The notes beneath the pieces are model-generated. The model searched no databases. It was not told the origin of the DNA and worked only from the letters and a program-made list of their open reading frames with translations. From Hallerella porci (lineage in GTDB: Bacteria; Fibrobacterota; Fibrobacteria; Fibrobacterales; Fibrobacteraceae): a DNA stretch of 64,000 nt. Within the stretch, counting starts at the first letter, position 1. Every line of letters starts with the position of its first letter. Below, in pieces: positions 1 to 64,000 of the stretch. The translations under genes and the position numbers were made by a program. Location of the stretch: NCBI RefSeq assembly GCF_003148885.1, contig NZ_QGHD01000002.1:62001-126000 (forward strand). The letters run 5' to 3'.

Positions 1-512
1 GTACTTCCGTATTTGCGCTTTTCATCTTCGGTAAGCTTATTCGTGTAAACCTCGACTTCAGGTTCTTTCTGCGCTTCTTCGTCTTCGCCCGCCATAATGC
101 GCTTACCCTTTTCGAGGGTGCGGTTAATACGATCTTGGCGCATCTGTTCCAAATTCGAACCGACATGTTTTTCGGCATCCGAGACGACATACTTTTTATT
201 AAAGTCATCGAGAACCGGCTTAATGCCAATCAAACGTCCGCGACTATCGACCTTCCACGGCATCCGCTTCAAAGCCGAAATGCGAAGACGACTTGCCGCC
301 AAGCGGTATTCTTCTTTCATTAAACCCGCTTCGTCGGTAATTTCGTCCGCTTCATCTGGCGTTACAAAACGCAAAGCTTCGGGCCAGTGTTCTGCTTGAG
401 AATTCACTGTAAAACCGACCAATGCATCGTTAATCGCAGTGGGATCGTCAGGCTGCACACTGGCGCAGCCGACAAAGCATGCGAATATCAAACCCAAGAC
501 CACCTTTTTCAT
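1..512 (-). CDS. Putative lipoprotein, 3' end cut by window edge
   Basis: An open frame runs from ATG at 512 to the window edge without a stop (170 codons seen). The start has a GGAGG site 8-9 bases upstream (521-525). The N-terminus is a short lipoprotein signal: MKK, a hydrophobic stretch, then FVGC with the lipid-accepting Cys at residue 16. The rest is charged and soluble, with a Lys/Glu-rich stretch near the visible end. No family is recognised; the export signal predicts an envelope location. It diverges from the TraB-family gene at 598. Confidence 0.75.
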   Translation of the reverse strand, partial: MKKVVLGLIFACFVGCASVQPDDPTAINDALVGFTVNSQAEHWPEALRFVTPDEADEITDEAGLMKEEYRLAASRLRISALKRMPWKVDSRGRLIGIKPVLDDFNKKYVVSDAEKHVGSNLEQMRQDRINRTLEKGKRIMAGEDEEAQKEPEVEVYTNKLTEDEKRKYGS

Positions 513-597
513 CTCTATATCCTCCGAGATATATTTCGTCAAAAATATAAACAAATTTTTGTTTAACAGATTTTGGAAAAATTCTATCATTACTTCT

Positions 598-1767
598 ATG
601 AGTGAAAATACAGACATTTGCCGAATTCAACGCGGAGATCAAGAATTTATTTTAGTGGGCACTGCTCACATTTCGAAGGAATCGCGGGATTTAGTCGCCC
701 AAGCGATTGAAGAAGAACATCCCGATACCGTCTGCGTCGAATTGGACGATGGTCGTCTGAAATCGTTAGAAGATCCCGATCGTTGGAAGAAAACCGACCT
801 CAAAAAAATTATCCGCGAACATCAACTCGGAACACTCATCGCCAATCTCGTTTTGGGCTCTTATCAAAAGCGAATGGGCCTTTCGACCGGTGTGCGTCCC
901 GGCGCAGAACTTTACGGCGCAGTTCTTGCAGCGCGCTCTGCGTCAATTCCCGTCGTCCTCGCCGACCGCGACATCAAAGTCACTCTAAAACGGACTTGGA
1001 GTTGCACGCCTTGGTTCCGAAAATTTTCTCTCATCGCATCGCTTTTTTCGAGCCTTTTTGACAAGACCGAAGTCAGCGAAGAAGAATTGAAACGCATCCG
1101 CGAACAAGATTCATTGTCATCGATGATGCAAGAATTTGGGAAAACTTTCCCCGAAGTCAAATCGGTTTTAATTGACGAGCGCGATCAATATCTCGCCAGT
1201 CGAATTCGCAATGCTCCGGGCAAAAAAATTCTCGCCGTCGTCGGCGCAGGTCATGTCGCAGGCATCAAAAAAATTATTGAAGAAAATTTACCGCTTCCCG
1301 CCGAAGAAAAATTGTGCGAAATCAAACCGTCTTCGCCGATTTTTAAAATCCTCGGTTGGACAATTACCGCAGCGATTATCGCTTCGATTATCGGCGTCGG
1401 CATCCATTCGGGTTTGGATAAAGCGGGCGAAGTCACTCTCAACTGGTTTTTATATACAGGCGGCGGAGCAATGCTCGGAGCCATTATCGCAGGCGCACAT
1501 CCGTTCGCAATTTTAACCGCACTTGTCGCCGCTCCATTTACAGGGCTTACGCCTCTCATCGGCGTTGGATTTTTCGTCGCCCTTGTGCAAGCGTATATGC
1601 GACCGCCACGCGTTTCGGAATTTGAAACCGTGACCGAAGATATTTGGAAAGTTTCTCGTTGGTGGAAAAATCGCGTCACACGAATCATTCTCTGCTTTTT
1701 ACTTCCCGGCTTCCCCGCTATCATCGGCAAAATCATCGCCCTCGTGGGAATTTATAAAGCATTCTAA
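598..1767 (+). CDS. TraB/PrgY family membrane protein
   Basis: A 389-residue protein of the TraB/PrgY (GumN-related) family, thought to be membrane-anchored metalloprotease-like proteins; the substrate here is unknown. The hallmark GTAH lies at residues 21-24, VELD at 47-50, and a GAGHVAGI motif (second conserved GxxH) follows near residue 220. The last third holds several hydrophobic helices, so the protein is probably anchored in the inner membrane by its C-terminus. The frame is open further upstream, but the GTAH strand belongs near the N-terminus, which fits ATG 598. It is a single gene, convergent with the GIY-YIG gene. Confidence 0.85.
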   Translation: MSENTDICRIQRGDQEFILVGTAHISKESRDLVAQAIEEEHPDTVCVELDDGRLKSLEDPDRWKKTDLKKIIREHQLGTLIANLVLGSYQKRMGLSTGVRPGAELYGAVLAARSASIPVVLADRDIKVTLKRTWSCTPWFRKFSLIASLFSSLFDKTEVSEEELKRIREQDSLSSMMQEFGKTFPEVKSVLIDERDQYLASRIRNAPGKKILAVVGAGHVAGIKKIIEENLPLPAEEKLCEIKPSSPIFKILGWTITAAIIASIIGVGIHSGLDKAGEVTLNWFLYTGGGAMLGAIIAGAHPFAILTALVAAPFTGLTPLIGVGFFVALVQAYMRPPRVSEFETVTEDIWKVSRWWKNRVTRIILCFLLPGFPAIIGKIIALVGIYKAF

Positions 1768-1786
1768 ATTCCCTGCACGGAGTGCG

Positions 1787-2071
1787 CTAAATTTCTCTTT
1801 GCAAATTATCTGTTAATGAAAAATCGTCTTTGCCTTCGACGATTTTTCTTTTTTCAGCGGGGCTTTTTTGTTTGATGAGCGCTTCTAAACGCAAAGCATC
1901 GTGCTTGGTTTTAAGTTCAAAAACTTTGAGAATTTTTTCTGGAGGAAAAGCGCGTGTAAATTTTGCGCCTTTGCCCGCGCAATGCGTTTCAAAACGTTTT
2001 TGCACATCCGTTGCGTAGCCGGTATAAATTCGCCCGCCTTTGCATTCTAACATATAAACGTAATGTGGCAT
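1787..2071 (-). CDS. GIY-YIG nuclease family protein
   Basis: A 94-residue single-domain protein of the GIY-YIG superfamily, YhbQ/UPF0213 type. The YVYML strand at residues 4-8 and the IYTGYATD segment (15-22) are the GIY and YIG halves, followed by the expected RF..H helix. Proteins of this group are presumed DNA-structure nucleases, but most are uncharacterised. The start lies 9 bases after the stop of the DUF975-like gene, and both follow the ClC gene on the same strand, so a three-gene transcript is likely. Confidence 0.85.
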   Translation of the reverse strand: MPHYVYMLECKGGRIYTGYATDVQKRFETHCAGKGAKFTRAFPPEKILKVFELKTKHDALRLEALIKQKSPAEKRKIVEGKDDFSLTDNLQREI

Positions 2072-2080
2072 TTTAAAATT

Positions 2081-2746
2081 TTAATTTTCGGAATTTACTG
2101 ATTTCGCATTTGCCGAAACTTTTTGAATTTCTTTCAGCTGCAAATAAAATTCTGCAATCGCAGTAATCATATAAGGCGCGACCCAAAGATAAGCGATTCC
2201 CAATGTGAAAAATCCCAAAAGAATCCACGGCCAAAAATGCAACATCAATTTAAATAATTCCATGCGGTGTCCCGCCATCCATTTTTGACTTTCACAAATC
2301 GCTTGAAGCGGTGAATATTCCGGATGATCCATTAAAACAAACGGCGTCATCGCATACGAAAACCATTTGATAATTCCTGGAATAATGAGAAGGCAAGTCC
2401 ACAGCGTCGTAAAAATTCCCACGAGAAACGTCGTCAAAAAGACTTTGAAAAAATAAGAAAAGCCGTTGCTAAATCCAACAAAAAGTAACTTCAACAATTT
2501 TTTGCGGCTGCGGGCAATTTCATAAAAACAAGCGATAAATCCAAATTGCAAAACCGGAGTCAGGCACAGATAAATAAAAGTCAATAAAAGCTGTAAGCGA
2601 GAATTCGGCGGAGCACTTCCTTGTGGAATGCAAGCGATCATCGAAACAACCCAATACACAATACAAGCGAGCGCGCCAAAGCCCCACGCTTCTGCTAGTT
2701 TATCGCAAGCCGTTTCTTTAATTTTTCTCGGATTTAATTTTTGCAT
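2081..2746 (-). CDS. DUF975-like integral membrane protein
   Basis: A 221-residue membrane protein with about five or six hydrophobic segments. The sequence IIPGIIKWFSYAMTPFVL, then a SQKWMAGHRMELFKL segment and a GIAYLWVAPY segment, matches the pattern I know from DUF975/YciC-like membrane proteins (IPGI..YS.., S..LM.GH...LF.L, G.GxLW..PY). No function is established for that group. It begins 4 bases after the stop of the ClC gene, so it is co-transcribed with it. Family assignment is by pattern memory only. Confidence 0.65.
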   Translation of the reverse strand: MQKLNPRKIKETACDKLAEAWGFGALACIVYWVVSMIACIPQGSAPPNSRLQLLLTFIYLCLTPVLQFGFIACFYEIARSRKKLLKLLFVGFSNGFSYFFKVFLTTFLVGIFTTLWTCLLIIPGIIKWFSYAMTPFVLMDHPEYSPLQAICESQKWMAGHRMELFKLMLHFWPWILLGFFTLGIAYLWVAPYMITAIAEFYLQLKEIQKVSANAKSVNSEN

Positions 2747-2750
2747 TATT

Positions 2751-4127
2751 TTAATTTAAAATAATTTTTCGTTGGTTATAAACGGACTGTCCGCCGTTAC
2801 AAACGCGAGCCATTACACAAGCGATGAAAAATGCCGGAAGTGCATCAAAGCCAAAAACTTCGCAGCCGATTAAAATCGGAGCGAGAAGAGTTTTCGTTGC
2901 ACTGCCAAAAACTGCAGCGTATCCAAGCGATGCAGCGAGCGGAATCGGAATTCCAAATGCAGCCGCAGCGACGACTCCAAAAGTTGAGCCAATGCTAAAA
3001 AGCGGAGTCACTTCGCCGCCTAAAAATCCCGCAGAAAGAGTGAGAATCGTTAGCAAAAATTTGAGAATCCAATCGTAATTTTGAATGCCCGAAGCCACGC
3101 CATTTTCTGCAAAAGCGATGTCGATTAAATTCGTGCCAAGTCCAGAATAACGCCCTTGCCAAAGCAAAAGGAAAAGTGCGCTAAGAACAATTCCCATCAT
3201 CAAAATGCGGCGCATTGAATCCGGAAATTTTTTTGCAAAAAAATCTTTTGAAAGTTGCAGCACTTTGGCGAAGCAACCACCGACAATGCCAAATAAAATG
3301 CCAAGTCCCGCGATTTTTAAAATCAATGAAATGTCAAGTCCATCGTGAAAAAGCATCGCGTTTACGCTGGTTCCAAAATGCGTTTGCAATAATTCATTTA
3401 AATCGACGGAAAATTTTTCGAGCCCGAGAAGATTTGAAACTTTGCATGCGGTAAACGCTGCCGCAGCAGTCGGGAGAAGCGATTTGAAATCGAGATAACC
3501 GATGACTAAAACTTCGAGCGCAAATGCCGTCGCGGCAAAAGGAATTTGAAATAATCCCGAAAAGCCTGCGGCCATTCCTGCGACAAGTAAAATATGCGAT
3601 GCACCTTCAATCGGTAATTTTCGGCTGATGAAATTTCCCACGGTTCCGCCGATTTGAACAGCAACTCCTTCGCGCCCAGCGCTTCCGCCAAAGAGATGAG
3701 TCGCCCATGTTCCAATCATCACCAAAGGAATGAGTTGCAAAGGAATTTTTGATTCCTTTCCTTGTCCAACTGCAAAAACCAAACTCATTCCGCGTGAAGA
3801 ATCCTTTCCCCATTTTCGATAAGCGAAGACAATTCCCGCCCCGACAAGAGCGAGCGCCGGAATAAAATAAAGCGGATAAGTAGAACGCAAATCGCCCGCA
3901 GCCAAAAGGACGCGTCCAAAGAGCGCCATCAATGCGCCCACAAAAGCGCCGAGCAAAATCGCAATTCCTGTGAGCGCCGGAAGCGAAAACCACTTTTTAA
4001 AAAATTCGCGGACTTTTGCTTGCATCCGTTCCTTCGCCATTTTCATCATCTGCTCTTTCAATTCAGGTGGCATATTGGCGAATTGTTCTTTGAACTGATT
4101 GTACTTTCCAAAATCTTTAAAATTCAT
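2751..4127 (-). CDS. ClC-family chloride channel/antiporter
   Basis: A 458-residue ClC-type voltage-gated chloride channel or Cl-/H+ antiporter of the inner membrane. The selectivity-filter motif appears as GSAGREGVAVQIGG, and the late GGEVTPLFSIG segment replaces the usual GxFxP. In the first motif Val stands where Pro is normal (GREGP), so ion selectivity may differ. The first 50 residues are an unusual Met/Lys-rich amphipathic stretch before the first membrane helix. No Shine-Dalgarno is visible; a TAATTTTG element ends 4 bases before the ATG. Confidence 0.88.
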   Translation of the reverse strand: MNFKDFGKYNQFKEQFANMPPELKEQMMKMAKERMQAKVREFFKKWFSLPALTGIAILLGAFVGALMALFGRVLLAAGDLRSTYPLYFIPALALVGAGIVFAYRKWGKDSSRGMSLVFAVGQGKESKIPLQLIPLVMIGTWATHLFGGSAGREGVAVQIGGTVGNFISRKLPIEGASHILLVAGMAAGFSGLFQIPFAATAFALEVLVIGYLDFKSLLPTAAAAFTACKVSNLLGLEKFSVDLNELLQTHFGTSVNAMLFHDGLDISLILKIAGLGILFGIVGGCFAKVLQLSKDFFAKKFPDSMRRILMMGIVLSALFLLLWQGRYSGLGTNLIDIAFAENGVASGIQNYDWILKFLLTILTLSAGFLGGEVTPLFSIGSTFGVVAAAAFGIPIPLAASLGYAAVFGSATKTLLAPILIGCEVFGFDALPAFFIACVMARVCNGGQSVYNQRKIILN

Positions 4128-4131
4128 ACGG

Positions 4132-4139
4132 CAAAATTA
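4132..4139 (-). promoter_or_regulatory. TAATTTTG promoter element, leaderless start of ClC gene
   Basis: On the minus strand TAATTTTG-CCGT-ATG precedes the ClC gene. The octamer fits the Bacteroidota -7 consensus TAnnTTTG and would put the transcript start at or next to the start codon. No clear TTG -33 element is seen. Confidence 0.55.
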
Positions 4140-4153
4140 GAAACTCTTCCGAG

Positions 4154-4663
4154 TCATTTTAATGTGTAATTTTTTGTAATCGCATGAAGAAGTGCGCGGC
4201 AACCTTCTTCAACATCGTCCCATGTCGCTTGAAAATCGCCCGTGTACCAAGGATCTGCGACATCGCGATTTTCCCCCGCCCATCGCAAAAGCAAAGAAAT
4301 TTTTCCTTTGCCTTCACTTTGCATTTCGCGTTCGTAAATTGTTTGCGGTAAAATCCAACGTAAATTTCGCAGATTATTTTTATCCATGACGATAATGTAA
4401 TCGTAATCCGCATAATCTTTCGCAGTCATTTGCCGCGCTGTTTTTCCGCTGCAATCAATGCCGTGCAAAGCAAGCATTCTTTTGGCGGGCGGATAAACCG
4501 CATTTCCAATTTCTTCGGTACTCGTCGCCGCCGAAGCGATTTTAAAATCCTCTGCTGAAAAATTTTGCGGAAGCTTTTCTGTTTTCACCAAATTTTTCAT
4601 CACAAATTCCGCCATCGGACTGCGACAAATATTGCCATGACAAACGAATAAAATGCGAATCAT
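4154..4663 (-). CDS. Low-molecular-weight protein tyrosine phosphatase
   Basis: A 169-residue cytoplasmic phosphatase of the LMW-PTP/arsenate reductase fold. The P-loop VCHGNICRS (Cys8, Arg14, Ser15) stands at the N-terminus, and the general acid is in the ADPWYTGDF segment near the C-terminus. Start ATG 4663 places the P-loop at the standard position and overlaps the stop of the upstream methyltransferase as ATGA, which suggests translational coupling. In other bacteria such enzymes often act on exopolysaccharide kinases, but no partner kinase is nearby. The pairing with a DNA methyltransferase is unusual. Confidence 0.9.
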   Translation of the reverse strand: MIRILFVCHGNICRSPMAEFVMKNLVKTEKLPQNFSAEDFKIASAATSTEEIGNAVYPPAKRMLALHGIDCSGKTARQMTAKDYADYDYIIVMDKNNLRNLRWILPQTIYEREMQSEGKGKISLLLRWAGENRDVADPWYTGDFQATWDDVEEGCRALLHAITKNYTLK

Positions 4664-5601
4664 TTTTTCTGCGCCCTTTGCTGAAGTGCTGTCGTATTGC
4701 GTTCCCAAAATACACCGTCAGCGTAGCCTTGAATCGTCACATCCTTTTCTGCCATTTCAAGGCGTTTTTCTGTCCAGCAACAATACTGTTCATTTTGCTC
4801 GATGCCGACATAATGTCTGCCCAATTTTTTTGCCGTTACCGAAGTGGAACCCGAACCTAAAAAAGGATCCAAAATAACATCGCCGGGATTTGAACTTGCG
4901 AGAATCAATTTGGCGAGAAGCTTCTCGGGCTTTTGCGTCGGATGCGCTGTGTTTTCGGGCATTGACCAATACGGAATGGAAATATCGTCCCAAAAATTCG
5001 ACGGATAAGTATTGCGAAAATTTCCGTCTTCGGTTTCTTCCCAATCTTTCGGCGCGCCATCTACTTTATACGGCGCCACGACTTTTCTTCGAATTTTTAC
5101 CGCATCGACATGAAATGTATAATCCGCAGAATTGGTTGCAAACCAAATATCTTCCATTCCATTTTTCCAATTTGAAAGGGCGCCGCGACCTTTTTCACGT
5201 TGCCACGTAATGCGATTTTGAATATGAAAATGCGACTTCAAAACTTTCTCAATCGGAAGGCTCGATTTCCAATCGCAGCAAACATAAATCGTAGCGTTTT
5301 CTTTTAAAAGGGGCTTCACCCGTTGAATCCAACTTTCCGTATATTCTTCGTAGAGTTCATCCGAAGTTTTCTTGAATTGATTGCCGTGATAATTTTTCGC
5401 CAAATTATACGGCGGATCCACAATCAATAAGTCCACAAAATTTTCGGGAAGAAGCGTCAAATTTTGAAAGGTATCGCCGACAATTGTTTTATCTAGAATG
5501 TTTTCAAGTTTTGCTTTTTCAAACAAACGAACACAACGGTCCAAATAAATTTTTCCTTCTTCTACCGTCATATCAATCGTTTTATTTCTTTCGGCTTTCA
5601 C
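4660..5601 (-). CDS. Orphan DNA adenine methyltransferase, beta class
   Basis: A 313-residue DNA (N6-adenine type) methyltransferase. Catalytic motif IV is DPPYNL at 62-67 and the AdoMet-binding motif I (DPFLGSGST) follows at 245-253, with HPTQKP at 220-225. The order IV before I is the beta arrangement. The segment between (about 110-215) should hold the target recognition domain. The start is GTG at 5601, supported by GAGAGG upstream. No restriction endonuclease lies next to it, so it looks solitary, either regulatory or a remnant. Its stop overlaps the phosphatase start. Confidence 0.88.
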   Translation of the reverse strand: MKAERNKTIDMTVEEGKIYLDRCVRLFEKAKLENILDKTIVGDTFQNLTLLPENFVDLLIVDPPYNLAKNYHGNQFKKTSDELYEEYTESWIQRVKPLLKENATIYVCCDWKSSLPIEKVLKSHFHIQNRITWQREKGRGALSNWKNGMEDIWFATNSADYTFHVDAVKIRRKVVAPYKVDGAPKDWEETEDGNFRNTYPSNFWDDISIPYWSMPENTAHPTQKPEKLLAKLILASSNPGDVILDPFLGSGSTSVTAKKLGRHYVGIEQNEQYCCWTEKRLEMAEKDVTIQGYADGVFWERNTTALQQRAQKK

Positions 5602-5636
5602 AATTTTCCTCTCAATTTTTTAACGGCAAATTTCAA

Positions 5637-6413
5637 TTACCGCGGAATGGCGGCGATGAGTTTTTGCGTATAAGCTTCTTGCGGCTGCAAAATGACATCG
5701 CGACTTTTTCCCGTTTCGACGATACGACCCAAATGCATTACGGCGACGCGTTCCGTATATTGCGCAACAAGTCCCATGTTATGCGTAATCAAAAGCACTG
5801 CCGTTTTTGATTCTTGCGCCATTCTCTTGAGCACTGCAAGAACAGCCGCTTGCACCGTTACATCTAAAGCCGTCGTCGGTTCGTCAGCGATAATGAGTTC
5901 TGGTTCTGGAATAAGCGCCATCACAATGCAAATGCGTTGCAACATGCCGCCGCTCATTTCGCACGGATAACCGTTTAAGACGCGTTCCGGATCGGCAAAT
6001 CCCGCTGACTTTAAAAAACTTCGAATTTTTTCGAGCGCTTCTTTTGGGGGAATTTTCGGAATCGCTTCGAGCAGTTGACTTTTTATCGTCCGCACCGGAT
6101 CGAGCGCTTGCATCGGTTCTTGAAAAATGACCGCGATTTTTTTTCCGCGAATTTGCTGCAATTCTTTTGTAGACATTTTGAGCAAATCCATTCCGTGAAA
6201 TTTTGCAGAACCCGAAATGACTTTTGCAGAAGGCCGCGGCAATAGCCCGAGAAGACTCATCGAGGTGACGCTTTTTCCGCTGCCCGATTCTCCCACGAGC
6301 GCAAAAAATTCGCCCGGAAAAATTTCAAACGAAACATCAAAAGTCACTTGCTTCGGTGGCGAAACGCCGAATGCAACAGAAACATTTTCAACGGAAAGAA
6401 TCGGCTCATTCAT
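5637..6413 (-). CDS. Peptide ABC transporter ATPase, YejF/OppD-like single domain
   Basis: A 258-residue ABC ATPase of the dipeptide/oligopeptide class. It has Walker A GESGSGKSV, signature SGGMLQR, Walker B LIIADEP followed by TTALD, and a LITHNMG switch His. ATG 6413 is chosen because it has AGGAGA upstream and gives the canonical N-terminus. It overlaps the end of the upstream permease by 8 bases. YejF proteins are normally two fused ATPase halves of about 530 residues. Only one half is present here, so it must homodimerise or use a partner coded elsewhere. Confidence 0.88.
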   Translation of the reverse strand: MNEPILSVENVSVAFGVSPPKQVTFDVSFEIFPGEFFALVGESGSGKSVTSMSLLGLLPRPSAKVISGSAKFHGMDLLKMSTKELQQIRGKKIAVIFQEPMQALDPVRTIKSQLLEAIPKIPPKEALEKIRSFLKSAGFADPERVLNGYPCEMSGGMLQRICIVMALIPEPELIIADEPTTALDVTVQAAVLAVLKRMAQESKTAVLLITHNMGLVAQYTERVAVMHLGRIVETGKSRDVILQPQEAYTQKLIAAIPR

Positions 6414-7440
6414 AGCGGTCTCCTGATTTCGGATCCATCGCATCGCGGATTCCTTCGCCGACAAAAGTCGTGAGCAGAAGAGTTACAAAAAGCGCAGCGA
6501 CCGTGCAAATCGAAATCCACGGCGCATATAAATTATTCAAGCCTTCGCTCATGAGTTCGCCCCAACTCGGCGTAGGCGGTTCTAAACCAAAGCCCAAAAA
6601 ATCAAGAGAAGTTAAACTGCCGATGCCGCCGATGAGAGTAAACGGAAAAAGAGAAATCACCGGCGTAAGCGCATTCGGTAAAATTTCGCGGAAGAAAATA
6701 TGCAACCTTCCCATGCCGAGCATTTTCGCCGCTTTCACATACGCCATCGATCGCAATTTTAAATATTCTGCCCGCATATAATAACTGAGAGAAATCCAAT
6801 TAAAAATCGCCATCACCGCAATTAAAAGCAAAAAACTTCGCCCATAAATAGAGCCGATTAAAATCACCACATACAAGAACGGAAGCGATGACCAAATTTC
6901 AATTCCGCGCTGCATAAAAATATCCCATTTCCCGCCGAGATATCCTTGAATGCCGCCGATAACGATGCCGAGAAATGTCCCAAGAAATGTGAGAAGCAAA
7001 CTAAAACTCATGCAAATGCGAAAGCCGTGAATCAAACGTGAAAGCACATCGCGTCCGTGCGCATCGGTTCCCAAAAGATGATTTTTTCCCGGCGCAAATG
7101 GAGGCGTTCCTTCCAAAGAAAGATCTGCTTTTAACGGATCTTGTGCAATAAGAGGCATTAGCGCCCACACATTTTTTCCTGCCGTTTTTGCATCGGCAAT
7201 CAACTGCGGATAATCCGGTTCCGTTTGAAATTCTCCGCCGAATTCTGTTTCGGCATAAGTCACAAATGCTGGAAAATACGTTTTTCCTTCGAAGCGTAAA
7301 ATCAGCGGTTCATCGTTTACAAGCCACGGCGATGTGAGCGAAAACGCATACAAAATAACGAGCGCCCAAAACGAATAAAAGGCAAGCTTGTTCTTTTTGA
7401 ACAACGCAAATTTTTTCTTCATTTCTGGTGAAATCTGCAT
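6406..7440 (-). CDS. Peptide ABC transporter permease, YejE-like
   Basis: A 344-residue inner-membrane permease of the binding-protein-dependent peptide class. A first membrane helix (about 18-38) is followed by a large extra-cytoplasmic loop containing FEGKTYFP and FGGEFQTEPDY. That loop is the hallmark of YejE of the microcin C/oligopeptide transporter rather than OppC. Then comes LGTDAHGRDVLSR, and the EAA-like coupling segment is around AAKMLGMG. The start overlaps the yejB-like stop as ATGA. A later ATG at codon 7 is possible. Confidence 0.88.
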   Translation of the reverse strand: MQISPEMKKKFALFKKNKLAFYSFWALVILYAFSLTSPWLVNDEPLILRFEGKTYFPAFVTYAETEFGGEFQTEPDYPQLIADAKTAGKNVWALMPLIAQDPLKADLSLEGTPPFAPGKNHLLGTDAHGRDVLSRLIHGFRICMSFSLLLTFLGTFLGIVIGGIQGYLGGKWDIFMQRGIEIWSSLPFLYVVILIGSIYGRSFLLLIAVMAIFNWISLSYYMRAEYLKLRSMAYVKAAKMLGMGRLHIFFREILPNALTPVISLFPFTLIGGIGSLTSLDFLGFGLEPPTPSWGELMSEGLNNLYAPWISICTVAALFVTLLLTTFVGEGIRDAMDPKSGDRYE

Positions 7441-8456
7441 CAGCTAAACCGAATCCGTGGATCGACAAGTGTATAAAGAATATCGCTAAAAAGGCGACCA
7501 AACATCGTGAGAATACTCGAAAGTAAAATCACTCCCATGACGACATTATAATCGCGATTCACCATCGAATTATAATAGAGAAGTCCCATGCCATCGATGT
7601 CAAAAACTTTTTCGACAAGAAGTGCGCCCGCAAAAAGAAGAGTGAAAATTTCGGAAAGTCGCGTCACAATCGGAATCAGCGCATTGCGCAATGCGTGCTG
7701 CACAAGAGCCCGCCGAAAACTCATTCCCTTCGCCATCGCCGTCCGCATATAATCGCGTCCGAGTTCTTCGAGAACGCTATTTTTCATGAGGAAAGTTAAA
7801 AACGCAAATTCGCTAATCATATAGCAAATCATCGGGAGCGTCCAATGCAAAAGAATGTCGCCGATTTTTCCCATAAAAGAAAGATCTTCAAAATCTTCGG
7901 AAACGATCCCGCCGAGCGGAAAAATATTGAAAAAAGATCCGCCTGCAAAAAAGATAATGAGAAGAATTCCCAGCGCATAACCCGGCATCACGTAGCCCGA
8001 AAAAATGGCGACCGAAGAAATTTTATCCACCGCAGAATGATTCTTCACCGCTTTCAAAAGACCGAGCGGAATGCAAACCAAATAACTTAAAAAGAATGAA
8101 GTAAAACCAAACGCTAACGAAATCGGGAATCGCGAAGAAATCACATCCCAAACGGGAAGCCCGTAAGTATAAGAAGTGCCGAGATCTAAATGAAGCACAT
8201 TCCAAAGCCAATTTAAGTAACGTTCCCAAGCGGGTTTGTCAAATCCAAAATAACTTTGAATTTGCGCAATTTGTTCGGGAGAAATCGCCTTTGAAGCCGA
8301 GACGCCACCGTGCGATGCCGCAGCCGATTGCACTTTCGCAATCATTTCTTCAACAGGTCCGCCCGGGATGAGCTGCACCAGCGCAAAGCACACAATCGTA
8401 ATTCCCAAAATCGTGGGAATCATTAAAAGGAGTCTGCGGATAATGTAAGCCTTCAT
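7440..8456 (-). CDS. Peptide ABC transporter permease, YejB-like
   Basis: A 338-residue inner-membrane permease. The N-terminus MKAYIIRRLLLMIPT with LVQLIPGGPVEEMI is typical of YejB. The EAA-like segment is AMAKGMSFRRALVQHALRNALIP, and about six membrane helices are visible. It is the first gene of a three-gene operon (YejB-YejE-YejF order). No periplasmic binding protein (YejA) lies in the window. A TAACTTTG element ends 5 bases before the ATG and no Shine-Dalgarno is seen. Confidence 0.88.
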   Translation of the reverse strand: MKAYIIRRLLLMIPTILGITIVCFALVQLIPGGPVEEMIAKVQSAAASHGGVSASKAISPEQIAQIQSYFGFDKPAWERYLNWLWNVLHLDLGTSYTYGLPVWDVISSRFPISLAFGFTSFFLSYLVCIPLGLLKAVKNHSAVDKISSVAIFSGYVMPGYALGILLIIFFAGGSFFNIFPLGGIVSEDFEDLSFMGKIGDILLHWTLPMICYMISEFAFLTFLMKNSVLEELGRDYMRTAMAKGMSFRRALVQHALRNALIPIVTRLSEIFTLLFAGALLVEKVFDIDGMGLLYYNSMVNRDYNVVMGVILLSSILTMFGRLFSDILYTLVDPRIRFS

Positions 8457-8461
8457 CGCGT

Positions 8462-8469
8462 CAAAGTTA
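8462..8469 (-). promoter_or_regulatory. TAACTTTG promoter element before yejB-like gene
   Basis: On the minus strand TAACTTTG-ACGCG-ATG precedes the yejB-like gene. It matches TAnnTTTG with a 5-base gap to the start codon, predicting a leaderless or near-leaderless operon transcript. Confidence 0.55.
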
Positions 8470-8698
8470 AAAAATTCCCTTCGCCATTTTTCGTTTTCGC
8501 ATTTTGCATTTCCATTTTTAGAATCTTCGCCGTTTCATTTTTCCCGATTTCGCAAAAATTTTTTCCGAACAATTTTCCTTTTTCCGATTTTTCATCGCTT
8601 TTTTAATGAAAATTTTTGATTACAATTTTCAAAAAATGCCCAAAATTCTCATAAAAACGCCAAAATTTCGCCATTTTCTGCAGGATGCACTTTTACCC

Positions 8699-8729
8699 TT
8701 GACAAAAAGCAAAAAAATTACTCTCTTTG
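8699..8729 (+). promoter_or_regulatory. Candidate promoter of small basic-protein gene
   Basis: TTGACA begins at 8699. With TTG as the -33 element, a 20-base gap leads to TCTCTTTG at 8722-8729, which matches TAnnTTTG except for one base. That spacing is the one known for Bacteroidota promoters. The leader to the ATG is about 40 bases and carries a GGAG site. Confidence 0.45.
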
Positions 8730-8771
8730 GTGAGCAAAAACTGAAGTTTAACCCTTTTTGGAGATAAGCAC

Positions 8772-8867
8772 ATGCCTTGCGGAAAGAAAAGAAAGCGTAA
8801 GAAGATTGCGACCCACAAACGTAAAAAACGTCGTCGTCGTGATCGTCAGAAGAAGAAAATTCGCTAG
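8772..8867 (+). CDS. 31-residue very basic protein, AURKAIP1/COX24 (mS38/bS22)-like
   Basis: This short gene codes MPCGKKRKRKK, then ATHKRKK, a run of Arg and QKKKIR: 31 residues, about two thirds Lys or Arg. A TTGGAGA site at 8758-8764 lies 7 bases before the ATG, a promoter lies upstream, and an 11-bp terminator hairpin follows, so it is a complete transcription unit. The KKRKRKKxATHKRKKR pattern is what I know from the tiny COX24/AURKAIP1-domain proteins of FCB bacteria, related to mitochondrial mS38 and mycobacterial bS22. It is therefore probably a ribosome-associated protein. This is inference from a short motif. Confidence 0.8.
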   Translation: MPCGKKRKRKKIATHKRKKRRRRDRQKKKIR

Positions 8868-8901
8868 TATTAGCTAATTCTTTCCGAAGACATACGGAAC
8901 G

Positions 8902-8935
8902 AAAAGGAATGCCCCAAAGCATTCCTTTTGTGTTT
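8902..8935. terminator. Terminator after small basic-protein gene
   Basis: A perfect 11-bp stem (8902-8912 with 8919-8929) has a six-base loop and is followed by T-rich sequence. The flanking A and T runs would let it act on both strands. Confidence 0.85.
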
Positions 8936-9027
8936 TAAATGCAAATGCGCAGCCATTTTCGTTCGCAGCATTTTTGTTAGCGCAATTCTCATTTTAAATT
9001 TGAATTCCACTTTACCCGAAAATTTTT

Positions 9028-11256
9028 GTGTTAGAATCGATCGAAGGCACTCTGAAGAACATTACATTTCGAAATCCCGAAAATGGTTTTTCGGTGTTGC
9101 GTTTTACGGTCGAAGGCGAAGTGAAACCGGTCACAGTCACGGGAAATTTTCCGGATCTTTCCGTCGGCGAATCTTTCCGTATGGAAGGCGAATGGAAAAC
9201 GCATCCTAAATATGGAAAGCAATTTGCTTGCATTAAAAGCGAACCGTTTTTTCCGGAATCGGGCGCAGGACTTGTCGCTTATTTAGGCGGCGGACTTTTC
9301 AAAGGAATCGGTGAAGCGACTGCAAAACGTTTAGTCGATACTTTTGGAAACGATCTCGTTCACATTTTGGACGGCGGCGGCGACGAAATTGCGAAGAAAA
9401 AAATCAAAGGATTTTCGGGGAAAAAAGTCGCCCAATTTTTAGAAGATTGGAAGAAGCTCCGCGAAAGCCGCGAGACGATGCTTTTCCTTTACGGACACGG
9501 AATTTTTGGAAGCGTTGCGCTTCGACTTTGGCGACAATACGGGCAAAATACAATTGAAATTATTTCGCAAAATCCTTACATTCTCTGCGAAGAAGTTTGG
9601 GGAATCGGATTTGTCAAAGCCGATGAAATTGCGCGCAAAGTCGGCTTTCCCGAATGGGATGAATCGCGTTTGGAAGCGGGAATTTGTTACAGCATTTTTA
9701 AAGCGTCTTCGAGCGAAGGGCACACGTATTTGCCCCGTGAAAATTTGCTTTTAAATGCCGCGAAAGAATTACGTTTAACGATGGATTCGCAAGAAGCATT
9801 TGAAGATTTATCGTTTGCGCTCGATTCCCTTTTAAAATCTCAAAAGCTCGAAGAAGACAACGGAAAAATTGCAATTCCAAATCTCGCCCGCGCCGAAAAT
9901 TTTATTGCGGAATTTATCAGCAGCCGCATTCAAAACAAAAGCAAAGACGACCCGAAAGAATTGGAAGCTTTCCTTTCGGCTTTTGAAAAAGAGCAAGGTT
10001 TTACATACGATCCCGTTCAAAAAGCGGGAATTATTCAAGCGTATCAAAGTCGCATTTTCATTATCACCGGCGGACCGGGAACTGGAAAAACGACTTTGCT
10101 CAAAGGCATTTTAGCGCTCGCCGAAGCAAACGAAGTCGATGTCACTCTTGCTGCTCCCACAGGGCGCGCAGCGAAGCGAATGCAAGAAGTCACCGGCCAC
10201 GATGCGCGCACATTGCACCGTCTTCTCGAAATCAATCCCGAATCTAGGCGCTTTATGCGCGACGAAAATTTTCCACTCGAAACAGGAATCGTTATCGTCG
10301 ATGAATTTAGTATGGTCGATTCTTGGCTTTGCGCGGGACTGATGAAAGCGATTTCGGAGCGAACACATTTGGTTTTAATCGGCGATAAAGATCAGCTGCC
10401 GAGCATTGGACCGGGAAATGTTTTGCGCGATTTATTGAGCATCGCAGAAATTCCAAGCATTCGATTGGAACGTATTTTTCGTCAAGCAGGCGGAAACGAT
10501 ATTGCCGAAAAAGCAACGCAGATTAATCAAGGTTTTAAACCGTCGCCATTAAGCGGAAATAATTTTCATTTTACTCCTTTTGATTCGCCCGAAGAAGCGC
10601 AGACGATTTTATCTGAGCTCATTTTAAAAACCATTCCGCAGACGATGAAAGCGTCGCCAAAAGATTTGCAAATTTTGGTTCCGATGCACAAAGGTCCGCT
10701 CGGCACTATTGAATTAAATTCTTTCTTGCAAAAGTTGCTAAATCATTCTCGCAAAGAATTTATTTCTCAAGGCATTCATTGGAAAAGCGGCGACCGCGTA
10801 ATGCAACTGCGGAATAATTACGAGAAAAATGTTTTCAACGGCGACATCGGAAAAATTATCGCAGTCGAAAAAGAAGACAAAAAAATCACCGTCGATTTTG
10901 ATGGACATTTAGTCGGTTACGAAGGCGATGAACTTTTGGAACTTTCTCTCGCGTATGCGTGCACGATTCACAAAAGTCAAGGCAGCGAATATTCTGCGGT
11001 CATTCTCGTTCTCGATTCTTCGCATTATCGGATGCTGCAACGCAATTTACTTTACACCGGAATTACGCGAGCAAAAGGACATGTTTGGATTCTTTCGCGC
11101 GGTGGAGCTTTTGACGAAGCGGTTCGCAATAATCGGATGCAGCAACGCTTTACGCGCCTTCCCGAATTTATTACAAACAAATTAAAAAGCGAAGGAATTT
11201 CCGTTTCAAAAAATCCTTCGCCTTTTGAAAAATTCTTAAAATTTTTGAATGAATAA
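9028..11256 (+). CDS. recD2: RecD2-type ATP-dependent DNA helicase
   Basis: A 742-residue SF1B 5'-3' DNA helicase of the RecD2 class (RecD without RecBC). The N-terminal third is the RecD2-specific domain with helix-hairpin-helix-like stretches (KGIGEATAKRL; WGIGFVKADEIARKVG). The motor follows: Walker A GGPGTGKTT, motif II DEFSMVD, motif III GDKDQLPSIGPG, and late motifs ACTIHKSQGSEY and YTGITRAK. The start is GTG 9028; no strong Shine-Dalgarno is seen. It acts in DNA repair or recombination. It is a single gene followed by a terminator. Confidence 0.92.
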   Translation: MLESIEGTLKNITFRNPENGFSVLRFTVEGEVKPVTVTGNFPDLSVGESFRMEGEWKTHPKYGKQFACIKSEPFFPESGAGLVAYLGGGLFKGIGEATAKRLVDTFGNDLVHILDGGGDEIAKKKIKGFSGKKVAQFLEDWKKLRESRETMLFLYGHGIFGSVALRLWRQYGQNTIEIISQNPYILCEEVWGIGFVKADEIARKVGFPEWDESRLEAGICYSIFKASSSEGHTYLPRENLLLNAAKELRLTMDSQEAFEDLSFALDSLLKSQKLEEDNGKIAIPNLARAENFIAEFISSRIQNKSKDDPKELEAFLSAFEKEQGFTYDPVQKAGIIQAYQSRIFIITGGPGTGKTTLLKGILALAEANEVDVTLAAPTGRAAKRMQEVTGHDARTLHRLLEINPESRRFMRDENFPLETGIVIVDEFSMVDSWLCAGLMKAISERTHLVLIGDKDQLPSIGPGNVLRDLLSIAEIPSIRLERIFRQAGGNDIAEKATQINQGFKPSPLSGNNFHFTPFDSPEEAQTILSELILKTIPQTMKASPKDLQILVPMHKGPLGTIELNSFLQKLLNHSRKEFISQGIHWKSGDRVMQLRNNYEKNVFNGDIGKIIAVEKEDKKITVDFDGHLVGYEGDELLELSLAYACTIHKSQGSEYSAVILVLDSSHYRMLQRNLLYTGITRAKGHVWILSRGGAFDEAVRNNRMQQRFTRLPEFITNKLKSEGISVSKNPSPFEKFLKFLNE

Positions 11257-11279
11257 AGCGCCGTTTTCACGACGCTTTT
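11255..11279 (+). terminator. Terminator after recD2
   Basis: Stem AAAGCG/CGCTTT continues as CGT/ACG after one C-A mismatch, with a TTTC loop and T-rich flank. It sits just after the recD2 stop and could also serve the convergent dut gene. Confidence 0.7.
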
Positions 11280-11283
11280 GATT

Positions 11284-11721
11284 TTACTTTTTCCCGGTAC
11301 TTCCAAAGCCGCCGCGACTTTTATCTTCTAAAACCGTTTCGACAAAATGAAGTTTCGGTTGATTTTCTAGAATGCGGAATTGTGCGATGCGACTTCCTTT
11401 TTCGATTGTCACATCTTCGGTTGCATACACAGGCATTTTCCACCAGTCATCTTTACCGCAATAACTGCCGTCTACAACGCCGACAGAATTGACTTGTAAA
11501 ATTTTCCAGTTTTTAAATGTTGAACTCCGCGGTGCGATATGCGCTTCGTAGCCAGCGGGAAGCTTCATCGCGACACCCAAATGGATGAGTTTAAACTCTC
11601 CTTTTTTCAGAGTGACCGTTTCCGCTGCGCTCAAATCAATCCAATCCGATTTTCCGCCGATATATTCCAAACGAGGAATCGAATCGTCTAAGTATTGAAT
11701 TTGAATTGTCTCTTCAGCCAT
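11284..11721 (-). CDS. dut: dUTP diphosphatase
   Basis: A 145-residue trimeric dUTPase hydrolysing dUTP to dUMP and pyrophosphate. All family motifs are visible in order: LGVAMKLPAGYEAHIAPRSST (motifs 1-2), GVVDGSYCGKDDWW (motif 3 with catalytic Asp), EKGSRIAQFRIL (motif 4) and RGGFGSTG at the C-terminus (motif 5). The motif-3 loop is longer than usual and aromatic. The start overlaps the ddh stop as TAATG, so the two are translationally coupled. Confidence 0.92.
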   Translation of the reverse strand: MAEETIQIQYLDDSIPRLEYIGGKSDWIDLSAAETVTLKKGEFKLIHLGVAMKLPAGYEAHIAPRSSTFKNWKILQVNSVGVVDGSYCGKDDWWKMPVYATEDVTIEKGSRIAQFRILENQPKLHFVETVLEDKSRGGFGSTGKK

Positions 11722-12704
11722 TAGAGTAATTCCTTGCGCAATTCTTCAGCCGATTTCGTAGAAAGATATGCGGGCGGCACATCCAAAACCGTTGTGCAGC
11801 CGCGAACGCCAGCGTGATACATCCGCATCATCGCACGGGCATAAGCCACAAGAACGCTCGATGTAAATGCCGGATTCGAATCCAATTTCAAACTGTATTC
11901 GATGATATTTTTGTATTCGCCGTCCCAACCGGTTTTTCCCGAACGGATGACGAAACCGCCGTGAGCCATTCCCGAATGATTTTTTGCAAATTCTTCTTCG
12001 TCGATAAAATGCACCGTCGTATCGTATTCATCAAAATAATTCGGCATCGTTTTGATTTGCTTTTCAACAGAAGCGGCATCGGCGCCCGCTTCCAAGACGA
12101 CGAAAACTTCGCGCGTATGCTTTTGACGCGTTGAAAGTTCTGGATTCGATCCGCTGCGAACTGTTTCAAGCGCGCTCTCTACAGGAATCGTATATTGCTT
12201 AGCATTTTTCACGCCCGCAATGCGGCGCACTGCATCGGAGTGACCTTGCGAAACGCCTTTGCCCCAGAATGTATAAGTTTTTCCATCGGACAAAAACGAT
12301 GTAGCAAAAACGCGATTGAGCGAAAACAGACCCGGATCCCAACCGACAGAAATCATCGCAATTTTTCCTGCGGCTTTTGCTGCTGCATCGACATTTGCAA
12401 AATGCTGCGGAATTTTTGCATGCGTGTCAAAGCTATCGACGACATTAAAAAGCTTCGCAAATTCCGGAGTTTGCTTCGGCAAATCGGTTGCGCTTCCACC
12501 GCAAAGAATCATCACATCGATTTTATCTTTCCAATTTGCAGCGTCTTCAATTTTTACCACCGGAACGCCTGCAGTCAAAAGTTTAACCGAAGACGGATCG
12601 CGCCGCGTAAAGACTGCGGCAAGTTCCATATCGGGAGAATTTTTTACAGCGCATTCCACGCCGCGACCTAAGTTTCCATAACCGAGAATGCCAATTTTAA
12701 GCAT
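11721..12704 (-). CDS. ddh: Meso-diaminopimelate dehydrogenase
   Basis: A 327-residue NADPH-dependent enzyme making meso-diaminopimelate directly from tetrahydrodipicolinate, for lysine and peptidoglycan. The Rossmann motif GILGYGNLGRGVE is at the N-terminus and VFTRRDP follows. SVGWDPGLFSLNR and FWGKGVSQGHSDAVRRI are diagnostic. ATG 12704 is chosen for the AGAGGA site and because length then matches the family (about 326); the frame is open 55 codons further but without family sequence. It is a one-step alternative to the acyl-branch lysine pathways. Confidence 0.93.
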   Translation of the reverse strand: MLKIGILGYGNLGRGVECAVKNSPDMELAAVFTRRDPSSVKLLTAGVPVVKIEDAANWKDKIDVMILCGGSATDLPKQTPEFAKLFNVVDSFDTHAKIPQHFANVDAAAKAAGKIAMISVGWDPGLFSLNRVFATSFLSDGKTYTFWGKGVSQGHSDAVRRIAGVKNAKQYTIPVESALETVRSGSNPELSTRQKHTREVFVVLEAGADAASVEKQIKTMPNYFDEYDTTVHFIDEEEFAKNHSGMAHGGFVIRSGKTGWDGEYKNIIEYSLKLDSNPAFTSSVLVAYARAMMRMYHAGVRGCTTVLDVPPAYLSTKSAEELRKELL

Positions 12705-12835
12705 AGAGATTCCTCTTGATTTGTTGCGGAATAAATTTAGAAACATTCTTTTTTTCTCCAAATCTTTTTTTTGATTTTTTCTATCAAAGAATCCGCGATT
12801 TTCCTTTTTCGGTTTCATTCTCTTTTTTATTTTTC

Positions 12836-12843
12836 TACCTTTT
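12836..12843 (+). promoter_or_regulatory. TACCTTTT element before AttH/CrtC-like gene
   Basis: TACCTTTT-CTAT-ATG: a seven-of-eight style match to TAnnTTTG at the same 4-base spacing found at other genes here. Weaker than the exact copies. Confidence 0.35.
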
Positions 12844-12847
12844 CTAT

Positions 12848-13876
12848 ATGAAACTTTTTCATTTTTCATTTTTGACTTTGTTGATTTTCACGGTTTCTGC
12901 GGCAGCAGAAATTGTTCCGCCGCAAGGTTCTTCGCATTGGGCAAATCGTTCGGATTTTTTTGCAAAAAATTTGCAATCCGAAAAAGCGACAGAAGCGTGG
13001 ACTTATCAATTTATTTTTGATAACGGAACGCGGGCATACGTCAATTATGCGACGATTATCATCCCGACATCGGGGAAAAAAATCGGCTGCGATATTGCAA
13101 TCACCGGACTCAAAGGGAAAAATTCCAATATCGGTCGGCAATATCCGCTAGAACGTTTGAAAGAATTGAAAGATCAAAATAAAATTTCCATCAAAGACGA
13201 ATATATCATGGAAGGCATTCCCGGAAAAAATCATCGGGTACTCTTCACCGCAAACAAAGATGGCTTCGGAAAATTTTTGTTGGATGTGACTTTTACAAGC
13301 GCACAAAAAGGAAAAGTTCCGGGAAACGGAAATTGGAAAATTAACGGGCAAACTTATGGCGCAGCCGTTCTCATTCCTTACGGACGCGTGAGCGGAAAAA
13401 TTGCACACGACGGCGACACTCTCGAAGTCAAAGGCTACGGCTATTTAGAACACACTTGGCAAACCGGAAACGCAACCGATCTCGCAGTCCGCGCGTTTAA
13501 TGTGAGCGAAGCTTCGAAAGGCGCATACGCCGGAAGAATCGCCATCGACAAAGACGGAAATCCGTTCGGCTATTTCATGCAAAAAAATGCAGAAGGCACG
13601 ACGATACTTTTCCCGAAGAACATTCTTGCGGGCGAAAAAAATTACGACGGCGAAGACTTTCCAAAATCAGCGTTCAAAATCATTTGGCAAAATTCTCCGG
13701 ACACTTTGACTTTGGATATGACCAAGCCCAAACAAAAATTTTCGATGCTCGAAAATTTTGACGGTTGGTTTGCGAAGAAAGCGACAAAGCTAATGCTCGG
13801 CGGCGAAATTTTCTTTTGGCGCGGACGCACAAAATCAAACGGAAACATCTTCGATTGGAATTTAACCGGAATGTAA
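12848..13876 (+). CDS. Exported lipocalin-like protein, AttH/CrtC/Svf1 type
   Basis: A 342-residue protein with an N-terminal signal (MKLFHF, hydrophobic core, cleavage likely after SAAA). The body is beta-rich, with GYGYLEHTWQTG around residues 195-206. That resembles the GxGYxDHNWG motif of the AttH/CrtC (hydroxyneurosporene synthase-like) double-lipocalin family. The exact substrate is unknown; most members bind or modify hydrophobic molecules. It diverges from ddh and is followed 37 bases later by hisA. Confidence 0.6.
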   Translation: MKLFHFSFLTLLIFTVSAAAEIVPPQGSSHWANRSDFFAKNLQSEKATEAWTYQFIFDNGTRAYVNYATIIIPTSGKKIGCDIAITGLKGKNSNIGRQYPLERLKELKDQNKISIKDEYIMEGIPGKNHRVLFTANKDGFGKFLLDVTFTSAQKGKVPGNGNWKINGQTYGAAVLIPYGRVSGKIAHDGDTLEVKGYGYLEHTWQTGNATDLAVRAFNVSEASKGAYAGRIAIDKDGNPFGYFMQKNAEGTTILFPKNILAGEKNYDGEDFPKSAFKIIWQNSPDTLTLDMTKPKQKFSMLENFDGWFAKKATKLMLGGEIFFWRGRTKSNGNIFDWNLTGM

Positions 13877-13913
13877 TTGCAAAAATTTTTTGCGCTTTCA
13901 CAAACACAAAATT

Positions 13914-14681
13914 ATGACAAAATTTCGTCCCTGCATCGACATTCATCAAGGCAAAGTAAAACAAATTGTCGGCGGCACGCTTTCGGATTCGGAAACTCCG
14001 CTGACGCATTTTACAAGCGAACATTCTCCGGCGTATTACGCAGAACTTTATCAAAAAGACGGACTCCGCGGCGGCCACGTCATTATGCTCGGCAAAGGCT
14101 GCGAAGCCGCTGCGAAAGAAGCGCTTGCCGCTTATCCAAATGGTCTCCAAGTCGGCGGCGGAATTAACCCGACGAATGCGCAAACTTTTTTAGACGCGGG
14201 CGCAAGTCATGTTATCGTCACCAGTTGGATTTTTGACGGCGCTATTTTGAATTTTGAAAAAGTGAAAATTCTTTCTGAAGCCGTTGGAAAAAATCATTTG
14301 GTTTTGGATTTGAGTTGTCGCAGAACTCATTCGGGTTGGAATGTGGCGACGAATCGTTGGCAAACGATTACCGATGCCGTTGTCGATGAAAATCTTTTGC
14401 AAAAACTCGCCGCTTTTTGCGATGAATTTTTGGTGCACGCAGCCGATGTCGAAGGACTTGAGCGCGGCATGGACGAAGAATTAGTTCGCTTCTTGGCCGA
14501 AAAATCTCCGATTCCCGTTACATACGCAGGCGGAGCAAAAAGCATTGACGATTTAATTCACTGCAATGCGATTTCAAATGGAAAAGTCGATTTGACAATC
14601 GGCAGTTCTTTGGATATCTTTGGCGGAACAGGTACACGTTATGCAGAATGCGTTGAATTCAACAAACGACAAAACGGTTAA
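13914..14681 (+). CDS. hisA: Eukaryotic-type HisA (ProFAR isomerase)
   Basis: A 255-residue TIM-barrel isomerase of histidine biosynthesis, converting ProFAR to PRFAR. The N-terminus FRPCIDIHQGKVKQIVGG and the segments LQVGGGIN, VLDLSCRR and TYAGGAKSIDDL match the eukaryotic HIS6-type group (TIGR02129) better than the common bacterial HisA (which begins IPAIDL..GK.VRL). Catalytic Asp is in CIDIHQGK. No other his gene is in the window. The 3' end overlaps the glycosyltransferase start by 41 bases and appears to contain that gene's promoter. Confidence 0.87.
   Translation: MTKFRPCIDIHQGKVKQIVGGTLSDSETPLTHFTSEHSPAYYAELYQKDGLRGGHVIMLGKGCEAAAKEALAAYPNGLQVGGGINPTNAQTFLDAGASHVIVTSWIFDGAILNFEKVKILSEAVGKNHLVLDLSCRRTHSGWNVATNRWQTITDAVVDENLLQKLAAFCDEFLVHAADVEGLERGMDEELVRFLAEKSPIPVTYAGGAKSIDDLIHCNAISNGKVDLTIGSSLDIFGGTGTRYAECVEFNKRQNG
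14591..14622 (+). promoter_or_regulatory. Candidate promoter inside hisA for the glycosyltransferase
   Basis: TTTG at 14591-14594, a 20-base gap, then TATCTTTG at 14615-14622: an exact fit to the TTTG-N(19-21)-TAnnTTTG promoter of Bacteroidota. It lies 18 bases before ATG 14641. It also codes hisA residues, so chance is possible. Confidence 0.45.
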
Positions 14682-16074
14682 TTTGCAAGCGACCGATTCT
14701 CGCCCGCCGATTTTTGGAAGAATCGTCACCAGCGTTTTCCCAAAACTTTTTGCGTTTAAACATCAGCCACCCGGAAACATTCGCACCTGTATGATTCCGC
14801 CGGTTGTCTTTTGGGAAGTACTTCACAATTTGCCGAAGCTTCTCAAGCTGCGTTATTATTTAAAGAAAAAACGCCAAGCGCATTCTCCCGATGACATCGC
14901 CGTCGCCTTTTATTCGGATAATTTAGACGAAGTCAACGGGATTGCAAATAATTTGCGCCACGTCATTTCTTTTATGCGGAGTCACGGCTACAAAGCAGCT
15001 CTTGCGGGGAACGCTTTTAATACGCGTTCTCGCGGCGTCATCGAAAATGGCTACGTCATTCTTTTGCCGCGCATTTTCAGTATGGAGCAACTCGGCTACG
15101 CCAATAGCGAACTCGCCATTCCGCATATCAGTCCTATTTTGCGTTTGATCAAACGTTACCCGATTGATATTATCGAACTCGAAACGCCGAGTCCTGGCGC
15201 TTGGGCAGTTGCATTCTGCGCAAAAATTGCAGGCATTAAAGTCATCAGCCATTACCGCACCGATGTTCCCACTTACACAAAAACTTTGGTCAAAGCCAAA
15301 TGGATGCATCGTTATGTGTTAATGTTAATGCAAATTTTCTACGGATTTTCGCGTCCAGTCGTAAGTCCTTGCAAAGATTACAAAGAAATTTTGCACAACG
15401 ATATTAAGGTGCCATTAAAAGACATCGAAATTATTCGACGTGGAATTCCGCTCGAAAGTTACAGTCCCAATTTCCGCGGAAAAGGAACATGGGAAAAATT
15501 TTCAAACGAAAAAGGCAAAATGCGATTTGTTTGCGTCGGGCGAATTTCCAAAGAAAAAAATCTTCCGCTGCTCAAAAATTTATGGATGGAATTTCGCAAA
15601 ACGCATGACGATGCAGAGCTTATGTTCGTCGGCGACGGTTGGTATTTAGACGAACTCAAAAAAGATTTTGCCTCGGCACCCGAAGTTCATTTTGCAGGAG
15701 TTCAAGGCGGAGAAACTCTCGCCGGGCTTTACGCCGATGCTGACTTTTTACTTTTCCCGAGTACGACAGATACATTTGGCAATGTCGTCGTCGAAGCGCT
15801 TGCATCGGGAACTCCCGCAATTGTCAGCGATAAAGGTGGCCCGCAAGACATCGTTTTCGAAAAAGGCTGCGGATACATTCTCCCGGGCGATGATCCGCAC
15901 GCGTGGATGCAAAAACTCGAAGAATGCGTTGCTCTCAAAAAAGACGAAACCGCTTATCAAAAAATCCGCGAAAATGCCTACGAACGCAGCAAAGATTTCA
16001 CCTTAGAAAAAGCAGCTGCAGCCCAGTGGGAATTTTACAAAAAGGTTTACCACAACGCTTACCTCGGCAAATAA
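14641..16074 (+). CDS. Family 4-type glycosyltransferase
   Basis: About 477 residues. A GT-B fold retaining glycosyltransferase (GT4/Glycos_transf_1). The N-terminal half has SDNLDEVNGIANNLRHV, which resembles the DEVNGV motif of the GT4 branch that includes mannosyl- and glucosyl-diacylglycerol transferases. The C-terminal half has FVCVGRISKEKNL, FVGDGW and PSTTDTFGNVVVEALASGTPAIV with the conserved EX7E. A lipid-linked sugar acceptor is plausible but unproven. Start is uncertain: ATG 14641 is chosen, which overlaps hisA; an in-frame TTG at 14620 also exists. Confidence 0.85.
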   Translation: MQNALNSTNDKTVNLQATDSRPPIFGRIVTSVFPKLFAFKHQPPGNIRTCMIPPVVFWEVLHNLPKLLKLRYYLKKKRQAHSPDDIAVAFYSDNLDEVNGIANNLRHVISFMRSHGYKAALAGNAFNTRSRGVIENGYVILLPRIFSMEQLGYANSELAIPHISPILRLIKRYPIDIIELETPSPGAWAVAFCAKIAGIKVISHYRTDVPTYTKTLVKAKWMHRYVLMLMQIFYGFSRPVVSPCKDYKEILHNDIKVPLKDIEIIRRGIPLESYSPNFRGKGTWEKFSNEKGKMRFVCVGRISKEKNLPLLKNLWMEFRKTHDDAELMFVGDGWYLDELKKDFASAPEVHFAGVQGGETLAGLYADADFLLFPSTTDTFGNVVVEALASGTPAIVSDKGGPQDIVFEKGCGYILPGDDPHAWMQKLEECVALKKDETAYQKIRENAYERSKDFTLEKAAAAQWEFYKKVYHNAYLGK

Positions 16075-17122
16075 AAATCTCTGCGAATGGTTTTTAGAAA
16101 ACCGCGAATCGTTTCCATGGCGGCCAAAAAATTTGCGCATAAAACGCGACCCGTATGCGGTTTGGATTAGCGAAACGATGTTGCAGCAGACGCAAGTTTC
16201 TGCTGTAAAAGAAGCTTTTGAAAAATGGATGCACGACTTTCCGACCGTAAAAATTTTAGCGGAAGCGAGCGAAGAAAATGTACTCATTCATTGGCAAGGT
16301 TTAGGCTATTATAGCCGCGCCAAAAATATTCACAAGACCGCAAAAATCATCGCACAAAACGGCGAAAATTTTCCAGAAACCCGCAAAGAATTGGAAGCGT
16401 TACCGGGCATCGGCGCCTATACGGCGGGCGCGATTTTAAGCCTCGCCTTTCATCAAAACGAATCCATTCTCGACGGCAATTTAGTTCGCATTTTCGCCCG
16501 TTTAAATTTGTTTTCTTTTTTGCCCGATGCGGGGAAAACCGAAAAAAAATCTTTCTGGGATGAAGCGAGAAAATGGGCGACGATTCAAAATGCTTTTCTT
16601 ACAAACGAAGCATTGATGGAACTCGGCCGGAAAATTTGCAAAAAGTCAAATCCCGATTGCAAAAATTGTCCGCTGCAAAAAATTTGTCGCGCAGCGATTG
16701 AAAATCGCCAAGAAGAATTTCCTGTGAAGAAAAAAATGCAATATGAATCGTGGCTTGGATTTGCGCTTGTCGTAAGCGATTCTCATGAAAATTTTTTGCT
16801 TCAAAATTCTCCCGATTCGCCGTTTTTCAAAAATCAATGGACATTTCCGCTTTTTGAAAATGCCGATATTTTCCGCGAGAATTTTCCGGGAATCATCGAA
16901 AATATCATCCCGCCCGAAACGATTCAGCACATCGCTTGGGGAAAATCTTTTGAGCATTCCATTACCCGTTACAAAATTCGCTGCCGCATTTTACAAGTCC
17001 AAGTGAAAAGCCGAAAAGATTTATCGGGCGAGTGGATTTCGAAAAAAGACATTTCCAAAAAAATCGTTTCTAGCTTCGGAAAAAAAATTCTTTCTTCTCT
17101 CGAATTTTCATCGCGAATTTAA
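16016..17122 (+). CDS. mutY: A/G-specific adenine glycosylase MutY, start codon unclear
   Basis: A base-excision repair glycosylase removing adenine opposite 8-oxoguanine. It shows FPWR, the catalytic-Glu segment SETMLQQTQV, HhH ALPGIGAYTAGAIL, catalytic Asp in ILDGN, and the 4Fe-4S cluster C-X6-C-X2-C-X5-C (CKKSNPDCKNCPLQKIC). A Nudix-like C-terminal domain is reduced. The conserved N-terminal WFLENRESFPWRP is coded at 16085-16123, but between the upstream stop (TAG 16004) and TTG 16133 there is no ATG, GTG or TTG. CTG 16016 is used as the nominal start; a start near 16055-16080 would fit family length better. It overlaps the end of the glycosyltransferase. Confidence 0.85.
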   Translation: MQPSGNFTKRFTTTLTSANKNLCEWFLENRESFPWRPKNLRIKRDPYAVWISETMLQQTQVSAVKEAFEKWMHDFPTVKILAEASEENVLIHWQGLGYYSRAKNIHKTAKIIAQNGENFPETRKELEALPGIGAYTAGAILSLAFHQNESILDGNLVRIFARLNLFSFLPDAGKTEKKSFWDEARKWATIQNAFLTNEALMELGRKICKKSNPDCKNCPLQKICRAAIENRQEEFPVKKKMQYESWLGFALVVSDSHENFLLQNSPDSPFFKNQWTFPLFENADIFRENFPGIIENIIPPETIQHIAWGKSFEHSITRYKIRCRILQVQVKSRKDLSGEWISKKDISKKIVSSFGKKILSSLEFSSRI

Positions 17123-17127
17123 TTTCT

Positions 17128-17135
17128 TATTTTTG
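17128..17135 (+). promoter_or_regulatory. TATTTTTG promoter element before CoA-transferase
   Basis: TATTTTTG-ATTTT-ATG: exact TAnnTTTG with 5 bases to the start codon and no Shine-Dalgarno, predicting a leaderless mRNA. Confidence 0.55.
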
Positions 17136-17140
17136 ATTTT

Positions 17141-18625
17141 ATGTTTCCCTTTCCCCAACTTTCCGCAGCCGAAGCCGCAGAACTTATCCGCCCAAACGAA
17201 ATCGTCGGAGTTTCCGGTTTTACTCTTGCCGGTTATCCGAAAGCAGTTCCGCAAGCTCTTGCAGAACGCACCGAACGTTTGCACGCAAATGGCGAAGAAT
17301 TTCAAATCACTCTTTTTTCGGGAGCGTCAACGGGAGATGAATGCGACGGCGCACTCGCCCGCGCCCATGCGATTCACTGGCGTGCGCCTTATCAATCCAA
17401 TAAAAATTTGCGAAGCGCAATTAACTGCGGCGAAGTCCATTATACCGATGCGCATTTGGGAATGATGGGAAGACTCGTGCGAACGGGAGCGCTTCCCACG
17501 CCGACGACTGCGATTATTGAAGTCACCGATGTGACCGCTGACGGGAAAATCCGTCTTTCGATGTCTTGCGGAAATTCCGTTGAATTTTTGCAACGAGCGG
17601 ACCGCGTCATTTTAGAACTCAATTCTCTTTATGGCGATGCACTTTTCGGAATGCACGATTGTTATTTGCCCGAACTTCCGCCGCATGCGTCACCAATTCC
17701 TGTTTCCCAAGTTTTGGACCGCGCTGGAAACGATTTTGTTCAAATCGATCCGAAGAAAATTGTCGGCGTTGTCCGCACAAATGTCGGCGATTCCATTCGT
17801 CCATTTACAGAACCCGATGCAATTTCCCAAACGATTGCGGGACACATTTTAGAATTCCTCGCCCACGAACGAAAAAAAGGAAGACTTCCCGCAAATTTAC
17901 CGTATCAAAGCGGCGTCGGAAATGTGGCAAATGCCGTGCTCACCGCGATGGCTCGCGATTCAAAACAAGAACCGGTCAGCCTCTTTACCGAAGTCATTCA
18001 AGAAGCGGTTTTTGAGCTCATTCAAAACGATAAACTCGTCGGCGCAAGCGGTACAGCACTTACATGTTCATCGAACGCCCGCGAATATTTAAAAGCGGAT
18101 GCGAATGCTCTCAAAAAGAAATTTATTTTGCGCGCACAAGAAGTTTCGAATCATCCCGAAGTCATCCGAAGACTCGGTGTGATTTCGATGAACACTGCCC
18201 TCGAATTGGATATTTTCGGCAACGTCAATTCGTCACACGTTTGCGGTTCTTCGATTATGAACGGCATCGGCGGCGCCGCGGACTTTTCTCGCAATGCGCT
18301 TCTCGGATTTTTCATGACGCCTTCAACGGCAAAAGACGGCACCATTAGCGCAGTCGTCCCTTACGTTTCTCATGTGGATCACACCGATCACGAAACAAAC
18401 ATTTTTGTCACAGAGCAAGGTCTCGCCGACCTTCGCGGACTTGATCCCGTTTCACGCGCCCGCTTAATTATCGACCGTTGCGCGCATCCCGCTTATCGTC
18501 CACAATTAAATGTTTTTTTAAATTACAGTTTAAATTCGGCAAAAGGAAAACACATTCCGATTGCTCTTGACCGAGCATTCAATATGCACTTGCGTTTTCT
18601 TTCTACCGGAACGATGGCAGAATAA
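17141..18625 (+). CDS. Acetyl-CoA hydrolase/transferase family (succinyl-CoA:acetate type)
   Basis: A 494-residue class I CoA-transferase of the acetyl-CoA hydrolase/transferase family (Cat1/AarC group). N-terminal VGVSGFTLAGYPKAVP and GASTGDECDGAL are typical. The catalytic Glu is in LFTEVIQEAVFEL, and GNVNSSHV and GIGGAADFSRNA follow. It probably moves CoA between succinyl-CoA or propionyl-CoA and acetate/succinate. It lies immediately before the methylmalonyl-CoA decarboxylase genes, which supports a role in succinate/propionate fermentation. Exact substrate pair not determinable. Confidence 0.85.
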   Translation: MFPFPQLSAAEAAELIRPNEIVGVSGFTLAGYPKAVPQALAERTERLHANGEEFQITLFSGASTGDECDGALARAHAIHWRAPYQSNKNLRSAINCGEVHYTDAHLGMMGRLVRTGALPTPTTAIIEVTDVTADGKIRLSMSCGNSVEFLQRADRVILELNSLYGDALFGMHDCYLPELPPHASPIPVSQVLDRAGNDFVQIDPKKIVGVVRTNVGDSIRPFTEPDAISQTIAGHILEFLAHERKKGRLPANLPYQSGVGNVANAVLTAMARDSKQEPVSLFTEVIQEAVFELIQNDKLVGASGTALTCSSNAREYLKADANALKKKFILRAQEVSNHPEVIRRLGVISMNTALELDIFGNVNSSHVCGSSIMNGIGGAADFSRNALLGFFMTPSTAKDGTISAVVPYVSHVDHTDHETNIFVTEQGLADLRGLDPVSRARLIIDRCAHPAYRPQLNVFLNYSLNSAKGKHIPIALDRAFNMHLRFLSTGTMAE

Positions 18626-18643
18626 CTTTCCACTTTGAAATTC

Positions 18644-18651
18644 TATTTTTG
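18644..18651 (+). promoter_or_regulatory. TATTTTTG promoter element of the decarboxylase operon
   Basis: An exact TAnnTTTG lies 33 bases before the mmdA ATG. The leader carries an AAAGGA ribosome site, so this operon has a conventional leader, in contrast to the neighbouring CoA-transferase gene. Confidence 0.5.
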
Positions 18652-18684
18652 CAAATGCAACTATAGTCTTTCAAAGGAACTCAA

Positions 18685-20238
18685 ATGGCAATTAGACAAG
18701 AACTCCTTGATCAACTTGAAGAACGCAGAAAGTTTGCGCTTTCCTCAGGCTGCGGTCCGGAAAAGGCCGAAGCCCGTCACGCAAAAGGTCTTTTAACCGC
18801 CCGCGAACGCATTAGCGATTTAGTCGATGATGGTTCATTCCAAGAAGCGGGAATGTTCGTGGATCACGATGTCCGCGGTTTTGGTTTTGAAAAGAAGCAT
18901 CTCGCTGGCGACGGCGTCGTCACCGGAATCGGCAATATCGATGGTCGTCCAGTTACCGTCATTTCGCAAGACTTTTTAGTCAGCGGCGGATCTCTCGGCA
19001 GCCGTCATGCGCAGAAAATGTCCGAAGCGATGCAGCGTGCCATTGAACTTGGCACTCCGATTATTTCTGTGAACGATTCGGGTGGAGCTCGCATTCAAGA
19101 AGGTGTGAAAAGTCTCGCTGGCTACGGAAAAGTTTTCCGCGCGAATGTTCTCGCATCGGGAGTCGTTCCGCAGATTGCAGTGATCGCAGGTCCTTGCGCC
19201 GGCGGTGCTTCTTATAGTCCCGCACTCATGGACTTCTGCATTCAGCTCAAAGACAATTCGAATATGTTCATCTGCGGTCCGCAGGTGATTAAAGCTTCGA
19301 CCGGTGAAGAAGCTCCTCTCGAAAAATTTGCATCGGCAAATGCACACGCAACAGTTTCGGGAAATATTCACTTCGTCGCAAACGATGACAAGCATGCATC
19401 GCAAATCATCAAGAAGCTTTTGAGCTTCCTCCCGTCGAACAACGCAGAACAACCTCCGCACAAACTCACCGACATTACCCTCGAAGACGATAACGGCATG
19501 AACGAACTCATCCCATCCGATTCGAATCGTCCGCTCGATGCATACAAAGTAATCGAACGCCTCGTCGATGCCGGAGAATGGCTCGAAGTCAAACGCGACT
19601 TTGCAAAAAATATCATCACCGGTTTCGGTCGTATTAACGGCATGGTCGTCGGTATCGTCGCCAATCAGCCGACTTATAAAGCGGGCTGCTTAGACATTGA
19701 TTCTTCGGACAAGGGCGCCGAATTCGTCATGTTCTGCGATGCGTTTAACATTCCAATCGTCACCTTGACCGATGTGCCGGGCTTTATGCCGGGTCTTGCT
19801 CAAGAACGCGGAGGCATTATCCGTCACGGCGCAAAGATGCTTTACGCTTATGCGTCTTGCACAGTTCCTCTCGTTACAGTCATTATGCGCAAGGCTTACG
19901 GCGGCGCATACATCGCAATGGCTTCGAAGGATCTCGGTGGCGATGTCGTCTTCGCGTGGCCGACTGCAGAAATCGCAGTGATGGGCGCCGAAGGCGCTGC
20001 AAAAATCATTTACAAGAAAGAACTTGCCGCAGCAGAAAACAAGGATGAACTCTATAAGTCCCTCGTTGCCGACTACCGCGAAAAGTTCTCGAAGCCTTAT
20101 CAAGCTGCAGAATCGGGCATCATTACCGATGTCATCAATCCTGCAGAAACCAAGGCGAAAGTCTCTCTTGCTTTGAGAGCTCTGCTTTCAAAGCGGGTCA
20201 AACGTCCCAATAAAAAACACGGATTGAGTCCCCTATGA
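18685..20238 (+). CDS. mmdA: Methylmalonyl-CoA decarboxylase alpha subunit (carboxyltransferase)
   Basis: A 517-residue biotin-dependent carboxyltransferase of the PccB/MmdA crotonase-like family. It has SRHAQKMSEAM, NDSGGARIQEGV, GPCAGGASYSPAL, DVPGFMPGLAQERGGIIRHGAKMLYA and RKAYGGAYIAM. This acyl-CoA fold, not the OadA aldolase-like fold, points to methylmalonyl-CoA (or similar acyl-CoA) rather than oxaloacetate. It transfers CO2 from the substrate to biotin on the MmdC-like carrier. ATG has AAAGGA upstream. Codon use is richer in AAG and CTC than in the neighbours, suggesting strong expression. Stop overlaps the next start as ATGA. Confidence 0.92.
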   Translation: MAIRQELLDQLEERRKFALSSGCGPEKAEARHAKGLLTARERISDLVDDGSFQEAGMFVDHDVRGFGFEKKHLAGDGVVTGIGNIDGRPVTVISQDFLVSGGSLGSRHAQKMSEAMQRAIELGTPIISVNDSGGARIQEGVKSLAGYGKVFRANVLASGVVPQIAVIAGPCAGGASYSPALMDFCIQLKDNSNMFICGPQVIKASTGEEAPLEKFASANAHATVSGNIHFVANDDKHASQIIKKLLSFLPSNNAEQPPHKLTDITLEDDNGMNELIPSDSNRPLDAYKVIERLVDAGEWLEVKRDFAKNIITGFGRINGMVVGIVANQPTYKAGCLDIDSSDKGAEFVMFCDAFNIPIVTLTDVPGFMPGLAQERGGIIRHGAKMLYAYASCTVPLVTVIMRKAYGGAYIAMASKDLGGDVVFAWPTAEIAVMGAEGAAKIIYKKELAAAENKDELYKSLVADYREKFSKPYQAAESGIITDVINPAETKAKVSLALRALLSKRVKRPNKKHGLSPL

Positions 20239-21029
20239 CAACAACAGAACAACAAACAGGCGTCGTCAAGGCGACTGGTCCCTATCCCGTTCCCGAACGG
20301 TTTAAGGAACAGCTGGCCATTATGCCGGACTCGATTAGCGCTCCGATTAAAGAACAGTTGACTTTAATGCCCGATTCAACGGTCCTCGAGATCTACGAAG
20401 GCGGTCACAAGACTTCTGTCCTCTACAAGACGAACGCTCAATCGCGCGAAGCTAATGCCCGTCAAGACAGCGTACGAAAAGAAAACGGAGCAAATAATGC
20501 GCTCCCGATCGCCAAAGCAAAACTCGGTTCCAACTATGTAACGGAACAGGGCGAAGTTCAGCAATTCACGCTGGGCAAGTTGGCAGAATTCCAAGCGACG
20601 GGTCTTATCATCGTGATGATTGTGATCGTTTGCATCATGATTCTCACGTATTTGATGGGCTACGTGGTCAATAAGTTCATCGTTCCGCTGACAACGAAGA
20701 AGGCGCCGGAAGCTGCTCCTAAAGCTCCCGCTCCCGCAGTCGCTCCGGTGAAAATTGCCCCCGCACACTGCACCTTGGATCCGAATGCACCGAGCGTTCA
20801 TCCGGGCTTTACCAACAAGCAGTTGCAAGCGTTCTTAAGCATCGCTGCCATTTCGGCTTTGGATATTCATCCGGGCCTTACGAACGAACAGTTGGCGATG
20901 ATTTTTGCTGTTGCCGCAGCCGAAGTTCTCGGCGGTCCAGTGAAAGTCGTCAAATTCAAATCACAAAATTCGACCGAATGGGCTTGGACTGCTCAAGGTC
21001 GCGCAGAATTACAATACAACGGGCTCTAA
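20235..21029 (+). CDS. OadG/MmdD-like decarboxylase subunit with two internal duplications
   Basis: A 264-residue subunit far longer than the usual 80-120 residues of OadG/MmdD. Residues 1-120 are soluble and contain a duplicated KEQL-x2-MPDS motif (24-33 and 39-48). One membrane helix spans about 121-148, with the topology of OadG. An Ala/Pro linker follows, then two copies of HPG-F/L-TN-x-QL with a following Ala-rich helix (189-209 and 212-232), and a tail resembling the delta/epsilon subunit end. It probably joins the membrane beta subunit to the carboxyltransferase. The extra N-terminal domain has no function I recognise. Confidence 0.8.
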   Translation: MTTTEQQTGVVKATGPYPVPERFKEQLAIMPDSISAPIKEQLTLMPDSTVLEIYEGGHKTSVLYKTNAQSREANARQDSVRKENGANNALPIAKAKLGSNYVTEQGEVQQFTLGKLAEFQATGLIIVMIVIVCIMILTYLMGYVVNKFIVPLTTKKAPEAAPKAPAPAVAPVKIAPAHCTLDPNAPSVHPGFTNKQLQAFLSIAAISALDIHPGLTNEQLAMIFAVAAAEVLGGPVKVVKFKSQNSTEWAWTAQGRAELQYNGL

Positions 21030-21047
21030 GCTCAAGAGGATAACACT

Positions 21048-21443
21048 ATGAAGAAAACCCTCCGCATCAGTTTTGAAGGTAAGAGCTACGACGTCGAAGT
21101 CGAAGTTCTCGACAACAATCAGGTCGCTCCGGTTGCAGTTGCTCCCGCCGCAGCCGCTCCAGTCGCCGCAGCACCCGTTGCTGCAGCAGCCCCCGCACCT
21201 GCACCTGCTCCCGCTGCCCCTGCCGCAGCCGGCACGCCGGTTCCGAGCCCGATGATGGGTATCGTGTTCAAGCTCAAGGTGAAAGTGGGCGATAAGGTAA
21301 CGAAGAACCAAGAAATCGCCGTTCTCGAAGCGATGAAAATGGAAAACTCCATCATCAGCCCGTGCGACGGTACCGTTGCTTCCATCGATGTTAAGGAACA
21401 GGACTCGGTCTCGGAAGGTCAAGTCCTGATGACCATCGCCTAA
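21048..21443 (+). CDS. mmdC: Biotin carrier subunit of the decarboxylase
   Basis: A 131-residue biotin carboxyl carrier. An N-terminal beta segment (1-25) is followed by an Ala/Pro-rich hinge of about 40 residues. The biotinyl domain follows with PSPMMGIVFKLKVKVGD and the attachment motif EAMKMEN (biotinyl Lys97). It carries CO2 from MmdA to the membrane decarboxylase MmdB. A strong GAGGA ribosome site precedes the ATG. The repeated Ala/Pro codons make an alternative-frame open stretch that is not a gene. Confidence 0.93.
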   Translation: MKKTLRISFEGKSYDVEVEVLDNNQVAPVAVAPAAAAPVAAAPVAAAAPAPAPAPAAPAAAGTPVPSPMMGIVFKLKVKVGDKVTKNQEIAVLEAMKMENSIISPCDGTVASIDVKEQDSVSEGQVLMTIA

Positions 21444-21455
21444 AGGATTTCACCT

Positions 21456-22619
21456 ATGAGCGGAATCATTAACTCAGTCACAGAGATGTTCACATCCGGA
21501 ACCGGATTCTCGATGATCACGGGTCCGATGGTTGTGATGTGGATTGTCTGCTTTGTGCTGATGTACTTAGCCATCGTCAAGAAGTACGAACCGTTACTTC
21601 TTTTGCCGATTGCGCTCGGTGCACTTGCTGTGAATATTCCTACCCGCGGCTTTTACGAAGGCGGCTGGGGCATTGAAGGAATGTTTACTCCGACAGCAGG
21701 CTTGTACTATTACATTAGCCAAGGCATCCACCTGGAACTCTTCCCACCCATTATCTTCCTCGGCGTCGGTGCGATGACCGACTTCGGCCCTCTTATTGCA
21801 AACCCGCGGACTTTGATCCTCGGCGGCGGTGCACAATTCGGCGTGTTCATCACGATGTTCTGCGCAGTTGCCTTCGGCGGATTCTCTCTCGGTGAAGCAG
21901 CCTCGATCGGTATCATCGGTGGCGCAGACGGTCCGACTTCCATCTTTACGGCGAACAAACTTGCGCCGCATTTGATTGGACCGATTGCCGTTGCCGCTTA
22001 TACTTATATGGCACTCGTGCCTTTGATTCAGCCGCCTATTATGCGCGTCATGACAACTCCGAAAGAACGCGTCATCCGCATGAAGAGCCTTCGCAAAGTT
22101 TCAAAGCTCGAACGCATTGTCTTCGCAGTGATGGTAATGATTGTTTGCGTGCTCGTCGTCCCCGATGCTTCGGCATTGATTATTATGCTGATGCTCGGAA
22201 ATATCTTCAAGGAATCTGGCGTTGTCGAACGTTTGGTGAAGACTTCGCAGAATGAATTGATGAATATCGTCACGATTTTCCTCGGCACTTCCGTGGGGCT
22301 CACGATGTCTGCAGACATCTTCCTCCAACCGAAGACTTTGATGATTATCGCGATGGGCGTTGTCGCATTCGGCTTCTCCACTTTCGGCGGACTTTTGCTC
22401 GCCAAAATCATGAACAAGTGCTCGCCCAATAACCCGGTGAACCCGCTGATCGGTTCCGCAGGCGTTTCTGCAGTCCCGATGGCAGCACGCGTTTCTCAGG
22501 TCGAAGGCGCCAAATACGATCCGCAAAACTTCCTGCTCATGCACGCCATGGGTCCGAACGTTTCCGGTGTGATCGGCACTGCGATTTGCGCAGGCTACAT
22601 GATTTCTCGCCTCGCTTAA
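21456..22619 (+). CDS. mmdB: Sodium-pumping decarboxylase beta subunit
   Basis: A 387-residue integral membrane protein of the OadB/MmdB/GcdB family that decarboxylates carboxybiotin and pumps Na+ outward. Key segments are FLGVGAMTDFGPLIANPRTLILGGGAQFGVF, the conserved Asp in GIIGGADGPTSIF, PLIQPPIMR and NPLIGSAGVSAVPMAAR, plus the final HAMGPNVSGVIG. About ten membrane helices. AAAGGA precedes the ATG. It is the last gene of the operon before a strong terminator. Confidence 0.94.
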   Translation: MSGIINSVTEMFTSGTGFSMITGPMVVMWIVCFVLMYLAIVKKYEPLLLLPIALGALAVNIPTRGFYEGGWGIEGMFTPTAGLYYYISQGIHLELFPPIIFLGVGAMTDFGPLIANPRTLILGGGAQFGVFITMFCAVAFGGFSLGEAASIGIIGGADGPTSIFTANKLAPHLIGPIAVAAYTYMALVPLIQPPIMRVMTTPKERVIRMKSLRKVSKLERIVFAVMVMIVCVLVVPDASALIIMLMLGNIFKESGVVERLVKTSQNELMNIVTIFLGTSVGLTMSADIFLQPKTLMIIAMGVVAFGFSTFGGLLLAKIMNKCSPNNPVNPLIGSAGVSAVPMAARVSQVEGAKYDPQNFLLMHAMGPNVSGVIGTAICAGYMISRLA

Positions 22620-22635
22620 GTTTTAGCGATTCACA

Positions 22636-22670
22636 AAAAAGTCCGAAGCAATTCGGACTTTTTATTTTTC
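22636..22670 (+). terminator. Terminator of the decarboxylase operon
   Basis: A 12-bp stem (22636-22647 with 22652-22663) with GCAA loop, ending in a T run. A classic intrinsic terminator. Confidence 0.9.
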
Positions 22671-22754
22671 CTTGAAAATTTCACGCAGCATTTTTCAAAA
22701 AAATTTTTCATTCCACTTTTTCTGCATTCGCAAAATTTTCATTTTTATCCAAAT

Positions 22755-22781
22755 AAAAAAGCAGAACTATTTCTGTTCTGC
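22755..22781 (-). terminator. Terminator of the lipoprotein/TIGR02147 unit
   Basis: On the minus strand the 7-bp stem GCAGAAC/GTTCTGC with a seven-base loop is followed by TTTTTTATTT. It lies 29 bases after the lipoprotein stop. Confidence 0.8.
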
Positions 22782-22810
22782 CTTTCCGTTTTTAACATTC
22801 ATTTTTCTCG

Positions 22811-24061
22811 CTAATCGATGCGGAAAATTTTCACATCCTTAATTTGGTAACGATTTCTATGCTTGCCTAAATTAAATTCTAAGCGGGCAAAAAGATCATC
22901 AACATAAGCGATATATTCAAATTCATACGATTTCCAAATCGTTTCCATTTGCACATGCCTCTGCAGCGCTTCAGTATGATAAGTATTATAGGAACCTAAA
23001 CGCACGGTAATCTGCGTTGCGGAATCCGCAAATGCGGTAAAAATGAGTTTATAACGGCGCCCTTGAATTAGCGGAATATCTTCGTGAATTAGCTGCACAC
23101 TATAACTATTCGTCCCCGCTTGCGTCACATTCACCGTCATGCTGTTATCCGCCAAACTCGTATCTGCAAAGCCGCCGAGTTGATTGACCAAAATCCAATT
23201 GCGATTGTCCGCAAAATTTCCATTTGAAACCCAGTTGGAATCGATAATATCATATCGCGAAAGCACAGAGTCATCAAAATCATCTTCCGTATTTCCATTC
23301 GAAAAATACGCAAGATGATGCGCTGCCGAGAAAGCCCGCGCAAAGCGCACCGTCAATGAATCCCAAAGAATGGAATTATGCAAAGCATCAAAACGAATCG
23401 TATCGCCGTCCATCGCTGCAGCAGTCATCGGGAGATCATTCACCCATTCTGCGACGCAGAAACGCACAGTAAGCGAAAGCGCTCCATTATCCGCAACATC
23501 CAACTGATTTTGTAAATAGCGAACTTCTAAAGAATCCAATCCCGCAAACGAGAATGTAAACGGCACATACGAACCCGCAATTTTTAACGAGCCCGTCATC
23601 TGCGGCTGTTCCGCTACCGGAGAAAAATGCGCACCGATTTCTTTTAAATAACCTGAGCCGTCAATTTCAATATCGCCAAATGCCGCTTTCCAATCATCGC
23701 GTCCATTTTCGTCTTCGGCGAATGCGATTTTCATCGGCGCTTCTACCGCATATTCCGGCCAAAGAGTTAAGCCTTCGGCAAGGTCAAATCCCACGTAGAT
23801 GTAATAGCTCGAATACGCAGAAAGCCGCCACAAAGAAAGGCTTAAATCATCCACGAGAACCGAATCCGATTCCGAAGCCATTTTCGCAAAGCCATTTTTC
23901 GGCTTCGCACCGTAATCCACCACAAAATGCGCTTCAAAAGAATGTGCTTGAATTTCGGGATTTCCAATTTCAATTCCCGCTTGATCCGACGAATTGCTAC
24001 ACGCCAAAAAAATGAAGGCGTATAAACCTAAACCAAATATGCCGAATCGTTTTGCGCGCAT
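22811..24061 (-). CDS. Lipoprotein with C-terminal carbohydrate-binding-like domain
   Basis: A 416-residue lipoprotein: MRAKRFGIFG, hydrophobic core, FLAC lipobox (Cys21), then SNSSDQAG. The middle is a beta-rich region of no known family. The last 140 residues (VSNGNFADNRNWILVNQ, VQLIHEDIPLIQGRRYKLIFTA, NLGKHRNRYQIKDVKI) resemble the CBM4/9-type carbohydrate-binding jelly roll. It likely sits on the outer or inner membrane surface. The start overlaps the stop of the upstream TIGR02147 gene as TAATG, so the two are co-translated. Confidence 0.7.
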   Translation of the reverse strand: MRAKRFGIFGLGLYAFIFLACSNSSDQAGIEIGNPEIQAHSFEAHFVVDYGAKPKNGFAKMASESDSVLVDDLSLSLWRLSAYSSYYIYVGFDLAEGLTLWPEYAVEAPMKIAFAEDENGRDDWKAAFGDIEIDGSGYLKEIGAHFSPVAEQPQMTGSLKIAGSYVPFTFSFAGLDSLEVRYLQNQLDVADNGALSLTVRFCVAEWVNDLPMTAAAMDGDTIRFDALHNSILWDSLTVRFARAFSAAHHLAYFSNGNTEDDFDDSVLSRYDIIDSNWVSNGNFADNRNWILVNQLGGFADTSLADNSMTVNVTQAGTNSYSVQLIHEDIPLIQGRRYKLIFTAFADSATQITVRLGSYNTYHTEALQRHVQMETIWKSYEFEYIAYVDDLFARLEFNLGKHRNRYQIKDVKIFRID

Positions 24062-24909
24062 TACATTCCTCGCGTTAAAGGAAACAGCTGGATGTTCACT
24101 TGAACAACCTCATCGCCTGTTCCCGCTTCACTAGAGAAATCTAATAGTTCTTTGCGCATAAGTTGCAAATGTTTTTTTAAAACTGGAAAATCTTTGGCTT
24201 GAATCGCAAATGTCACCGCAGAAATATCGCGTTTTTCCGCGGGAACCGTTTCCATCGACTCTTTCGCTAGATCGAGCATTTGCCGATGATAATTGCGAAC
24301 AAGCATTCCTTTCGCTTCGTCATCGGTCGTAAGCAACGAATCCGCTTGACGATAACCGTTCGCCGTTTTCCGAATTAAACCCAACGAGGTCAATAATTTC
24401 AACGATTCCGCAGCCTGAGCCGGAGTAATCGTCCCGCCGAGATGACGCGAAATCCATTCGGGCGCAGGATTAAAATTTTTGAGCTCCACCAATTCGCGGA
24501 TAACGGAATGATACCATTCTGTAAAAATGCGAAATTGCGCTTCGTCCAATTTATGAAGCCTTGAACCCGGAGTTGCCTTCACCAAATTCGCGTAATAGAA
24601 AGATTTTTCGGAATCGGTTTGCGCTTGATTAAAGAAGACCAAATTTTCAAAATAAACCGCACGTTCGTCCGTTAAATTCAAACCTTGGACGATTTTTATC
24701 ACCGTCGTCTTCGTGATATTGCGCTTTCCATCCATCACCAATTTCAAATGCGCATGACTCGAAAGCCCCGCTTTGGCGGCAAAAGACCGCAAACTAAAAC
24801 TCGGCTCCGTCGCCTTTTTAAAAGCGTAATAATCGTGCAGAAATACGCGGTAGTTCGTGTATTGCAAAACATCCGGCAGAGTCATATTTTTCTTTTCTGC
24901 ACTTTCCAT
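24061..24909 (-). CDS. TIGR02147 family protein (HTH plus DUF4423-like)
   Basis: A 282-residue member of the TIGR02147 family, first described as a paralogous set in Fibrobacter succinogenes. The N-terminal YTNYRVFLHDYYAFKKA and SLRSFAAKAGLSSHAHLKLVMDGKRN look like a helix-turn-helix region. The rest (DUF4423-like) has FTEWYHSVIRELVEL and NIQLFPL at the end. A DNA-binding regulator role is inferred, unproven. ATG 24909 is used; a second ATG at 24885 is possible. It overlaps and precedes a lipoprotein gene, the same arrangement as at 44868-47206. Confidence 0.85.
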   Translation of the reverse strand: MESAEKKNMTLPDVLQYTNYRVFLHDYYAFKKATEPSFSLRSFAAKAGLSSHAHLKLVMDGKRNITKTTVIKIVQGLNLTDERAVYFENLVFFNQAQTDSEKSFYYANLVKATPGSRLHKLDEAQFRIFTEWYHSVIRELVELKNFNPAPEWISRHLGGTITPAQAAESLKLLTSLGLIRKTANGYRQADSLLTTDDEAKGMLVRNYHRQMLDLAKESMETVPAEKRDISAVTFAIQAKDFPVLKKHLQLMRKELLDFSSEAGTGDEVVQVNIQLFPLTRGM

Positions 24910-24989
24910 AATCTTAAAATAGCAGAATTTACTTTCAAAATAAAGAGTGAATTGTGTAATTCTGTTTACATTTGAAACCAACGAAAAAT

Positions 24990-25535
24990 TTACTCATTTC
25001 CCGCAAAAATAAAACTATAACGATTGTGATTTAAAAATTTTCCGTGTAAAAATTCTGCATCTTTCGCCATTCCTTCGAATGCAAAACCCAAACGCTTCGC
25101 GAGCGCATTGCTTTTTTCATTTTTTTCTGCCGCCGAAATTTCGATCCGATGCATTCCCCATTTTTGCAAATAATGCAACACCAAAGTTAACGCTTCGGTC
25201 GCATAACCTTCGCCTTCAAATTCACTGCCCAAAAAGTAGCCGAGCGATGCCGCAAAATTTTTTTTATCCATCCATTGAATAATCACTTCGCCGATTAAAG
25301 CGCCATCGTCCAATCGCCGAATGCCGAGCGCACCGCCGTTTCCCATTTCCCGCTGAACTTGATACGATTCAATGCGAGCGTAGGCGTCCGCCATCGTCGA
25401 AAATTTTTCTATCCAAGGAAACCATTCGCTCAAACTTTCCCGAGATGAATCGACGAGATATAAATATTCCTCGGAATCTTCGGGTTCTAAAAACGCAAGC
25501 GCAATGCGTTCGCCTTCTAAAATTTCATCGGGCAT
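24990..25535 (-). CDS. GNAT acetyltransferase, RimJ/RimL type
   Basis: A 181-residue GNAT-fold acetyltransferase. It opens with the typical LEGERIALAFLEPEDSEEYLYL and has YFLGSEFEGEGYATEAL, the acetyl-CoA loop (Q/RxxGxG/A replaced by EFEGEGYA), and NEKSNALAKRLGF. The family acetylates N-termini of ribosomal proteins or small amines; the substrate here is unknown. ATG 25535 is preferred because GGA lies upstream and it directly follows the preceding lipoprotein stop (TGAAATG). Earlier ATGs at 25547 and 25556 would overlap that gene. Confidence 0.85.
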   Translation of the reverse strand: MPDEILEGERIALAFLEPEDSEEYLYLVDSSRESLSEWFPWIEKFSTMADAYARIESYQVQREMGNGGALGIRRLDDGALIGEVIIQWMDKKNFAASLGYFLGSEFEGEGYATEALTLVLHYLQKWGMHRIEISAAEKNEKSNALAKRLGFAFEGMAKDAEFLHGKFLNHNRYSFIFAGNE

Positions 25536-25536
25536 T

Positions 25537-25953
25537 TCATTCCACATCTTGCACATAAAATGCTCGCTGACATTCTACATTCGAAAGATCGTCGCATTCA
25601 AATTTTTTGGCGGGATAAAAATCTCCCGTGACCCGCGTAAAATGAACCGCAGAAGTATCGCGCCATTTGCGACTAAACGCTAATGTATCCGAAAGATAAA
25701 TGCTATCGCCTTTGACTCGCTTTCCATTTTCATCGACATCGTATAAAAAGAAGCAACCTTTTCTCGCGCAGCGTCCGGAAAATTGAAAAGAAACTTCGCC
25801 ATAAATCGTGCGGCAAAACGAAGAATTTTCCACTTGCGCCGAAAGTTTACGTAAGCCCGCTACCGTCGTTTCTTGACAAGAAGAAAACGAAGAATCATCG
25901 CTGCACGCAAGCAAAAATGCCAATAAAATCGCTGTCCAAATTTTCCATTTCAT
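25537..25953 (-). CDS. Small Cys-containing lipoprotein of unknown function
   Basis: A 138-residue lipoprotein: MKWKIWTAILLAFLLAC lipobox with Cys17, then SDDSSFSS. It has further Cys residues (in SSCQ, SFCR, GRCARKGCF, FECDD, VECQR) that could form disulfides. No family recognised. ATG 25953 is preceded by TAATTTTG with a 5-base gap. It is followed by the GNAT gene in the same unit. Confidence 0.7.
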   Translation of the reverse strand: MKWKIWTAILLAFLLACSDDSSFSSCQETTVAGLRKLSAQVENSSFCRTIYGEVSFQFSGRCARKGCFFLYDVDENGKRVKGDSIYLSDTLAFSRKWRDTSAVHFTRVTGDFYPAKKFECDDLSNVECQRAFYVQDVE

Positions 25954-25958
25954 CAAAA

Positions 25959-25966
25959 CAAAATTA
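25959..25966 (-). promoter_or_regulatory. TAATTTTG promoter element before small lipoprotein gene
   Basis: On the minus strand TAATTTTG-TTTTG-ATG, an exact TAnnTTTG 5 bases before the start codon. Confidence 0.5.
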
Positions 25967-26056
25967 AAAAATTTGCCGATTCAAAATATCGTATTCGAAA
26001 ACATTTTTCTTTTTAAAATCCAAAAAATTTTTCTAGAAACTGCGAAGAAAACTTTG

Positions 26057-26064
26057 TAAATTTG
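26057..26064 (+). promoter_or_regulatory. TAAATTTG promoter element before azlC
   Basis: TAAATTTG-TGCT-GTG: exact element 4 bases before a GTG start, with no Shine-Dalgarno. It supports GTG 26069 as the real start. Confidence 0.55.
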
Positions 26065-26068
26065 TGCT

Positions 26069-26770
26069 GTGAAAAGCAAATCTGTTGTTTTTAGCGCACT
26101 CAAAGCCGCGTTTCCTTATACGATACCCATCTTCGCGGGATTTTGGTTTTTAGGACTCACTTACGGCATTTACATGAACTCGGAAAACTTCAACTTTTTA
26201 TATCCGATGTTCATGAGCTTTTGCATTTTCGCAGGCTCAATGGAATTTGTCACCGTCGGACTTTTGCTCGCCGCCTACAATCCGTTACAAGCGCTTTTGC
26301 TCACGCTGATGATCAACGCGCGCCATTTATTTTACGGCATTTCCATGCTCAATCGTTTTCGTCAAGTCGGATTCAAAAAATTGTATTTGATTTACGGCAT
26401 GTGCGATGAAACTTTTTCCATCAATTACACCGCAAAAATTCCTGCGGAGATTGATCGCGGATGGTTTATGTTTTGGGTCACCGTTCTCAATCAATTTTAT
26501 TGGGTTTCGGGCGCAACTCTCGGCGGAATTTTCGGATCGCTTATTCGCTTCAATACAAAAGGAATTGGCTTTGCGATGACCGCAATGTTTGTCGTTATTT
26601 TTATGGAGCAATGGCTCAAAGAAAAAAATCATTGGAGTTCTCTTTTGGGATTTGCAATTACCGGCGGCTCGCTCGCTATTTTTGGCCCCGAAAATTTTAT
26701 CATTCCTTCGATGATTGCAATTCTGATTTTGCTTTCCACTTTACGAAAGCCTTTAGAAAAAAGAATTTAG
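26069..26770 (+). CDS. azlC: AzlC-family amino acid exporter, large subunit
   Basis: A 233-residue membrane protein of the AzlC/YgaZ family, the large half of a branched-chain amino acid exporter. It shows the N-terminal AFPYTIPIFAGFWFLGLTYGIYM segment, FAGSMEFVTVGLL and NARHLFYGISM, all typical. About six or seven membrane helices. It pairs with the AzlD-like gene 14 bases downstream. The GTG start is supported by the adjacent promoter element. Confidence 0.9.
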   Translation: MKSKSVVFSALKAAFPYTIPIFAGFWFLGLTYGIYMNSENFNFLYPMFMSFCIFAGSMEFVTVGLLLAAYNPLQALLLTLMINARHLFYGISMLNRFRQVGFKKLYLIYGMCDETFSINYTAKIPAEIDRGWFMFWVTVLNQFYWVSGATLGGIFGSLIRFNTKGIGFAMTAMFVVIFMEQWLKEKNHWSSLLGFAITGGSLAIFGPENFIIPSMIAILILLSTLRKPLEKRI

Positions 26771-26784
26771 CGGAGAATTGAACG

Positions 26785-27120
26785 ATGACATTTTCCGAAC
26801 AAATTATCACCATCGGCGCAGTCGTTTTAGGAACCCTCATTACGCGCTTTTTACCGTTTCTCATTTTCCCTGCAGGTAAGCCGACGCCGAAATATATTCA
26901 ATATCTCGGAAAAGTTTTAGCGCCTGCGACCTTTGCCCTTTTGGTGATTTATTCGCTCAAAGATGTTTCATTCTCAGCGGGAAATTATGGACTCCCTGAA
27001 ATCATCGGAATTTTTCTCACCGTCGTTTTGCATTTATGGAAAAGGCAAATGCTCCTTTCCATTGCGGGCGGTACAATTTCTTATATGATTTTAGTGCAAT
27101 TTATTTTTCCAACGCCCTAA
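26785..27120 (+). CDS. azlD: AzlD-family amino acid exporter, small subunit
   Basis: A 111-residue membrane protein with four hydrophobic helices. It shows the family features [42 protein letters not shown] and a [16 protein letters not shown] segment. It forms the exporter with AzlC. A GGAG ribosome site lies about 8 bases upstream of the ATG. Confidence 0.9.
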
Positions 27121-27168
27121 AAATTTTTCGGCAAAAATTATACTTTTTCAAAAAAAGGAATTTGAAAA

Positions 27169-27915
27169 ATGAAACTCGTTTCTTGGAATGTCGCCGGCAT
27201 TCGCGCTTGCCTTAAAAAAGGTTTGCCCGATTTCTTTCATCAAGTCAACGCAGACGCTTTCTGCTTACAAGAAGTCAAAGCCGAAGCGAGTCAATTTGAT
27301 TTTCATCCCGAAGGTTATTCGGAATATCTTTTCCCGGCGAAGCGCAAAGGTTATTCGGGCACGATGATTTATAGCCGCACGGAACCGCTCGATATTCAAT
27401 ACGGCTACGGCGAAAGCGAATACGATGATGAAGGTCGCAGCATTACCGCCGAATTTGAAAAATTTTATTTGGTGACAACTTATGTGCCAAACGCAAAACG
27501 CGATTTGAGTCGATTGGAATCGCGGATGCATTTTGAAGATTCCTTCCGCGCTTATCTCAAAAAATTAGAAGAAAAAAAGCCGGTCGTTCTCTGCGGCGAT
27601 TTGAATGTTGCGCACAATGAAATTGACATTTGCAATGCGCGCGCCAATCGCGGACATGCGGGATTTACCGATGAAGAACGTGCAAAATTCAGCGAACTTT
27701 TAGACAGCGGATTTGTCGACACTTTCCGCGCCCTTTATCCCGATCGTGTACGTTACACTTGGTGGAGTTATCTCGGACATGCCCGCGAAAATAACGCCGG
27801 TTGGCGTTTAGATTATTTTGTCGTCTCGAAAAATTTCTTTTCACAAGTGAAAGATTCCCTCGTTTACGACGATGTCTTAGGAAGCGATCACTGCCCTATC
27901 GGATTAGAACTGTAA
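27169..27915 (+). CDS. xth: Exodeoxyribonuclease III / AP endonuclease
   Basis: A 248-residue Xth-type endonuclease/exonuclease cutting at abasic sites. Catalytic motifs are visible: SWNVAGIRA, LQEVKAE with metal-binding Glu, GDLNVAHNEID, WRLDYFVVS and the C-terminal GSDHCPIGLEL with catalytic His. AAGGA precedes the ATG. A single gene with its own terminator. Confidence 0.94.
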   Translation: MKLVSWNVAGIRACLKKGLPDFFHQVNADAFCLQEVKAEASQFDFHPEGYSEYLFPAKRKGYSGTMIYSRTEPLDIQYGYGESEYDDEGRSITAEFEKFYLVTTYVPNAKRDLSRLESRMHFEDSFRAYLKKLEEKKPVVLCGDLNVAHNEIDICNARANRGHAGFTDEERAKFSELLDSGFVDTFRALYPDRVRYTWWSYLGHARENNAGWRLDYFVVSKNFFSQVKDSLVYDDVLGSDHCPIGLEL

Positions 27916-27940
27916 ATTATTCCAACAAGTTTCTGCAGCA

Positions 27941-27966
27941 CGCGCCCTTCGGGCGCGTTTTTTATT
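27941..27966 (+). terminator. Terminator after xth
   Basis: GC-rich 7-bp stem CGCGCCC/GGGCGCG with TTC loop, followed by TTTTTTATT. Confidence 0.9.
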
Positions 27967-27968
27967 GC

Positions 27969-28003
27969 AAAAAAAGTGGCACCCCGAAACGGAGCGCCAC
28001 TTT
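27969..28003 (-). terminator. Terminator after the AspT-like transporter gene
   Basis: On the minus strand AAAGTGGC/GCCACTTT with a 15-base loop ends in a T run. It lies 20 bases after the transporter stop. Confidence 0.75.
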
Positions 28004-28022
28004 GACCCTGGAAAAAAACTTT

Positions 28023-29687
28023 TTAAGTGAGCAGGAATATCGCAAGCACTTGCGCGGTTAAAATACGAAGCAACATCGTGAGCGGATAAACCGATGCGTA
28101 TGCCACATTCGTCGCTTCGGAATTTGAAAGTCCGTTGGCGAACGCAAGAGCCGGAGGATCCGTCATCGAGCCCGCAATCATTCCGCAAAGGCTTAAATAA
28201 TTGACTTTGAAAACGAGCTTTCCCACGATTCCCGCAATCATCAGCGGGATAAATGTGATGAGAGCAGCAAGTCCCATATAATAGAATCCGTCGCCGTTTA
28301 ACAAAACATCAAAGAATTTAATTCCTGCATTCAAACCGACACAAGTGAGGAATAATGTAATGCCGAGTTCGCGGAGCATTAAATTTGCACTCGCTGCCAT
28401 AAAGAAATTTAAAGGTCCGAGTTTACGTTTCCGCGAAAGAAGAATTGCAACGATTAACGGACCGCCAGCAAGTCCGAGCTTCAGCGGCATCGGCATTCCT
28501 GGAATTGCAATAGGAATTGAACCCACGATAACGCCGATGAAAATGCCAAGAAATGCGGGAAGAATTTCCGGATGATTTAACGCCTTGAGCGAATCACCTA
28601 AATCTTTGGCAACAGCATCAATTCCTTCGGTCGGACCGACGACCAAAAGTTTATCCGCAAATTTAATGCGCAAATCCAAGCGTCCTGTAAATTTGAAATC
28701 TCCGCGGACAACACGGCTCACAGTAACGCCGTAACGTTCTGGGAAATTTAACGAGCCAATTGTTTTGCCGAGCATCTTTTTATTCGTCACCAAAATGCTA
28801 CGGGTTTCTAATTTCGAAGCGACTTTCGTAATCGGCGCATTCAATTTTGAACCGATGACTTTTTCCATGGTGCGCACCGCTTCGGGCATTCCCACAATGT
28901 GCACTTTATCGCCTTCTTGAATAATCGTTTTTCCGTTCGGCGTAAAAATGCTATCGCCTCTTAAAAGTCTTGTGATAACAACACCGCTCGAAATCAAATC
29001 GGGAATTTCTTTTAAAGGAACTCCGAAGAGATTTTTGTTTTCTACCAAAAGACTTGTCGAAATAATTTCCGAACGCGTTGCTGCAATTTCAGAAGCATAA
29101 TCTTCTGCCGCTTTCACCGGATTTTGCCGGAAGAAAACGCGAACTAAAATCATCACCAAAATAATGCCGATTACACCAAACGGATACGCAACCGCATAAC
29201 CGATTCCCGTCAGAGAAGTGTCAACGCCTGCCGCAGCAAATGCCGAATTCGCAGCGCCCAAAGACGGCGTATTCGTCACCGCACCGCAAAGCATCCCGAT
29301 GAGAACAGGAACATTATTTTTCATATCGGTGAAGAAGTAAAGGCAAAGCGTTACAATCACACCCGAAAGAACAATTCCCGAAGCGAGAATATTTAACCCT
29401 AAACCGTGACGGCGAATGGAATCAATAAATCCCGGGCCGACTTGCATTCCAATCGTATAAACAAAAAGAATCAAACCAAATTCTTGAATAAAATGCAAAA
29501 CATTCGGATCAATGCGAAGTCCTAAATGCCCTAAAAGAATGCCGACGAAAAGAGCGCCCGCACCACCGAGACTGATTCCCTTTACTTTAATTTTTCCAAG
29601 CATTAACCCAAGCGCTGCAGTAATCGAAAGAACAACAACTTGTTCCGCAACAGAGGGCTTTGTAAAAAGGTCAATCAGCCATTGCAT
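28023..29687 (-). CDS. AspT/YidE-family transporter with two RCK_C domains
   Basis: A 554-residue inner-membrane protein of the aspartate:alanine antiporter-like (YidE/YbjL duplication) family. Two hydrophobic bundles flank a cytoplasmic middle with two TrkA-C/RCK_C-type domains (about 195-275 and 285-360). Motifs GALFVGILLGHLGL, GMLCGAVTNTPSLGAAN and the later GMIAGSMTDPPALAFAN are the duplicated family signatures. The substrate is probably an organic anion or amino acid, not determinable. It diverges from a LysR regulator, and a composite element (29736-29781) shared with the gene at 40416 lies upstream. Confidence 0.85.
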   Translation of the reverse strand: MQWLIDLFTKPSVAEQVVVLSITAALGLMLGKIKVKGISLGGAGALFVGILLGHLGLRIDPNVLHFIQEFGLILFVYTIGMQVGPGFIDSIRRHGLGLNILASGIVLSGVIVTLCLYFFTDMKNNVPVLIGMLCGAVTNTPSLGAANSAFAAAGVDTSLTGIGYAVAYPFGVIGIILVMILVRVFFRQNPVKAAEDYASEIAATRSEIISTSLLVENKNLFGVPLKEIPDLISSGVVITRLLRGDSIFTPNGKTIIQEGDKVHIVGMPEAVRTMEKVIGSKLNAPITKVASKLETRSILVTNKKMLGKTIGSLNFPERYGVTVSRVVRGDFKFTGRLDLRIKFADKLLVVGPTEGIDAVAKDLGDSLKALNHPEILPAFLGIFIGVIVGSIPIAIPGMPMPLKLGLAGGPLIVAILLSRKRKLGPLNFFMAASANLMLRELGITLFLTCVGLNAGIKFFDVLLNGDGFYYMGLAALITFIPLMIAGIVGKLVFKVNYLSLCGMIAGSMTDPPALAFANGLSNSEATNVAYASVYPLTMLLRILTAQVLAIFLLT

Positions 29688-29735
29688 AATTTTTTCCAGG
29701 TTGAAATTTGTGTAAAAGATAAAATGGAAAAATTT

Positions 29736-29781
29736 ATTTGTCTAATAGTTTCCAAGTATTAAATTCATCATTAAAAATGAT
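29736..29781 (-). promoter_or_regulatory. Composite element, copy 1
   Basis: Plus-strand order: ATTTGTCTAATAG (29736-29748), 2 bases, TCCAAGTAT (29751-29759), 7 bases, ATCA, 7 bases, TGAT (ending 29781). Every part and every spacing recurs at 40469-40514. It begins 49 bases upstream of the AspT-like start, so it acts as promoter and/or operator for that gene. The divergent LysR ATG is 60 bases away on the other side. Confidence 0.7.
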
Positions 29782-29828
29782 TGATAAAACTTCCTTGATT
29801 ATTTGCATTGATATTTGCAGAAATTATC

Positions 29829-29836
29829 TATAATTG
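29829..29836 (+). promoter_or_regulatory. TATAATTG element before LysR gene
   Basis: TATAATTG-TAATT-ATG: one mismatch to TAnnTTTG, 5 bases before the start codon. A weaker copy of the leaderless pattern. Confidence 0.35.
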
Positions 29837-29841
29837 TAATT

Positions 29842-30759
29842 ATGGAACTCACACAGCTGAAATATTTTTTGGAAGTTGCGCGCACCGAACATGTGACGCA
29901 AAGTGCGAAAAACCTTTTTATTGTGCAGCCTGCACTCACACAATCAATTCATAAATTAGAAGATGAACTCGGCATTGTGTTATTTAAAAATCAAGGGCGA
30001 AATATTAAGCTCACCGATAACGGACGATTTTTTTACGAAAAATTAAAACCACTTTATGAAGAATTGATTGCTCTTCCAACTCTTTTGAAAGAAAGTGCAG
30101 ACAAGCAAAATAATAGCGTCAAGCTAAATGTTTTAGCTGCATCGACGATGATTACGCAAGCGATTATCGAATACAAACAAAATAATCACGACGTAGATAT
30201 CGACATCATTCAAAACGAAGAAACAAAAGTTTTTGATATTTGCGTGCGCACTTACGCAACCTATAAACCAGAACTTGACAATACCGCATCAGACGAAACT
30301 TTTGTCACATCTGAAAAAATTTATTTGGCAGTTCCCAATAATGCGCAATATAAAAAGCTCGATAAAATTTCACTTTTTGATGTGGGCGATAAATTTATCG
30401 GTTTGTATGGTTCGAAACAATACCGCAAAATTTGTAATGAACTTTGCCAAGGAATTGGATTTAAAACGCATATTACTTTTGAAAGCGATAATGTGATGGC
30501 GGTGAAAGAAGCGGTTGCCGCAGGAATTGGCGTTGGATTTTGGCCCGAAATTTCGTGGGGCAAAATGGATCACAAAAAAATTCGATTGCTCGAAATTAGC
30601 GACGCTGAATTTAAACGCGACATCGTGATTTCGCTTCGCAAAAACAAACAAGACAATTCAAAAATCGAAGCGTTCTTCCAATTTTTATCGCGTTATGTGG
30701 AAAAGCGCAGGCACCGCCCAAGAGTCATTAAACCCGCAGAAACAACTGAAACGGTATAA
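29842..30759 (+). CDS. LysR-family transcriptional regulator
   Basis: A 305-residue LysR-type regulator. The N-terminal winged HTH begins MELTQLKYFLEVARTEHVTQSAKNL and includes QPALTQSIHKLEDELG. The effector domain follows and ends with a basic tail. ATG 29842 gives the canonical start. It diverges from the AspT-like transporter gene, the classic layout for a regulator and its target, so it probably senses that transporter's substrate. It may also recognise the shared element at 40469-40514. Confidence 0.88.
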   Translation: MELTQLKYFLEVARTEHVTQSAKNLFIVQPALTQSIHKLEDELGIVLFKNQGRNIKLTDNGRFFYEKLKPLYEELIALPTLLKESADKQNNSVKLNVLAASTMITQAIIEYKQNNHDVDIDIIQNEETKVFDICVRTYATYKPELDNTASDETFVTSEKIYLAVPNNAQYKKLDKISLFDVGDKFIGLYGSKQYRKICNELCQGIGFKTHITFESDNVMAVKEAVAAGIGVGFWPEISWGKMDHKKIRLLEISDAEFKRDIVISLRKNKQDNSKIEAFFQFLSRYVEKRRHRPRVIKPAETTETV

Positions 30760-30770
30760 AAATTTTTCTA

Positions 30771-30803
30771 TAGAAAAGCAAGAGAAATTCTCTTGCTTTT
30801 CTA
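30771..30803. terminator. Bidirectional terminator between lysR and ppk1
   Basis: A perfect 16-bp inverted repeat (30771-30786 with 30788-30803) around a one-base centre. It includes the ppk1 stop codon. Its T-rich arm serves both converging genes. Confidence 0.8.
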
Positions 30804-32834
30804 TTCTTCACATTGCATTTCTTGTGCGTTTACCAGCTTTTCATCTGAAGAAGATTCAATTGGAATTTTGATGTATTTTCCGCTAGGTTGCAAGAGGCGC
30901 GCTTTCACATTATCTAAAAGCATAATGTTTAAAATGCTTCGCAAACGATTTTTGATTTCTTTCGATTTAATCGGCGTGATCACTTCAACGCGATTTTCTG
31001 TATTGCGAGTCATCATGTCCGCAGAACCGATAAAAATTTGTTCTTTTGCGCCTTTGCCAAATGCATAAATGCGTGAATGTTCCAAGAATTTTCCGACGAT
31101 ACTTCGAATAGTTATGTTATCTGTAATTCCTGGAATGCCTGGGAGCAAGCAACAAATACCGCGAATAATCAAATTGATTTTTACGCCGGCTTGACTTGCT
31201 TCGACGAGTTTTTCAATCACATCAACATCGGTCAAAGAATTCATTTTAAATGTTAATGCACCTTCGCTTTTCTTTGCAATTTCAGAATCGATGAGTTGCA
31301 AAATTTTTGATTTTAAACCAAGTGGCGACACGAGCAATTTTGAATACTTGCCACCTAAATTTCCGATGCACACATTTTTGAAAAATTCAACAGCATCTTT
31401 TCCGATTTGAACATCCGATGTCATGAACGAAATATCGGTATAAAGTTTACATGTTTTTTCGTTGTAATTGCCCGTGCCGATTTGCGTAATGTATTGAATT
31501 TGCGAATCATTTCGACGCGTAATCAAACAGATTTTACTATGCACTTTATAGCCTTCGGGGCCATATAAAACATGGCAACCCGCATCTTCTAATCTTTCAG
31601 ACCAGTCGATATTATTGAGTTCATCAAAGCGTGCGCGCAGTTCAATTAAAGTCGTGACTTCAATTCCGTTTTCTGCAGCACGGCACAAATAATCCACCAA
31701 TTTTGCGCGATGCGCCAGTCGATAAATCGTAATTTTAATCGAGAGCGTATTCGGATCTTCAGCGGCTTCTTTAATGAGTTTTAAGAACGGATCCATTTTT
31801 TCATACGGATACGAAAGCATTAAATCGCGTTCAGAAATTTGCGAAATCATCGAAGTTTTTGCATCCACACTTTTAGAATCAACAGGCGAGAATAGCGGAT
31901 ACGAAAGTTTTCCAGAAAGTTCTACCGGTAAAATTTCAGGCAAACTAAAAGGAAATTTCATTTTTAAAGGAGCAGAAGTGACAAAGATTTGTTTCTTTTG
32001 CACTTTCAATGTGCGCAAAATAAATTCTTCTAATTCGGACGATAATGATTTTGCGGCTTCAACGCGCACAATAAAACTCACGCGGCGTTTTTTCAAAATG
32101 AGTTTCATTTGATTGCGATAATCTTCGGAGCCGTCAGTTTCTTCGTCCGTTGTCAAATCGCCATTGCGCGTAATGCAAATAATATTTTTATCCGAGATTT
32201 TATACATCGAAAAAATTTCATCGATGTGTTCTACAATAAGTTCTTCGGCAAAAATAAATCGTTTTGAATCATCCCCAATTGGAATAATTTCTGGAATCGT
32301 CGCTGGGCATTGCACGAGACCTAAAATATTTTTGTTTTTATTTTTTAAGGAGGCGACGATATAAGAAATTTTACTTTGCAAATTAGGAGTCGGATGACGC
32401 GCATCCACAATTTGCGGCGAAAGCAATGGCAAAATGTTATCTTGATAATATTCTTTCAAAAATTTCTTTTCTTCTTTGTTGCATTTTTTATAAGCGACAA
32501 ATTCGATGCCTTGTTCAGAAAGTTCGCTTTTAATTTGCGAATAAGTCGAATCTTTTTTCTTATACAATTTTGATGTTTCCGAAAAAATCGCATCGAGCTG
32601 TTCGCTAGCAGTCATTTGGCATTTATTATCTTTCCAATGTTTTTTAATTTCTGCCATTTTAAAAAGAATGCCTACGCGAATCATAAAAAATTCATCTAAA
32701 TTCGATGTGAAAATGGAGACGAATTTTAAGCGTTCCAAAAGCGGAACAGTTTTATCATTTGCTTCTTCTAAAACGCGTTCGTTAAAACGCAGCCAAGAAA
32801 GTTCTCTATTTTGTTTGTAGATTTCATGTTTCAT
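30801..32834 (-). CDS. ppk1: Polyphosphate kinase 1
   Basis: A 677-residue PPK1, polymerising the gamma phosphate of ATP into polyphosphate. The N-terminus NRELSWLRFNERVLEEA and FFMIRVG, the central TIYRLAH, LIELRARFDELNNIDWSERLEDAGCHVLYG, and KVHSKICLITRR (autophosphorylated His region) are diagnostic. RGICCLLPGI and IGSADMMTRN complete the phospholipase D-like fold. It is the last gene of the pst-phoU-ppx-ppk run, 2 bases after ppx, and its stop lies within the terminator stem. Confidence 0.94.
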   Translation of the reverse strand: MKHEIYKQNRELSWLRFNERVLEEANDKTVPLLERLKFVSIFTSNLDEFFMIRVGILFKMAEIKKHWKDNKCQMTASEQLDAIFSETSKLYKKKDSTYSQIKSELSEQGIEFVAYKKCNKEEKKFLKEYYQDNILPLLSPQIVDARHPTPNLQSKISYIVASLKNKNKNILGLVQCPATIPEIIPIGDDSKRFIFAEELIVEHIDEIFSMYKISDKNIICITRNGDLTTDEETDGSEDYRNQMKLILKKRRVSFIVRVEAAKSLSSELEEFILRTLKVQKKQIFVTSAPLKMKFPFSLPEILPVELSGKLSYPLFSPVDSKSVDAKTSMISQISERDLMLSYPYEKMDPFLKLIKEAAEDPNTLSIKITIYRLAHRAKLVDYLCRAAENGIEVTTLIELRARFDELNNIDWSERLEDAGCHVLYGPEGYKVHSKICLITRRNDSQIQYITQIGTGNYNEKTCKLYTDISFMTSDVQIGKDAVEFFKNVCIGNLGGKYSKLLVSPLGLKSKILQLIDSEIAKKSEGALTFKMNSLTDVDVIEKLVEASQAGVKINLIIRGICCLLPGIPGITDNITIRSIVGKFLEHSRIYAFGKGAKEQIFIGSADMMTRNTENRVEVITPIKSKEIKNRLRSILNIMLLDNVKARLLQPSGKYIKIPIESSSDEKLVNAQEMQCEE

Positions 32835-32836
32835 TT

Positions 32837-33733
32837 TTAGTTTCCCTTAATTTGTTTCATTAAATAACCTTCGCGAATGCCGAAATTGCTTTTGCAAATA
32901 TTCGTGCATTCAAAATAGCGCGCAATCGTTTTCAAAATGATCATCCCCGGAATGATTGTGTGAATGCGATGCGGCGCCGTTTGTAAAATCGCGGTCAGAT
33001 ATTCTTTTTTTTCGGCTTTGAAAAGTTTTAAAATGTCTTTGAATTTTTCGTAAGACATTTCATTGGTTTCGTTGTTGCACAAGCGATTATAAATTTTAAA
33101 TGTATTGCGAACGCTTCCGCCGACTCCATAAATTTTTTTCTGATACGCCGAATCGGGCACATCGATTCCATCTAAAAATTCTAAAACAGCGCCTTTAATT
33201 TTTTGCTGTTCCATTTTAGTTGGGATAATGCGGCTTACATATTTTTCGTAACTGTTCAAAGAACCAATCGGAAACGAATACGATTTCACGATTTGATTAT
33301 TCTTAAAATAAACAAGTTCTGTACTTGCCCCACCGATATCAACTAAAATGCCTTCGTAAACATTTAAGCAAAGCGTTGCGCCTAAAAAACTGTATTCAGC
33401 TTCTTCTTTTCCCGAAAGAATTTTCACACGGATAGAAGTGACGAATAAAACTTTTTTCAAAACCGTTTCGCGATTTTTGACAAGGCGCAAACTCGCTGTT
33501 GCAAAGGCAAAAATTTGCGTCACTTGATGCGAAAAAATTTTCGTTTTGAAATCATTTAACACGGCGATTAAGCGCTTAATCCCATCGGATTTTAAGTTTC
33601 CATTTTCAACGTATGAAGCAAGGCCAGCGACACTTCTTTTTTTGTCAATCAACTTAAAATCATTTCCGATGACTTCGTAAATGCACAAGCGAATCGTATT
33701 GGAGCCGATATCGATGATGGCATAATTTTTCAT
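32837..33733 (-). CDS. ppx: Exopolyphosphatase / Ppx-GppA phosphatase (first copy)
   Basis: A 298-residue Ppx/GppA-family enzyme degrading polyphosphate or pppGpp. It shows the actin-like phosphate motifs IIDIGSNTIRLCIYE, ATASLRLVKN, SGKEEAEYSFLG, LVDIGGASTELV and GVGGSVRN. It is about 300 residues, the short form without the C-terminal HD domain. ATG 33733 gives the canonical start one base after phoU's stop. A second family member lies at 52767-53675. Confidence 0.9.
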   Translation of the reverse strand: MKNYAIIDIGSNTIRLCIYEVIGNDFKLIDKKRSVAGLASYVENGNLKSDGIKRLIAVLNDFKTKIFSHQVTQIFAFATASLRLVKNRETVLKKVLFVTSIRVKILSGKEEAEYSFLGATLCLNVYEGILVDIGGASTELVYFKNNQIVKSYSFPIGSLNSYEKYVSRIIPTKMEQQKIKGAVLEFLDGIDVPDSAYQKKIYGVGGSVRNTFKIYNRLCNNETNEMSYEKFKDILKLFKAEKKEYLTAILQTAPHRIHTIIPGMIILKTIARYFECTNICKSNFGIREGYLMKQIKGN

Positions 33734-33734
33734 T

Positions 33735-34394
33735 TTACACCTGCTTTGGAATGATGCGACTGCCGGTTTCTTCAAAGATTGCCCAACGCGCAACATTCAC
33801 GGCATGGTCGCCAATGCGTTCCAAATATTTTGCAATCATAAACGAATCGATTACATTATCTGCATTTGCAGAACTAGAACGAATGGATTCAATCAATTCT
33901 TTTTTCGATTCGGTAAATGCTCGATCGATAATATCATCGACGCAACAAACATCTTTTGCCATCGTGACATCTTTTAAGATGAATGCATCTACCGATTGCG
34001 AAATCATTTGTCCGATTTTTTCAATCATCAAAGGAATCGTAGAAAGCTGCACAGGCGATGCATTTTTATTCGAAAGCGTGAGCACAATTTCGGAAATGTC
34101 TGCGCATTGATCGCCGATGCGTTCTAAATCGCTCACCATTTTAAGCGATGCCGAAATAAAACGCAAATCGTGTGCAACTGGCTGCTGGCTTAATAAAAGG
34201 CGCAAGCAGAGCGTTTCAATATCTTTCATTTGCTGATCGATTTTTTTATCGTCTTCGATATTTTGCTCCGCTAAATTTTTATCGCCATTGAGTAAAACTT
34301 TCGTCGCATTCGTAAACGATTCTTCGACTAAGTTTCCCATTTTGATAATCCCTTCGGTAAGAGATTCCAATTCTAAATTGAAGTTTTCTCGCAT
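33735..34394 (-). CDS. phoU: Phosphate signalling protein PhoU
   Basis: A 219-residue all-helical PhoU with two repeats. Each has the metal-binding E(D)xxxD-type motif: DLERIGDQCADISE and YLERIGDHAVNVA. It links the Pst transporter to the PhoR/PhoB-type sensor and represses the regulon when phosphate is plentiful. No phoR/phoB is in the window. The start overlaps the pstB stop as TAATG. Confidence 0.94.
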   Translation of the reverse strand: MRENFNLELESLTEGIIKMGNLVEESFTNATKVLLNGDKNLAEQNIEDDKKIDQQMKDIETLCLRLLLSQQPVAHDLRFISASLKMVSDLERIGDQCADISEIVLTLSNKNASPVQLSTIPLMIEKIGQMISQSVDAFILKDVTMAKDVCCVDDIIDRAFTESKKELIESIRSSSANADNVIDSFMIAKYLERIGDHAVNVARWAIFEETGSRIIPKQV

Positions 34395-35149
34395 TATCCA
34401 AATCTCCCTGTGATGTAATCTTCTGTTTTTTTATTTTTCGGCATCGAAAAAAGTTGTGTGGTGTCGCCGTATTCAATCACTTCGCCAAGTAAAAAGAATG
34501 CGGTTTTATCGGACACGCGAGTCGCTTGCTGCATATTGTGCGTGACCATCACAATCGTGTAATTCTTTTTGAGTTCTAAAACCAAGTCTTCAATTTTCCC
34601 AGTCGAAATCGGGTCCAAAGCGCTTGTCGGTTCATCCATTAAAAGAACTTCTGGAGAAATCGCCAAGGCGCGCGCAATGCATAAACGTTGCTGCTGACCG
34701 CCCGAAAGTCCAAGCGCACTTTTATTTAAGCGGTCTTTGAGTTCTTCCCAAACGCCTGCATTTTTAAGCGAAGTTTCTACAATTTCATCGAGGACTTTTC
34801 GATTTTTAATTCCATGCGTACGCGGACCAAAAGCGATGTTATCATAGACGCTCATCGGAAACGGATTTGGTTTTTGGAAAACCATTCCCACTCTTTTTCG
34901 AAGTTCATTCACATCGAAATCTTTGTAAATATTTTTTCCTTCGAGTTTGATATCGCCTTTGATTTTACAACCTTCGACTAAATCGTTCATCCGATTTAAC
35001 GATTTTAAAAGCGTGCTTTTTCCGCAACCCGAAGGACCGATGAACGCCACAATTTCATTGGTGGGAATATTCAAATTCACATTTTTTAATGCGTGAAAAT
35101 TCCCGTAATAAAGTTCCATATTCTGAATAGTTAATTTATACGAATTCAT
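34394..35149 (-). CDS. pstB: Phosphate ABC transporter ATPase PstB
   Basis: A 251-residue ATPase of the Pst high-affinity phosphate importer. Walker [10 protein letters not shown], signature LSGGQQQR, Walker B VLLMDEP followed by TSALDP, switch His in [21 protein letters not shown] and the [16 protein letters not shown] segment are PstB-specific. It is separated from pstA by one base (TAATATG). Confidence 0.95.
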
Positions 35150-35150
35150 A

Positions 35151-35960
35151 TTAAACCTTTTTAATTTTATTGGCTAGTTTATTTGAAAACCAGTTGATGA
35201 TTAAAACGAGCAAAATCAAAATCACTGCAGTGGCGTAAGCTTCGCCCGTGTGAAATCCTTCGCGCGAAAGTTCATACATGTGAACCGCCAAAGATCTGCC
35301 CGAAGAAAATGCGCTCTTTGGAAAATCAGCGACCGTTCCTGCCGTATAAATTAACGCAGCCGTTTCACCGACAACGCGACCAACCGCTAAAATTACACCC
35401 GATAAAATTCCAGGAACAGCAGCCGGCAAAACGACAGAACAAACTGTTCTTATTTTTCCAGCGCCAAGTCCGTAAGAACCTTCGCGGTAACTATCGGGAA
35501 CCGATTTTAAAGCTTCTTCAGTTGTGCGCAAAATGAGAGGCAAAATCATCATCGAAACTGTGCAAATGCCTGCCACCAAAGAATAGCCGCAGCGCAGTGT
35601 TGTCACAAAGAAAAGCATTCCAAAAAGTCCATACACAATCGAAGGAATTCCCGAAAGCGTTTCTGCAGTTAAACGCACAAGCGATACGATTTTATTTCCG
35701 CGACTTGCGTATTCGACCAAGTAAATGGCTGCAAAAATTCCAAGCGGAGCGGCAACTAAAATAGAGCCCACCACCAAAATGATTGTGTTTATAATCGACG
35801 GTAAAAACGAAACGTTTTCCGAATTATATTCTAGCGAAAATAACGATGGTTTTAAATACGGAATGCCGTTGACTAAAACATAGACCACTAAAAATGCCAT
35901 CGATAAAACGGTAAGCGCCATCGAAAATTTTACAGCGTAACGCAAAATTTTACTGCTCAT
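35151..35960 (-). CDS. pstA: Phosphate ABC transporter permease PstA
   Basis: A 269-residue inner-membrane permease with six helices. It shows the [15 protein letters not shown] and [17 protein letters not shown] segments and the coupling loop [12 protein letters not shown]. The [15 protein letters not shown] segment is characteristic. Start overlaps the pstC stop as ATGA. Confidence 0.93.
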
Positions 35961-36829
35961 GCTTTACCTCTTCTTTTAAGAATTGCAAAGGCTGCATTGA
36001 TGATTAAAATAAAGGTGAAAAGCACAACGCCTGTAGCGATTAAAGCTTCGCGGTGTAAATCGGTAGCGTATCCCATTTCAAGCACAATGTTTGAAGTTAA
36101 AGTACGCACGCCGTTTAAGATTCCCGTGGGCATTCTCGCTTGGTTTCCGGCGACTAAAATCACCGCCATCGTTTCACCGATTGCACGACCGAGCCCAAGC
36201 ACAATCGCAGCGACGATTCCCGATTTTGCAGCCGGAAGCACTGCAAAAAATACGCTTCGTTCATGAGTTGCGCCAAGTGCTAAAGCACCTTCGTAATAAC
36301 TGTTCGGAACCGCGCGAATGGCAGCTTCGGATACCGAAATGATAGTCGGTAAAATCATCATTCCAAGCAAAAGCGAAGCCGATAAAATGCTTGCGCCACT
36401 TCCGCCGAAATGCGTGCGCACAAAAGGCACAATTACGACGAGCCCAAAAAATCCATAAACAACCGACGGAATTCCTGCGAGCAAATCCACCGCCGGCTTT
36501 AATTTTTTATGAATTTTTTCCGAGCAAAATTTTGCTAAATAAACGGCGGAAAAAATTCCGACCGTCACTCCAATCACAAGTGCACCAAGCGTTACATACA
36601 AACTTCCTAGAATCATCGGAAGGATTCCAAAAAGCGCCGGTTCATCGGTTGGAGCCCAAGTTTTTCCGAAGATAAAATCGGTAAATCCGATTTTATGCAT
36701 CGCCGGTATTCCGTTTGCAAAAAGGAATACGCAAATCAAAAACACAAAGAAAATGCAAGTCAAAGCCGAAAGTAAAAACACTTTCGACATGACACTTTCT
36801 TTGATTTTATTTTTCGTCAGTAAATTCAT
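35957..36829 (-). CDS. pstC: Phosphate ABC transporter permease PstC
   Basis: A 290-residue inner-membrane permease. FTDFIFGKTWAPTDEPALFGILPMILGSL, LAGIPSVVYGFFGL and GRAIGETMAVILVAGN are PstC hallmarks. It begins only 3 bases after the porin stop, so the porin gene is cotranscribed. A second ATG (codon 14) is possible but the first fits spacing. Confidence 0.93.
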   Translation of the reverse strand: MNLLTKNKIKESVMSKVFLLSALTCIFFVFLICVFLFANGIPAMHKIGFTDFIFGKTWAPTDEPALFGILPMILGSLYVTLGALVIGVTVGIFSAVYLAKFCSEKIHKKLKPAVDLLAGIPSVVYGFFGLVVIVPFVRTHFGGSGASILSASLLLGMMILPTIISVSEAAIRAVPNSYYEGALALGATHERSVFFAVLPAAKSGIVAAIVLGLGRAIGETMAVILVAGNQARMPTGILNGVRTLTSNIVLEMGYATDLHREALIATGVVLFTFILIINAAFAILKRRGKA

Positions 36830-36832
36830 AAC

Positions 36833-37840
36833 TTACTTGATGGTTGTTGTAATTCTTGCAGCAAGTGCGACATCCGAAACTTCATTTTCGCTATACACCG
36901 AAACTTGTGCCTTAGTGCGGCTTCCTAATTTTTTCACAATGCCTACAGCCCAACCGAGTTCATCTGCATCTTTATTTAATTCATCGCGATCTTTTACATA
37001 TTCAAGTTCTGCAAATGCTTTATCAAAAATTCCTGCGGTCGGAATTTCAATTCCCGCATAGAACGGGAAATATTTGGTGTCTTGAGCGTATTCCGGTTTC
37101 ACGGCAGTTTTCGCTTCGATATTTGCATCGTTTACATCGTCATCTTTTCCGGTGATAATCATCGCAGCTTCACCATAGACAGAGAAATTTTTCGCCATAT
37201 TGAATTTTGCGCGGACATTGGCGCGATGCGTTACAATCGCGGTATATTGAATCGGGTCAATAACATTGGCACGGTAGCCTACGCCTAGCGAAAGTGCTTC
37301 GCCGATTTTTACATCTTCGGTCACACGAATGTAGCCTTGATTAAAATTTCCATCGCTCGTCGCAAGCATTACATTCAACTGCGAATTACCAAGTTTTAAT
37401 CCGCCTTCGAATGCGTCATGCGAATAATCTCTCGACAAAAATCCGCGTTTCGAAATATTCTTATCCAAATACGCACCAAAATTTCCGCCGTTTTCGGTAT
37501 CGGTTTTCCAATGACCGAATTTCAAATTAAGTCCTAAATTATTCCACTTGTAATTGCCGTAATAAGTGTCCGCTTGAAAACGATCAGCGCCATTATTAAA
37601 GCTCGGGCCATACATACGAATCGTTACTTTTGCATCGAAATCTTCGGACTTATAATCGCCACCGATATTGGCGCGGAACCAAAATCCGTCGAGGTTATTA
37701 TCTTTATCGTTGTCGTACATCGCTTTCGATGCTTGGCTTTGAATATTTCCATTCAAAGTAAATTCGCCATCAGCAGCACTTGCAATTCCAACAGCAGCAA
37801 GTAAAGCGAGACCGAAACTGGATTTTTTCATCTGTGTCAT
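36833..37840 (-). CDS. Outer-membrane porin-like protein, likely phosphate-regulated
   Basis: A 335-residue protein with a signal peptide (MTQMKKSSFGLALLAAVGIASAADG, cleavage likely after ASA). The rest is a beta-barrel pattern of alternating polar/hydrophobic strands with Asp/Asn-rich turns, ending in LAARITTTIK. No OprP/OprO homology is provable by eye. Its position as first gene of the pst run suggests an anion/phosphate porin of the Pho regulon. AAAGGA precedes ATG 37840; a second ATG at 37831 is in frame. Confidence 0.75.
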   Translation of the reverse strand: MTQMKKSSFGLALLAAVGIASAADGEFTLNGNIQSQASKAMYDNDKDNNLDGFWFRANIGGDYKSEDFDAKVTIRMYGPSFNNGADRFQADTYYGNYKWNNLGLNLKFGHWKTDTENGGNFGAYLDKNISKRGFLSRDYSHDAFEGGLKLGNSQLNVMLATSDGNFNQGYIRVTEDVKIGEALSLGVGYRANVIDPIQYTAIVTHRANVRAKFNMAKNFSVYGEAAMIITGKDDDVNDANIEAKTAVKPEYAQDTKYFPFYAGIEIPTAGIFDKAFAELEYVKDRDELNKDADELGWAVGIVKKLGSRTKAQVSVYSENEVSDVALAARITTTIK

Positions 37841-37896
37841 ATTTTATCCTTTGGGCAAAAGCCCTGTTAAATGACACTCCAAAATTAAAAGGTGTA

Positions 37897-37937
37897 TGTA
37901 AAGACTGAAGGGGCTCTTTTGTAAAGATTGTGTGAAG
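37897..37937. promoter_or_regulatory. Candidate PHO box region between porin and pstS
   Basis: TGTAAAG at 37920-37926, 4 bases, TGTGAAG at 37931-37937: two 7-bp direct repeats 11 bp apart, the geometry of PhoB-type boxes. Another TGTAAAGA lies at 37897-37904, 23 bp upstream. It sits in the shared regulatory gap of the divergent porin-pst operon and pstS. The binding protein is inferred. Confidence 0.5.
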
Positions 37938-38059
37938 TATTTTTCGAAAAATTTTTCTTTACTCGGATTTTACATGAAACGCAATTTGCATTTTACACGC
38001 GAGTTTTAACTTATAAGCGTCCAAAACAAAAACACTTAAATCATTTCAAGGAGTTCATC

Positions 38060-38926
38060 ATGAACAAGAAAAAAATTATCGGCGCACTCGCAGGTCTTGC
38101 AATTCTTGGAGGAATTGCCGCATGCAAAGATGAATCAAAACCTGTCGGATTTGATTCGTCTCGAGAAATTTCTGTGATTACGCGTGAAGCCGGCTCAGGC
38201 ACACGCGATGCATTTACAGAACTTGCAGGAGTTTTAGTCAAGCAAGACGGCAAAAAGAAAGACAACACAACTCTTGAAGCGTTGACAATCGACGGCACGC
38301 AAGGTGTGATGTCAACCGTCGCCGGAAACGAATACGCCATCGGTTACATTTCTTTGGGCTCGTTAAATAATACGGTAAAAGCTTTGCAAATCGACGGCGT
38401 GAGCGCAGACAAATTAAATGTGAAACGCGGAACCTATCCCATTGCGCGTCCGTTCAACATCGCCTTCAAAGGAAAAGTCGATGAAGTCACTCAAGATTTT
38501 ATTGACTTTATTATGAGCGCCGATGGCCAAGCAATCGTCGATGCAAATGGTTACGTAAGCGTGAACGAAGGCAAGCCCTACGAAAGCAAAAATTTGAAAG
38601 GAAAAATTGTAATCGCAGGATCTTCGAGCGTCTCGCCGGTGATGGAAAAATTGAAAGAAGCGTACGAAGCAAAAAATCAAAATGTGCAAATCGAAATTCA
38701 AACAAACGATTCTTCTTCGGGAATGCTCGCTGCAAAAGAAGGCACATGCAACATCGGCATGGCTAGCCGCGATTTGAAAGCTTCCGAAAAAGAAGTTCTC
38801 ACCAGTTTAACAATTGCGCGCGACGGCATCGCTGTTATCGTGAACAATAAAAATCCGCAAACCAATTTGAGCAAAGAAACTCTTCGCCAAATTTACACCG
38901 GACTTATCCGCAACTGGAAAATCTAA
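38060..38926 (+). CDS. pstS: Phosphate-binding lipoprotein PstS
   Basis: A 288-residue periplasmic binding lipoprotein of the phosphate importer. Lipobox IAAC with Cys22 after MNKKKIIGALAG. The phosphate-binding motifs are ISVITREAGSGTRDAF, GTQGVMSTVAGN and IAGSSSVSPVMEKL, plus SGMLAAKEGTCNIGMASR. AAGGAG precedes ATG 38060. The order of the two PstS halves is swapped relative to E. coli (the REAGSGT half first), as in several other phyla. It diverges from the rest of the pst genes. Confidence 0.9.
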   Translation: MNKKKIIGALAGLAILGGIAACKDESKPVGFDSSREISVITREAGSGTRDAFTELAGVLVKQDGKKKDNTTLEALTIDGTQGVMSTVAGNEYAIGYISLGSLNNTVKALQIDGVSADKLNVKRGTYPIARPFNIAFKGKVDEVTQDFIDFIMSADGQAIVDANGYVSVNEGKPYESKNLKGKIVIAGSSSVSPVMEKLKEAYEAKNQNVQIEIQTNDSSSGMLAAKEGTCNIGMASRDLKASEKEVLTSLTIARDGIAVIVNNKNPQTNLSKETLRQIYTGLIRNWKI

Positions 38927-38952
38927 TTTTCTAAAATCAAGAAATACAAAAG

Positions 38953-38978
38953 ATGAACGGTGATGCCGTTCATTTTTT
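38953..38978 (+). terminator. Terminator after pstS
   Basis: 8-bp stem ATGAACGG/CCGTTCAT, five-base loop, then TTTTT. Confidence 0.9.
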
Positions 38979-39023
38979 GCTTTTAAAGAGTTGATTTTTG
39001 AATGAATTTTGTAGATTAGAAAT

Positions 39024-39821
39024 ATGATAGAAACAGTTACTTTAGAAAATTGCGAAATGGAATTTGCCCGCTTTGGAACAGGCGCAAAGGCATTCATTAT
39101 TATTCCAGGACTCTCCATTAAAAATGTTCTCAAAACCGCAGATGTTGTCGCCGAAGCTTATAAAATTTTTGCCGAAGATTATACCATTTATTTCTTCGAT
39201 CGCAGAAAAGAAATTCAGCCCGGTTACACGCTTACCGAAATGGCGGACGATATTGCAGGCGCGATGAAAAAATTAAATCTTCCGCGCGCTGATATTTTCG
39301 GCTTTTCGCAAGGCGGCATGATTGCGCAAGATATCGCAATTCGTTATCCCGAATTGGTAAACAAATTAGTTCTCGGTTCTTCGAGTTCGTATCCCGAACC
39401 GATGCAGAAAACTGTACTCGGCGAATGGCTGCGATTAGCCAAAGCTGGCGAAACTTCTGCGCTAGTCAATCATTTTATCGAGCACGCTTTTTCCAAAAAA
39501 TTTGTTGAGCGTTATCGCCGCGCGCTTCTCGCACTTTACCGCAAAATTTCTCCCGAAGAATTGGAACGTTTCATTATTTGCACCAATGCTTGCGATGCAT
39601 TAAACGCTTACGATTCTTTAGAAAAAATTCAATGCCCCGTTTTAGTCCTCGGTTCTGGCGAAGACGGCGTTCTTTCCTTAGACGCTTCTGTCAAAATTGC
39701 AGACAAATTAAAATCTCTCAAAAAAAATGTTGAATTTTATATTTACGAAGGTTATGGGCACGCCGCTGTCGATGAACTCCCTGAATATAAAACGCGAATC
39801 TTTCAATTTTTGCAGAAATAA
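39024..39821 (+). CDS. Alpha/beta hydrolase
   Basis: A 265-residue alpha/beta hydrolase. The nucleophile elbow is GFSQGGM, the acid is near LGSGEDGVLSLDA, and the His is in YEGYGHAAVDE. The oxyanion region is IIPGLSIKN. It resembles small esterases/acyl hydrolases; the substrate is unknown. A lone gene between terminators, with no evident Shine-Dalgarno. Confidence 0.85.
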   Translation: MIETVTLENCEMEFARFGTGAKAFIIIPGLSIKNVLKTADVVAEAYKIFAEDYTIYFFDRRKEIQPGYTLTEMADDIAGAMKKLNLPRADIFGFSQGGMIAQDIAIRYPELVNKLVLGSSSSYPEPMQKTVLGEWLRLAKAGETSALVNHFIEHAFSKKFVERYRRALLALYRKISPEELERFIICTNACDALNAYDSLEKIQCPVLVLGSGEDGVLSLDASVKIADKLKSLKKNVEFYIYEGYGHAAVDELPEYKTRIFQFLQK

Positions 39822-39840
39822 ATTTTGAATTCATTGCAGA

Positions 39841-39867
39841 AAAGGCATCCGAAAATCGGATGCCTTT
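39841..39867. terminator. Bidirectional terminator between hydrolase and Fib_succ_major genes
   Basis: A perfect 12-bp stem (39841-39852 with 39856-39867), AAA loop, A/T runs on both sides; it serves the two converging genes. Confidence 0.9.
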
Positions 39868-39894
39868 CTCATGGAGTCTATGCGATTGAGGAAA

Positions 39895-40416
39895 TTATTT
39901 CTTAATGCAACGAACCGAAGCGGCAATATTTTTGTTGAAATGTTCGTAAGTTACTTTATCTGTAACGCGAACAAGAGTGGCGCGAGAATCATCGAATGCA
40001 TCGCTTGTCCAGAAACTTGCGCTTTCATCTAAATCGACAAATTTTCCATCGTAATAACGGAAACCGGTTTTGAGCGGATTTAATGTGCTCATATCGATTG
40101 CTTCGAAATCAGATTGCTTCGGAAGAGTCCAACCTTCGGGGCAAATTTTCTGTGCGGTTTCAAACGGATAAAGAGTTCCGTAAGCGTGACAATTCTTTGC
40201 AGAATCGTTGTAGCAATGGCTAGAACCGGTCAGCGAAAGACGCGCCAAGTTTTCGGTCATCCAAACGGTATTTCCCACTTTTGCGGTTTTATAAACTTTT
40301 TCAACGCAGACGAGTTCATTTGCATCTTCGTTGTAAGAACAAGTATTTGCTTTTTGGCAAGCGTTAAAAAGAGTGGCTGCAGCGGCTGCGAATCCGAGGA
40401 TTACCAATTTATTCAT
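39895..40416 (-). CDS. Fib_succ_major (TIGR02145) lipoprotein
   Basis: A 173-residue lipoprotein: lipobox LFNAC (Cys20). It then carries one Fibrobacter succinogenes major paralogous domain: VGNTVWMTENL, HAYGTLYPFETAQKICPEGWTLPKQSDF and ASFWTSD, ending SVRCIKK. Such domains are abundant on Fibrobacter surface proteins but their role is unknown. ATG 40416 gives the lipoprotein signal; GGAGA lies upstream. Expression is probably driven from the composite element at 40469-40514, shared with the AspT-like gene. Confidence 0.87.
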   Translation of the reverse strand: MNKLVILGFAAAAATLFNACQKANTCSYNEDANELVCVEKVYKTAKVGNTVWMTENLARLSLTGSSHCYNDSAKNCHAYGTLYPFETAQKICPEGWTLPKQSDFEAIDMSTLNPLKTGFRYYDGKFVDLDESASFWTSDAFDDSRATLVRVTDKVTYEHFNKNIAASVRCIKK

Positions 40417-40468
40417 AAAAAATCTCCAATTCATTGATTTTTGTGATAAAATTAAAACGGAAAAGAGA

Positions 40469-40514
40469 ATTTGTCTAATAGAATCCAAGTATCAAATCAA
40501 TCACTTTTTTTGAT
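40469..40514 (-). promoter_or_regulatory. Composite element, copy 2
   Basis: The same blocks as copy 1 with the same spacings: ATTTGTCTAATAG (40469-40481), 2 bases, TCCAAGTAT (40484-40492), 7 bases, ATCA (40500-40503), 7 bases, TGAT (40511-40514). It starts 53 bases upstream of the Fib_succ_major gene, in the same orientation as copy 1 relative to its gene. Confidence 0.7.
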
Positions 40515-40622
40515 TAAAACGGCGAATTCTCTCATTTTCAAGAATAATAATTCAAATTGATAAATCTCGCCTTTTTCATTTTTTTCCCAATTCTGTTTTC
40601 AAAAAATCTAAATTGTTAATCC

Positions 40623-41879
40623 ATGCTTTTCAAACGATGGAAAATTTTCGCTGTTTTTGTACTCGCTTTGGCGGGATGCCTTTGGCATGAAAATGAATTT
40701 TCTTCCGCGGCAGATGATGAAGCGTACTTGCCTTTAGACGACTCGGAATATCCTTATGCGGGAATTCCGCGTTTAGTTTTAGAAACCGAAAATTTCCGAG
40801 AGATTCGAAATCGCTCCACGAAAATTCCTGCGCGATTACAAATTTATGGAAAAGATTCTCCCGAGTCCGAAATTTTTGAACTCACTGTGCGCGGCCGCGG
40901 AAACTCTACATATAATGCGCCCAAGTATGGGATGAAAATTAAATTTTCTAAAACGGTAAAATTATTTGACATGCCCGAAGAAAATGAATGGGCTCTGCGT
41001 TCTTGCTACGGCGACAAAACTCTTTTGCGGGATTATTTAATGTCGCGTCTCGGCCATTGGCTTGGCGTTAAATTTACTCCCAAAATGCAATTCGTCGAAT
41101 TGTATTTGAACCGCGAATATAAAGGAGTTTACCTGCTCACCGAATCCATTAAAATCGGAAAAAATCGAGTGAATATTCCGAAAACAGAAAACAGTTTTTT
41201 GCTCGAAAAAGAAGATCCTAAAAAAGTGGATGATCCGTATTTTAAAACGCGCGATGGAAATTTAATTCACATTAAATCGCCAAAAAATCCTTCTCGGGAA
41301 AATATTTCTGTCGTCAAACAACATTTAAATTTATTCGAAAATTATTTGCATCGCCGCGATTTTTGGGGCGAAGATTCTATTGCTCATTGGCTTGACATCG
41401 ATGATTTTCTCGCATATTATTGGGTGCAAGAATTTGCAAAAAATGAAGACGGAAAATTTACTCGCAGCGTTTACTTTTATTGGATTCAAGGCGGCACAAT
41501 TCATTTCGGACCTCTTTGGGATTTTGATTTAGGATTTGGAAATCAATCGCGCAAACAATTTCGTCCCGCCGAAAATTGGTTCATTCGCAATTACCGTTGG
41601 AATAAATATATCTTAGCCGATTCCACGATGAATCAACTTGCAGCCGATTATTGGAAAGCGCATCGCGAAACTTTCCGAGCACTCATCGATAGCATTCCGC
41701 TTTATAAAAAGCAAATAGAAAAAGCGGCGAAAAATGATTTTAAACGTTGGCCCATTTTAGATAACGCATTCACATGGGCGCTGCGCCATTCTTACAAATC
41801 CCACGATGAAGCCGTTGATTCGATGACCGTTTGGACGAAGCGGCGTTTTGATTGGATCGATGAAAATGTTTCTAAATAA
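40623..41879 (+). CDS. CotH-kinase-family lipoprotein
   Basis: A 418-residue lipoprotein: lipobox ALAGC (Cys20). The CotH domain follows: LTVRGRGNSTYNAPKYGMKIKFS, LRDYLMSRLGHWLG, LYLNREYKGVYLLTESI and LWDFDLGFGNQ. CotH proteins are atypical kinases that phosphorylate surface proteins in Bacillus; in Bacteroidota and Fibrobacter they are surface or cellulosome-like components. The DFD metal triad is intact. Here it is exported, so kinase activity outside the cytoplasm is uncertain. Confidence 0.87.
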   Translation: MLFKRWKIFAVFVLALAGCLWHENEFSSAADDEAYLPLDDSEYPYAGIPRLVLETENFREIRNRSTKIPARLQIYGKDSPESEIFELTVRGRGNSTYNAPKYGMKIKFSKTVKLFDMPEENEWALRSCYGDKTLLRDYLMSRLGHWLGVKFTPKMQFVELYLNREYKGVYLLTESIKIGKNRVNIPKTENSFLLEKEDPKKVDDPYFKTRDGNLIHIKSPKNPSRENISVVKQHLNLFENYLHRRDFWGEDSIAHWLDIDDFLAYYWVQEFAKNEDGKFTRSVYFYWIQGGTIHFGPLWDFDLGFGNQSRKQFRPAENWFIRNYRWNKYILADSTMNQLAADYWKAHRETFRALIDSIPLYKKQIEKAAKNDFKRWPILDNAFTWALRHSYKSHDEAVDSMTVWTKRRFDWIDENVSK

Positions 41880-41880
41880 A

Positions 41881-41918
41881 AAACGCACTTGAAATTTTCA
41901 AATGCGTTTAATTTTTTG
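41881..41918. terminator. Terminator after CotH gene
   Basis: A 14-bp stem with one mismatch (AAACGCACTTGAAA against TTTCAAATGCGTTT), followed by AATTTTTT. Also placed to serve the converging reductase gene. Confidence 0.75.
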
Positions 41919-41931
41919 ACTTTTCAACGAC

Positions 41932-42681
41932 TTAGAAATTATCATCGCGATCGAACATGTGCGTTACAAATTCGACGACGAGAGTTTCGTAAGCTTCATT
42001 GCTAAAGAGCGGTTTTTGCAACAAGTCAATTGTCTTCTGCGAAATGCTTCCTGTTTTCGCCAATTCTTCGCCGCCCAATTTATATTTGTCCCGCAGCATT
42101 TTCAAGCGACGCGGACCGCCGCGATGATCGAGAGCGCGCATTTGCGGACACGCGATTAATGTGTAACCTTCATGCCCGAGAATAATGTCAAATTGTTTTC
42201 GAATCGGTTCATAGACGACGTCCAAATCCATCCAAGCGCAACTTGAAAGCAAAATAATTTTTTGGCCTTCTTTTTGAAATTGCAATCCGTGCAAATGCGA
42301 ATTCATCGCACTTTCTCCGTCTTTCAATTTTTGTCCCATATACGGATGCACCATTCCCACGATGCGATCCATGAGAACTTTCATCTGCCCCGGAACGCCG
42401 AACAAATACAGCGGAAAACTCCAAATCACAATATCCGAATTGATGAGCTTTTCACGCACTGCGGGCACGTCGTCATCTTTCATAAAGCAGCTGCCGTCAG
42501 GGCGTCCCCAACAACTTAAACATCCGCGACAAGGCGTGATATGCAAGCGATCAATAAAAATATATTCCGCTTCGTAATCGCCGCTTTCGAGCATTCCATC
42601 GACAAATGCTTTCGTCGGAATCAATGTTCCACTTCTTTCTTTTTTGGGACTTGCCACCATAATCAGAATTTTCTTTTTCAT
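41932..42681 (-). CDS. Flavodoxin-fold NAD(P)H-dependent oxidoreductase
   Basis: A 249-residue FMN-binding protein of the NADPH-dependent FMN reductase/iron-sulfur flavoprotein fold. The phosphate loop is VASPKKERSGTLIPT, and a Cys cluster (PCRGCLSCW) follows as in iron-sulfur flavoproteins, with a further Cys in SCFMKDDD. FPLYLFGVPGQMKVLMDR is the flavin-binding loop. It reduces quinones, flavins or metals; substrate unknown. It directly follows the DEAD helicase gene. Confidence 0.85.
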   Translation of the reverse strand: MKKKILIMVASPKKERSGTLIPTKAFVDGMLESGDYEAEYIFIDRLHITPCRGCLSCWGRPDGSCFMKDDDVPAVREKLINSDIVIWSFPLYLFGVPGQMKVLMDRIVGMVHPYMGQKLKDGESAMNSHLHGLQFQKEGQKIILLSSCAWMDLDVVYEPIRKQFDIILGHEGYTLIACPQMRALDHRGGPRRLKMLRDKYKLGGEELAKTGSISQKTIDLLQKPLFSNEAYETLVVEFVTHMFDRDDNF

Positions 42682-42685
42682 GGAA

Positions 42686-44077
42686 TTACCTTTCGTTGGA
42701 AGCGTTAAATTTCTTTTGATTTTGTTCTTCGCGAAGACGACGGCGAGCGCGACTGCCTAAGCGTTTTCCGTTTTGCGTTTTCGGCATCGGCTGCAAATTT
42801 TTCTGCACCGGCTGCGGAGCTTCTTGTTTTTTCGGTTTTGCTTGCTGCGGTTTATTCGCATTTTTTTGCGCAAATTTTTTCCCGCGGAAACGAGAATTGC
42901 GCGCTTCGCTTTCGGGAGTTTCTGTTTGCGGTGGCGGCAATTTTTCGAAAATCGAAGTATCGCCTTCGGGAATTTGAATTCGCGTCAAGCGTTGAATTGC
43001 CTGCAAATCTTGTTCTTCATCGGGAGCGCAAAATGAAATAGCGACGCCATCTTTCCCTGCACGCGCGGTGCGTCCAATGCGATGCACAAATGTTTCGGGA
43101 ACATCGGGCAAATCATAATTGAAAACATGAGTAACGCCATCAACATCAATTCCGCGGGCAGCGATATCCGTTGCCACCAAAACGCGAATCTGTTCTGTTT
43201 TAAAATTGCCGAGTGCTTCTTGTCTACGATTTTGACTTTTATTTCCGTGAATCGCAGCGCATGTAATTTTTGCTTTTTCCAAAACGCGCACAATTTTATC
43301 GGCGCCGTGTTTCGTCCGCGAGAAGACGAGAACTTTTTTCATCTCGGGATGTTCCAAAAGCATTTCTTTGAGAAGCGCACCTTTGCGACGTTTATCGATG
43401 CGGTAAAGTTCTTGGCGGATGCGTTCAATCGGAGTACTTTGCGGAGTCACTTCAATCCGCACCGGATTTGCTTTTAAAATCGTCGCTGCTAATTTTGTAA
43501 TCTCGGGCGGCATCGTCGCACTGAAAAAAAGATTTTGACGCTTCGGCGGAAGCAATGCGACCACTTTGCGAATGTCGTGAATGAATCCCATATCCAACAT
43601 GCGATCCGCTTCATCGAGCACAAAATATTCCAACTTTTTTAAACTCACTACGCGCTGCTGAATTAAATCCAACAAACGTCCCGGCGTCGCAATTAAAATA
43701 TCTACGCCACGAGAAAGCGCACGTTTCTGCGGTAAATCGCTCACGCCGCCAAAAATACAAGTACTCGAAATACGCGTGTACTTTTCATACATTTCAAAGC
43801 AATCCGAAACTTGAATGGCGAGTTCTCGAGTTGGCAAAAGAATTAAAACGCGGACATTTTTTGCGCCGCTGCCAATTCCATCTTGCAATAAATTTTGTAA
43901 AATCGGAAGCGCAAATGCTGCGGTTTTTCCCGTTCCCGTTTGAGCAATTCCCATCAAATCTTTGCGTTCTAAAAGCGCAGGAATCGCCTGCTCTTGAATC
44001 GGCGTCGGTGTGGTATAATTCGCATCAGCGATTGCGCGCTGCAGCTTTTCGTCCAAAGGTAAATCGGAAAATTTCAT
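42686..44077 (-). CDS. DEAD-box RNA helicase, RhlE-like
   Basis: A 463-residue ATP-dependent RNA helicase. Q motif TPTPIQEQAIPAL, motif I AQTGTGKT, PTRELAIQ, DEAD in VLDEADRMLDMGF, SAT, ATDIAARGIDVDGV and HRIGRTARAG. The C-terminal tail (about 380-463) is Lys/Arg/Gln-rich and disordered, typical of RhlE-type helicases in rRNA and mRNA remodelling. ATG 44077 gives a standard start; TAACTTTG ends 6 bases upstream and there is no Shine-Dalgarno. Confidence 0.93.
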   Translation of the reverse strand: MKFSDLPLDEKLQRAIADANYTTPTPIQEQAIPALLERKDLMGIAQTGTGKTAAFALPILQNLLQDGIGSGAKNVRVLILLPTRELAIQVSDCFEMYEKYTRISSTCIFGGVSDLPQKRALSRGVDILIATPGRLLDLIQQRVVSLKKLEYFVLDEADRMLDMGFIHDIRKVVALLPPKRQNLFFSATMPPEITKLAATILKANPVRIEVTPQSTPIERIRQELYRIDKRRKGALLKEMLLEHPEMKKVLVFSRTKHGADKIVRVLEKAKITCAAIHGNKSQNRRQEALGNFKTEQIRVLVATDIAARGIDVDGVTHVFNYDLPDVPETFVHRIGRTARAGKDGVAISFCAPDEEQDLQAIQRLTRIQIPEGDTSIFEKLPPPQTETPESEARNSRFRGKKFAQKNANKPQQAKPKKQEAPQPVQKNLQPMPKTQNGKRLGSRARRRLREEQNQKKFNASNER

Positions 44078-44083
44078 ACGGCG

Positions 44084-44091
44084 CAAAGTTA
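44084..44091 (-). promoter_or_regulatory. TAACTTTG promoter element before DEAD helicase gene
   Basis: On the minus strand TAACTTTG-CGCCGT-ATG: exact TAnnTTTG 6 bases before the start codon. Confidence 0.5.
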
Positions 44092-44122
44092 GAAAATCTC
44101 ATGCGGGATTCTATTTTCTATT

Positions 44123-44818
44123 ATGCGTTCTATGCAGAAATTTTCCATTCAAACGATTGCCCACATCCGTTCTGATTTTTCGGAAAAGTTTGGCATTCCT
44201 CGTCAAAGCGGAATTTTGAAAAATTTGCAATCGCAAATCATTTTTGAACCGGAATTTCGTAATGCCGATGCGCTGCGCGGACTTTCTGATTTTTCGCATT
44301 TATGGCTCGTTTGGATTTTTTCCGAAAATATTCACGAAGGAAATTTTCATCCGACAGTGCGCCCGCCACGACTCGGCGGCAATACGCGTATGGGAGTTTT
44401 TGCAACGCGCTCTTCCTTTCGCCCGAATCCGATTGCACTTTCAGCGGTTAAAATTGAAAAAATTGAAATGACCGCAGAAGGTCCCGTTATTACCGTCAGC
44501 GGCGCCGATTTGATGGACGGAACGCCCATCGTCGATATCAAACCGTATTTGCCTTTTGCCGATTCTATTCCCAATGCGAGTGGTGGTTTTACAGATAAAT
44601 TAACTTTTGAATTTTTGCACGTTCAAATTCCCGAAGAAGAACTCCAAAAAATTCCCGAAGAAAAGCGCGCCATTTTAGAAAAAATTCTCGCCGAAGATCC
44701 GCGCCCCGCTTACGTCAACGATTCCGAACGCCTCTTCGGATTTTCTTTCGCCGGTTTTGAAATTCAATTTACCGTGAACGAAAAAAATTTATTCGTTCAA
44801 AAAATTCACAAAATTTAA
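44123..44818 (+). CDS. trmO: tRNA t6A37 N6-methyltransferase TrmO (TsaA/YaeB)
   Basis: A 231-residue TrmO-family protein that N6-methylates threonylcarbamoyladenosine at tRNA position 37 using AdoMet. Signature segments: FSHLWLVWIF, PTVRPPRLGGNTRMGVFATRSSFRPNPI, LMDGTPIVDIKPYLPFADSIPNA. Length matches the E. coli protein. The start may be 44123 or the ATG at 44132. It diverges from the DEAD helicase. Confidence 0.92.
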   Translation: MRSMQKFSIQTIAHIRSDFSEKFGIPRQSGILKNLQSQIIFEPEFRNADALRGLSDFSHLWLVWIFSENIHEGNFHPTVRPPRLGGNTRMGVFATRSSFRPNPIALSAVKIEKIEMTAEGPVITVSGADLMDGTPIVDIKPYLPFADSIPNASGGFTDKLTFEFLHVQIPEEELQKIPEEKRAILEKILAEDPRPAYVNDSERLFGFSFAGFEIQFTVNEKNLFVQKIHKI

Positions 44819-44823
44819 AACAA

Positions 44824-44851
44824 AAAATGCGCCGTTTTGACGACGCATTTT
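44824..44851. terminator. Terminator between trmO and the LamG lipoprotein
   Basis: Stem AAAATGCG/CGCATTTT continued by CGT/ACG past one mismatch, with TTTG loop. It has the same inner CCGTTTT-ACGACGC pattern as the terminator at 11255. Confidence 0.75.
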
Positions 44852-44867
44852 CTAAAATTTTTTGCTG

Positions 44868-46373
44868 TTAAATTTCGTTCCACGGATTTTGTTCGGGGCG
44901 TTCCATTTCGTAAACCGAGCGCATCCACAATGTATCTTGCGTTCCATCGTAAATTTTTAATTCATCTACAATGCCGTTTAAGCGAGAATCGCCGATGACA
45001 AAATTTTCCAATTTTCCAAATCCTTTTGCCAAATTAAAATCCGTATTGTGAATCACTTTTCCGTCGAGCATTACATGAATATGATCGCCGCGGAGAATGA
45101 CCGCATAATAATGCCAATTTCCATCGAGAATTTTTGCGGAGCCGTAAATTGTCGTATCCGAAATCAACACAGTATCTGCGTTTACAAAAAGTTCAACGCC
45201 GATGGATTTATAATTGTTGAAACGATTTTGCCGAATGACAAAGCCGAGAGAATCTTGCATCGCTGTAAAAAGGGCGACCGAAGAATCTTTGCCAAATGCA
45301 TTTTTGTCTAACTTCATCCAAAAAGAAATCGCAAATTTTCCGTCTTGAAAAATTTCAAAATTCGAAACGGAATCTGGTGTAACATTTCCAAATTCTTTTC
45401 CGCCTGCGAAAATTCCTGCGGATGTTAACGAATCCCACGGCGCCGCGTAACGAATGCGATTAAACGAATACGCAGAAATTTCTGCATTCAACTGCGAAAT
45501 TTTTTGCATCCGATTTTCGGCGTAATTGAACTGCGGAATAATCACGCGATAAAGAGAAGAATCGCCCGCCGCATAAATTTTTTCCGACGGAAGAACATCG
45601 CCCATTTCGTTCACCAAAAGCGGATGATTTGCATTCGTCAAAAGCCAAATGGAGAACGGAACCGAATCCAAAGTATTCGGCAATTTTCCAAAATTCAAAT
45701 CGGCAAGAGTCCGCGAGAATGTATGCGCAGCCGCATTTGCGTCATCCTTGTTCGCAACAAATGTGCTACCGCTTTCGATTTTCCAACTGACAGAAACCGA
45801 TTCACTTTCTTCGCCAAAAATTTCTAAGCGATTATATTCTGCAGCAGGAATTCCGCTTAAGATGACGACGCCATTTTGCTTATCGCTAGCGGTGATATTT
45901 TTGCAGACAAGTGTTCCGGTAAGGCAAAGAGTATCGCCTGCATCAAGAGGCATTTCGCTGAATGGAATCGCTACAGTTGCCGTCGGTAAAATCGTTGCCG
46001 AAATATTCAACGTATCGCCGAAATTTTTTGCATTGCCATCGCCCAAAGTAATCGCAGTTTTTGCTGCCAAATTTTCGTCGGCGTTTTCAAAAAGAACGGA
46101 ATAATTTCCCGCAGAAAGTTTCTGCGTTTCGAGTACAAACGAACCATCTTCTGCTGTTTTCGATTCGGCGAGAATCGTATCGTGCGCCGCATTAAAATCT
46201 TCGCGGACAATATAAACCGCAGCCTTTGCCGCAGGCGTTCCCGCTTCGGTAAAAAGCATGCCCGCAATCGATTCGCCGGATTCCGTTTCGCTTAAAACTC
46301 CCGCGTGATCGCTGTTGCTGCAAGCAGTAAAAATGCCCGCACAAAAAATACTCAACCACAAAATTTTCATCAT
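44868..46373 (-). CDS. Lipoprotein with LamG-like domain
   Basis: A 501-residue lipoprotein: MMKILWLSIFCAGIFTAC (Cys18), SNSDHAG head. An N-terminal carboxypeptidase-regulatory-like beta domain (GMLFTEAGTPAAKAAVYIVRE, TAEDGSFVLE) is followed by a middle beta region. A C-terminal LamG/concanavalin-like domain (about 340-485) has FAISFWMKLDK, DGNWHYYAVIL and IDELKIYDG-type strands. Probably a surface carbohydrate- or matrix-binding protein. The start overlaps the upstream TIGR02147 stop as ATGA. Ser-Asn head matches that of the protein at 22811. Confidence 0.8.
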   Translation of the reverse strand: MMKILWLSIFCAGIFTACSNSDHAGVLSETESGESIAGMLFTEAGTPAAKAAVYIVREDFNAAHDTILAESKTAEDGSFVLETQKLSAGNYSVLFENADENLAAKTAITLGDGNAKNFGDTLNISATILPTATVAIPFSEMPLDAGDTLCLTGTLVCKNITASDKQNGVVILSGIPAAEYNRLEIFGEESESVSVSWKIESGSTFVANKDDANAAAHTFSRTLADLNFGKLPNTLDSVPFSIWLLTNANHPLLVNEMGDVLPSEKIYAAGDSSLYRVIIPQFNYAENRMQKISQLNAEISAYSFNRIRYAAPWDSLTSAGIFAGGKEFGNVTPDSVSNFEIFQDGKFAISFWMKLDKNAFGKDSSVALFTAMQDSLGFVIRQNRFNNYKSIGVELFVNADTVLISDTTIYGSAKILDGNWHYYAVILRGDHIHVMLDGKVIHNTDFNLAKGFGKLENFVIGDSRLNGIVDELKIYDGTQDTLWMRSVYEMERPEQNPWNEI

Positions 46374-47206
46374 TTATCCTCCGCATCCAAATTTGAAAAT
46401 AGATGAATATTCATGTGATAAACGCCGTCGGCTTTTTCGCTATCGCCCGCAATAATTTCTCGCGCTTTTGATTTAAAATTTTGCAATTCCGCTTCTAATT
46501 TTTTATACGCCGATTTAGAAAGGCTAAAAACGAGAGTGCTCATCACCTGCGGATTTTTATTGTGCGAAAGCAGCGCTTGCTTCGAAAGTTCAAAACATTG
46601 CAGTTGATATTCGCGGACAAGTTCCTGATTATTATAGGGTCCGCTCGAAATCGAATCTTGCGTCGGTTTCCAAAATCCTTCATCATTTTTCCGCACAAGT
46701 CCTAAGCGCGAAAGAAGCTGCACCGATTCACTTAATTTGCCAAGTGTGACTTTGGGAAAAATGCGTTTCGCAATCGGCGATAAATCATCGCCCACATTCA
46801 TCACATCTAAAATGGCGAAGAGCGCACTGTGATACCACTGCGCATAATATTCATACGAATCCGAATGTAAAAGCATTTGCGGATGCGGATTGATTTTGAG
46901 CAAATTTTCCATCGCATCTTTGCGAATAGCGTCGGACTTTGCTTGATCCAATTGCACCATCGCTTCGAAATAGCGCGCTTCTTTGCGGTCGAGTTCCAAA
47001 AGTTCAATGAATTTTTGAATCATCCGCGGCGAAACTTTTTTCCCACGCAAAACATCTGCAAAATAACTGCGCGTTTTTGGAAGCCCGAGACGTGCACAAA
47101 TTTCGGTGCGGCTAAACGCCGGTTCTACTTGAACGCGTGCGCTTTGATATTCCGCAAGATACTTGCGAAAATGAGTAAACTGAAAAATGTCTGCAAATTT
47201 TTCCAC
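46370..47206 (-). CDS. TIGR02147 family protein (HTH plus DUF4423-like), second copy
   Basis: A 278-residue paralogue of the protein at 24061-24909. N-terminal FTHFRKYLAEYQSARVQ and SRTEICARLGLPKTRSYFADVLRGKKVSP form an HTH-like region; AQWYHSALFAILDVM and MNIHLFSNL are shared landmarks. The start is GTG 47206, supported by TATATTTG exactly 4 bases upstream. It overlaps the lipoprotein gene that follows, repeating the pairing seen at 22811-24909. Likely a regulator or partner of its lipoprotein; unproven. Confidence 0.86.
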   Translation of the reverse strand: MEKFADIFQFTHFRKYLAEYQSARVQVEPAFSRTEICARLGLPKTRSYFADVLRGKKVSPRMIQKFIELLELDRKEARYFEAMVQLDQAKSDAIRKDAMENLLKINPHPQMLLHSDSYEYYAQWYHSALFAILDVMNVGDDLSPIAKRIFPKVTLGKLSESVQLLSRLGLVRKNDEGFWKPTQDSISSGPYNNQELVREYQLQCFELSKQALLSHNKNPQVMSTLVFSLSKSAYKKLEAELQNFKSKAREIIAGDSEKADGVYHMNIHLFSNLDAEDK

Positions 47207-47210
47207 TCTT

Positions 47211-47218
47211 CAAATATA
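47211..47218 (-). promoter_or_regulatory. TATATTTG promoter element before TIGR02147 gene
   Basis: On the minus strand TATATTTG-AAGA-GTG: exact TAnnTTTG 4 bases before a GTG start. Confidence 0.55.
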
Positions 47219-47340
47219 AACAAAATTTTTGAGAATGTTCTTAAATTAAAAACAAATTTCCTTCGGCAATTTCCCATTTTTTTATTTTCTTTTTCCAAAA
47301 CATATATTATTTTTCAATCGCAACTTTAGAGGAGATCGCT

Positions 47341-48726
47341 ATGAGCGTTCAAGAAATTCCGTACAAGATTTATCTTGCCGAAAGTGAAATTCCAGAGGCG
47401 TGGTACAATGTCCGCGCCGATATGAAAAATAAGCCCGCACCGCTTTTGAATCCGGGAACGCATCAGCCGCTCCAATTTGAAGAATTGCGTCCTGTTTTTT
47501 GCGATGAACTCATCAAGCAAGAATTGAATGATACAGACCCGTGGATTCCTATTCCCGAAGAAATTCGCAAATTTTATAAAATGTTCCGCCCGTCGCCACT
47601 CGTTCGCGCATACTGCCTCGAACGCAAACTCGGAACGCCCGCAAAAATTTATTACAAGTTTGAAGGCAACAATACGAGCGGAAGCCACAAATTAAATTCG
47701 GCAATTGCTCAAGCTTACTACGCCAAAATGCAAGGCCTCAAAGGCGTCACTACCGAAACGGGCGCAGGGCAATGGGGCACAGCGCTTTCGATGGCTTGCG
47801 CTTACTTCGGTTTGGATTGTCGCGTTTATATGGTGAAATGTTCCTACGAACAAAAGCCGTTCCGTCGCGAAGTGATGCGCACTTACGGAGCAAATGTTAC
47901 TCCGTCGCCATCGATGACAACCGAAGTCGGTAAAAAAATTAACGCCGAATACCCGGGCACCACAGGAAGCCTCGGCTGTGCAATTTCCGAAGCCGTTGAA
48001 GCGGCAACGCACATGGAAGGCTACCGCTACGTTCTCGGCTCCGTTCTTTCTCAGGTTCTTTTGCATCAGACCGTTATCGGTCTCGAAGCAAAAGCGGCGT
48101 TAGATAAATACGGCGTCACTCCGGACATTATCATCGGCTGCGCAGGTGGCGGATCAAACCTCGGCGGACTCGTTTCTCCGTTCCTCGGCGAAAAGCTCCG
48201 CGGCGAAAAAGATTATCGCATTATCGCTGTCGAACCCGCATCTTGCCCGAGTTTAACCCGCGGCGTTTTTGCCTACGACTTCTGCGACACCGGTCACGTT
48301 TGCCCGCTCGCGAAAATGTACACTCTCGGTTCCGAATTTATTCCGTCTGCAAACCATGCCGGCGGTCTTCGCTATCACGGAATGAGTTCCATTCTTTCGC
48401 AAGCTTATCACGACGGTTTAATGGAAGCGACAAGCGTTGAACAAACTGCGGTCTTTGAAGCAGCCGAAGAATTTGCTCGCGTCGAAGGAATTCTCCCTGC
48501 ACCAGAATCGAGTCACGCGATCCGCGTTGCAATCGATGAAGCGCTCAAGTGCAAGCAAACCGGTGAATCGAAAACGATTCTTTTCGGCTTAACTGGAACA
48601 GGTTACTTTGACTTGAAGGCTTACGAAGCATACAACAACAAATCGATGACCGATTACATCCCGACGGATGAAGATTTGAAAAGAAGCATTGATTTGATTC
48701 CGCGCTTCCCCGGCAACTTAATGTAA
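47341..48726 (+). CDS. trpB2: Tryptophan synthase beta-like protein TrpB2
   Basis: A 461-residue PLP enzyme of the TrpB2 (TrpB-like, TIGR01415) group, longer at the N-terminus than TrpB1. The Schiff-base Lys is in GSHKLNSAIAQAYYAK; TETGAGQWGTALSMA and the phosphate-binding CAGGGSNLGGL are diagnostic; ILPAPESSHAI and FGLTGTGYFDL close the site. It condenses serine with indole. No trpA or other trp gene is nearby, so it may salvage free indole. A strong AGAGGAG site and own terminator. Confidence 0.92.
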   Translation: MSVQEIPYKIYLAESEIPEAWYNVRADMKNKPAPLLNPGTHQPLQFEELRPVFCDELIKQELNDTDPWIPIPEEIRKFYKMFRPSPLVRAYCLERKLGTPAKIYYKFEGNNTSGSHKLNSAIAQAYYAKMQGLKGVTTETGAGQWGTALSMACAYFGLDCRVYMVKCSYEQKPFRREVMRTYGANVTPSPSMTTEVGKKINAEYPGTTGSLGCAISEAVEAATHMEGYRYVLGSVLSQVLLHQTVIGLEAKAALDKYGVTPDIIIGCAGGGSNLGGLVSPFLGEKLRGEKDYRIIAVEPASCPSLTRGVFAYDFCDTGHVCPLAKMYTLGSEFIPSANHAGGLRYHGMSSILSQAYHDGLMEATSVEQTAVFEAAEEFARVEGILPAPESSHAIRVAIDEALKCKQTGESKTILFGLTGTGYFDLKAYEAYNNKSMTDYIPTDEDLKRSIDLIPRFPGNLM

Positions 48727-48743
48727 TTTTCACTCCAATACAA

Positions 48744-48777
48744 AAAACTCCTCGACTTTGTCGAGGAGTTTTTTATT
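48744..48777 (+). terminator. Terminator after trpB2
   Basis: A 13-bp stem (48744-48756 with 48760-48772), TTT loop, followed by a T-rich run. Confidence 0.92.
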
Positions 48778-48785
48778 TCTCATTT

Positions 48786-49814
48786 TCATTTTTTCAAGAA
48801 AAATTCTTCGGAAAGTCTTGCGCGAAAATCGTTAATTCTCGCTGCAGAATTTTCGCGTTTCGGATAAGTAAAATTGCTGAGAAGAATGACTGCGCTTTTG
48901 CGTTCTGCATCGGCGACAATGCTCGTTCCTGTAAATCCTGTTTTTCCAAATAAACGCGGATGGTGCGCCTTGCCCATAAATTTTTCGGCATCGAGTTCCC
49001 AGCCGAGCGCTGTGCATTCTTGCGGGATGCGGTCTTCTAACGCATTCGTCGAAACAAGTTGTAAAATTCCCGCGGGCAAAATTCGTTTGCATTCAAACAC
49101 ACCATCGTTCAAAATCATCCGCACAAATTTGAGCAAATCAGGAACCGTCGAAAACATTCCTGCGCTGCCGACAGGGAAAAGTTTTTTAAGAGAGAATGCA
49201 CTTTCATCGTGAATTTCTCCCTGTAAAATTCTCCCGCGCCACGGGCAATTTTCCGTTGCTACAATTTCTTCTTTCGAAATGCGCGAAAGCGGATCCCAAC
49301 CGGAACGCGTCATGCTGAGCGGCGTAAAGAAATTTTCTTCGGCGAGTTCTTGCAACGTTTTTCCCGAAATGCGCATCAAAACAATTCCCAAAAGAATGCT
49401 CGCCGGATTTCCATAATTAAAAACTGTTCCCGGTCTTTTTTCAAATTGATACGAGTATAAAAATTGCAAAATTTTTTCGGGAGCTAAATCCTTTAACGAA
49501 CTCATGCGAACGCGATAATCCAAGCTATGCGTTAGCAAATGTCGAATGAGAATTTCTTCGCGATAATTCGTTTGCATTTCAGGAATGTAATCGATGAGTT
49601 TTGCATCGAGATTTAATTTTCCTTCCAAAACAAATTTCAGCGCAAGAGTTGAAGTCGGGCAAACTTTCGTTACCGACGCTAAATCAAAAACAGAATTTTC
49701 CGCTGTTCCATAATGACGAATTTCACTTTCGCCATTTTCAAAAAGAAAGCCGACAACCGCTTTCGAAAAAATTCCTGCGTCCATCGCAGAATGAAAAAGA
49801 GAATCGATTTGCAT
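48786..49814 (-). CDS. Beta-lactamase-family serine hydrolase (class C type)
   Basis: A 342-residue serine hydrolase of the beta-lactamase/D-alanyl-D-alanine carboxypeptidase family. The catalytic SxxK is SVTK in FDLASVTKVCPTS, the YxN is FNYGNPAS, and the third motif is FGKTGFTGTS. Without a signal peptide it is probably an intracellular esterase or peptidase rather than a true beta-lactamase. TATTTTTG ends 4 bases before the ATG. It diverges from the Nudix gene. Confidence 0.88.
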   Translation of the reverse strand: MQIDSLFHSAMDAGIFSKAVVGFLFENGESEIRHYGTAENSVFDLASVTKVCPTSTLALKFVLEGKLNLDAKLIDYIPEMQTNYREEILIRHLLTHSLDYRVRMSSLKDLAPEKILQFLYSYQFEKRPGTVFNYGNPASILLGIVLMRISGKTLQELAEENFFTPLSMTRSGWDPLSRISKEEIVATENCPWRGRILQGEIHDESAFSLKKLFPVGSAGMFSTVPDLLKFVRMILNDGVFECKRILPAGILQLVSTNALEDRIPQECTALGWELDAEKFMGKAHHPRLFGKTGFTGTSIVADAERKSAVILLSNFTYPKRENSAARINDFRARLSEEFFLKK

Positions 49815-49818
49815 AAAA

Positions 49819-49826
49819 CAAAAATA
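49819..49826 (-). promoter_or_regulatory. TATTTTTG promoter element before serine hydrolase gene
   Basis: On the minus strand TATTTTTG-TTTT-ATG: exact TAnnTTTG 4 bases before the start codon. Confidence 0.55.
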
Positions 49827-49898
49827 AAATTAAAAATGAATAATTAAAAATTCGCGCTTTCACTAGCAGCATAGCCGCCAAACTTTACACGCCTAATT

Positions 49899-49906
49899 TA
49901 AATTTT
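49899..49906 (+). promoter_or_regulatory. TAAATTTT element before Nudix gene
   Basis: TAAATTTT-CAGT-ATG: as TAnnTTTG but ending in T, at the same 4-base spacing. Weaker copy. Confidence 0.4.
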
Positions 49907-49910
49907 CAGT

Positions 49911-50444
49911 ATGGCAGAACAAATCGACATTCTCACTTCCGATGGAAAGAAAACCGGCGAAGTGCGCTCTCGCGACGAAGTGCACAAACTCGGACTTTGG
50001 CATCGCACCGTTCACATTTGGCTTTTTGATGCGCAAGGAAATATTCTTTTTCAACTGCGCGCCCACGACAAAGAAAACAATCCGAATCTTTACGACACGA
50101 GTTGTGCGGGGCATATTTCTGCGGGCGATGAAAGTCTCGAATCCGCTCTCCGCGAAATCCGCGAAGAACTCGGGCTCAAAAAAAATCCCGAAGATTTAAT
50201 GTATTTATTTGAATCGACTCACGAAAGCGTTTTGAACGGCGGCAGTTATTTGGACAATGAATTTTACGATGTTTATCGCGGACAAATTTCCGAAGACGAA
50301 AAACGCAGGCTCGTTCCGCAGCCACACGAAGTGGATGCGTTTCGCTTTTTTAGCGTAGACGAACTTCGAGAAGCATTAAAAAATCATCCCGAAAAATTCG
50401 TGAGCCACCCGAAAGATTTTCAATATTTACTTTCTCAAGCCTAA
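49911..50444 (+). CDS. Nudix hydrolase, IPP-isomerase-like (YfcD type)
   Basis: A 177-residue Nudix protein of the YfcD/IPP-isomerase-like group. The Nudix box is GHISAGDESLESALREIREELGL, with Asp in place of the first conserved Glu. HRTVHIWLFDAQGNILFQLRA is the family N-terminus. The substrate is probably a nucleotide-sugar or isoprenoid diphosphate; undetermined. It begins with a near-consensus promoter element and is followed by a LysR gene 13 bases later. Confidence 0.88.
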   Translation: MAEQIDILTSDGKKTGEVRSRDEVHKLGLWHRTVHIWLFDAQGNILFQLRAHDKENNPNLYDTSCAGHISAGDESLESALREIREELGLKKNPEDLMYLFESTHESVLNGGSYLDNEFYDVYRGQISEDEKRRLVPQPHEVDAFRFFSVDELREALKNHPEKFVSHPKDFQYLLSQA

Positions 50445-50445
50445 T

Positions 50446-50453
50446 TATATTTG
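50446..50453 (+). promoter_or_regulatory. TATATTTG promoter element before second LysR gene
   Basis: TATATTTG-CGCT-ATG: exact TAnnTTTG 4 bases before the start codon, in the short gap after the Nudix stop; the regulator may have its own leaderless transcript. Confidence 0.55.
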
Positions 50454-50457
50454 CGCT

Positions 50458-51381
50458 ATGACATTACAACAACTTCGTTATGCAATCGGCATCGCCGACA
50501 ATCCTTCTTTCAATAAAGCCGCAGAAAAGCTTTATGTTTCGCAGCCATCGCTCACCGCAGCCATTCACGAATTAGAAGATGAAGTCGGTATCACGATTTT
50601 TAATCGCACTAGTCGCGGCGTTTCATTAACCAGCGATGGCGAAGAATTTATCGCTTACGCCCGCGATCTTTACGGCCATTACGAAGCGCTGTTAAATTTA
50701 TACGGCAAAAACGGAAAGCGTCGTCAACGATTTTCTGTTTCCACGCAACATTATTCTTTCGCTGTCAAAAGTTTCGTTGAAATGGCAAAAAAATTCGGCT
50801 CCGATGAATACGATTTAGCGATTAGCGAAACAAAAACGCGCGATGTCATCACCGATGTTAGCAATCTCAAAAGCGAAATCGGCATTCTCTATTTAAGCGA
50901 TTTTAATCGCAAAGTCATCTCGGATTTGCTCGATGCCAAAGACTGCGAATTTCATAAATTGGTAAACTGCAAAGCCTACGTTTACCTTTGGAAAAAGCAT
51001 CCGCTCGCCCAAAAGAAATTTATCACATTCAAAGAACTCGAACCTTATCCGTGTTTATCATTTGATCAAGGCGACGGCAGCGCAGAATATTACGCCGAAG
51101 AAATTTTGAGCACCAAAGAATATTCGCGGACAATTAAAGCAAACGATCGCGCGACGATGTTGAATTTAATGATCGGCCTCAACGGCTACACGCTTTGCTC
51201 GGGAATTATCTGCGAAGAATTAAACGGCAGCGATTTTATCGCAGTGCCTTTCCGCGATCCCGCAGCGAGTAAAGATGTGATGGAAGTCGGATTCATCACC
51301 AAGAAAAATATGATGCTCAGCACTCTCGGCGCTTACTACATTCAAGAGCTCAAAAAATATCTCGGCGTCGAAGAAAAATAA
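50458..51381 (+). CDS. LysR-family transcriptional regulator (second)
   Basis: A 307-residue LysR-type regulator: MTLQQLRYAIGIADNPSFNKAAEKLYVSQPSLTAAIHELEDEVG is a canonical HTH, followed by the substrate-binding domain. It follows the Nudix gene on the same strand and converges with the phosphatase gene, so no divergent target is evident. The regulated genes are unknown. It belongs with OxyR/CysB-like LysR by general shape only. Confidence 0.9.
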   Translation: MTLQQLRYAIGIADNPSFNKAAEKLYVSQPSLTAAIHELEDEVGITIFNRTSRGVSLTSDGEEFIAYARDLYGHYEALLNLYGKNGKRRQRFSVSTQHYSFAVKSFVEMAKKFGSDEYDLAISETKTRDVITDVSNLKSEIGILYLSDFNRKVISDLLDAKDCEFHKLVNCKAYVYLWKKHPLAQKKFITFKELEPYPCLSFDQGDGSAEYYAEEILSTKEYSRTIKANDRATMLNLMIGLNGYTLCSGIICEELNGSDFIAVPFRDPAASKDVMEVGFITKKNMMLSTLGAYYIQELKKYLGVEEK

Positions 51382-51383
51382 TT

Positions 51384-52043
51384 TTACTTCTTAATCGGCG
51401 AATAAATTTTTGCTGACGAAACTTGATACAATTTTTTTTCTTCAAGGCAATAAGCCGAAAGCGCTTTTCCGTAAACGCAGCCCGAATCGAGTCCGCGGAA
51501 ACCGGGAACATCGACAAGGCCTTTCGCTGCCCAATGTCCAAAGATGACAAGCTTCGGCCAAGTCACGCATTCAAACCAAGCAGGATTCGTTTGCGATTTC
51601 ATGTCTTCGCCAACGCCGTCCCACGTGCGCACCGAAAGTAAAACGCTCGGACGCATTTCTTCGAGTTTTGATTTTCCCGGTTCAAGTCCCGCGTGAACCA
51701 GTAACGCATTCGGCGTATCGCGCCACAGCGGCCAATCCTTGACGACATTCGCAATCCAAAACGGATCTTCTAATGTCGCAGCCATGCGTTTTGTTTTTTC
51801 GGTCCACTCGGATTCGGGCGCCGAGATGAGTTTTAATAAATGCGCTTCCCAATTTCCTTTCACACAGAGAAATTGATTCTTCACAATTTCTTGAATCACT
51901 TGAAATGATTGCGGACCTTTCCCGATTAAATCGCCGGTAAAATAGACCGTATCTTCGCCCGGCGTAAAATGAATGGCGTCGAGCATTTTCATCATTTCGT
52001 CATAGCAACCGTGAACATCTCCGATGAAAATTGTGCGCTTCAT
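51384..52043 (-). CDS. ApaH-like metallophosphoesterase
   Basis: A 219-residue calcineurin-type phosphoesterase. Motifs: FIGDVHGCYDEM, YFTGDLIGKGPQS, VKGNWEAHLL, and GHWAAKGL near the end. In the third motif Trp stands where GNHE/D has His, a change at a catalytic position that may lower or alter activity. ATG 52043 has GGAGAAG upstream and gives the standard GDVHG start; the frame is open further upstream but without family sequence. Relatives hydrolyse diadenosine tetraphosphate or phosphoproteins. Confidence 0.85.
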   Translation of the reverse strand: MKRTIFIGDVHGCYDEMMKMLDAIHFTPGEDTVYFTGDLIGKGPQSFQVIQEIVKNQFLCVKGNWEAHLLKLISAPESEWTEKTKRMAATLEDPFWIANVVKDWPLWRDTPNALLVHAGLEPGKSKLEEMRPSVLLSVRTWDGVGEDMKSQTNPAWFECVTWPKLVIFGHWAAKGLVDVPGFRGLDSGCVYGKALSAYCLEEKKLYQVSSAKIYSPIKK

Positions 52044-52045
52044 TT

Positions 52046-52777
52046 TTACTTCTCCGAATTTTCGTCTTCTACCATTTCGCGGAGAGATTTTTCTTCGGTA
52101 GCGCTGAGCTCGCGGAATTCTCCCGTCGGAAGATTTCCCAAAGTCACGCCCGCATAAGTGACGCGCTTCAAATCGCGAATTGTATAACCGACCGCTTCGA
52201 GCATACGACGAATTTCGCGGTTCTTGCCTTCGCAAAGAACCATTTCAAAAAATCCTTCGTCAAAGAAAATTTCTTCGGCGTGACCTTCTTCCATTTCGCC
52301 GTGTTCATTTTCTCCAATTTCTACGCCATCGACAAGTCGTTGCGCATCGCTTCGAGAAAGCGGTCGCGTCGTCCACACATAATAACTGCGCGGAATTTCA
52401 AATTTCGGATGCGTCAATTTATAAAGCAAATCCCCGTCGTCGGTAAAAAGCAAAAGTCCGCGACTTTGCAAATCCAAGCGCCCGATATATTTCATCGTGC
52501 GATATTCTGGCGGCAAATAATCGTAAACCGTTGAACGTCCTTGCGGATCATGCGCCGAGCAAACGCAGCCCGCGGGCTTGTGAAAAAGAATCACTTTCGT
52601 CTTTTTCGGCGGGCGCACTTTACGACCGTCCACGCGGACATCGTCGCCTTCGTTTACAACAAATCCGGGCTCTTCTAAAATTTTTCCGTTGACCGAAACG
52701 CGTCCTTGCTTAATGATATCGTCCGAAGCGCGGCGGCTCGCCACCCCGCACAAAGAAAGAAATTTGTTAATTCGCAT
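52046..52777 (-). CDS. RsuA/RluB-family pseudouridine synthase
   Basis: A 243-residue rRNA pseudouridine synthase. N-terminal S4 domain (MRINKFLSLCGVASRRASDDIIKQGRVSVNG) then catalytic Asp in YIGRLDLQSRGLLLFTDDG, with EGKNREIRRMLEAVGY. It converts uridine in 16S or 23S rRNA (RluB/RluE/RsuA group). ATG 52777 has GGAGAAG upstream and overlaps the end of the second ppx gene by 11 bases. C-terminus is acidic. Confidence 0.92.
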   Translation of the reverse strand: MRINKFLSLCGVASRRASDDIIKQGRVSVNGKILEEPGFVVNEGDDVRVDGRKVRPPKKTKVILFHKPAGCVCSAHDPQGRSTVYDYLPPEYRTMKYIGRLDLQSRGLLLFTDDGDLLYKLTHPKFEIPRSYYVWTTRPLSRSDAQRLVDGVEIGENEHGEMEEGHAEEIFFDEGFFEMVLCEGKNREIRRMLEAVGYTIRDLKRVTYAGVTLGNLPTGEFRELSATEEKSLREMVEDENSEK

Positions 52778-53675
52778 TTTGCTTCTCCGGATACAAAAGT
52801 CCAAATCGCAGTCCCGCTGTGCTAATGCAGAAACTTTCTGCGTGCAATCTTAATAATAAACTGCGCAACCAAAAAAGCCCGCAGATAATCACATCGCTCC
52901 GTCCCTTTTCAAGTCCGGGCATGCTGCCGCGCAATTCTTTCGAAACATTGGAAATTTTTGTAATCACTTTTTCCAACTGTTCCAAATTCATTTCAACGCC
53001 TTCGATTGTTTTAAAATCAAATTCGGAAAGATTTAAGAAAACCATTGCGAGCGCAGTCGCTGTTCCGCCGACCAAGTAAACCGGCTTTTTCGCATAAGGG
53101 CGCAGCGGATTTCCTTTGAGTTCTTCCTTCTCCCATTTTTTGTATTCGGGTCCAGGAATCGCACCCATTTTTTTGAAAAGAAATAATGCGCCCACCGGAA
53201 TAGAAATCGCTTTTTTCCCGTCCGAAATTTCGGTAGAACCACCGCCGATATCCACGGTGACAATGCCTTCGCCGTGCCATTCTTCGACCGCGCGGAATGT
53301 ATAAGCGGCTTCTTCTTCGCCCGAAATAATTCTCGGTTTTACCCAAAGTGCTTTTTCGACCGCTGCAATAACTTCGTCACCATTTTCTGCGCGACGCGAT
53401 GCTTCGGTCATCGCACACGCTTTGATTTCTGCGCCCAGTGCGTGCGCCGTAGAACGAAATTCATTCAAAATTTTCGAAAGCGCATCCAAGCGTTCTTCGG
53501 TAATGCGCCCGAAATTAAAAACGTCTTCGCCCAAACGGCAAATTTCCACTTTCTGAATTTTCGGCTGCAAAATTTCTTTGCCATTTTCATCTTTTTCAAA
53601 ATCGGCGATGAGAAGAATCGTCGAATGACTGCCGATGTCCACCGAAGCGGGGAGAGTTTTTAACGCGTTAGCCAT
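52767..53675 (-). CDS. Ppx/GppA phosphatase family, second copy
   Basis: A 302-residue Ppx/GppA-type phosphatase: PASVDIGSHSTILLIAD, CAMTEASRRAENG, ISGEEEAAYTFRA, TVDIGGGSTEISDG, LVGGTATALAMV. It is in a different context from the pst-linked copy (32837) and retains the key Glu and Gly motifs, but with Ser-His in place of Ser-Asn in the first loop. It may hydrolyse pppGpp rather than polyphosphate; unresolved. It overlaps both neighbours in a four-gene run. Confidence 0.87.
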   Translation of the reverse strand: MANALKTLPASVDIGSHSTILLIADFEKDENGKEILQPKIQKVEICRLGEDVFNFGRITEERLDALSKILNEFRSTAHALGAEIKACAMTEASRRAENGDEVIAAVEKALWVKPRIISGEEEAAYTFRAVEEWHGEGIVTVDIGGGSTEISDGKKAISIPVGALFLFKKMGAIPGPEYKKWEKEELKGNPLRPYAKKPVYLVGGTATALAMVFLNLSEFDFKTIEGVEMNLEQLEKVITKISNVSKELRGSMPGLEKGRSDVIICGLFWLRSLLLRLHAESFCISTAGLRFGLLYPEKQNAN

Positions 53676-53979
53676 TTAAAAGTCCTTCGCGGATTCGCGT
53701 CGCAATTTTTTCTGGATTCATGAAAAATTGCTTTGCCAAAGGAATTGCTTGTTCCACCAATTCAGGCGAATATTTTTGCATCCACAGCGCAACCGTTTTT
53801 CCCGAATCGCTGCCGAGTTCTTTTCCCGATTGAATTTCTACCGCCATCTTCAACGCTAAACAAAGCCCGAGTTCAAAAGGCTTCGGCGATTCCTTGCCTT
53901 CGAGAAGTTTTTCCACACGAGCGAGCTGCGCCGCCGAACCTAAGGATTCTATTTCTTTTAAATCTTGTTCCGAAATCAT
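53668..53979 (-). CDS. Small hypothetical protein
   Basis: A 103-residue predicted helical, soluble protein with no family I recognise. It is the first gene of a run (this gene, second ppx, pseudouridine synthase, ApaH-like) and overlaps ppx by 8 bases, so it is certainly co-expressed. ATG 53979 is preceded by TAAATTTG 4 bases upstream. Confidence 0.75.
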   Translation of the reverse strand: MISEQDLKEIESLGSAAQLARVEKLLEGKESPKPFELGLCLALKMAVEIQSGKELGSDSGKTVALWMQKYSPELVEQAIPLAKQFFMNPEKIATRIREGLLNG

Positions 53980-53983
53980 AGTG

Positions 53984-53991
53984 CAAATTTA
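53984..53991 (-). promoter_or_regulatory. TAAATTTG promoter element before the four-gene run
   Basis: On the minus strand TAAATTTG-CACT-ATG: exact TAnnTTTG 4 bases before the start codon. Confidence 0.55.
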
Positions 53992-54027
53992 GTTTTTCGC
54001 TTTTTGCTTTTCGGATTTCTATCCACG

Positions 54028-54061
54028 AAAAAATCCCCAGAACTTGTCCGAGGATTTTTTC
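54028..54061 (-). terminator. Terminator after the histone-like gene
   Basis: AAAAATCC/GGATTTTT outer stem with a G-T rich inner stem; T run on the minus strand. It lies 24 bases after the histone-like stop. Confidence 0.7.
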
Positions 54062-54084
54062 AAAGAGAGAAATGAAACTGAAAA

Positions 54085-54432
54085 TTATTTCGCTTTTTTC
54101 ACGGCTTTCTTCGGAGCAACTTTGCTTGCAACTTTCTTTGCAGCCGGTTTTGCAGCGACTTTTTTGGCCGGAGCTTTCACAGCCTTGACCGCTTTTTTCG
54201 GAGCAGCCTTGACAGCGACTTTCTTTGCTGCGGGCTTTGCGACTTTCTTCGCAGGAGCCTTCGCCGCTACAGCTTTCTTCGGAGCTGCTTTTGTAGCCTT
54301 TGCTTTCGGCGCAGACTTCGGAGCTGCTTTCACCGCAGATTTTTTAGCAGCCGGAGCTGCTTTTTTGACGGCAACCTTCTTCGGAGCGGCAGCTTTTTTA
54401 GCTACGGCTTTTTTTACAGGAGTTTTTGCCAT
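54085..54432 (-). CDS. Histone H1-like, Ala/Lys/Pro-rich DNA-binding protein
   Basis: A 115-residue protein made almost only of Ala, Lys, Pro and Val in short repeats such as AAPKKAV and AKKVA. It resembles the C-terminal tail of eukaryotic histone H1 and the bacterial H1-like proteins (HctA, AlgP-like). It probably compacts DNA. AAAGGA precedes ATG 54432. The low-complexity codons make the opposite strand open for a similar length, but that frame is Phe/Ala-rich and not a gene. Confidence 0.85.
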   Translation of the reverse strand: MAKTPVKKAVAKKAAAPKKVAVKKAAPAAKKSAVKAAPKSAPKAKATKAAPKKAVAAKAPAKKVAKPAAKKVAVKAAPKKAVKAVKAPAKKVAAKPAAKKVASKVAPKKAVKKAK

Positions 54433-54578
54433 ATTTTTTTCCTTTATGTTGATTTGTTGATAACTATAAACATAAAATAACTAGATTTTCACAAAATATC
54501 AACAACTTTTTGAAAATAATTTTGATTTTCCCGAAAAATTTTCACAAAATTGCGCACGACTTTGCCGTGCGCTTTGCG

Positions 54579-55256
54579 TTACCAATCTTTTTCGGGGCGC
54601 GCTTTTCCGCGGGCGGGTTTCCACGGTTTTCGTTCGCCGTGCTCTTCGTCAAAATCTTTGAGCAACTGCGAAGCTTCTTGCGGGCTCATTTGTCCCGGTT
54701 CATTGGGCGGTTCTTCTCCGCCACGCGAATCGCTCGAATTTTCCGAGTTGCTAGAACCTTCTGCGTTATCCGACTGCGAATTGGAATTATTGGAATTACT
54801 GGAATTTCCATTCGACTGACTTGAATTTTCCGAAGAATTTTCGGAATTGTCATTTTGCGAATCGCTTGAGTTTTCCGAATTGCTAGAATTATTTTGATCC
54901 GAAGAACTGGAATTTCCCGAACCATTTTCGGAATTCTGCTGATTCTGATTTTGTTCTTGATTTTGGTTCTGATCTTGATTTTTATCTTGATTCTTTTCTC
55001 CGTTCGGATTATTTTCTTTATTTTGATTTTTCTGTTCGTTTTTGGATTCGTCAATGCGATCGGCGAGCATTTGCAATTTCGCATCATCCGGATAATACGA
55101 AAGTCCTTCTTTGCAAGTAATTTCCGCCGTCGGCAAACGATTTTCAATATATTGAAACGCCGCGTCCGAATAATATTCCGCAGCCGTTTTCGGCGCCTTT
55201 GCAGCAAAAGCTACCGCAACAGAAACCGTGAGAAACATCATAATTTTCGCAAGCAT
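54579..55256 (-). CDS. Bat operon protein with Asn/Ser/Gln-rich region
   Basis: A 225-residue exported protein: signal peptide (MLAKIMMFLTVSVAVAFAA), a short TPR-like helical segment (AAEYYSDAAFQYIENRLPTAEITCKEGLSYYPDDAKLQML), then about 120 residues almost entirely Asn, Ser, Gln, Glu and Asp, then a Pro/Lys-rich tail. It is the last Bat-operon gene, with a start overlapping the BatC-like stop as TAATG. The low-complexity region is unlike anything else here and may be a flexible envelope linker. Confidence 0.75.
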   Translation of the reverse strand: MLAKIMMFLTVSVAVAFAAKAPKTAAEYYSDAAFQYIENRLPTAEITCKEGLSYYPDDAKLQMLADRIDESKNEQKNQNKENNPNGEKNQDKNQDQNQNQEQNQNQQNSENGSGNSSSSDQNNSSNSENSSDSQNDNSENSSENSSQSNGNSSNSNNSNSQSDNAEGSSNSENSSDSRGGEEPPNEPGQMSPQEASQLLKDFDEEHGERKPWKPARGKARPEKDW

Positions 55257-55981
55257 TAAATTACCCCCAAATCATTATCCGCATTGGATTGGTCAATTTT
55301 ACTCTTGGGTTTTCTTCCTGCTTTGATATCGATGACATCTTCAATGCGCTGAATATAAGAATTCAAACTCGTCGCCGTTGAATCGTTCGTCATCGTATTT
55401 TCAAGCAAATTTTTCGCCGGCGTATATTGTCCTTCTTTGCACATTTGCATCGCACGCGCGAGCATTTTCTTGGCATTTTCCGAAAGTTCCGGCTGCTTCT
55501 GATCATTTTGATTATTCTGATTTTGATCTTTTTGCTTGTCGATTTCTTCTTTCAATTTACGTTGCACAATTTCCACATTGCGCTTTGCCTTTTCATAACT
55601 CGGATTCAAATCGATTGCTTTTTTCAAATAGCCAACCGATTCTCGCCATTTTGCAATGCGTTCCGAAGGCTCGCTCGATTTTTCACCGATACGGTAAAAT
55701 GTATTCGCCAAATTGTATGCCGCTTTGGAAGCGAGCGAAGAATCGGGCATGCGCACAGCGCTTTCGAGTTCTTTCTGCGCCGTTGCGTAATCGCCTAATT
55801 GATACGCGCACGTTCCGATGTTATAAAACAAAAGCGGATTCGCGGGCTCATCTTGTCGCGCTTCTTCGTATTTTTTTAGCGCACCCGAATAATCGCCTTT
55901 TTGAAAGAGCGCATTGCCATCGTTAATCGGGCGTGCAAACGCTGCCACCGAAATGAAAAGCAAACAAATTAACCATTTCAT
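55256..55981 (-). CDS. Exported TPR protein, BatC-like
   Basis: A 241-residue exported TPR protein: signal MKWLICLLFISVAAFA, then TPR repeats (INDGNALFQKGDYSGALKKYEEARQDEP; LLFYNIGTCAYQLGDYATAQKELESAV; a third around YEKAKRNVEI) and a Gln/Asn-rich spacer before a further helical pair. It matches BatC of the Bacteroides aerotolerance operon. ATG 55981 has GAGGA upstream; an earlier ATG at 55996 lacks one. Confidence 0.82.
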   Translation of the reverse strand: MKWLICLLFISVAAFARPINDGNALFQKGDYSGALKKYEEARQDEPANPLLFYNIGTCAYQLGDYATAQKELESAVRMPDSSLASKAAYNLANTFYRIGEKSSEPSERIAKWRESVGYLKKAIDLNPSYEKAKRNVEIVQRKLKEEIDKQKDQNQNNQNDQKQPELSENAKKMLARAMQMCKEGQYTPAKNLLENTMTNDSTATSLNSYIQRIEDVIDIKAGRKPKSKIDQSNADNDLGVI

Positions 55982-55992
55982 TTGAAAAATCC

Positions 55993-57021
55993 TCAACTAA
56001 AACGCCCCGCGAGCTGTTTCCGTTTTTTGCCGCGTTCCGAAAGAAGCGCTTCGACCAAAAATAAAATCGCAGCCATCGCTAAGAAAATTTGATAGCGATC
56101 TTGATAATTTTCCATTTGATCCGAAGAAGTATCGCGCTTTTCTAAACTTTCAATTTCCGAAAGCACTTTTTGCAGTTGAAATTCGCCGGGACTTGCGTAA
56201 AAATATCGCGCGCCCGTGATGCTTGCCACATCTTGCAATGTGCGTTCTTCCAAATGCGTTGTCACGATATTTCCGAAGCGATCTTTGTGATACGAGACGT
56301 CGCCATTTTTCGTCGGCTCCGGAATAGGAACGCCTTCTTTCGATCCGATGCCAACGGTGTAAATGCGAATTCCCGCTTCCGCAGCTTCTTTCGCTTTTTC
56401 CACCGCTTTTGCATCTTGTTCTTCGCCATCGCTCATAAGCACCATCACCGCATACTTAGACGGTACTTTGGAACGACGAAACATTTGCATACCTTTGTCA
56501 ATTGCCGCAGCCAAATCCGTTCCCGGCAAAAGCCAACCCGGTTCCAAATCCCGCAGAATTAACTGCACCGTTCCATAATCGAGAGTGAGCGGAACCAAAG
56601 TTTGCGCTTCGCCCGAAAACGCAACAAGCCCGACGCGATCTCCCGAAAGCGTATCCAAGAACGCCGAAATTTCATGCCGCGAACGCACCAAACGATTCGG
56701 CTTTACATCTTCCGCAAGCATCGAAAGCGACACATCTTGCAAAAGTAAAATGTCCAAACCTTTGCGTTCGATATGTTCCATTTGCCTTCCCCATTGCGGG
56801 CGTGCAAGCGCAACAATCAAAAACGCAATGCCCAAAAGAAGCAGTCCTGTTTTCGTCGCACGACGCCACGGCGAAAGCGAAGTCGCAATTTTCGGAAGCA
56901 TTGAAATCGACGCAAATTTCGAAGCGAGTTTTTTTCGCCGACGATACGCGTAAACGAATAAAAGCAAAAATAGCGGTAGGGTAAAAAGAGCCCACAAAAA
57001 ATTCGGTTCTGCAAATCTCAT
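55993..57021 (-). CDS. batB: VWA-domain membrane protein, BatB-like
   Basis: A 342-residue membrane-anchored von Willebrand A protein. Two N-terminal hydrophobic helices (about 7-25 and 53-72) flank basic loops. The VWA domain has the MIDAS DVSLSML, a threonine loop near GTDLAAAIDKG and VLMSDGEEQDA. A C-terminal helix follows. BatB-type proteins bind the MoxR-dependent Bat complex in the envelope. The start overlaps the BatA stop as ATGA. Confidence 0.88.
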   Translation of the reverse strand: MRFAEPNFLWALFTLPLFLLLFVYAYRRRKKLASKFASISMLPKIATSLSPWRRATKTGLLLLGIAFLIVALARPQWGRQMEHIERKGLDILLLQDVSLSMLAEDVKPNRLVRSRHEISAFLDTLSGDRVGLVAFSGEAQTLVPLTLDYGTVQLILRDLEPGWLLPGTDLAAAIDKGMQMFRRSKVPSKYAVMVLMSDGEEQDAKAVEKAKEAAEAGIRIYTVGIGSKEGVPIPEPTKNGDVSYHKDRFGNIVTTHLEERTLQDVASITGARYFYASPGEFQLQKVLSEIESLEKRDTSSDQMENYQDRYQIFLAMAAILFLVEALLSERGKKRKQLAGRFS

Positions 57022-58112
57022 GGAATCCTCACAAATCGCGTATTCGCTAAAACGAGTTCAAGCAAAATGAAAAGTGCACCCGCGAGCAGCCACGGATAAA
57101 ATTTTTCGGAATAACGAGCGTAAGCAATCGTTTGAATTTCTGTTTTTTCTAACTGATCGATTTCGCTGTAAATTTTTTCCAAATCTTCTTTGCTTTCGGC
57201 GCGGTAAAATCTCCCGCCAGTTGTAGCGGCGATTTGCCCGAGAGTTTTTTCGTCCAAACTATTTTCGGGCGGAATCGGTTGTTCGCCCCACGAAATTTCT
57301 CCGGTCCACGGATTTTGTTGGAATGCGAGGAAAGTTCCGCTGCGTTTTCCGACGCCGATTGTATAAACTTTGACGCCAAGCGCTTTCGCCACTTCTGCCG
57401 CATGCAGCGGAGGCACAATACTTGCGTTGTCAATTCCATCGGTTAATAAAATCACAATTTTCGATTTTGCATCGGATTTTTCAAGCCGCGCAAGCGAAGT
57501 CATTAAACCGTCACCAATTGCAGTTCCATTTCCCGAAGCCGTTGAATCATTCACCGACGCTAAAATTTCGAGCAGAGCGCCGTAATCCAACGTGAGAGGC
57601 ACTAACGTATACGAATTGCCCGCAAAAGCCGAAAGTCCAATGCGATCGCTTTCTCGTTTTTGAATAAATTCCGCCATCACATTTTTCGCATAACCTAACC
57701 GCGAATAATCCCAAAACTTCCCGCTCTTCCAAACTTTTTCTGCATTCATGACGCCGAGTTTTGCTTGATCCATCCGCGTTAGCATATCGAGAATACTCAT
57801 CGAGCCCGAAACGTCTAACGAAAGCATAATGTCTACGCCATCCGTCGAAGTGTATTCGACTTCCGTCGCATTTTGCGGTCGCGCAAGCGCCACAATAAAG
57901 CAGCAAAGAGCCAAAAGACGAAGAGCGGGGACAATGTAGCGCGCACGAGCCCGCGAACCTTTCGCCGCTTTTTTCGCAATCGCTAACGCCGGAAATTTAA
58001 TCGTACTTTTCCGTTTTCGCGAATGCCACCACCAATCCGCAATCAAAAGCGGAACGAGCAGCAAAAGCAAAAATGCTTCGGGATTTTGAAAATGCAAATT
58101 AGCGAGATCCAT
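57018..58112 (-). CDS. batA: VWA-domain membrane protein, BatA-like
   Basis: A 364-residue partner of BatB with the same layout: LLLVPLLIADWWWHSRKRKSTIKFP, helix at about 55-75, VWA MIDAS SLDVSGSMS, GTAIGDGLMTSL and LLTDGIDN, C-terminal helix. ATG 58112 is preferred over 58118 because the GAAGGAG site is spaced correctly for it. Both VWA proteins retain full MIDAS residues, so both can bind metal. Confidence 0.88.
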   Translation of the reverse strand: MDLANLHFQNPEAFLLLLLVPLLIADWWWHSRKRKSTIKFPALAIAKKAAKGSRARARYIVPALRLLALCCFIVALARPQNATEVEYTSTDGVDIMLSLDVSGSMSILDMLTRMDQAKLGVMNAEKVWKSGKFWDYSRLGYAKNVMAEFIQKRESDRIGLSAFAGNSYTLVPLTLDYGALLEILASVNDSTASGNGTAIGDGLMTSLARLEKSDAKSKIVILLTDGIDNASIVPPLHAAEVAKALGVKVYTIGVGKRSGTFLAFQQNPWTGEISWGEQPIPPENSLDEKTLGQIAATTGGRFYRAESKEDLEKIYSEIDQLEKTEIQTIAYARYSEKFYPWLLAGALFILLELVLANTRFVRIP

Positions 58113-59076
58113 TCGCATTCTCCTTCTTTTCTTCGGGCGAAGGCTTCGTGTCTTCGACTAAACGACTCGCCCAATCCATCCAAAATAATCCGCGGTCATC
58201 GCCGATTTTCATCTTGGCAAATTTCACCGGATACGTTTCTTTTTCAAGTTCCACAAGCGACTGCTTATACGCTTCTTCTAAATTCGGCATTTGCGAAACG
58301 CGCGATTTTAATTGCGAAAGAGTCGCATCCAAAATGCCTTCGGTCGGGTGCTCGCCCAAAAAACGCCGTTCGACATAACGCCGCACAATAAAACTGAGCG
58401 CTGTATAAAATTCCGCTTGATTTCCCGCTGCGAGTAATTGCTTATTCTGCAAATCTTTTAACGCGAGCACCGCTTCTTCGTAAGGCGGAAGCTGCGGCAC
58501 TTCTTTTTCTTTGCGGAATTTTTTGTGCAAAATCCATCCGAGCGCAATTAAAATGATCGCCGCCAAAACGATGAGTAAAATCGAAAGCCATTTCGGAAGT
58601 CGCGGATCATTTAACGGCTCTTCTGCATCCAAAATATCTTCTTCGCTGCCATCGGTCCGCGTGACCACTTTCACCGCCACCGGATCCGTTTTGGTTTCAG
58701 CGGTATCTGCTTTGAGAACTGCGCGCACTTCTTGCGGCGCAATCAAAAAATCGCCCGCGACAAATGTATTGAGAGTCGCTTTCCAAATAAATTTTTTCTG
58801 CCCTTTTAATCCTTCGACCGGAACTTCTTCGTGCTGCATATCTTTCACTTCGAAGTTCCCTAAATTGCCGACGAAACTCGGCAAATCCACGCGGGCACTT
58901 TCGGGAGCAGTCACCGTGATTTCGTAATCAAAACGGTCGCCGACAAAAACCTGCGACGCAGTCGTCGTCGATTTCACCGAGATATTTAACGCAAACGCTG
59001 GAATTGTGAGCAGTAAAATTCCGCATACAAGCAAACTCGGCAACTTTCCGCGTCGCAAAAATTCAACCATTTTCAT
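58099..59076 (-). CDS. Exported membrane protein of the Bat operon
   Basis: A 325-residue protein with signal peptide (MKMVEFLRRGKLPSLLVCGILLLTIPAFA), an extracytoplasmic beta domain (SVKSTTTASQVFVGDRFDYEITVTAPE), one membrane helix around 175-196 and a cytoplasmic tail with conserved FYTALSFIVRRYVERRFL. It resembles BatD/DUF4381-type proteins that sit between DUF58 and BatA in such operons. ATG 59076 has GGAGTT upstream. Confidence 0.75.
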   Translation of the reverse strand: MKMVEFLRRGKLPSLLVCGILLLTIPAFALNISVKSTTTASQVFVGDRFDYEITVTAPESARVDLPSFVGNLGNFEVKDMQHEEVPVEGLKGQKKFIWKATLNTFVAGDFLIAPQEVRAVLKADTAETKTDPVAVKVVTRTDGSEEDILDAEEPLNDPRLPKWLSILLIVLAAIILIALGWILHKKFRKEKEVPQLPPYEEAVLALKDLQNKQLLAAGNQAEFYTALSFIVRRYVERRFLGEHPTEGILDATLSQLKSRVSQMPNLEEAYKQSLVELEKETYPVKFAKMKIGDDRGLFWMDWASRLVEDTKPSPEEKKENANGSR

Positions 59077-59077
59077 T

Positions 59078-59965
59078 TTAACTCCGACGTCTTTGCAGCA
59101 TTCTAAAATATTCGACAAGTGGCGCCACCGTATCGCGAAATTCTTCGCGGACTTGACACTGCACATAATCCACATTCATTTTTTGAAATAAATTTTTCGT
59201 CGCTTTCTGCGCCTTTTTCGCTTCGTAGGCAAACGCTTCGCGGAAGGCGGCATCGCCCGTATCGACGAGCATCGTTTCGCCCGTTTCCGGATCTTCAAAT
59301 TCGACAAGTCCGACTGGCGGAAGTTCCGATTCGCGCGGATCCGTTACCGAAACCGCAAGCATATCGTGACGCTTCCCGAGAATTTTAAAAGCGGTCTCAA
59401 ATCCCGAATCCAAAAAATCCGACATCACGACGACCATCGCGCGCCGATTCAAAACGCCGCCTACATATTCGAGCGCACGCTGTAAATTCGTCCCATGATG
59501 TTCCGGTTTAAAATAAAGAATTTCGCGAATTAAACGCAGCGCATGTTTCTTTCCTTTCGCCGGCGGAATGAAAAGTTCCACTTGATCCGTAAAAATGAGA
59601 AGTCCCACTTTATCGTTATTGCGGACAGCGGCAAACGAAAGCAAAGCCGTAATCGCCGCCATCGCTTCGCCTTTCATTTCTTTTCCCGAACCGAATTCCG
59701 AACTCGAACTCGCATCGACCATGAGCATTAACGTAAGTTCACGTTCTTCGATGAACTTTTTAATATACGGCGTCCCCATGCGGGCGGAGACATTCCAATC
59801 GATGGAGCGCACATCGTCGCCGGGAACATATTCGCGGACTTCACTAAATTCCACGCCGTTCCCTTTGAACGAGCTGTGATACGCGCCCGCCATCATCGAA
59901 TCGAGAGACCCCCGCACCGAAAGTTCAATGCGGTTCACCGTTTTAAGAATATCTTTCGAAAGCAT
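59078..59965 (-). CDS. DUF58 protein of the Bat operon
   Basis: A 295-residue DUF58 protein with a degenerate VWA fold. The family landmarks FKGNGVEFSEVREYVPGDDVRSIDWNVSARMGTPYIKKF and LMLMVDASSSSEFG are clear. It works with the MoxR ATPase. ATG 59965 lies one base after the MoxR stop. The N-terminal signal-less start agrees with a cytoplasmic protein. Confidence 0.9.
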   Translation of the reverse strand: MLSKDILKTVNRIELSVRGSLDSMMAGAYHSSFKGNGVEFSEVREYVPGDDVRSIDWNVSARMGTPYIKKFIEERELTLMLMVDASSSSEFGSGKEMKGEAMAAITALLSFAAVRNNDKVGLLIFTDQVELFIPPAKGKKHALRLIREILYFKPEHHGTNLQRALEYVGGVLNRRAMVVVMSDFLDSGFETAFKILGKRHDMLAVSVTDPRESELPPVGLVEFEDPETGETMLVDTGDAAFREAFAYEAKKAQKATKNLFQKMNVDYVQCQVREEFRDTVAPLVEYFRMLQRRRS

Positions 59966-59966
59966 A

Positions 59967-60953
59967 TTATGGCACTTCGACCGAATCCAAAATTTTCTGC
60001 ACCACAAGTTCTGCCGAAACTTCTTCGGCTTCTGCTTCGTAGCTCAAAATAATGCGGTGACGCAACACTTCCATCGCGACAGCTTTTACATCTTCGGGAG
60101 TCACATAACCGCGGCCTTCGATAAACGCATGCGCTTTCGCTGCTTTCGCAAGTCCAATAGACGCACGCGGAGAAGCTCCCGTCGAAATAAATCCGGCAAG
60201 TTCCGCTTTCTTAATTCCCGCAGGATCACGCGTCGCAAGAACCAAATTCACAATGTATTCGCGGATGCGTTCGTCCACGTAAATTTCTTTCACCAATTCC
60301 CGCGCATTCAAAATGTCTTGCTTATTCGCAACCGCTTGCGGCACCTTTAATCCCGAACCGCTCACCGCTTCGAGAATTTTCATTTCATCTTCTTTGCCGG
60401 GGTAACCCACTTTAACCTTTAACAAGAAACGATCGACTTGCGCTTCGGGCAAAGGATAAGTGCCTTCTTGTTCAATCGGGTTCTGCGTTGCGAGAACCAA
60501 AAACGGAGCGTCCAACGGATACGTTTCATCGCCGATGGTAATCATCCGTTCCTGCATCGCTTCGAGAAGTGCGCTCTGCACTTTCGACGGCGCACGGTTA
60601 ATTTCGTCGGCCAAAACCAAATTGGTAAAAAGCGGGCCTTTCCGCGTTTCGAAGCGGGATTCTTTCGCATTGTAAATAGTCGTACCGAGTAAATCCGCCG
60701 GGAGAAGATCCGGAGTAAATTGAATCCGCTTAAAATCCAACGAAACTGCGCTTGCAAAAGCTTGCACCGCAGTCGTCTTCGCAAGTCCCGGAAGACCTTC
60801 CAACAAAATATGTCCATCGGCGAGAATTCCTGTGAGAATGCTCTTCACCATATCCTTTTGCCCGATGACCGTGCCTTCTACTTCGCGTAAAAGGTCCACG
60901 CAAAAATGGCTCTGATCTTTAATTTTTTCCGAAAGTTCTTGAACGTTTGTCAT
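59967..60953 (-). CDS. moxR: MoxR-family AAA+ ATPase
   Basis: A 328-residue AAA+ ATPase of the MoxR/BatR type. Walker A GLPGLAKTT (Ala in place of the usual Gly), Walker B LVLADEINRA, sensor regions FLVLATQNPIEQEGTYPLPEAQVDRFLLKV and GASPRASIGLAKAAKAHA. It is thought to act as a chaperone-like remodeller for the VWA proteins that follow. It is preceded by a BatD-like gene 7 bases upstream. Confidence 0.93.
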   Translation of the reverse strand: MTNVQELSEKIKDQSHFCVDLLREVEGTVIGQKDMVKSILTGILADGHILLEGLPGLAKTTAVQAFASAVSLDFKRIQFTPDLLPADLLGTTIYNAKESRFETRKGPLFTNLVLADEINRAPSKVQSALLEAMQERMITIGDETYPLDAPFLVLATQNPIEQEGTYPLPEAQVDRFLLKVKVGYPGKEDEMKILEAVSGSGLKVPQAVANKQDILNARELVKEIYVDERIREYIVNLVLATRDPAGIKKAELAGFISTGASPRASIGLAKAAKAHAFIEGRGYVTPEDVKAVAMEVLRHRIILSYEAEAEEVSAELVVQKILDSVEVP

Positions 60954-60960
60954 GTTGACC

Positions 60961-61785
60961 TCAATCGTCTTCTTGAATGTTTAAAAGTTTTGCAGCGATT
61001 TTCCAAAGTTCTTTGTTTTGGAAAGCATCGCGATCACCGCCACCGTAACGCGCCTGCGCAAATTCTTGCAAAAGCGCATCCCAGTTGACAAGTTTTCCGT
61101 TGGCGGCAAGTTCCTCTAAATTTTCACTGCCGAATTGTTTTTTCGCCCACTTTTTGCAAAGCGATTCCAAATCCAAAATCCAAGTGCGGCTGTCGGCTTT
61201 CGTCACCCGCTTCTTGAGCAAAATAAATTCTTCGGCAAATTCATCTTGTTCGCGCTTTTCTGTTTTCGCGTGCGCTGCAGCCATTTTCCGCTTTCGTTGA
61301 ATTAGAACAAAGCCCGCGATTAAAATCGCAAGCAGAAACACGCTTAAAATCGTCCACGCAGCCGTATGCGACGGCGTATCCACGCGAAAATGCATTTCTT
61401 CTGCCGAAAATTCAAAAGGTCCATTCGCCGAAGGAATTTGAAATTTCAACGCAGGAATCGAAACATTCCCCGTATCGCTCGCGGTAAGCGTATAAACGAA
61501 CTGCGTATTCGAAATCGAATTTTTCCCTTGCACCACCCGAGAATGTTCTTCGCGGACGCTTAACTGCGAAATTCCCTTCGCATTTGCCGAAGACACGGGC
61601 AAAATTAAAACCGAACTTTGCCCCGCTGGCGCTTGCCAGGCGACATTCACTTTATATTCAAAAGTGTCGCCTTGTAAAATCGGCAAAGAAAGGGAATCTG
61701 CATGAACCGAAATGTTAATCTGTAAAGGTTCTGCGGCAGCCGCCGAATCCACCGCCATTTGATTTTGCAAAGAATCCGTGATCAT
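60961..61785 (-). CDS. First Bat-operon protein, BatD-like
   Basis: A 274-residue protein with an extracytoplasmic beta-rich domain (LQINISVHADSLSLPILQGDTFEYKVNVAWQAP), a helix at about 140-160 (AWTILSVFLLAILIAGFVLIQ) and a cytoplasmic Lys/Glu-rich tail. It resembles the oxygen-tolerance BatD beta domain plus anchor. No convincing signal peptide is visible from either ATG 61785 or GTG 61812, which is odd for the topology; the start is therefore uncertain. Confidence 0.68.
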   Translation of the reverse strand: MITDSLQNQMAVDSAAAAEPLQINISVHADSLSLPILQGDTFEYKVNVAWQAPAGQSSVLILPVSSANAKGISQLSVREEHSRVVQGKNSISNTQFVYTLTASDTGNVSIPALKFQIPSANGPFEFSAEEMHFRVDTPSHTAAWTILSVFLLAILIAGFVLIQRKRKMAAAHAKTEKREQDEFAEEFILLKKRVTKADSRTWILDLESLCKKWAKKQFGSENLEELAANGKLVNWDALLQEFAQARYGGGDRDAFQNKELWKIAAKLLNIQEDD

Positions 61786-61849
61786 CAAAAAAGAATATAA
61801 AAATCTCCCCACTCAAAAGCGTCACGAAAAATTCATAAAAAGGTAAAAT

Positions 61850-61876
61850 CAAAAACGCCCGCCAAAGGCGGGCGTT
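61850..61876. terminator. Terminator between GH8 gene and Bat operon
   Basis: AAAACGCCCGCC/GGCGGGCGTTTT with AAA loop: a strong 12-bp stem. It ends the GH8 transcript on the minus strand; the Bat promoter must lie downstream of it. Confidence 0.9.
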
Positions 61877-61901
61877 TTCAAACTTTTTTCAAAGCAAAGG
61901 A

Positions 61902-63290
61902 TTAGAATCCGAGAGTCGCCGGCTTCACGTACTTACCATTCAGCAACTGACTCATCATCATCTGCAGAATATCACTAAAGTAGCTCGTTGTAGAAAGCGT
62001 CATCTGCTTTGCATTAAAGATATTGGTGCAGGCATCAACCCAAGCATCGGCGCCAGCCATACCGGTTAAGCACCAAGCCCCCCACCATTCCATCGGAACT
62101 TTAGACATTTCTTTGTCACTGCCCACAGCCAAATTCCAAGAATATTTCACCGCAGGAATCTGAGCCGGATCATTGTTCGAACGCGTTGCGATAAATGTAT
62201 TCAAAGTATTCAAGATGGTAGCAGCGCGTTCATCTTGGAACCAGTAATAATCCCAAGCCAAACGCCACGGAATACGCACCGATTCCTTGTCAAAGCGCCA
62301 ATAACTCGCTTGCGCTGAATTATTATTCGGATCCACAGCAACACCAGCGCCATTGCACCAATCAGGGAAAACGCCCGTGCCAGCGGCTTGCACTTGTTGC
62401 ATAAAGGCATATTCGGCATCCAAAACACCCTTCCAATCATGTGTGGGATCTACAGCAGCAAACAAGCGAAGCGCCACCGGAGAGAAATAGCTCAAGTTGT
62501 AAGCCGGATCAGCCCCAGTCCACATCGGCGTATCTCCCGAATAGAGAAGCAAATTTGTCGGGTTGACTTCATAAGTCCAAAGCGCATTGATCAAAGTCAA
62601 CGCATCTTCTAAATAGGCGGCATTTCCGGTTTGATAATACGCAATCACGAGCGAAGCAGCGATATCCAAGTCCGCATCCGTCGCACTCGCATCATCGCCA
62701 ATATCCCAGCTAAAGGACGAAGTAAGCCAAGGCATCAAAGCGTGTCCGCTTGCATACGAAGTATTGCGATACGCTTTGCTATAAACCCAAAGACGGTTAT
62801 ATGCATCCATATCGCCTTGGAAAAGCGTAATTAACATACCATAACCGATTCCTTCCGAAACGGTACAGCCGCGCTTATACATATTGGTGCCTTGTGCTTC
62901 ATCAATTTGGCAACCCGCATAGTTATAAGTTGACCAAATTACACGAGCTGCAGCCAATCCTTGAGCATTATAAGCACCAAAAATTTCCCCAAACTGAGCC
63001 CCTAATGTGGGATACTTTGTCGCTTCTTCTTCTTGAGTAGTATAATGGAAACCTTTCCAAGTCGGATACAGCGCATCGGTATACAAAGCATTCGCCGTCG
63101 CCGGAAGGCGTGATGTCTTCGCCACAGGAACATTTCCACTCGATCCGCCCGCAGAACTGGTCGGAATTATCACAGAACCCGAAGAGGTCGGATCCACGGG
63201 ATCTGGGCTCGAAGAGCTGTCGCTCGAGCAAGCGTTCAAGCCGAACATCGCACACAAGGCGACAGTGCAAAGGGGAAGTTTTAACTGCAT
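61902..63290 (-). CDS. Glycoside hydrolase family 8 lipoprotein
   Basis: A 462-residue exported GH8 enzyme. Lipobox GLNAC (Cys21), then a Ser/Pro/Thr-rich linker (22-58), then the catalytic domain. The GH8 signature TDADLDIAASL is at 204-214 and the general-acid Glu is in VSEGIGYGM (Glu146). WGAWCLTGMAGADAW and WFQDERAATILNTL are consistent. Members are endoglucanases, lichenases, chitosanases or reducing-end xylanases; this cannot be settled by eye. ATG 63290 has GGAGAT upstream. A lipid anchor is unusual for a cellulase and would hold it at the cell surface. Confidence 0.9.
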   Translation of the reverse strand: MQLKLPLCTVALCAMFGLNACSSDSSSSPDPVDPTSSGSVIIPTSSAGGSSGNVPVAKTSRLPATANALYTDALYPTWKGFHYTTQEEEATKYPTLGAQFGEIFGAYNAQGLAAARVIWSTYNYAGCQIDEAQGTNMYKRGCTVSEGIGYGMLITLFQGDMDAYNRLWVYSKAYRNTSYASGHALMPWLTSSFSWDIGDDASATDADLDIAASLVIAYYQTGNAAYLEDALTLINALWTYEVNPTNLLLYSGDTPMWTGADPAYNLSYFSPVALRLFAAVDPTHDWKGVLDAEYAFMQQVQAAGTGVFPDWCNGAGVAVDPNNNSAQASYWRFDKESVRIPWRLAWDYYWFQDERAATILNTLNTFIATRSNNDPAQIPAVKYSWNLAVGSDKEMSKVPMEWWGAWCLTGMAGADAWVDACTNIFNAKQMTLSTTSYFSDILQMMMSQLLNGKYVKPATLGF

Positions 63291-63393
63291 AAAATCTCCA
63301 AAAAGATTGCCGTATCTCAATACGGGAAAAGTCTTCTTAAATATATAATGGAAAATCCCAATTCCCACCCAAAGCAAGGAAAATTTCTGCTTA

Positions 63394-63433
63394 CAAAAAA
63401 AGAATGGAATCTGCATCACACAGACTCCATTCT
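63394..63433 (-). terminator. Terminator after the carbohydrate-binding protein gene
   Basis: On the minus strand AGAATGGAGTCTG/CAGATTCCATTCT with one mismatch and a seven-base loop, followed by TTTTTTTG. Confidence 0.85.
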
Positions 63434-63456
63434 AAATTCCCAAAGAGAATTCTCAA

Positions 63457-64000
63457 TTACTTGAGAACAATCTTCTGGCTGAGATTTGCTTGACCAGCAA
63501 CACGAACCATGTAGATACCTGCGTCCATGTTAGCGAGGTTCAAAGAAGCGTTTGCCGAGTTGAGAACGCTCTTGAGCATCACTTGGCCTTGGAGGTTGAT
63601 CACTTCGACCGTTGCACCAGCCTTCACGCCAGAGATAGCGAGAGTGCGACCAGCAACAGAAGCCTTCAATGCAGATGCAGACTTCACAGATTGGATTGCA
63701 GAGCCATCGCACTTGCCGAGTTCACCGATTTGAGCAACGTTGAAGTTCGTTGTCTTGCCGTCAGCAGCAGCCATTTTGAACTTGATTGCAGAAGCCTTGC
63801 TAAGAACAATAGACTGATCCACTTTATTGCCCCAGCCTGCTTCCTGCTTGAACTGAGCCCAAGGAAGGTCCACAACCGTCACGACCGCAGCAATCTTCAA
63901 AGAAGCCTTGTAGTTATTGTATTTGGTAAGAGTACCTTCATCTTCCGGTGCAATTTCAAGTGCCGGAGCAATTCCATCGGACTTGTAACCGAGGCAGATA
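63457..64000 (-). CDS. C-terminal part of a carbohydrate-binding, surface-sorted protein (partial)
   Basis: The frame is open to the window edge; only the last 180 or so residues are seen. They contain a CBM11/30-like jelly-roll segment (VVDLPWAQFKQEAGWGNKVDQ, SAIKFKM, FNVAQIGELGKC) and a C-terminal domain (VEVINLQGQVMLKSVLNSANASLNL, GIYMVRVAGQANLSQKIVLK) of the type IX secretion/sorting-tail kind. It is probably a cellulase or binding protein exported by T9SS-like sorting. The catalytic part, if any, lies beyond the window. Codon use is strongly biased, suggesting high expression. Confidence 0.82.
   Translation of the reverse strand, partial: ICLGYKSDGIAPALEIAPEDEGTLTKYNNYKASLKIAAVVTVVDLPWAQFKQEAGWGNKVDQSIVLSKASAIKFKMAAADGKTTNFNVAQIGELGKCDGSAIQSVKSASALKASVAGRTLAISGVKAGATVEVINLQGQVMLKSVLNSANASLNLANMDAGIYMVRVAGQANLSQKIVLK

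Follow-up and report, generated by a model that had tools for sequence, protein, structure and literature searches.

OprP and OprO, the phosphate porins of Pseudomonas, are trimeric 16-strand barrels with an arginine ladder and are under Pho control. They are outer-membrane proteins made together with phosphate-starvation genes and are proposed to feed the PstSCAB importer, and in these respects they resemble the porin-like protein described here. The latter differs in that we found no sequence relation to OprP/OprO, its gene lies inside a pst operon, and it is a putative channel whose clade also accompanies sulfate, molybdate, and phosphonate uptake genes. As for the regulatory sites of such systems, a TTTACA core, as found at this locus, is closer to the PhoP box of Bacillus than to the box of E. 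coli.

The PHO box recognized by PhoB and PhoP is described as at least two direct repeat units of 11 nt with a conserved core (PMC4415409). In the Streptomyces pap-pitH1-pstSCAB-ppk supercluster, pst genes are linked to a polyphosphate kinase gene (PMC7866108). A natural circular permutation has been described in a binding lipoprotein, Tp0684 (MglB-2) of Treponema pallidum, which probably belongs to an ABC importer (PMC4990184).

In the present manuscript, we analyze a locus from Hallerella porci, within a stretch of 64,000 nucleotides (hereafter, “the window”). A preliminary description had proposed a porin gene fused into a pst-phoU-ppx-ppk1 operon with a PHO-box-like repeat. We put at roughly 70% the probability that the locus belongs to a Fibrobacteraceae Pho regulon as its high-affinity phosphate unit, with an outer-membrane channel of its own.

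Results

Layout and conservation of the locus

The gene for the outer-membrane porin-like protein (36833-37840, minus strand; 335 aa, with a signal peptide-like N-terminus) is followed on the same strand by the permease genes pstC (35957-36829; TIGR02138 at 286 bits) and pstA (35151-35960; TIGR00974), the ATPase gene pstB (34394-35149; TIGR00972), and phoU (33735-34394; TIGR02135), all four over the respective NCBIfam cut-offs. The run continues with an exopolyphosphatase-like ppx (32837-33733; PF02541, with TIGR03706 below cut-off), whose open reading frame is listed up to 33796 and whose probable start is MKNYAII, and it ends at 30801 with ppk1, encoding polyphosphate kinase 1 (30801-32834; TIGR03705 at 742 bits, over cut-off). 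On the plus strand, pstS (38060-38926) encodes a circularly permuted phosphate-binding lipoprotein of 288 aa that scores below the TIGR02136 cut-off. The coordinates of the open reading frames confirm what had been described for the window genome: a gap of 3 bases between the porin gene and pstC (36830-36832), pstS divergent from the porin operon, and a same-strand run of porin-pstC-pstA-pstB-phoU-ppx-ppk1.

The arrangement of pstS diverging from porin-pstC-pstA-pstB-phoU was found in 11 related genomes from two genera. A close ppx-ppk1 pair downstream of phoU occurs in one of the 11, the window genome, and a diverged ppk1-ppx pair (30% and 23%) is present in G067. The other nine show no such genes immediately behind phoU; among these nine, the contig of G143 stops at that point, and a ppk1-like start lies ~5.5 kb further along in G098. 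The phosphate unit is thus conserved without its ppx-ppk1 tail, which is largely private to the window genome, and polyphosphate turnover is not supported as a general feature of the unit. The linkage of pst to a polyphosphate kinase gene is shared with the Streptomyces supercluster, which differs in gene order and in whose description no porin is named (PMC7866108).

In sister genera, pst runs without a porin. Three genomes (G057, G149, G147) carry pstSCAB-phoU-phoB-phoR as a single run, of which two more (G059 and G030) have portions; among 80 g6 genomes, only seven have PstB at E 1e-70. The permuted rows of Fibrobacterota fall at three places in trees of PstC+A+B. This might point to a transfer of pst from Bacillota, but a tree in which a single branch separates all Fibrobacterota from the rest is also compatible with the data (AU p 0.54), in a test on 59 of 98 rows from which 11 had been dropped (long, odd, or near-identical) and the remainder thinned.

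Mirrored candidate PHO boxes

The repeats of the preliminary description, TGTAAAG at 37920-37926 and TGTGAAG at 37931-37937 (an 11-bp step), with TGTAAAGA from 37897, were all recovered at their positions. On the minus strand, they form a candidate PHO-box set facing the porin-pst operon (37897-37937), consisting of CTTCACA (37937-37931), CTTTACA (37926-37920), and CTTTACA (37903-37897) at steps of 11 and 23, with a -10-like hexamer, TAATTT (37882-37887), 10 bases past the final TTTAC unit as the putative porin promoter. Facing pstS on the plus strand is a mirror set (37958-37996), with TTTAC at 37958, 37969, and 37992, the same steps of 11 and 23, and a -10-like hexamer TAACTT (38007-38012), again 10 bases past the final unit. 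This second set is absent from the preliminary description.

Both promoters have direct repeat units at 11-nt steps and a conserved core, as does the PHO box of PhoB/PhoP (PMC4415409); they differ from it in their TTTACA core and in the further unit at 23 bases. Fibrobacteraceae boxes also depart from the described form in occurring as mirrored sets for divergent promoters and in being reversed at PiT/NptA promoters. All 22 divergent promoters of the 11 genomes have TTTAC units at -23 and 0, followed after 10 bases by TA[AC]NTT, and an extra unit stands at -34 in 11 of 11 pstS promoters. The repeat is conserved, that is, at both promoters in 11 related genomes, with a fixed spacing to the -10-like hexamer.

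Across the 2.85 Mb genome, CTTTACA-N4-CTTTACA with 0 or 1 mismatch is rare: it has two sites, one in the window and one ahead of a gene for a phosphate transporter. With up to 2 mismatches allowed, there is no enrichment genome-wide (26 placements versus 70 for the pattern read backwards). Loose box patterns compared with their reversed readings gave 41 versus 42 for the first pattern, 164 versus 410 in the window's own genome, and 151 versus 136 summed over 15 genomes. Because the relaxed pattern is not enriched, the case for the boxes is built on conservation, position, and the best matches, and loose patterns are excluded from it. Arrays of three TTTAC units at 11-bp steps with at most one mismatch have four placements in the own genome, at three loci, each of them upstream of a gene for a phosphate transporter (PiT-phoB-phoR, a second PiT, and a Na/Pi cotransporter), so that the repeat does occur upstream of other phosphate genes. 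This array search covers the whole of the own genome and complements a scan of 870 kb in which 41 of 41 placements scoring at least 15/18 fall at genes of the pst/porin or PiT/NptA kind (controls 6, 0, and 1), a figure that is not a genome-wide count, the loci having been partly chosen for containing pst or phoB genes. At a score of 14/18, 14 of 44 placements are away from phosphate transporter genes.

The boxes point in the same direction as the gene at pst promoters and in the opposite direction at PiT/NptA promoters. This holds for 10 of 10 pst promoters; for the other two of the 12 (in G103 and G067), which lie in a divergent region, the orientation itself served for the assignment. A look through the open-access literature yielded no fitting paper linking box orientation to repression in Bacillus.

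A candidate regulator is at hand, since a PhoB-PhoR pair is encoded after the PiT gene at one of the array-bearing loci. This PhoB reaches 218.7 bits against TIGR02154, below the cut-off of 296.2, which no PhoB in 167 genomes of the phylum reaches; it has receiver and Trans_reg_C domains and an adjoining phoR, on which grounds the reading that it works like PhoB stands despite the score. Conservation, spacing, recurrence at other phosphate transporter genes, and the encoded PhoB-PhoR pair bear out the likeness to PHO boxes, and the view that the TTTAC repeats behave as candidate PHO boxes, to which PhoB would bind, is supported. The arrays could also be sites of another regulator, or simple promoter -35 elements operating without PhoB, in keeping with a PhoB below the curated cut-off and with a binding partner that we infer. 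We consider this improbable, as the 11-bp steps agree with the PHO-box definition (PMC4415409), the best box matches are at phosphate genes only, and phoB-phoR follows pst within a single run in sister genera.

A circularly permuted PstS

In the PstS of the window, the two halves of the canonical domain stand in reverse order, the C-terminal one first, with the fold kept, as in the 4h1x-type class. Once its halves are swapped (without the leader), the protein matches TIGR02136 in a single stretch (profile 41-294), with scores below the cut-off of 206.6 bits in both the native (186.3) and the swapped (184.2) order. The same applies across Fibrobacterota, where 28 of 28 full-length permuted PstS (from 29 rows, one fragment being skipped) match the canonical profile in a single stretch only when swapped back. 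All of the best 80 public loci have a permuted PstS, 77 of them outside Fibrobacter and mostly in Bacillota. PstS 2 of Streptococcus pneumoniae (SP_2084; PDB 4h1x) shares the permuted order across the whole domain (one stretch, 31-287) and compares with the window protein at Z 36.2, rmsd 1.1 over 254 residues, and 48% identity, differing in its Gram-positive source. A rearrangement in a single draft genome can be an artefact, but these Fibrobacterota rows, public loci, and the crystal structure refute an assembly or gene-calling error, to which we assign a negligible probability.

The permutation was absent from the preliminary description. Tp0684 has a type I sugar-binding fold and another break point (PMC4990184), whereas the window protein has the phosphate-binding PstS fold, broken immediately before the R-E-x-x-S-G-T loop. 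We found no paper in the open-access literature calling PstS permuted, although one may exist elsewhere in print; the main texts of CPSARST and CIRPIN do not contain the word phosphate, nor does the CIRPIN text contain PstS.

A family of porin paralogues beside oxyanion genes

Searches with the window porin gave no match in Pfam at E 0.1 and none in NCBIfam, and Porin_O_P, which we take to be the Pfam family of OprP/OprO, is not among the Pfam families matched by any of 21 porin members. The missing Pfam and NCBIfam matches leave no sign of OprP kinship, as the preliminary description had it. Matches of the 21 porins to Pfam are weak and scattered (best E 0.0017; Porin_4 at 0.015 and OmpA_membrane at 0.083, in one member each), as are those of their profile to the PDB (best E 0.039). 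The beta-type alternation of polar and apolar residues in the window porin is 21 versus 13.6 in shuffles, with 5 of 1000 shuffles as high; for PstS, the control, it is 9 versus 11.5.

Judged by its sequence, the protein is an importer-clade member of an unnamed porin family of Fibrobacterota. Among 85 distinct paralogues with known context, 45 adjoin oxyanion importer or assimilation genes (neighbours named by NCBIfam): phosphate in 11 cases, sulfate in 31 (with cysN the sole adjacent evidence in 11 of these rows), molybdate in 2, and 2-aminoethylphosphonate (AEP) in 1. All 45 belong to a single clade, with SH-aLRT values of 99 for the split between importer and core clades, 97 for pst plus AEP porins, and 99 for the pst porins as one clade. 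The porin's placement in the operon is as first described; the notion of a one-off fusion has to be given up, given that the gene belongs to a set of paralogues beside oxyanion uptake genes.

Position 210 is basic in 45 of 45 oxyanion-context porins, the 11 pst porins included, versus 1 of 31 core-context porins, and it is aromatic in most core members. Lysine is also found there in L050 and L052, importer-clade members that have no oxyanion gene beside them, as well as in the earliest-branching pair of the core clade, L303 and L315. Basic 210 tracks clade, not context, and with these four porins sharing it, it may be ancestral. At position 212, 10 of 11 pst porins have a basic residue, which no other porin compared shares. 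A basic ladder that would include residue 206 was rejected: R206 is a basic position of core and sulfate porins that just 2 of the 11 pst porins have in common with them. Tentatively, and with more doubt than conviction, we suggest that this Fibrobacteraceae channel family may include one clade split into single-oxyanion members, with selectivity conferred by a few putative lumen residues (210, 212).

Discussion

We propose that, at low phosphate, PhoR phosphorylates PhoB, which would then occupy the two mirror-image TTTACA-type arrays and turn on pstS one way and porin-pstC-pstA-pstB-phoU (here with ppx-ppk1) the other. The porin, presumably an open channel, would admit phosphate to the periplasm, where the lipid-anchored permuted PstS would capture it and from which PstCAB would pump it inward. 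PhoU reports phosphate flux to PhoR. In the window genome, Ppk and Ppx could bank phosphate as polyphosphate. The porin would be the phosphate member of a paralogous clade in which each member accompanies the genes for one oxyanion.

The porin might instead be of the general diffusion type, without selectivity, and have been brought into the operon by a chance rearrangement, in which case co-regulation would only raise permeability under starvation. That 32 family members adjoin an OmpA-like lipoprotein gene is in line with this, as are the net negative charge of the pst porins (median -10 versus -5 in core porins), the porin's absence from pst in sister genera, the possible ancestry of basic 210, and an AlphaFold2 model (3-row alignment, mean pLDDT 30.5) too poor to depict a pore. 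We nevertheless regard it as unlikely, for a single clade occurs with four different oxyanion systems, the pst porins are one clade in an identical place in 11 genomes, and a basic residue 212 sets 10 of those 11 apart from every other porin compared. PopA-superfamily proteins (FSU_2404 and FSU_0230) have been reported in Fibrobacter succinogenes (PMC12228718), and the porin-like protein could by analogy be a lipid-trapping oligomeric barrel of that kind and not a channel. The chance of this appears slim: the porin profile matches no PDB chain at E < 0.01, in a PDB copy that may lack PopA, and linkage to solute uptake genes suits a channel better.

With a permuted PstS that is common in Bacillota and has been crystallised, two chain topologies exist among phosphate-binding proteins, and their tethering and docking on PstCAB can be compared. 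The reversed boxes offer a handle on whether one regulator activates (pst) or represses (PiT/NptA) according to box orientation. A porin clade tracking four oxyanion systems would be a natural series for studying how a barrel is fitted to a single anion, the core members serving as the baseline. If such dedicated channels exist, the outer membrane would be a layer of ABC import whose modules match their substrates, and not a passive sieve.

The phosphate locus and its conservation

In the 2.85-Mb genome of Hallerella porci, the window (G000:C2:62001-126000) carries an open reading frame for an outer-membrane porin-like protein (36833-37840, minus strand) that ends 3 bases before pstC, as the preliminary description had stated. 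The run continues through pstA, which overlaps pstC by 4 bases, then pstB, phoU, ppx and finally ppk1, and pstS (38060-38926) diverges from it. PstC, PstA, PstB, PhoU and Ppk1 score above their NCBIfam cut-offs and PstS and Ppx below theirs; for the porin, there were no NCBIfam matches and no Pfam matches at E 0.1.

We searched 167 genomes of the phylum Fibrobacterota and obtained matches to PstS in 70 and to the porin in 123. Within the stretches around these matches, pstS divergent from porin-pstC-pstA-pstB-phoU occurs in 11 genomes, which belong to Hallerella (our genome, G140, G141, G143, G144) and to the genus g6 (G061, G067, G098, G103, G105, G107). The other examined genera with a permuted-type pstS (described below) have a pst run without a porin. 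PhoB-PhoR relatives lie downstream of pst in a single run in sister genera; the pst run extends into phoB-phoR in G057, G149 and G147, and parts of such a run are present in G059 and G030. G083, of g6, retains pstB, phoU and a short piece of pstA, and pstC, pstS and the porin were unmatched on the stretch examined, which contains masked runs. The ppx-ppk1 tail, previously taken as part of the unit, proved not to be conserved, as it follows phoU in our genome only; a diverged ppk1-ppx pair (30% and 23%) follows phoU in G067.

In G142, also of Hallerella, no match to PstB reaches E 1e-70, and a PiT gene with boxes is retained. Only 7 of 80 g6 genomes have PstB at this threshold, so most of them may rely on PiT-type uptake.

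Mirror-image candidate PHO boxes between pstS and the porin

The preliminary description had pointed to a PHO-box-like repeat in the divergent region. The repeat is conserved: when aligned, this region in the 11 genomes consists of two mirror-image modules, and the repeat is the porin-facing set viewed from the opposite strand. Read in gene direction, with the last unit before the -10 as position 0, each of the 22 promoters has TTTAC units at -23 and 0; because the 11 genomes are related, the 22 are not independent observations. All 11 pstS promoters carry an additional unit at -34, a position that is occupied on the porin side by a degenerate unit (CTTCACA in our genome). All 22 have TA[AC]NTT ten bases past the last unit, and 59-69 bases separate that unit from the start codon. 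These candidate boxes share the 11-nt direct-repeat plan that excerpts of PMC4415409 give for PHO boxes.

The similarity of the two promoters (37841-38059 in the window) extends beyond the boxes, as if one were an inverted copy of the other: in most of the 11 genomes, the -10 hexamer on each side is followed by GTCATTCAA-like bases.

Candidate PHO boxes at other phosphate transporter genes

Across our entire genome, an array of three TTTAC units repeating every 11 bp, with up to one mismatch, has four placements at three loci, all preceding genes for phosphate transport: a PiT (PHO4) gene with phoB and phoR behind it (L110:5118-5155), a second PHO4 gene (L114:8151-8189) and a Na/Pi cotransporter gene (L118:6632-6659), with the boxes read against the gene in each. 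The pst site is matched by a two-unit pattern at one mismatch. Looser patterns were not enriched over their backward reading, either genome-wide (26 vs 70; 164 vs 410) or summed over 15 genomes (151 vs 136). In 870 kb of Fibrobacterota DNA, all 41 placements scoring at least 15 of 18 lie at pst/porin or PiT/NptA genes, and the controls gave 6 (backward motif) and 0 and 1 (two shuffled motifs); at exactly 14 of 18, 30 of 44 placements lie at such genes. PhoB scores under its NCBIfam cut-off in our genome, as in all 167.

Behind the Na/Pi cotransporter gene, a tandem repeat array (L118:8439-8873) is open on both strands, MQRCGKAFNTSNSS-like on one and RCMDEFDMLNGLSQ-like on the other.

A porin family associated with oxyanion importers

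Gene contexts were assigned to 85 distinct porin genes, the porin search having given at least about 150 places. Of one set of 60 loci, 59 were taken from those places without knowledge of the genes beside them, and the remaining one (L357) was known already; the 85 exclude two duplicates and eight distant homologues. Eleven porins have a pst context and 31 a sulfate context, with same-strand cysN upstream in 28 of the latter (alone in 11, together with a sulfate-binding protein in 17) and a sulfate-binding protein directly downstream in 20. Two (G148, G149) have a molybdate context, following modA, modB and an ABC ATPase that matches modC under its cut-off, and one (G083) precedes phnS2, phnT2, a permease and phnX/phnW, a 2-aminoethylphosphonate (AEP) context. 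Core porins, beside an OmpA-like lipoprotein gene, number 32, and eight have other contexts. Among the neighbours, modA, modB, sulfate-binding protein, cysT, cysW and phnX are named above NCBIfam cut-offs, and phnS2 and phnT2 below.

The tree falls into two parts, an importer clade of 48 rows and a core clade of 37, and the split has an SH-aLRT of 99. The importer clade holds all 45 oxyanion-context rows, two "other" rows and one core-context row (L052). The pst porins form a single clade (99), which the AEP member joins (97), and the sulfate label needs two changes. At G147:C90:1509-1536, between L052 and the OmpA-like lipoprotein gene, a TTTAC array is directed toward the latter.

All 45 oxyanion-context porins have R or K at position 210 (window numbering), and on recount the remaining three importer-clade rows are basic there as well. 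With L052 set apart, 1 of 31 core-context porins is basic at this position (28 have Y and 2 have F). Within the core clade, K occurs in the first-branching pair of the drawn tree, L303 and L315. A basic residue at 210 thus tracks clade and is no proof of anion selectivity; as this pair and the whole importer clade are basic, it may be the ancestral condition, from which the aromatic residue was derived. In the rows of the recount, a basic residue at position 212 is confined to the pst porins, 10 of the 11 having one. At R206, every sulfate and core porin is basic, against 2 of the 11 pst porins, and net charge is negative (median -10 in pst, -5 in core). In the porin, a putative barrel with a pore, beta-type alternation exceeds that of shuffles (21 vs 13.6, 5 of 1000 as high); PstS has no increase over shuffles.

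OprP is a known Pho-controlled porin alongside an ABC importer, and the window porin would be of the same kind. What is new, as far as we could find, is that the family is an unrelated one, that the porin gene sits within the operon and that paralogues accompany systems for other oxyanions.

A circularly permuted PstS

Profile matches to PstS appear in swapped order. We extracted 29 permuted (one a fragment) and 7 canonical PstS from Fibrobacterota, numbers that carry no frequency since the loci were chosen. With the halves swapped back, 28 of 28 gave a single matching stretch (median 207 bits) where there had been two (median best 103 bits); the window PstS misses the TIGR02136 cut-off in native and swapped order alike. 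Its predicted structure (mean pLDDT 90.7) superposes on 4h1x, Streptococcus pneumoniae PstS 2, over 254 residues (Z 36.2, rmsd 1.1). For canonical PstS, the alignment to the model spans about half and the ranges are displaced (for example, 1twy: model 29-168 on chain 136-276). The break falls directly before an R-E-x-x-S-G-T loop in which R42, E43, S46, G47 and T48 are invariant in 18 rows.

Scanning a single genome for each species, we confirmed at least 556 relatives. The best 80 are all permuted; as top matches to a permuted query, they are uninformative on how common canonical forms are. Fibrobacter accounts for three of the 80. Judged by record titles, most of the others are Bacillota, and they include a Treponema, an Anaerolineaceae and a record named Bacteroides; pstC is nearby in 78 of the 80. 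Our literature search found no paper describing a permuted PstS. A precedent is Tp0684, a naturally permuted binding lipoprotein whose permutation its authors, in the portion of PMC4990184 consulted, suggest to be an adaptation to tethering.

Four genomes of the family f7 (G007, G009, G024, G025) have two permuted PstS genes each (L099, L101, L103, L072/L073), and several f7 PstS proteins have AQG at the expected place of the lipobox cysteine (L069, L070).

Box orientation and a model for phosphate uptake

The genes, their order and conservation and the positions of the boxes are observed, and regulation and transport are inferred from them. Most likely, at low phosphate, PhoR would direct PhoB onto the mirrored arrays, driving divergent transcription of pstS one way and porin-pstCAB-phoU the other. 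Phosphate would then pass through the porin, be bound by PstS and be pumped by PstCAB, with ppx-ppk1 adding storage in our genome.

Without exception, units at pst promoters (12, in 10 genomes) have the same direction as the gene, and units at PiT or NptA promoters (13, in 11 genomes) the opposite direction. Two of the 12 sit in the divergent region and were assigned by their orientation; excluding them, the count is 10 of 10. Because the orientations are opposite, we hypothesize that PhoB acts as an activator at pst and as a repressor at the secondary transporters. Set against such repression of PiT is Streptomyces pitH2, a pit gene with PHO boxes whose activity, according to excerpts of PMC7866108, depends on PhoP. 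If the hypothesis is true, uptake systems would be swapped at low phosphate.
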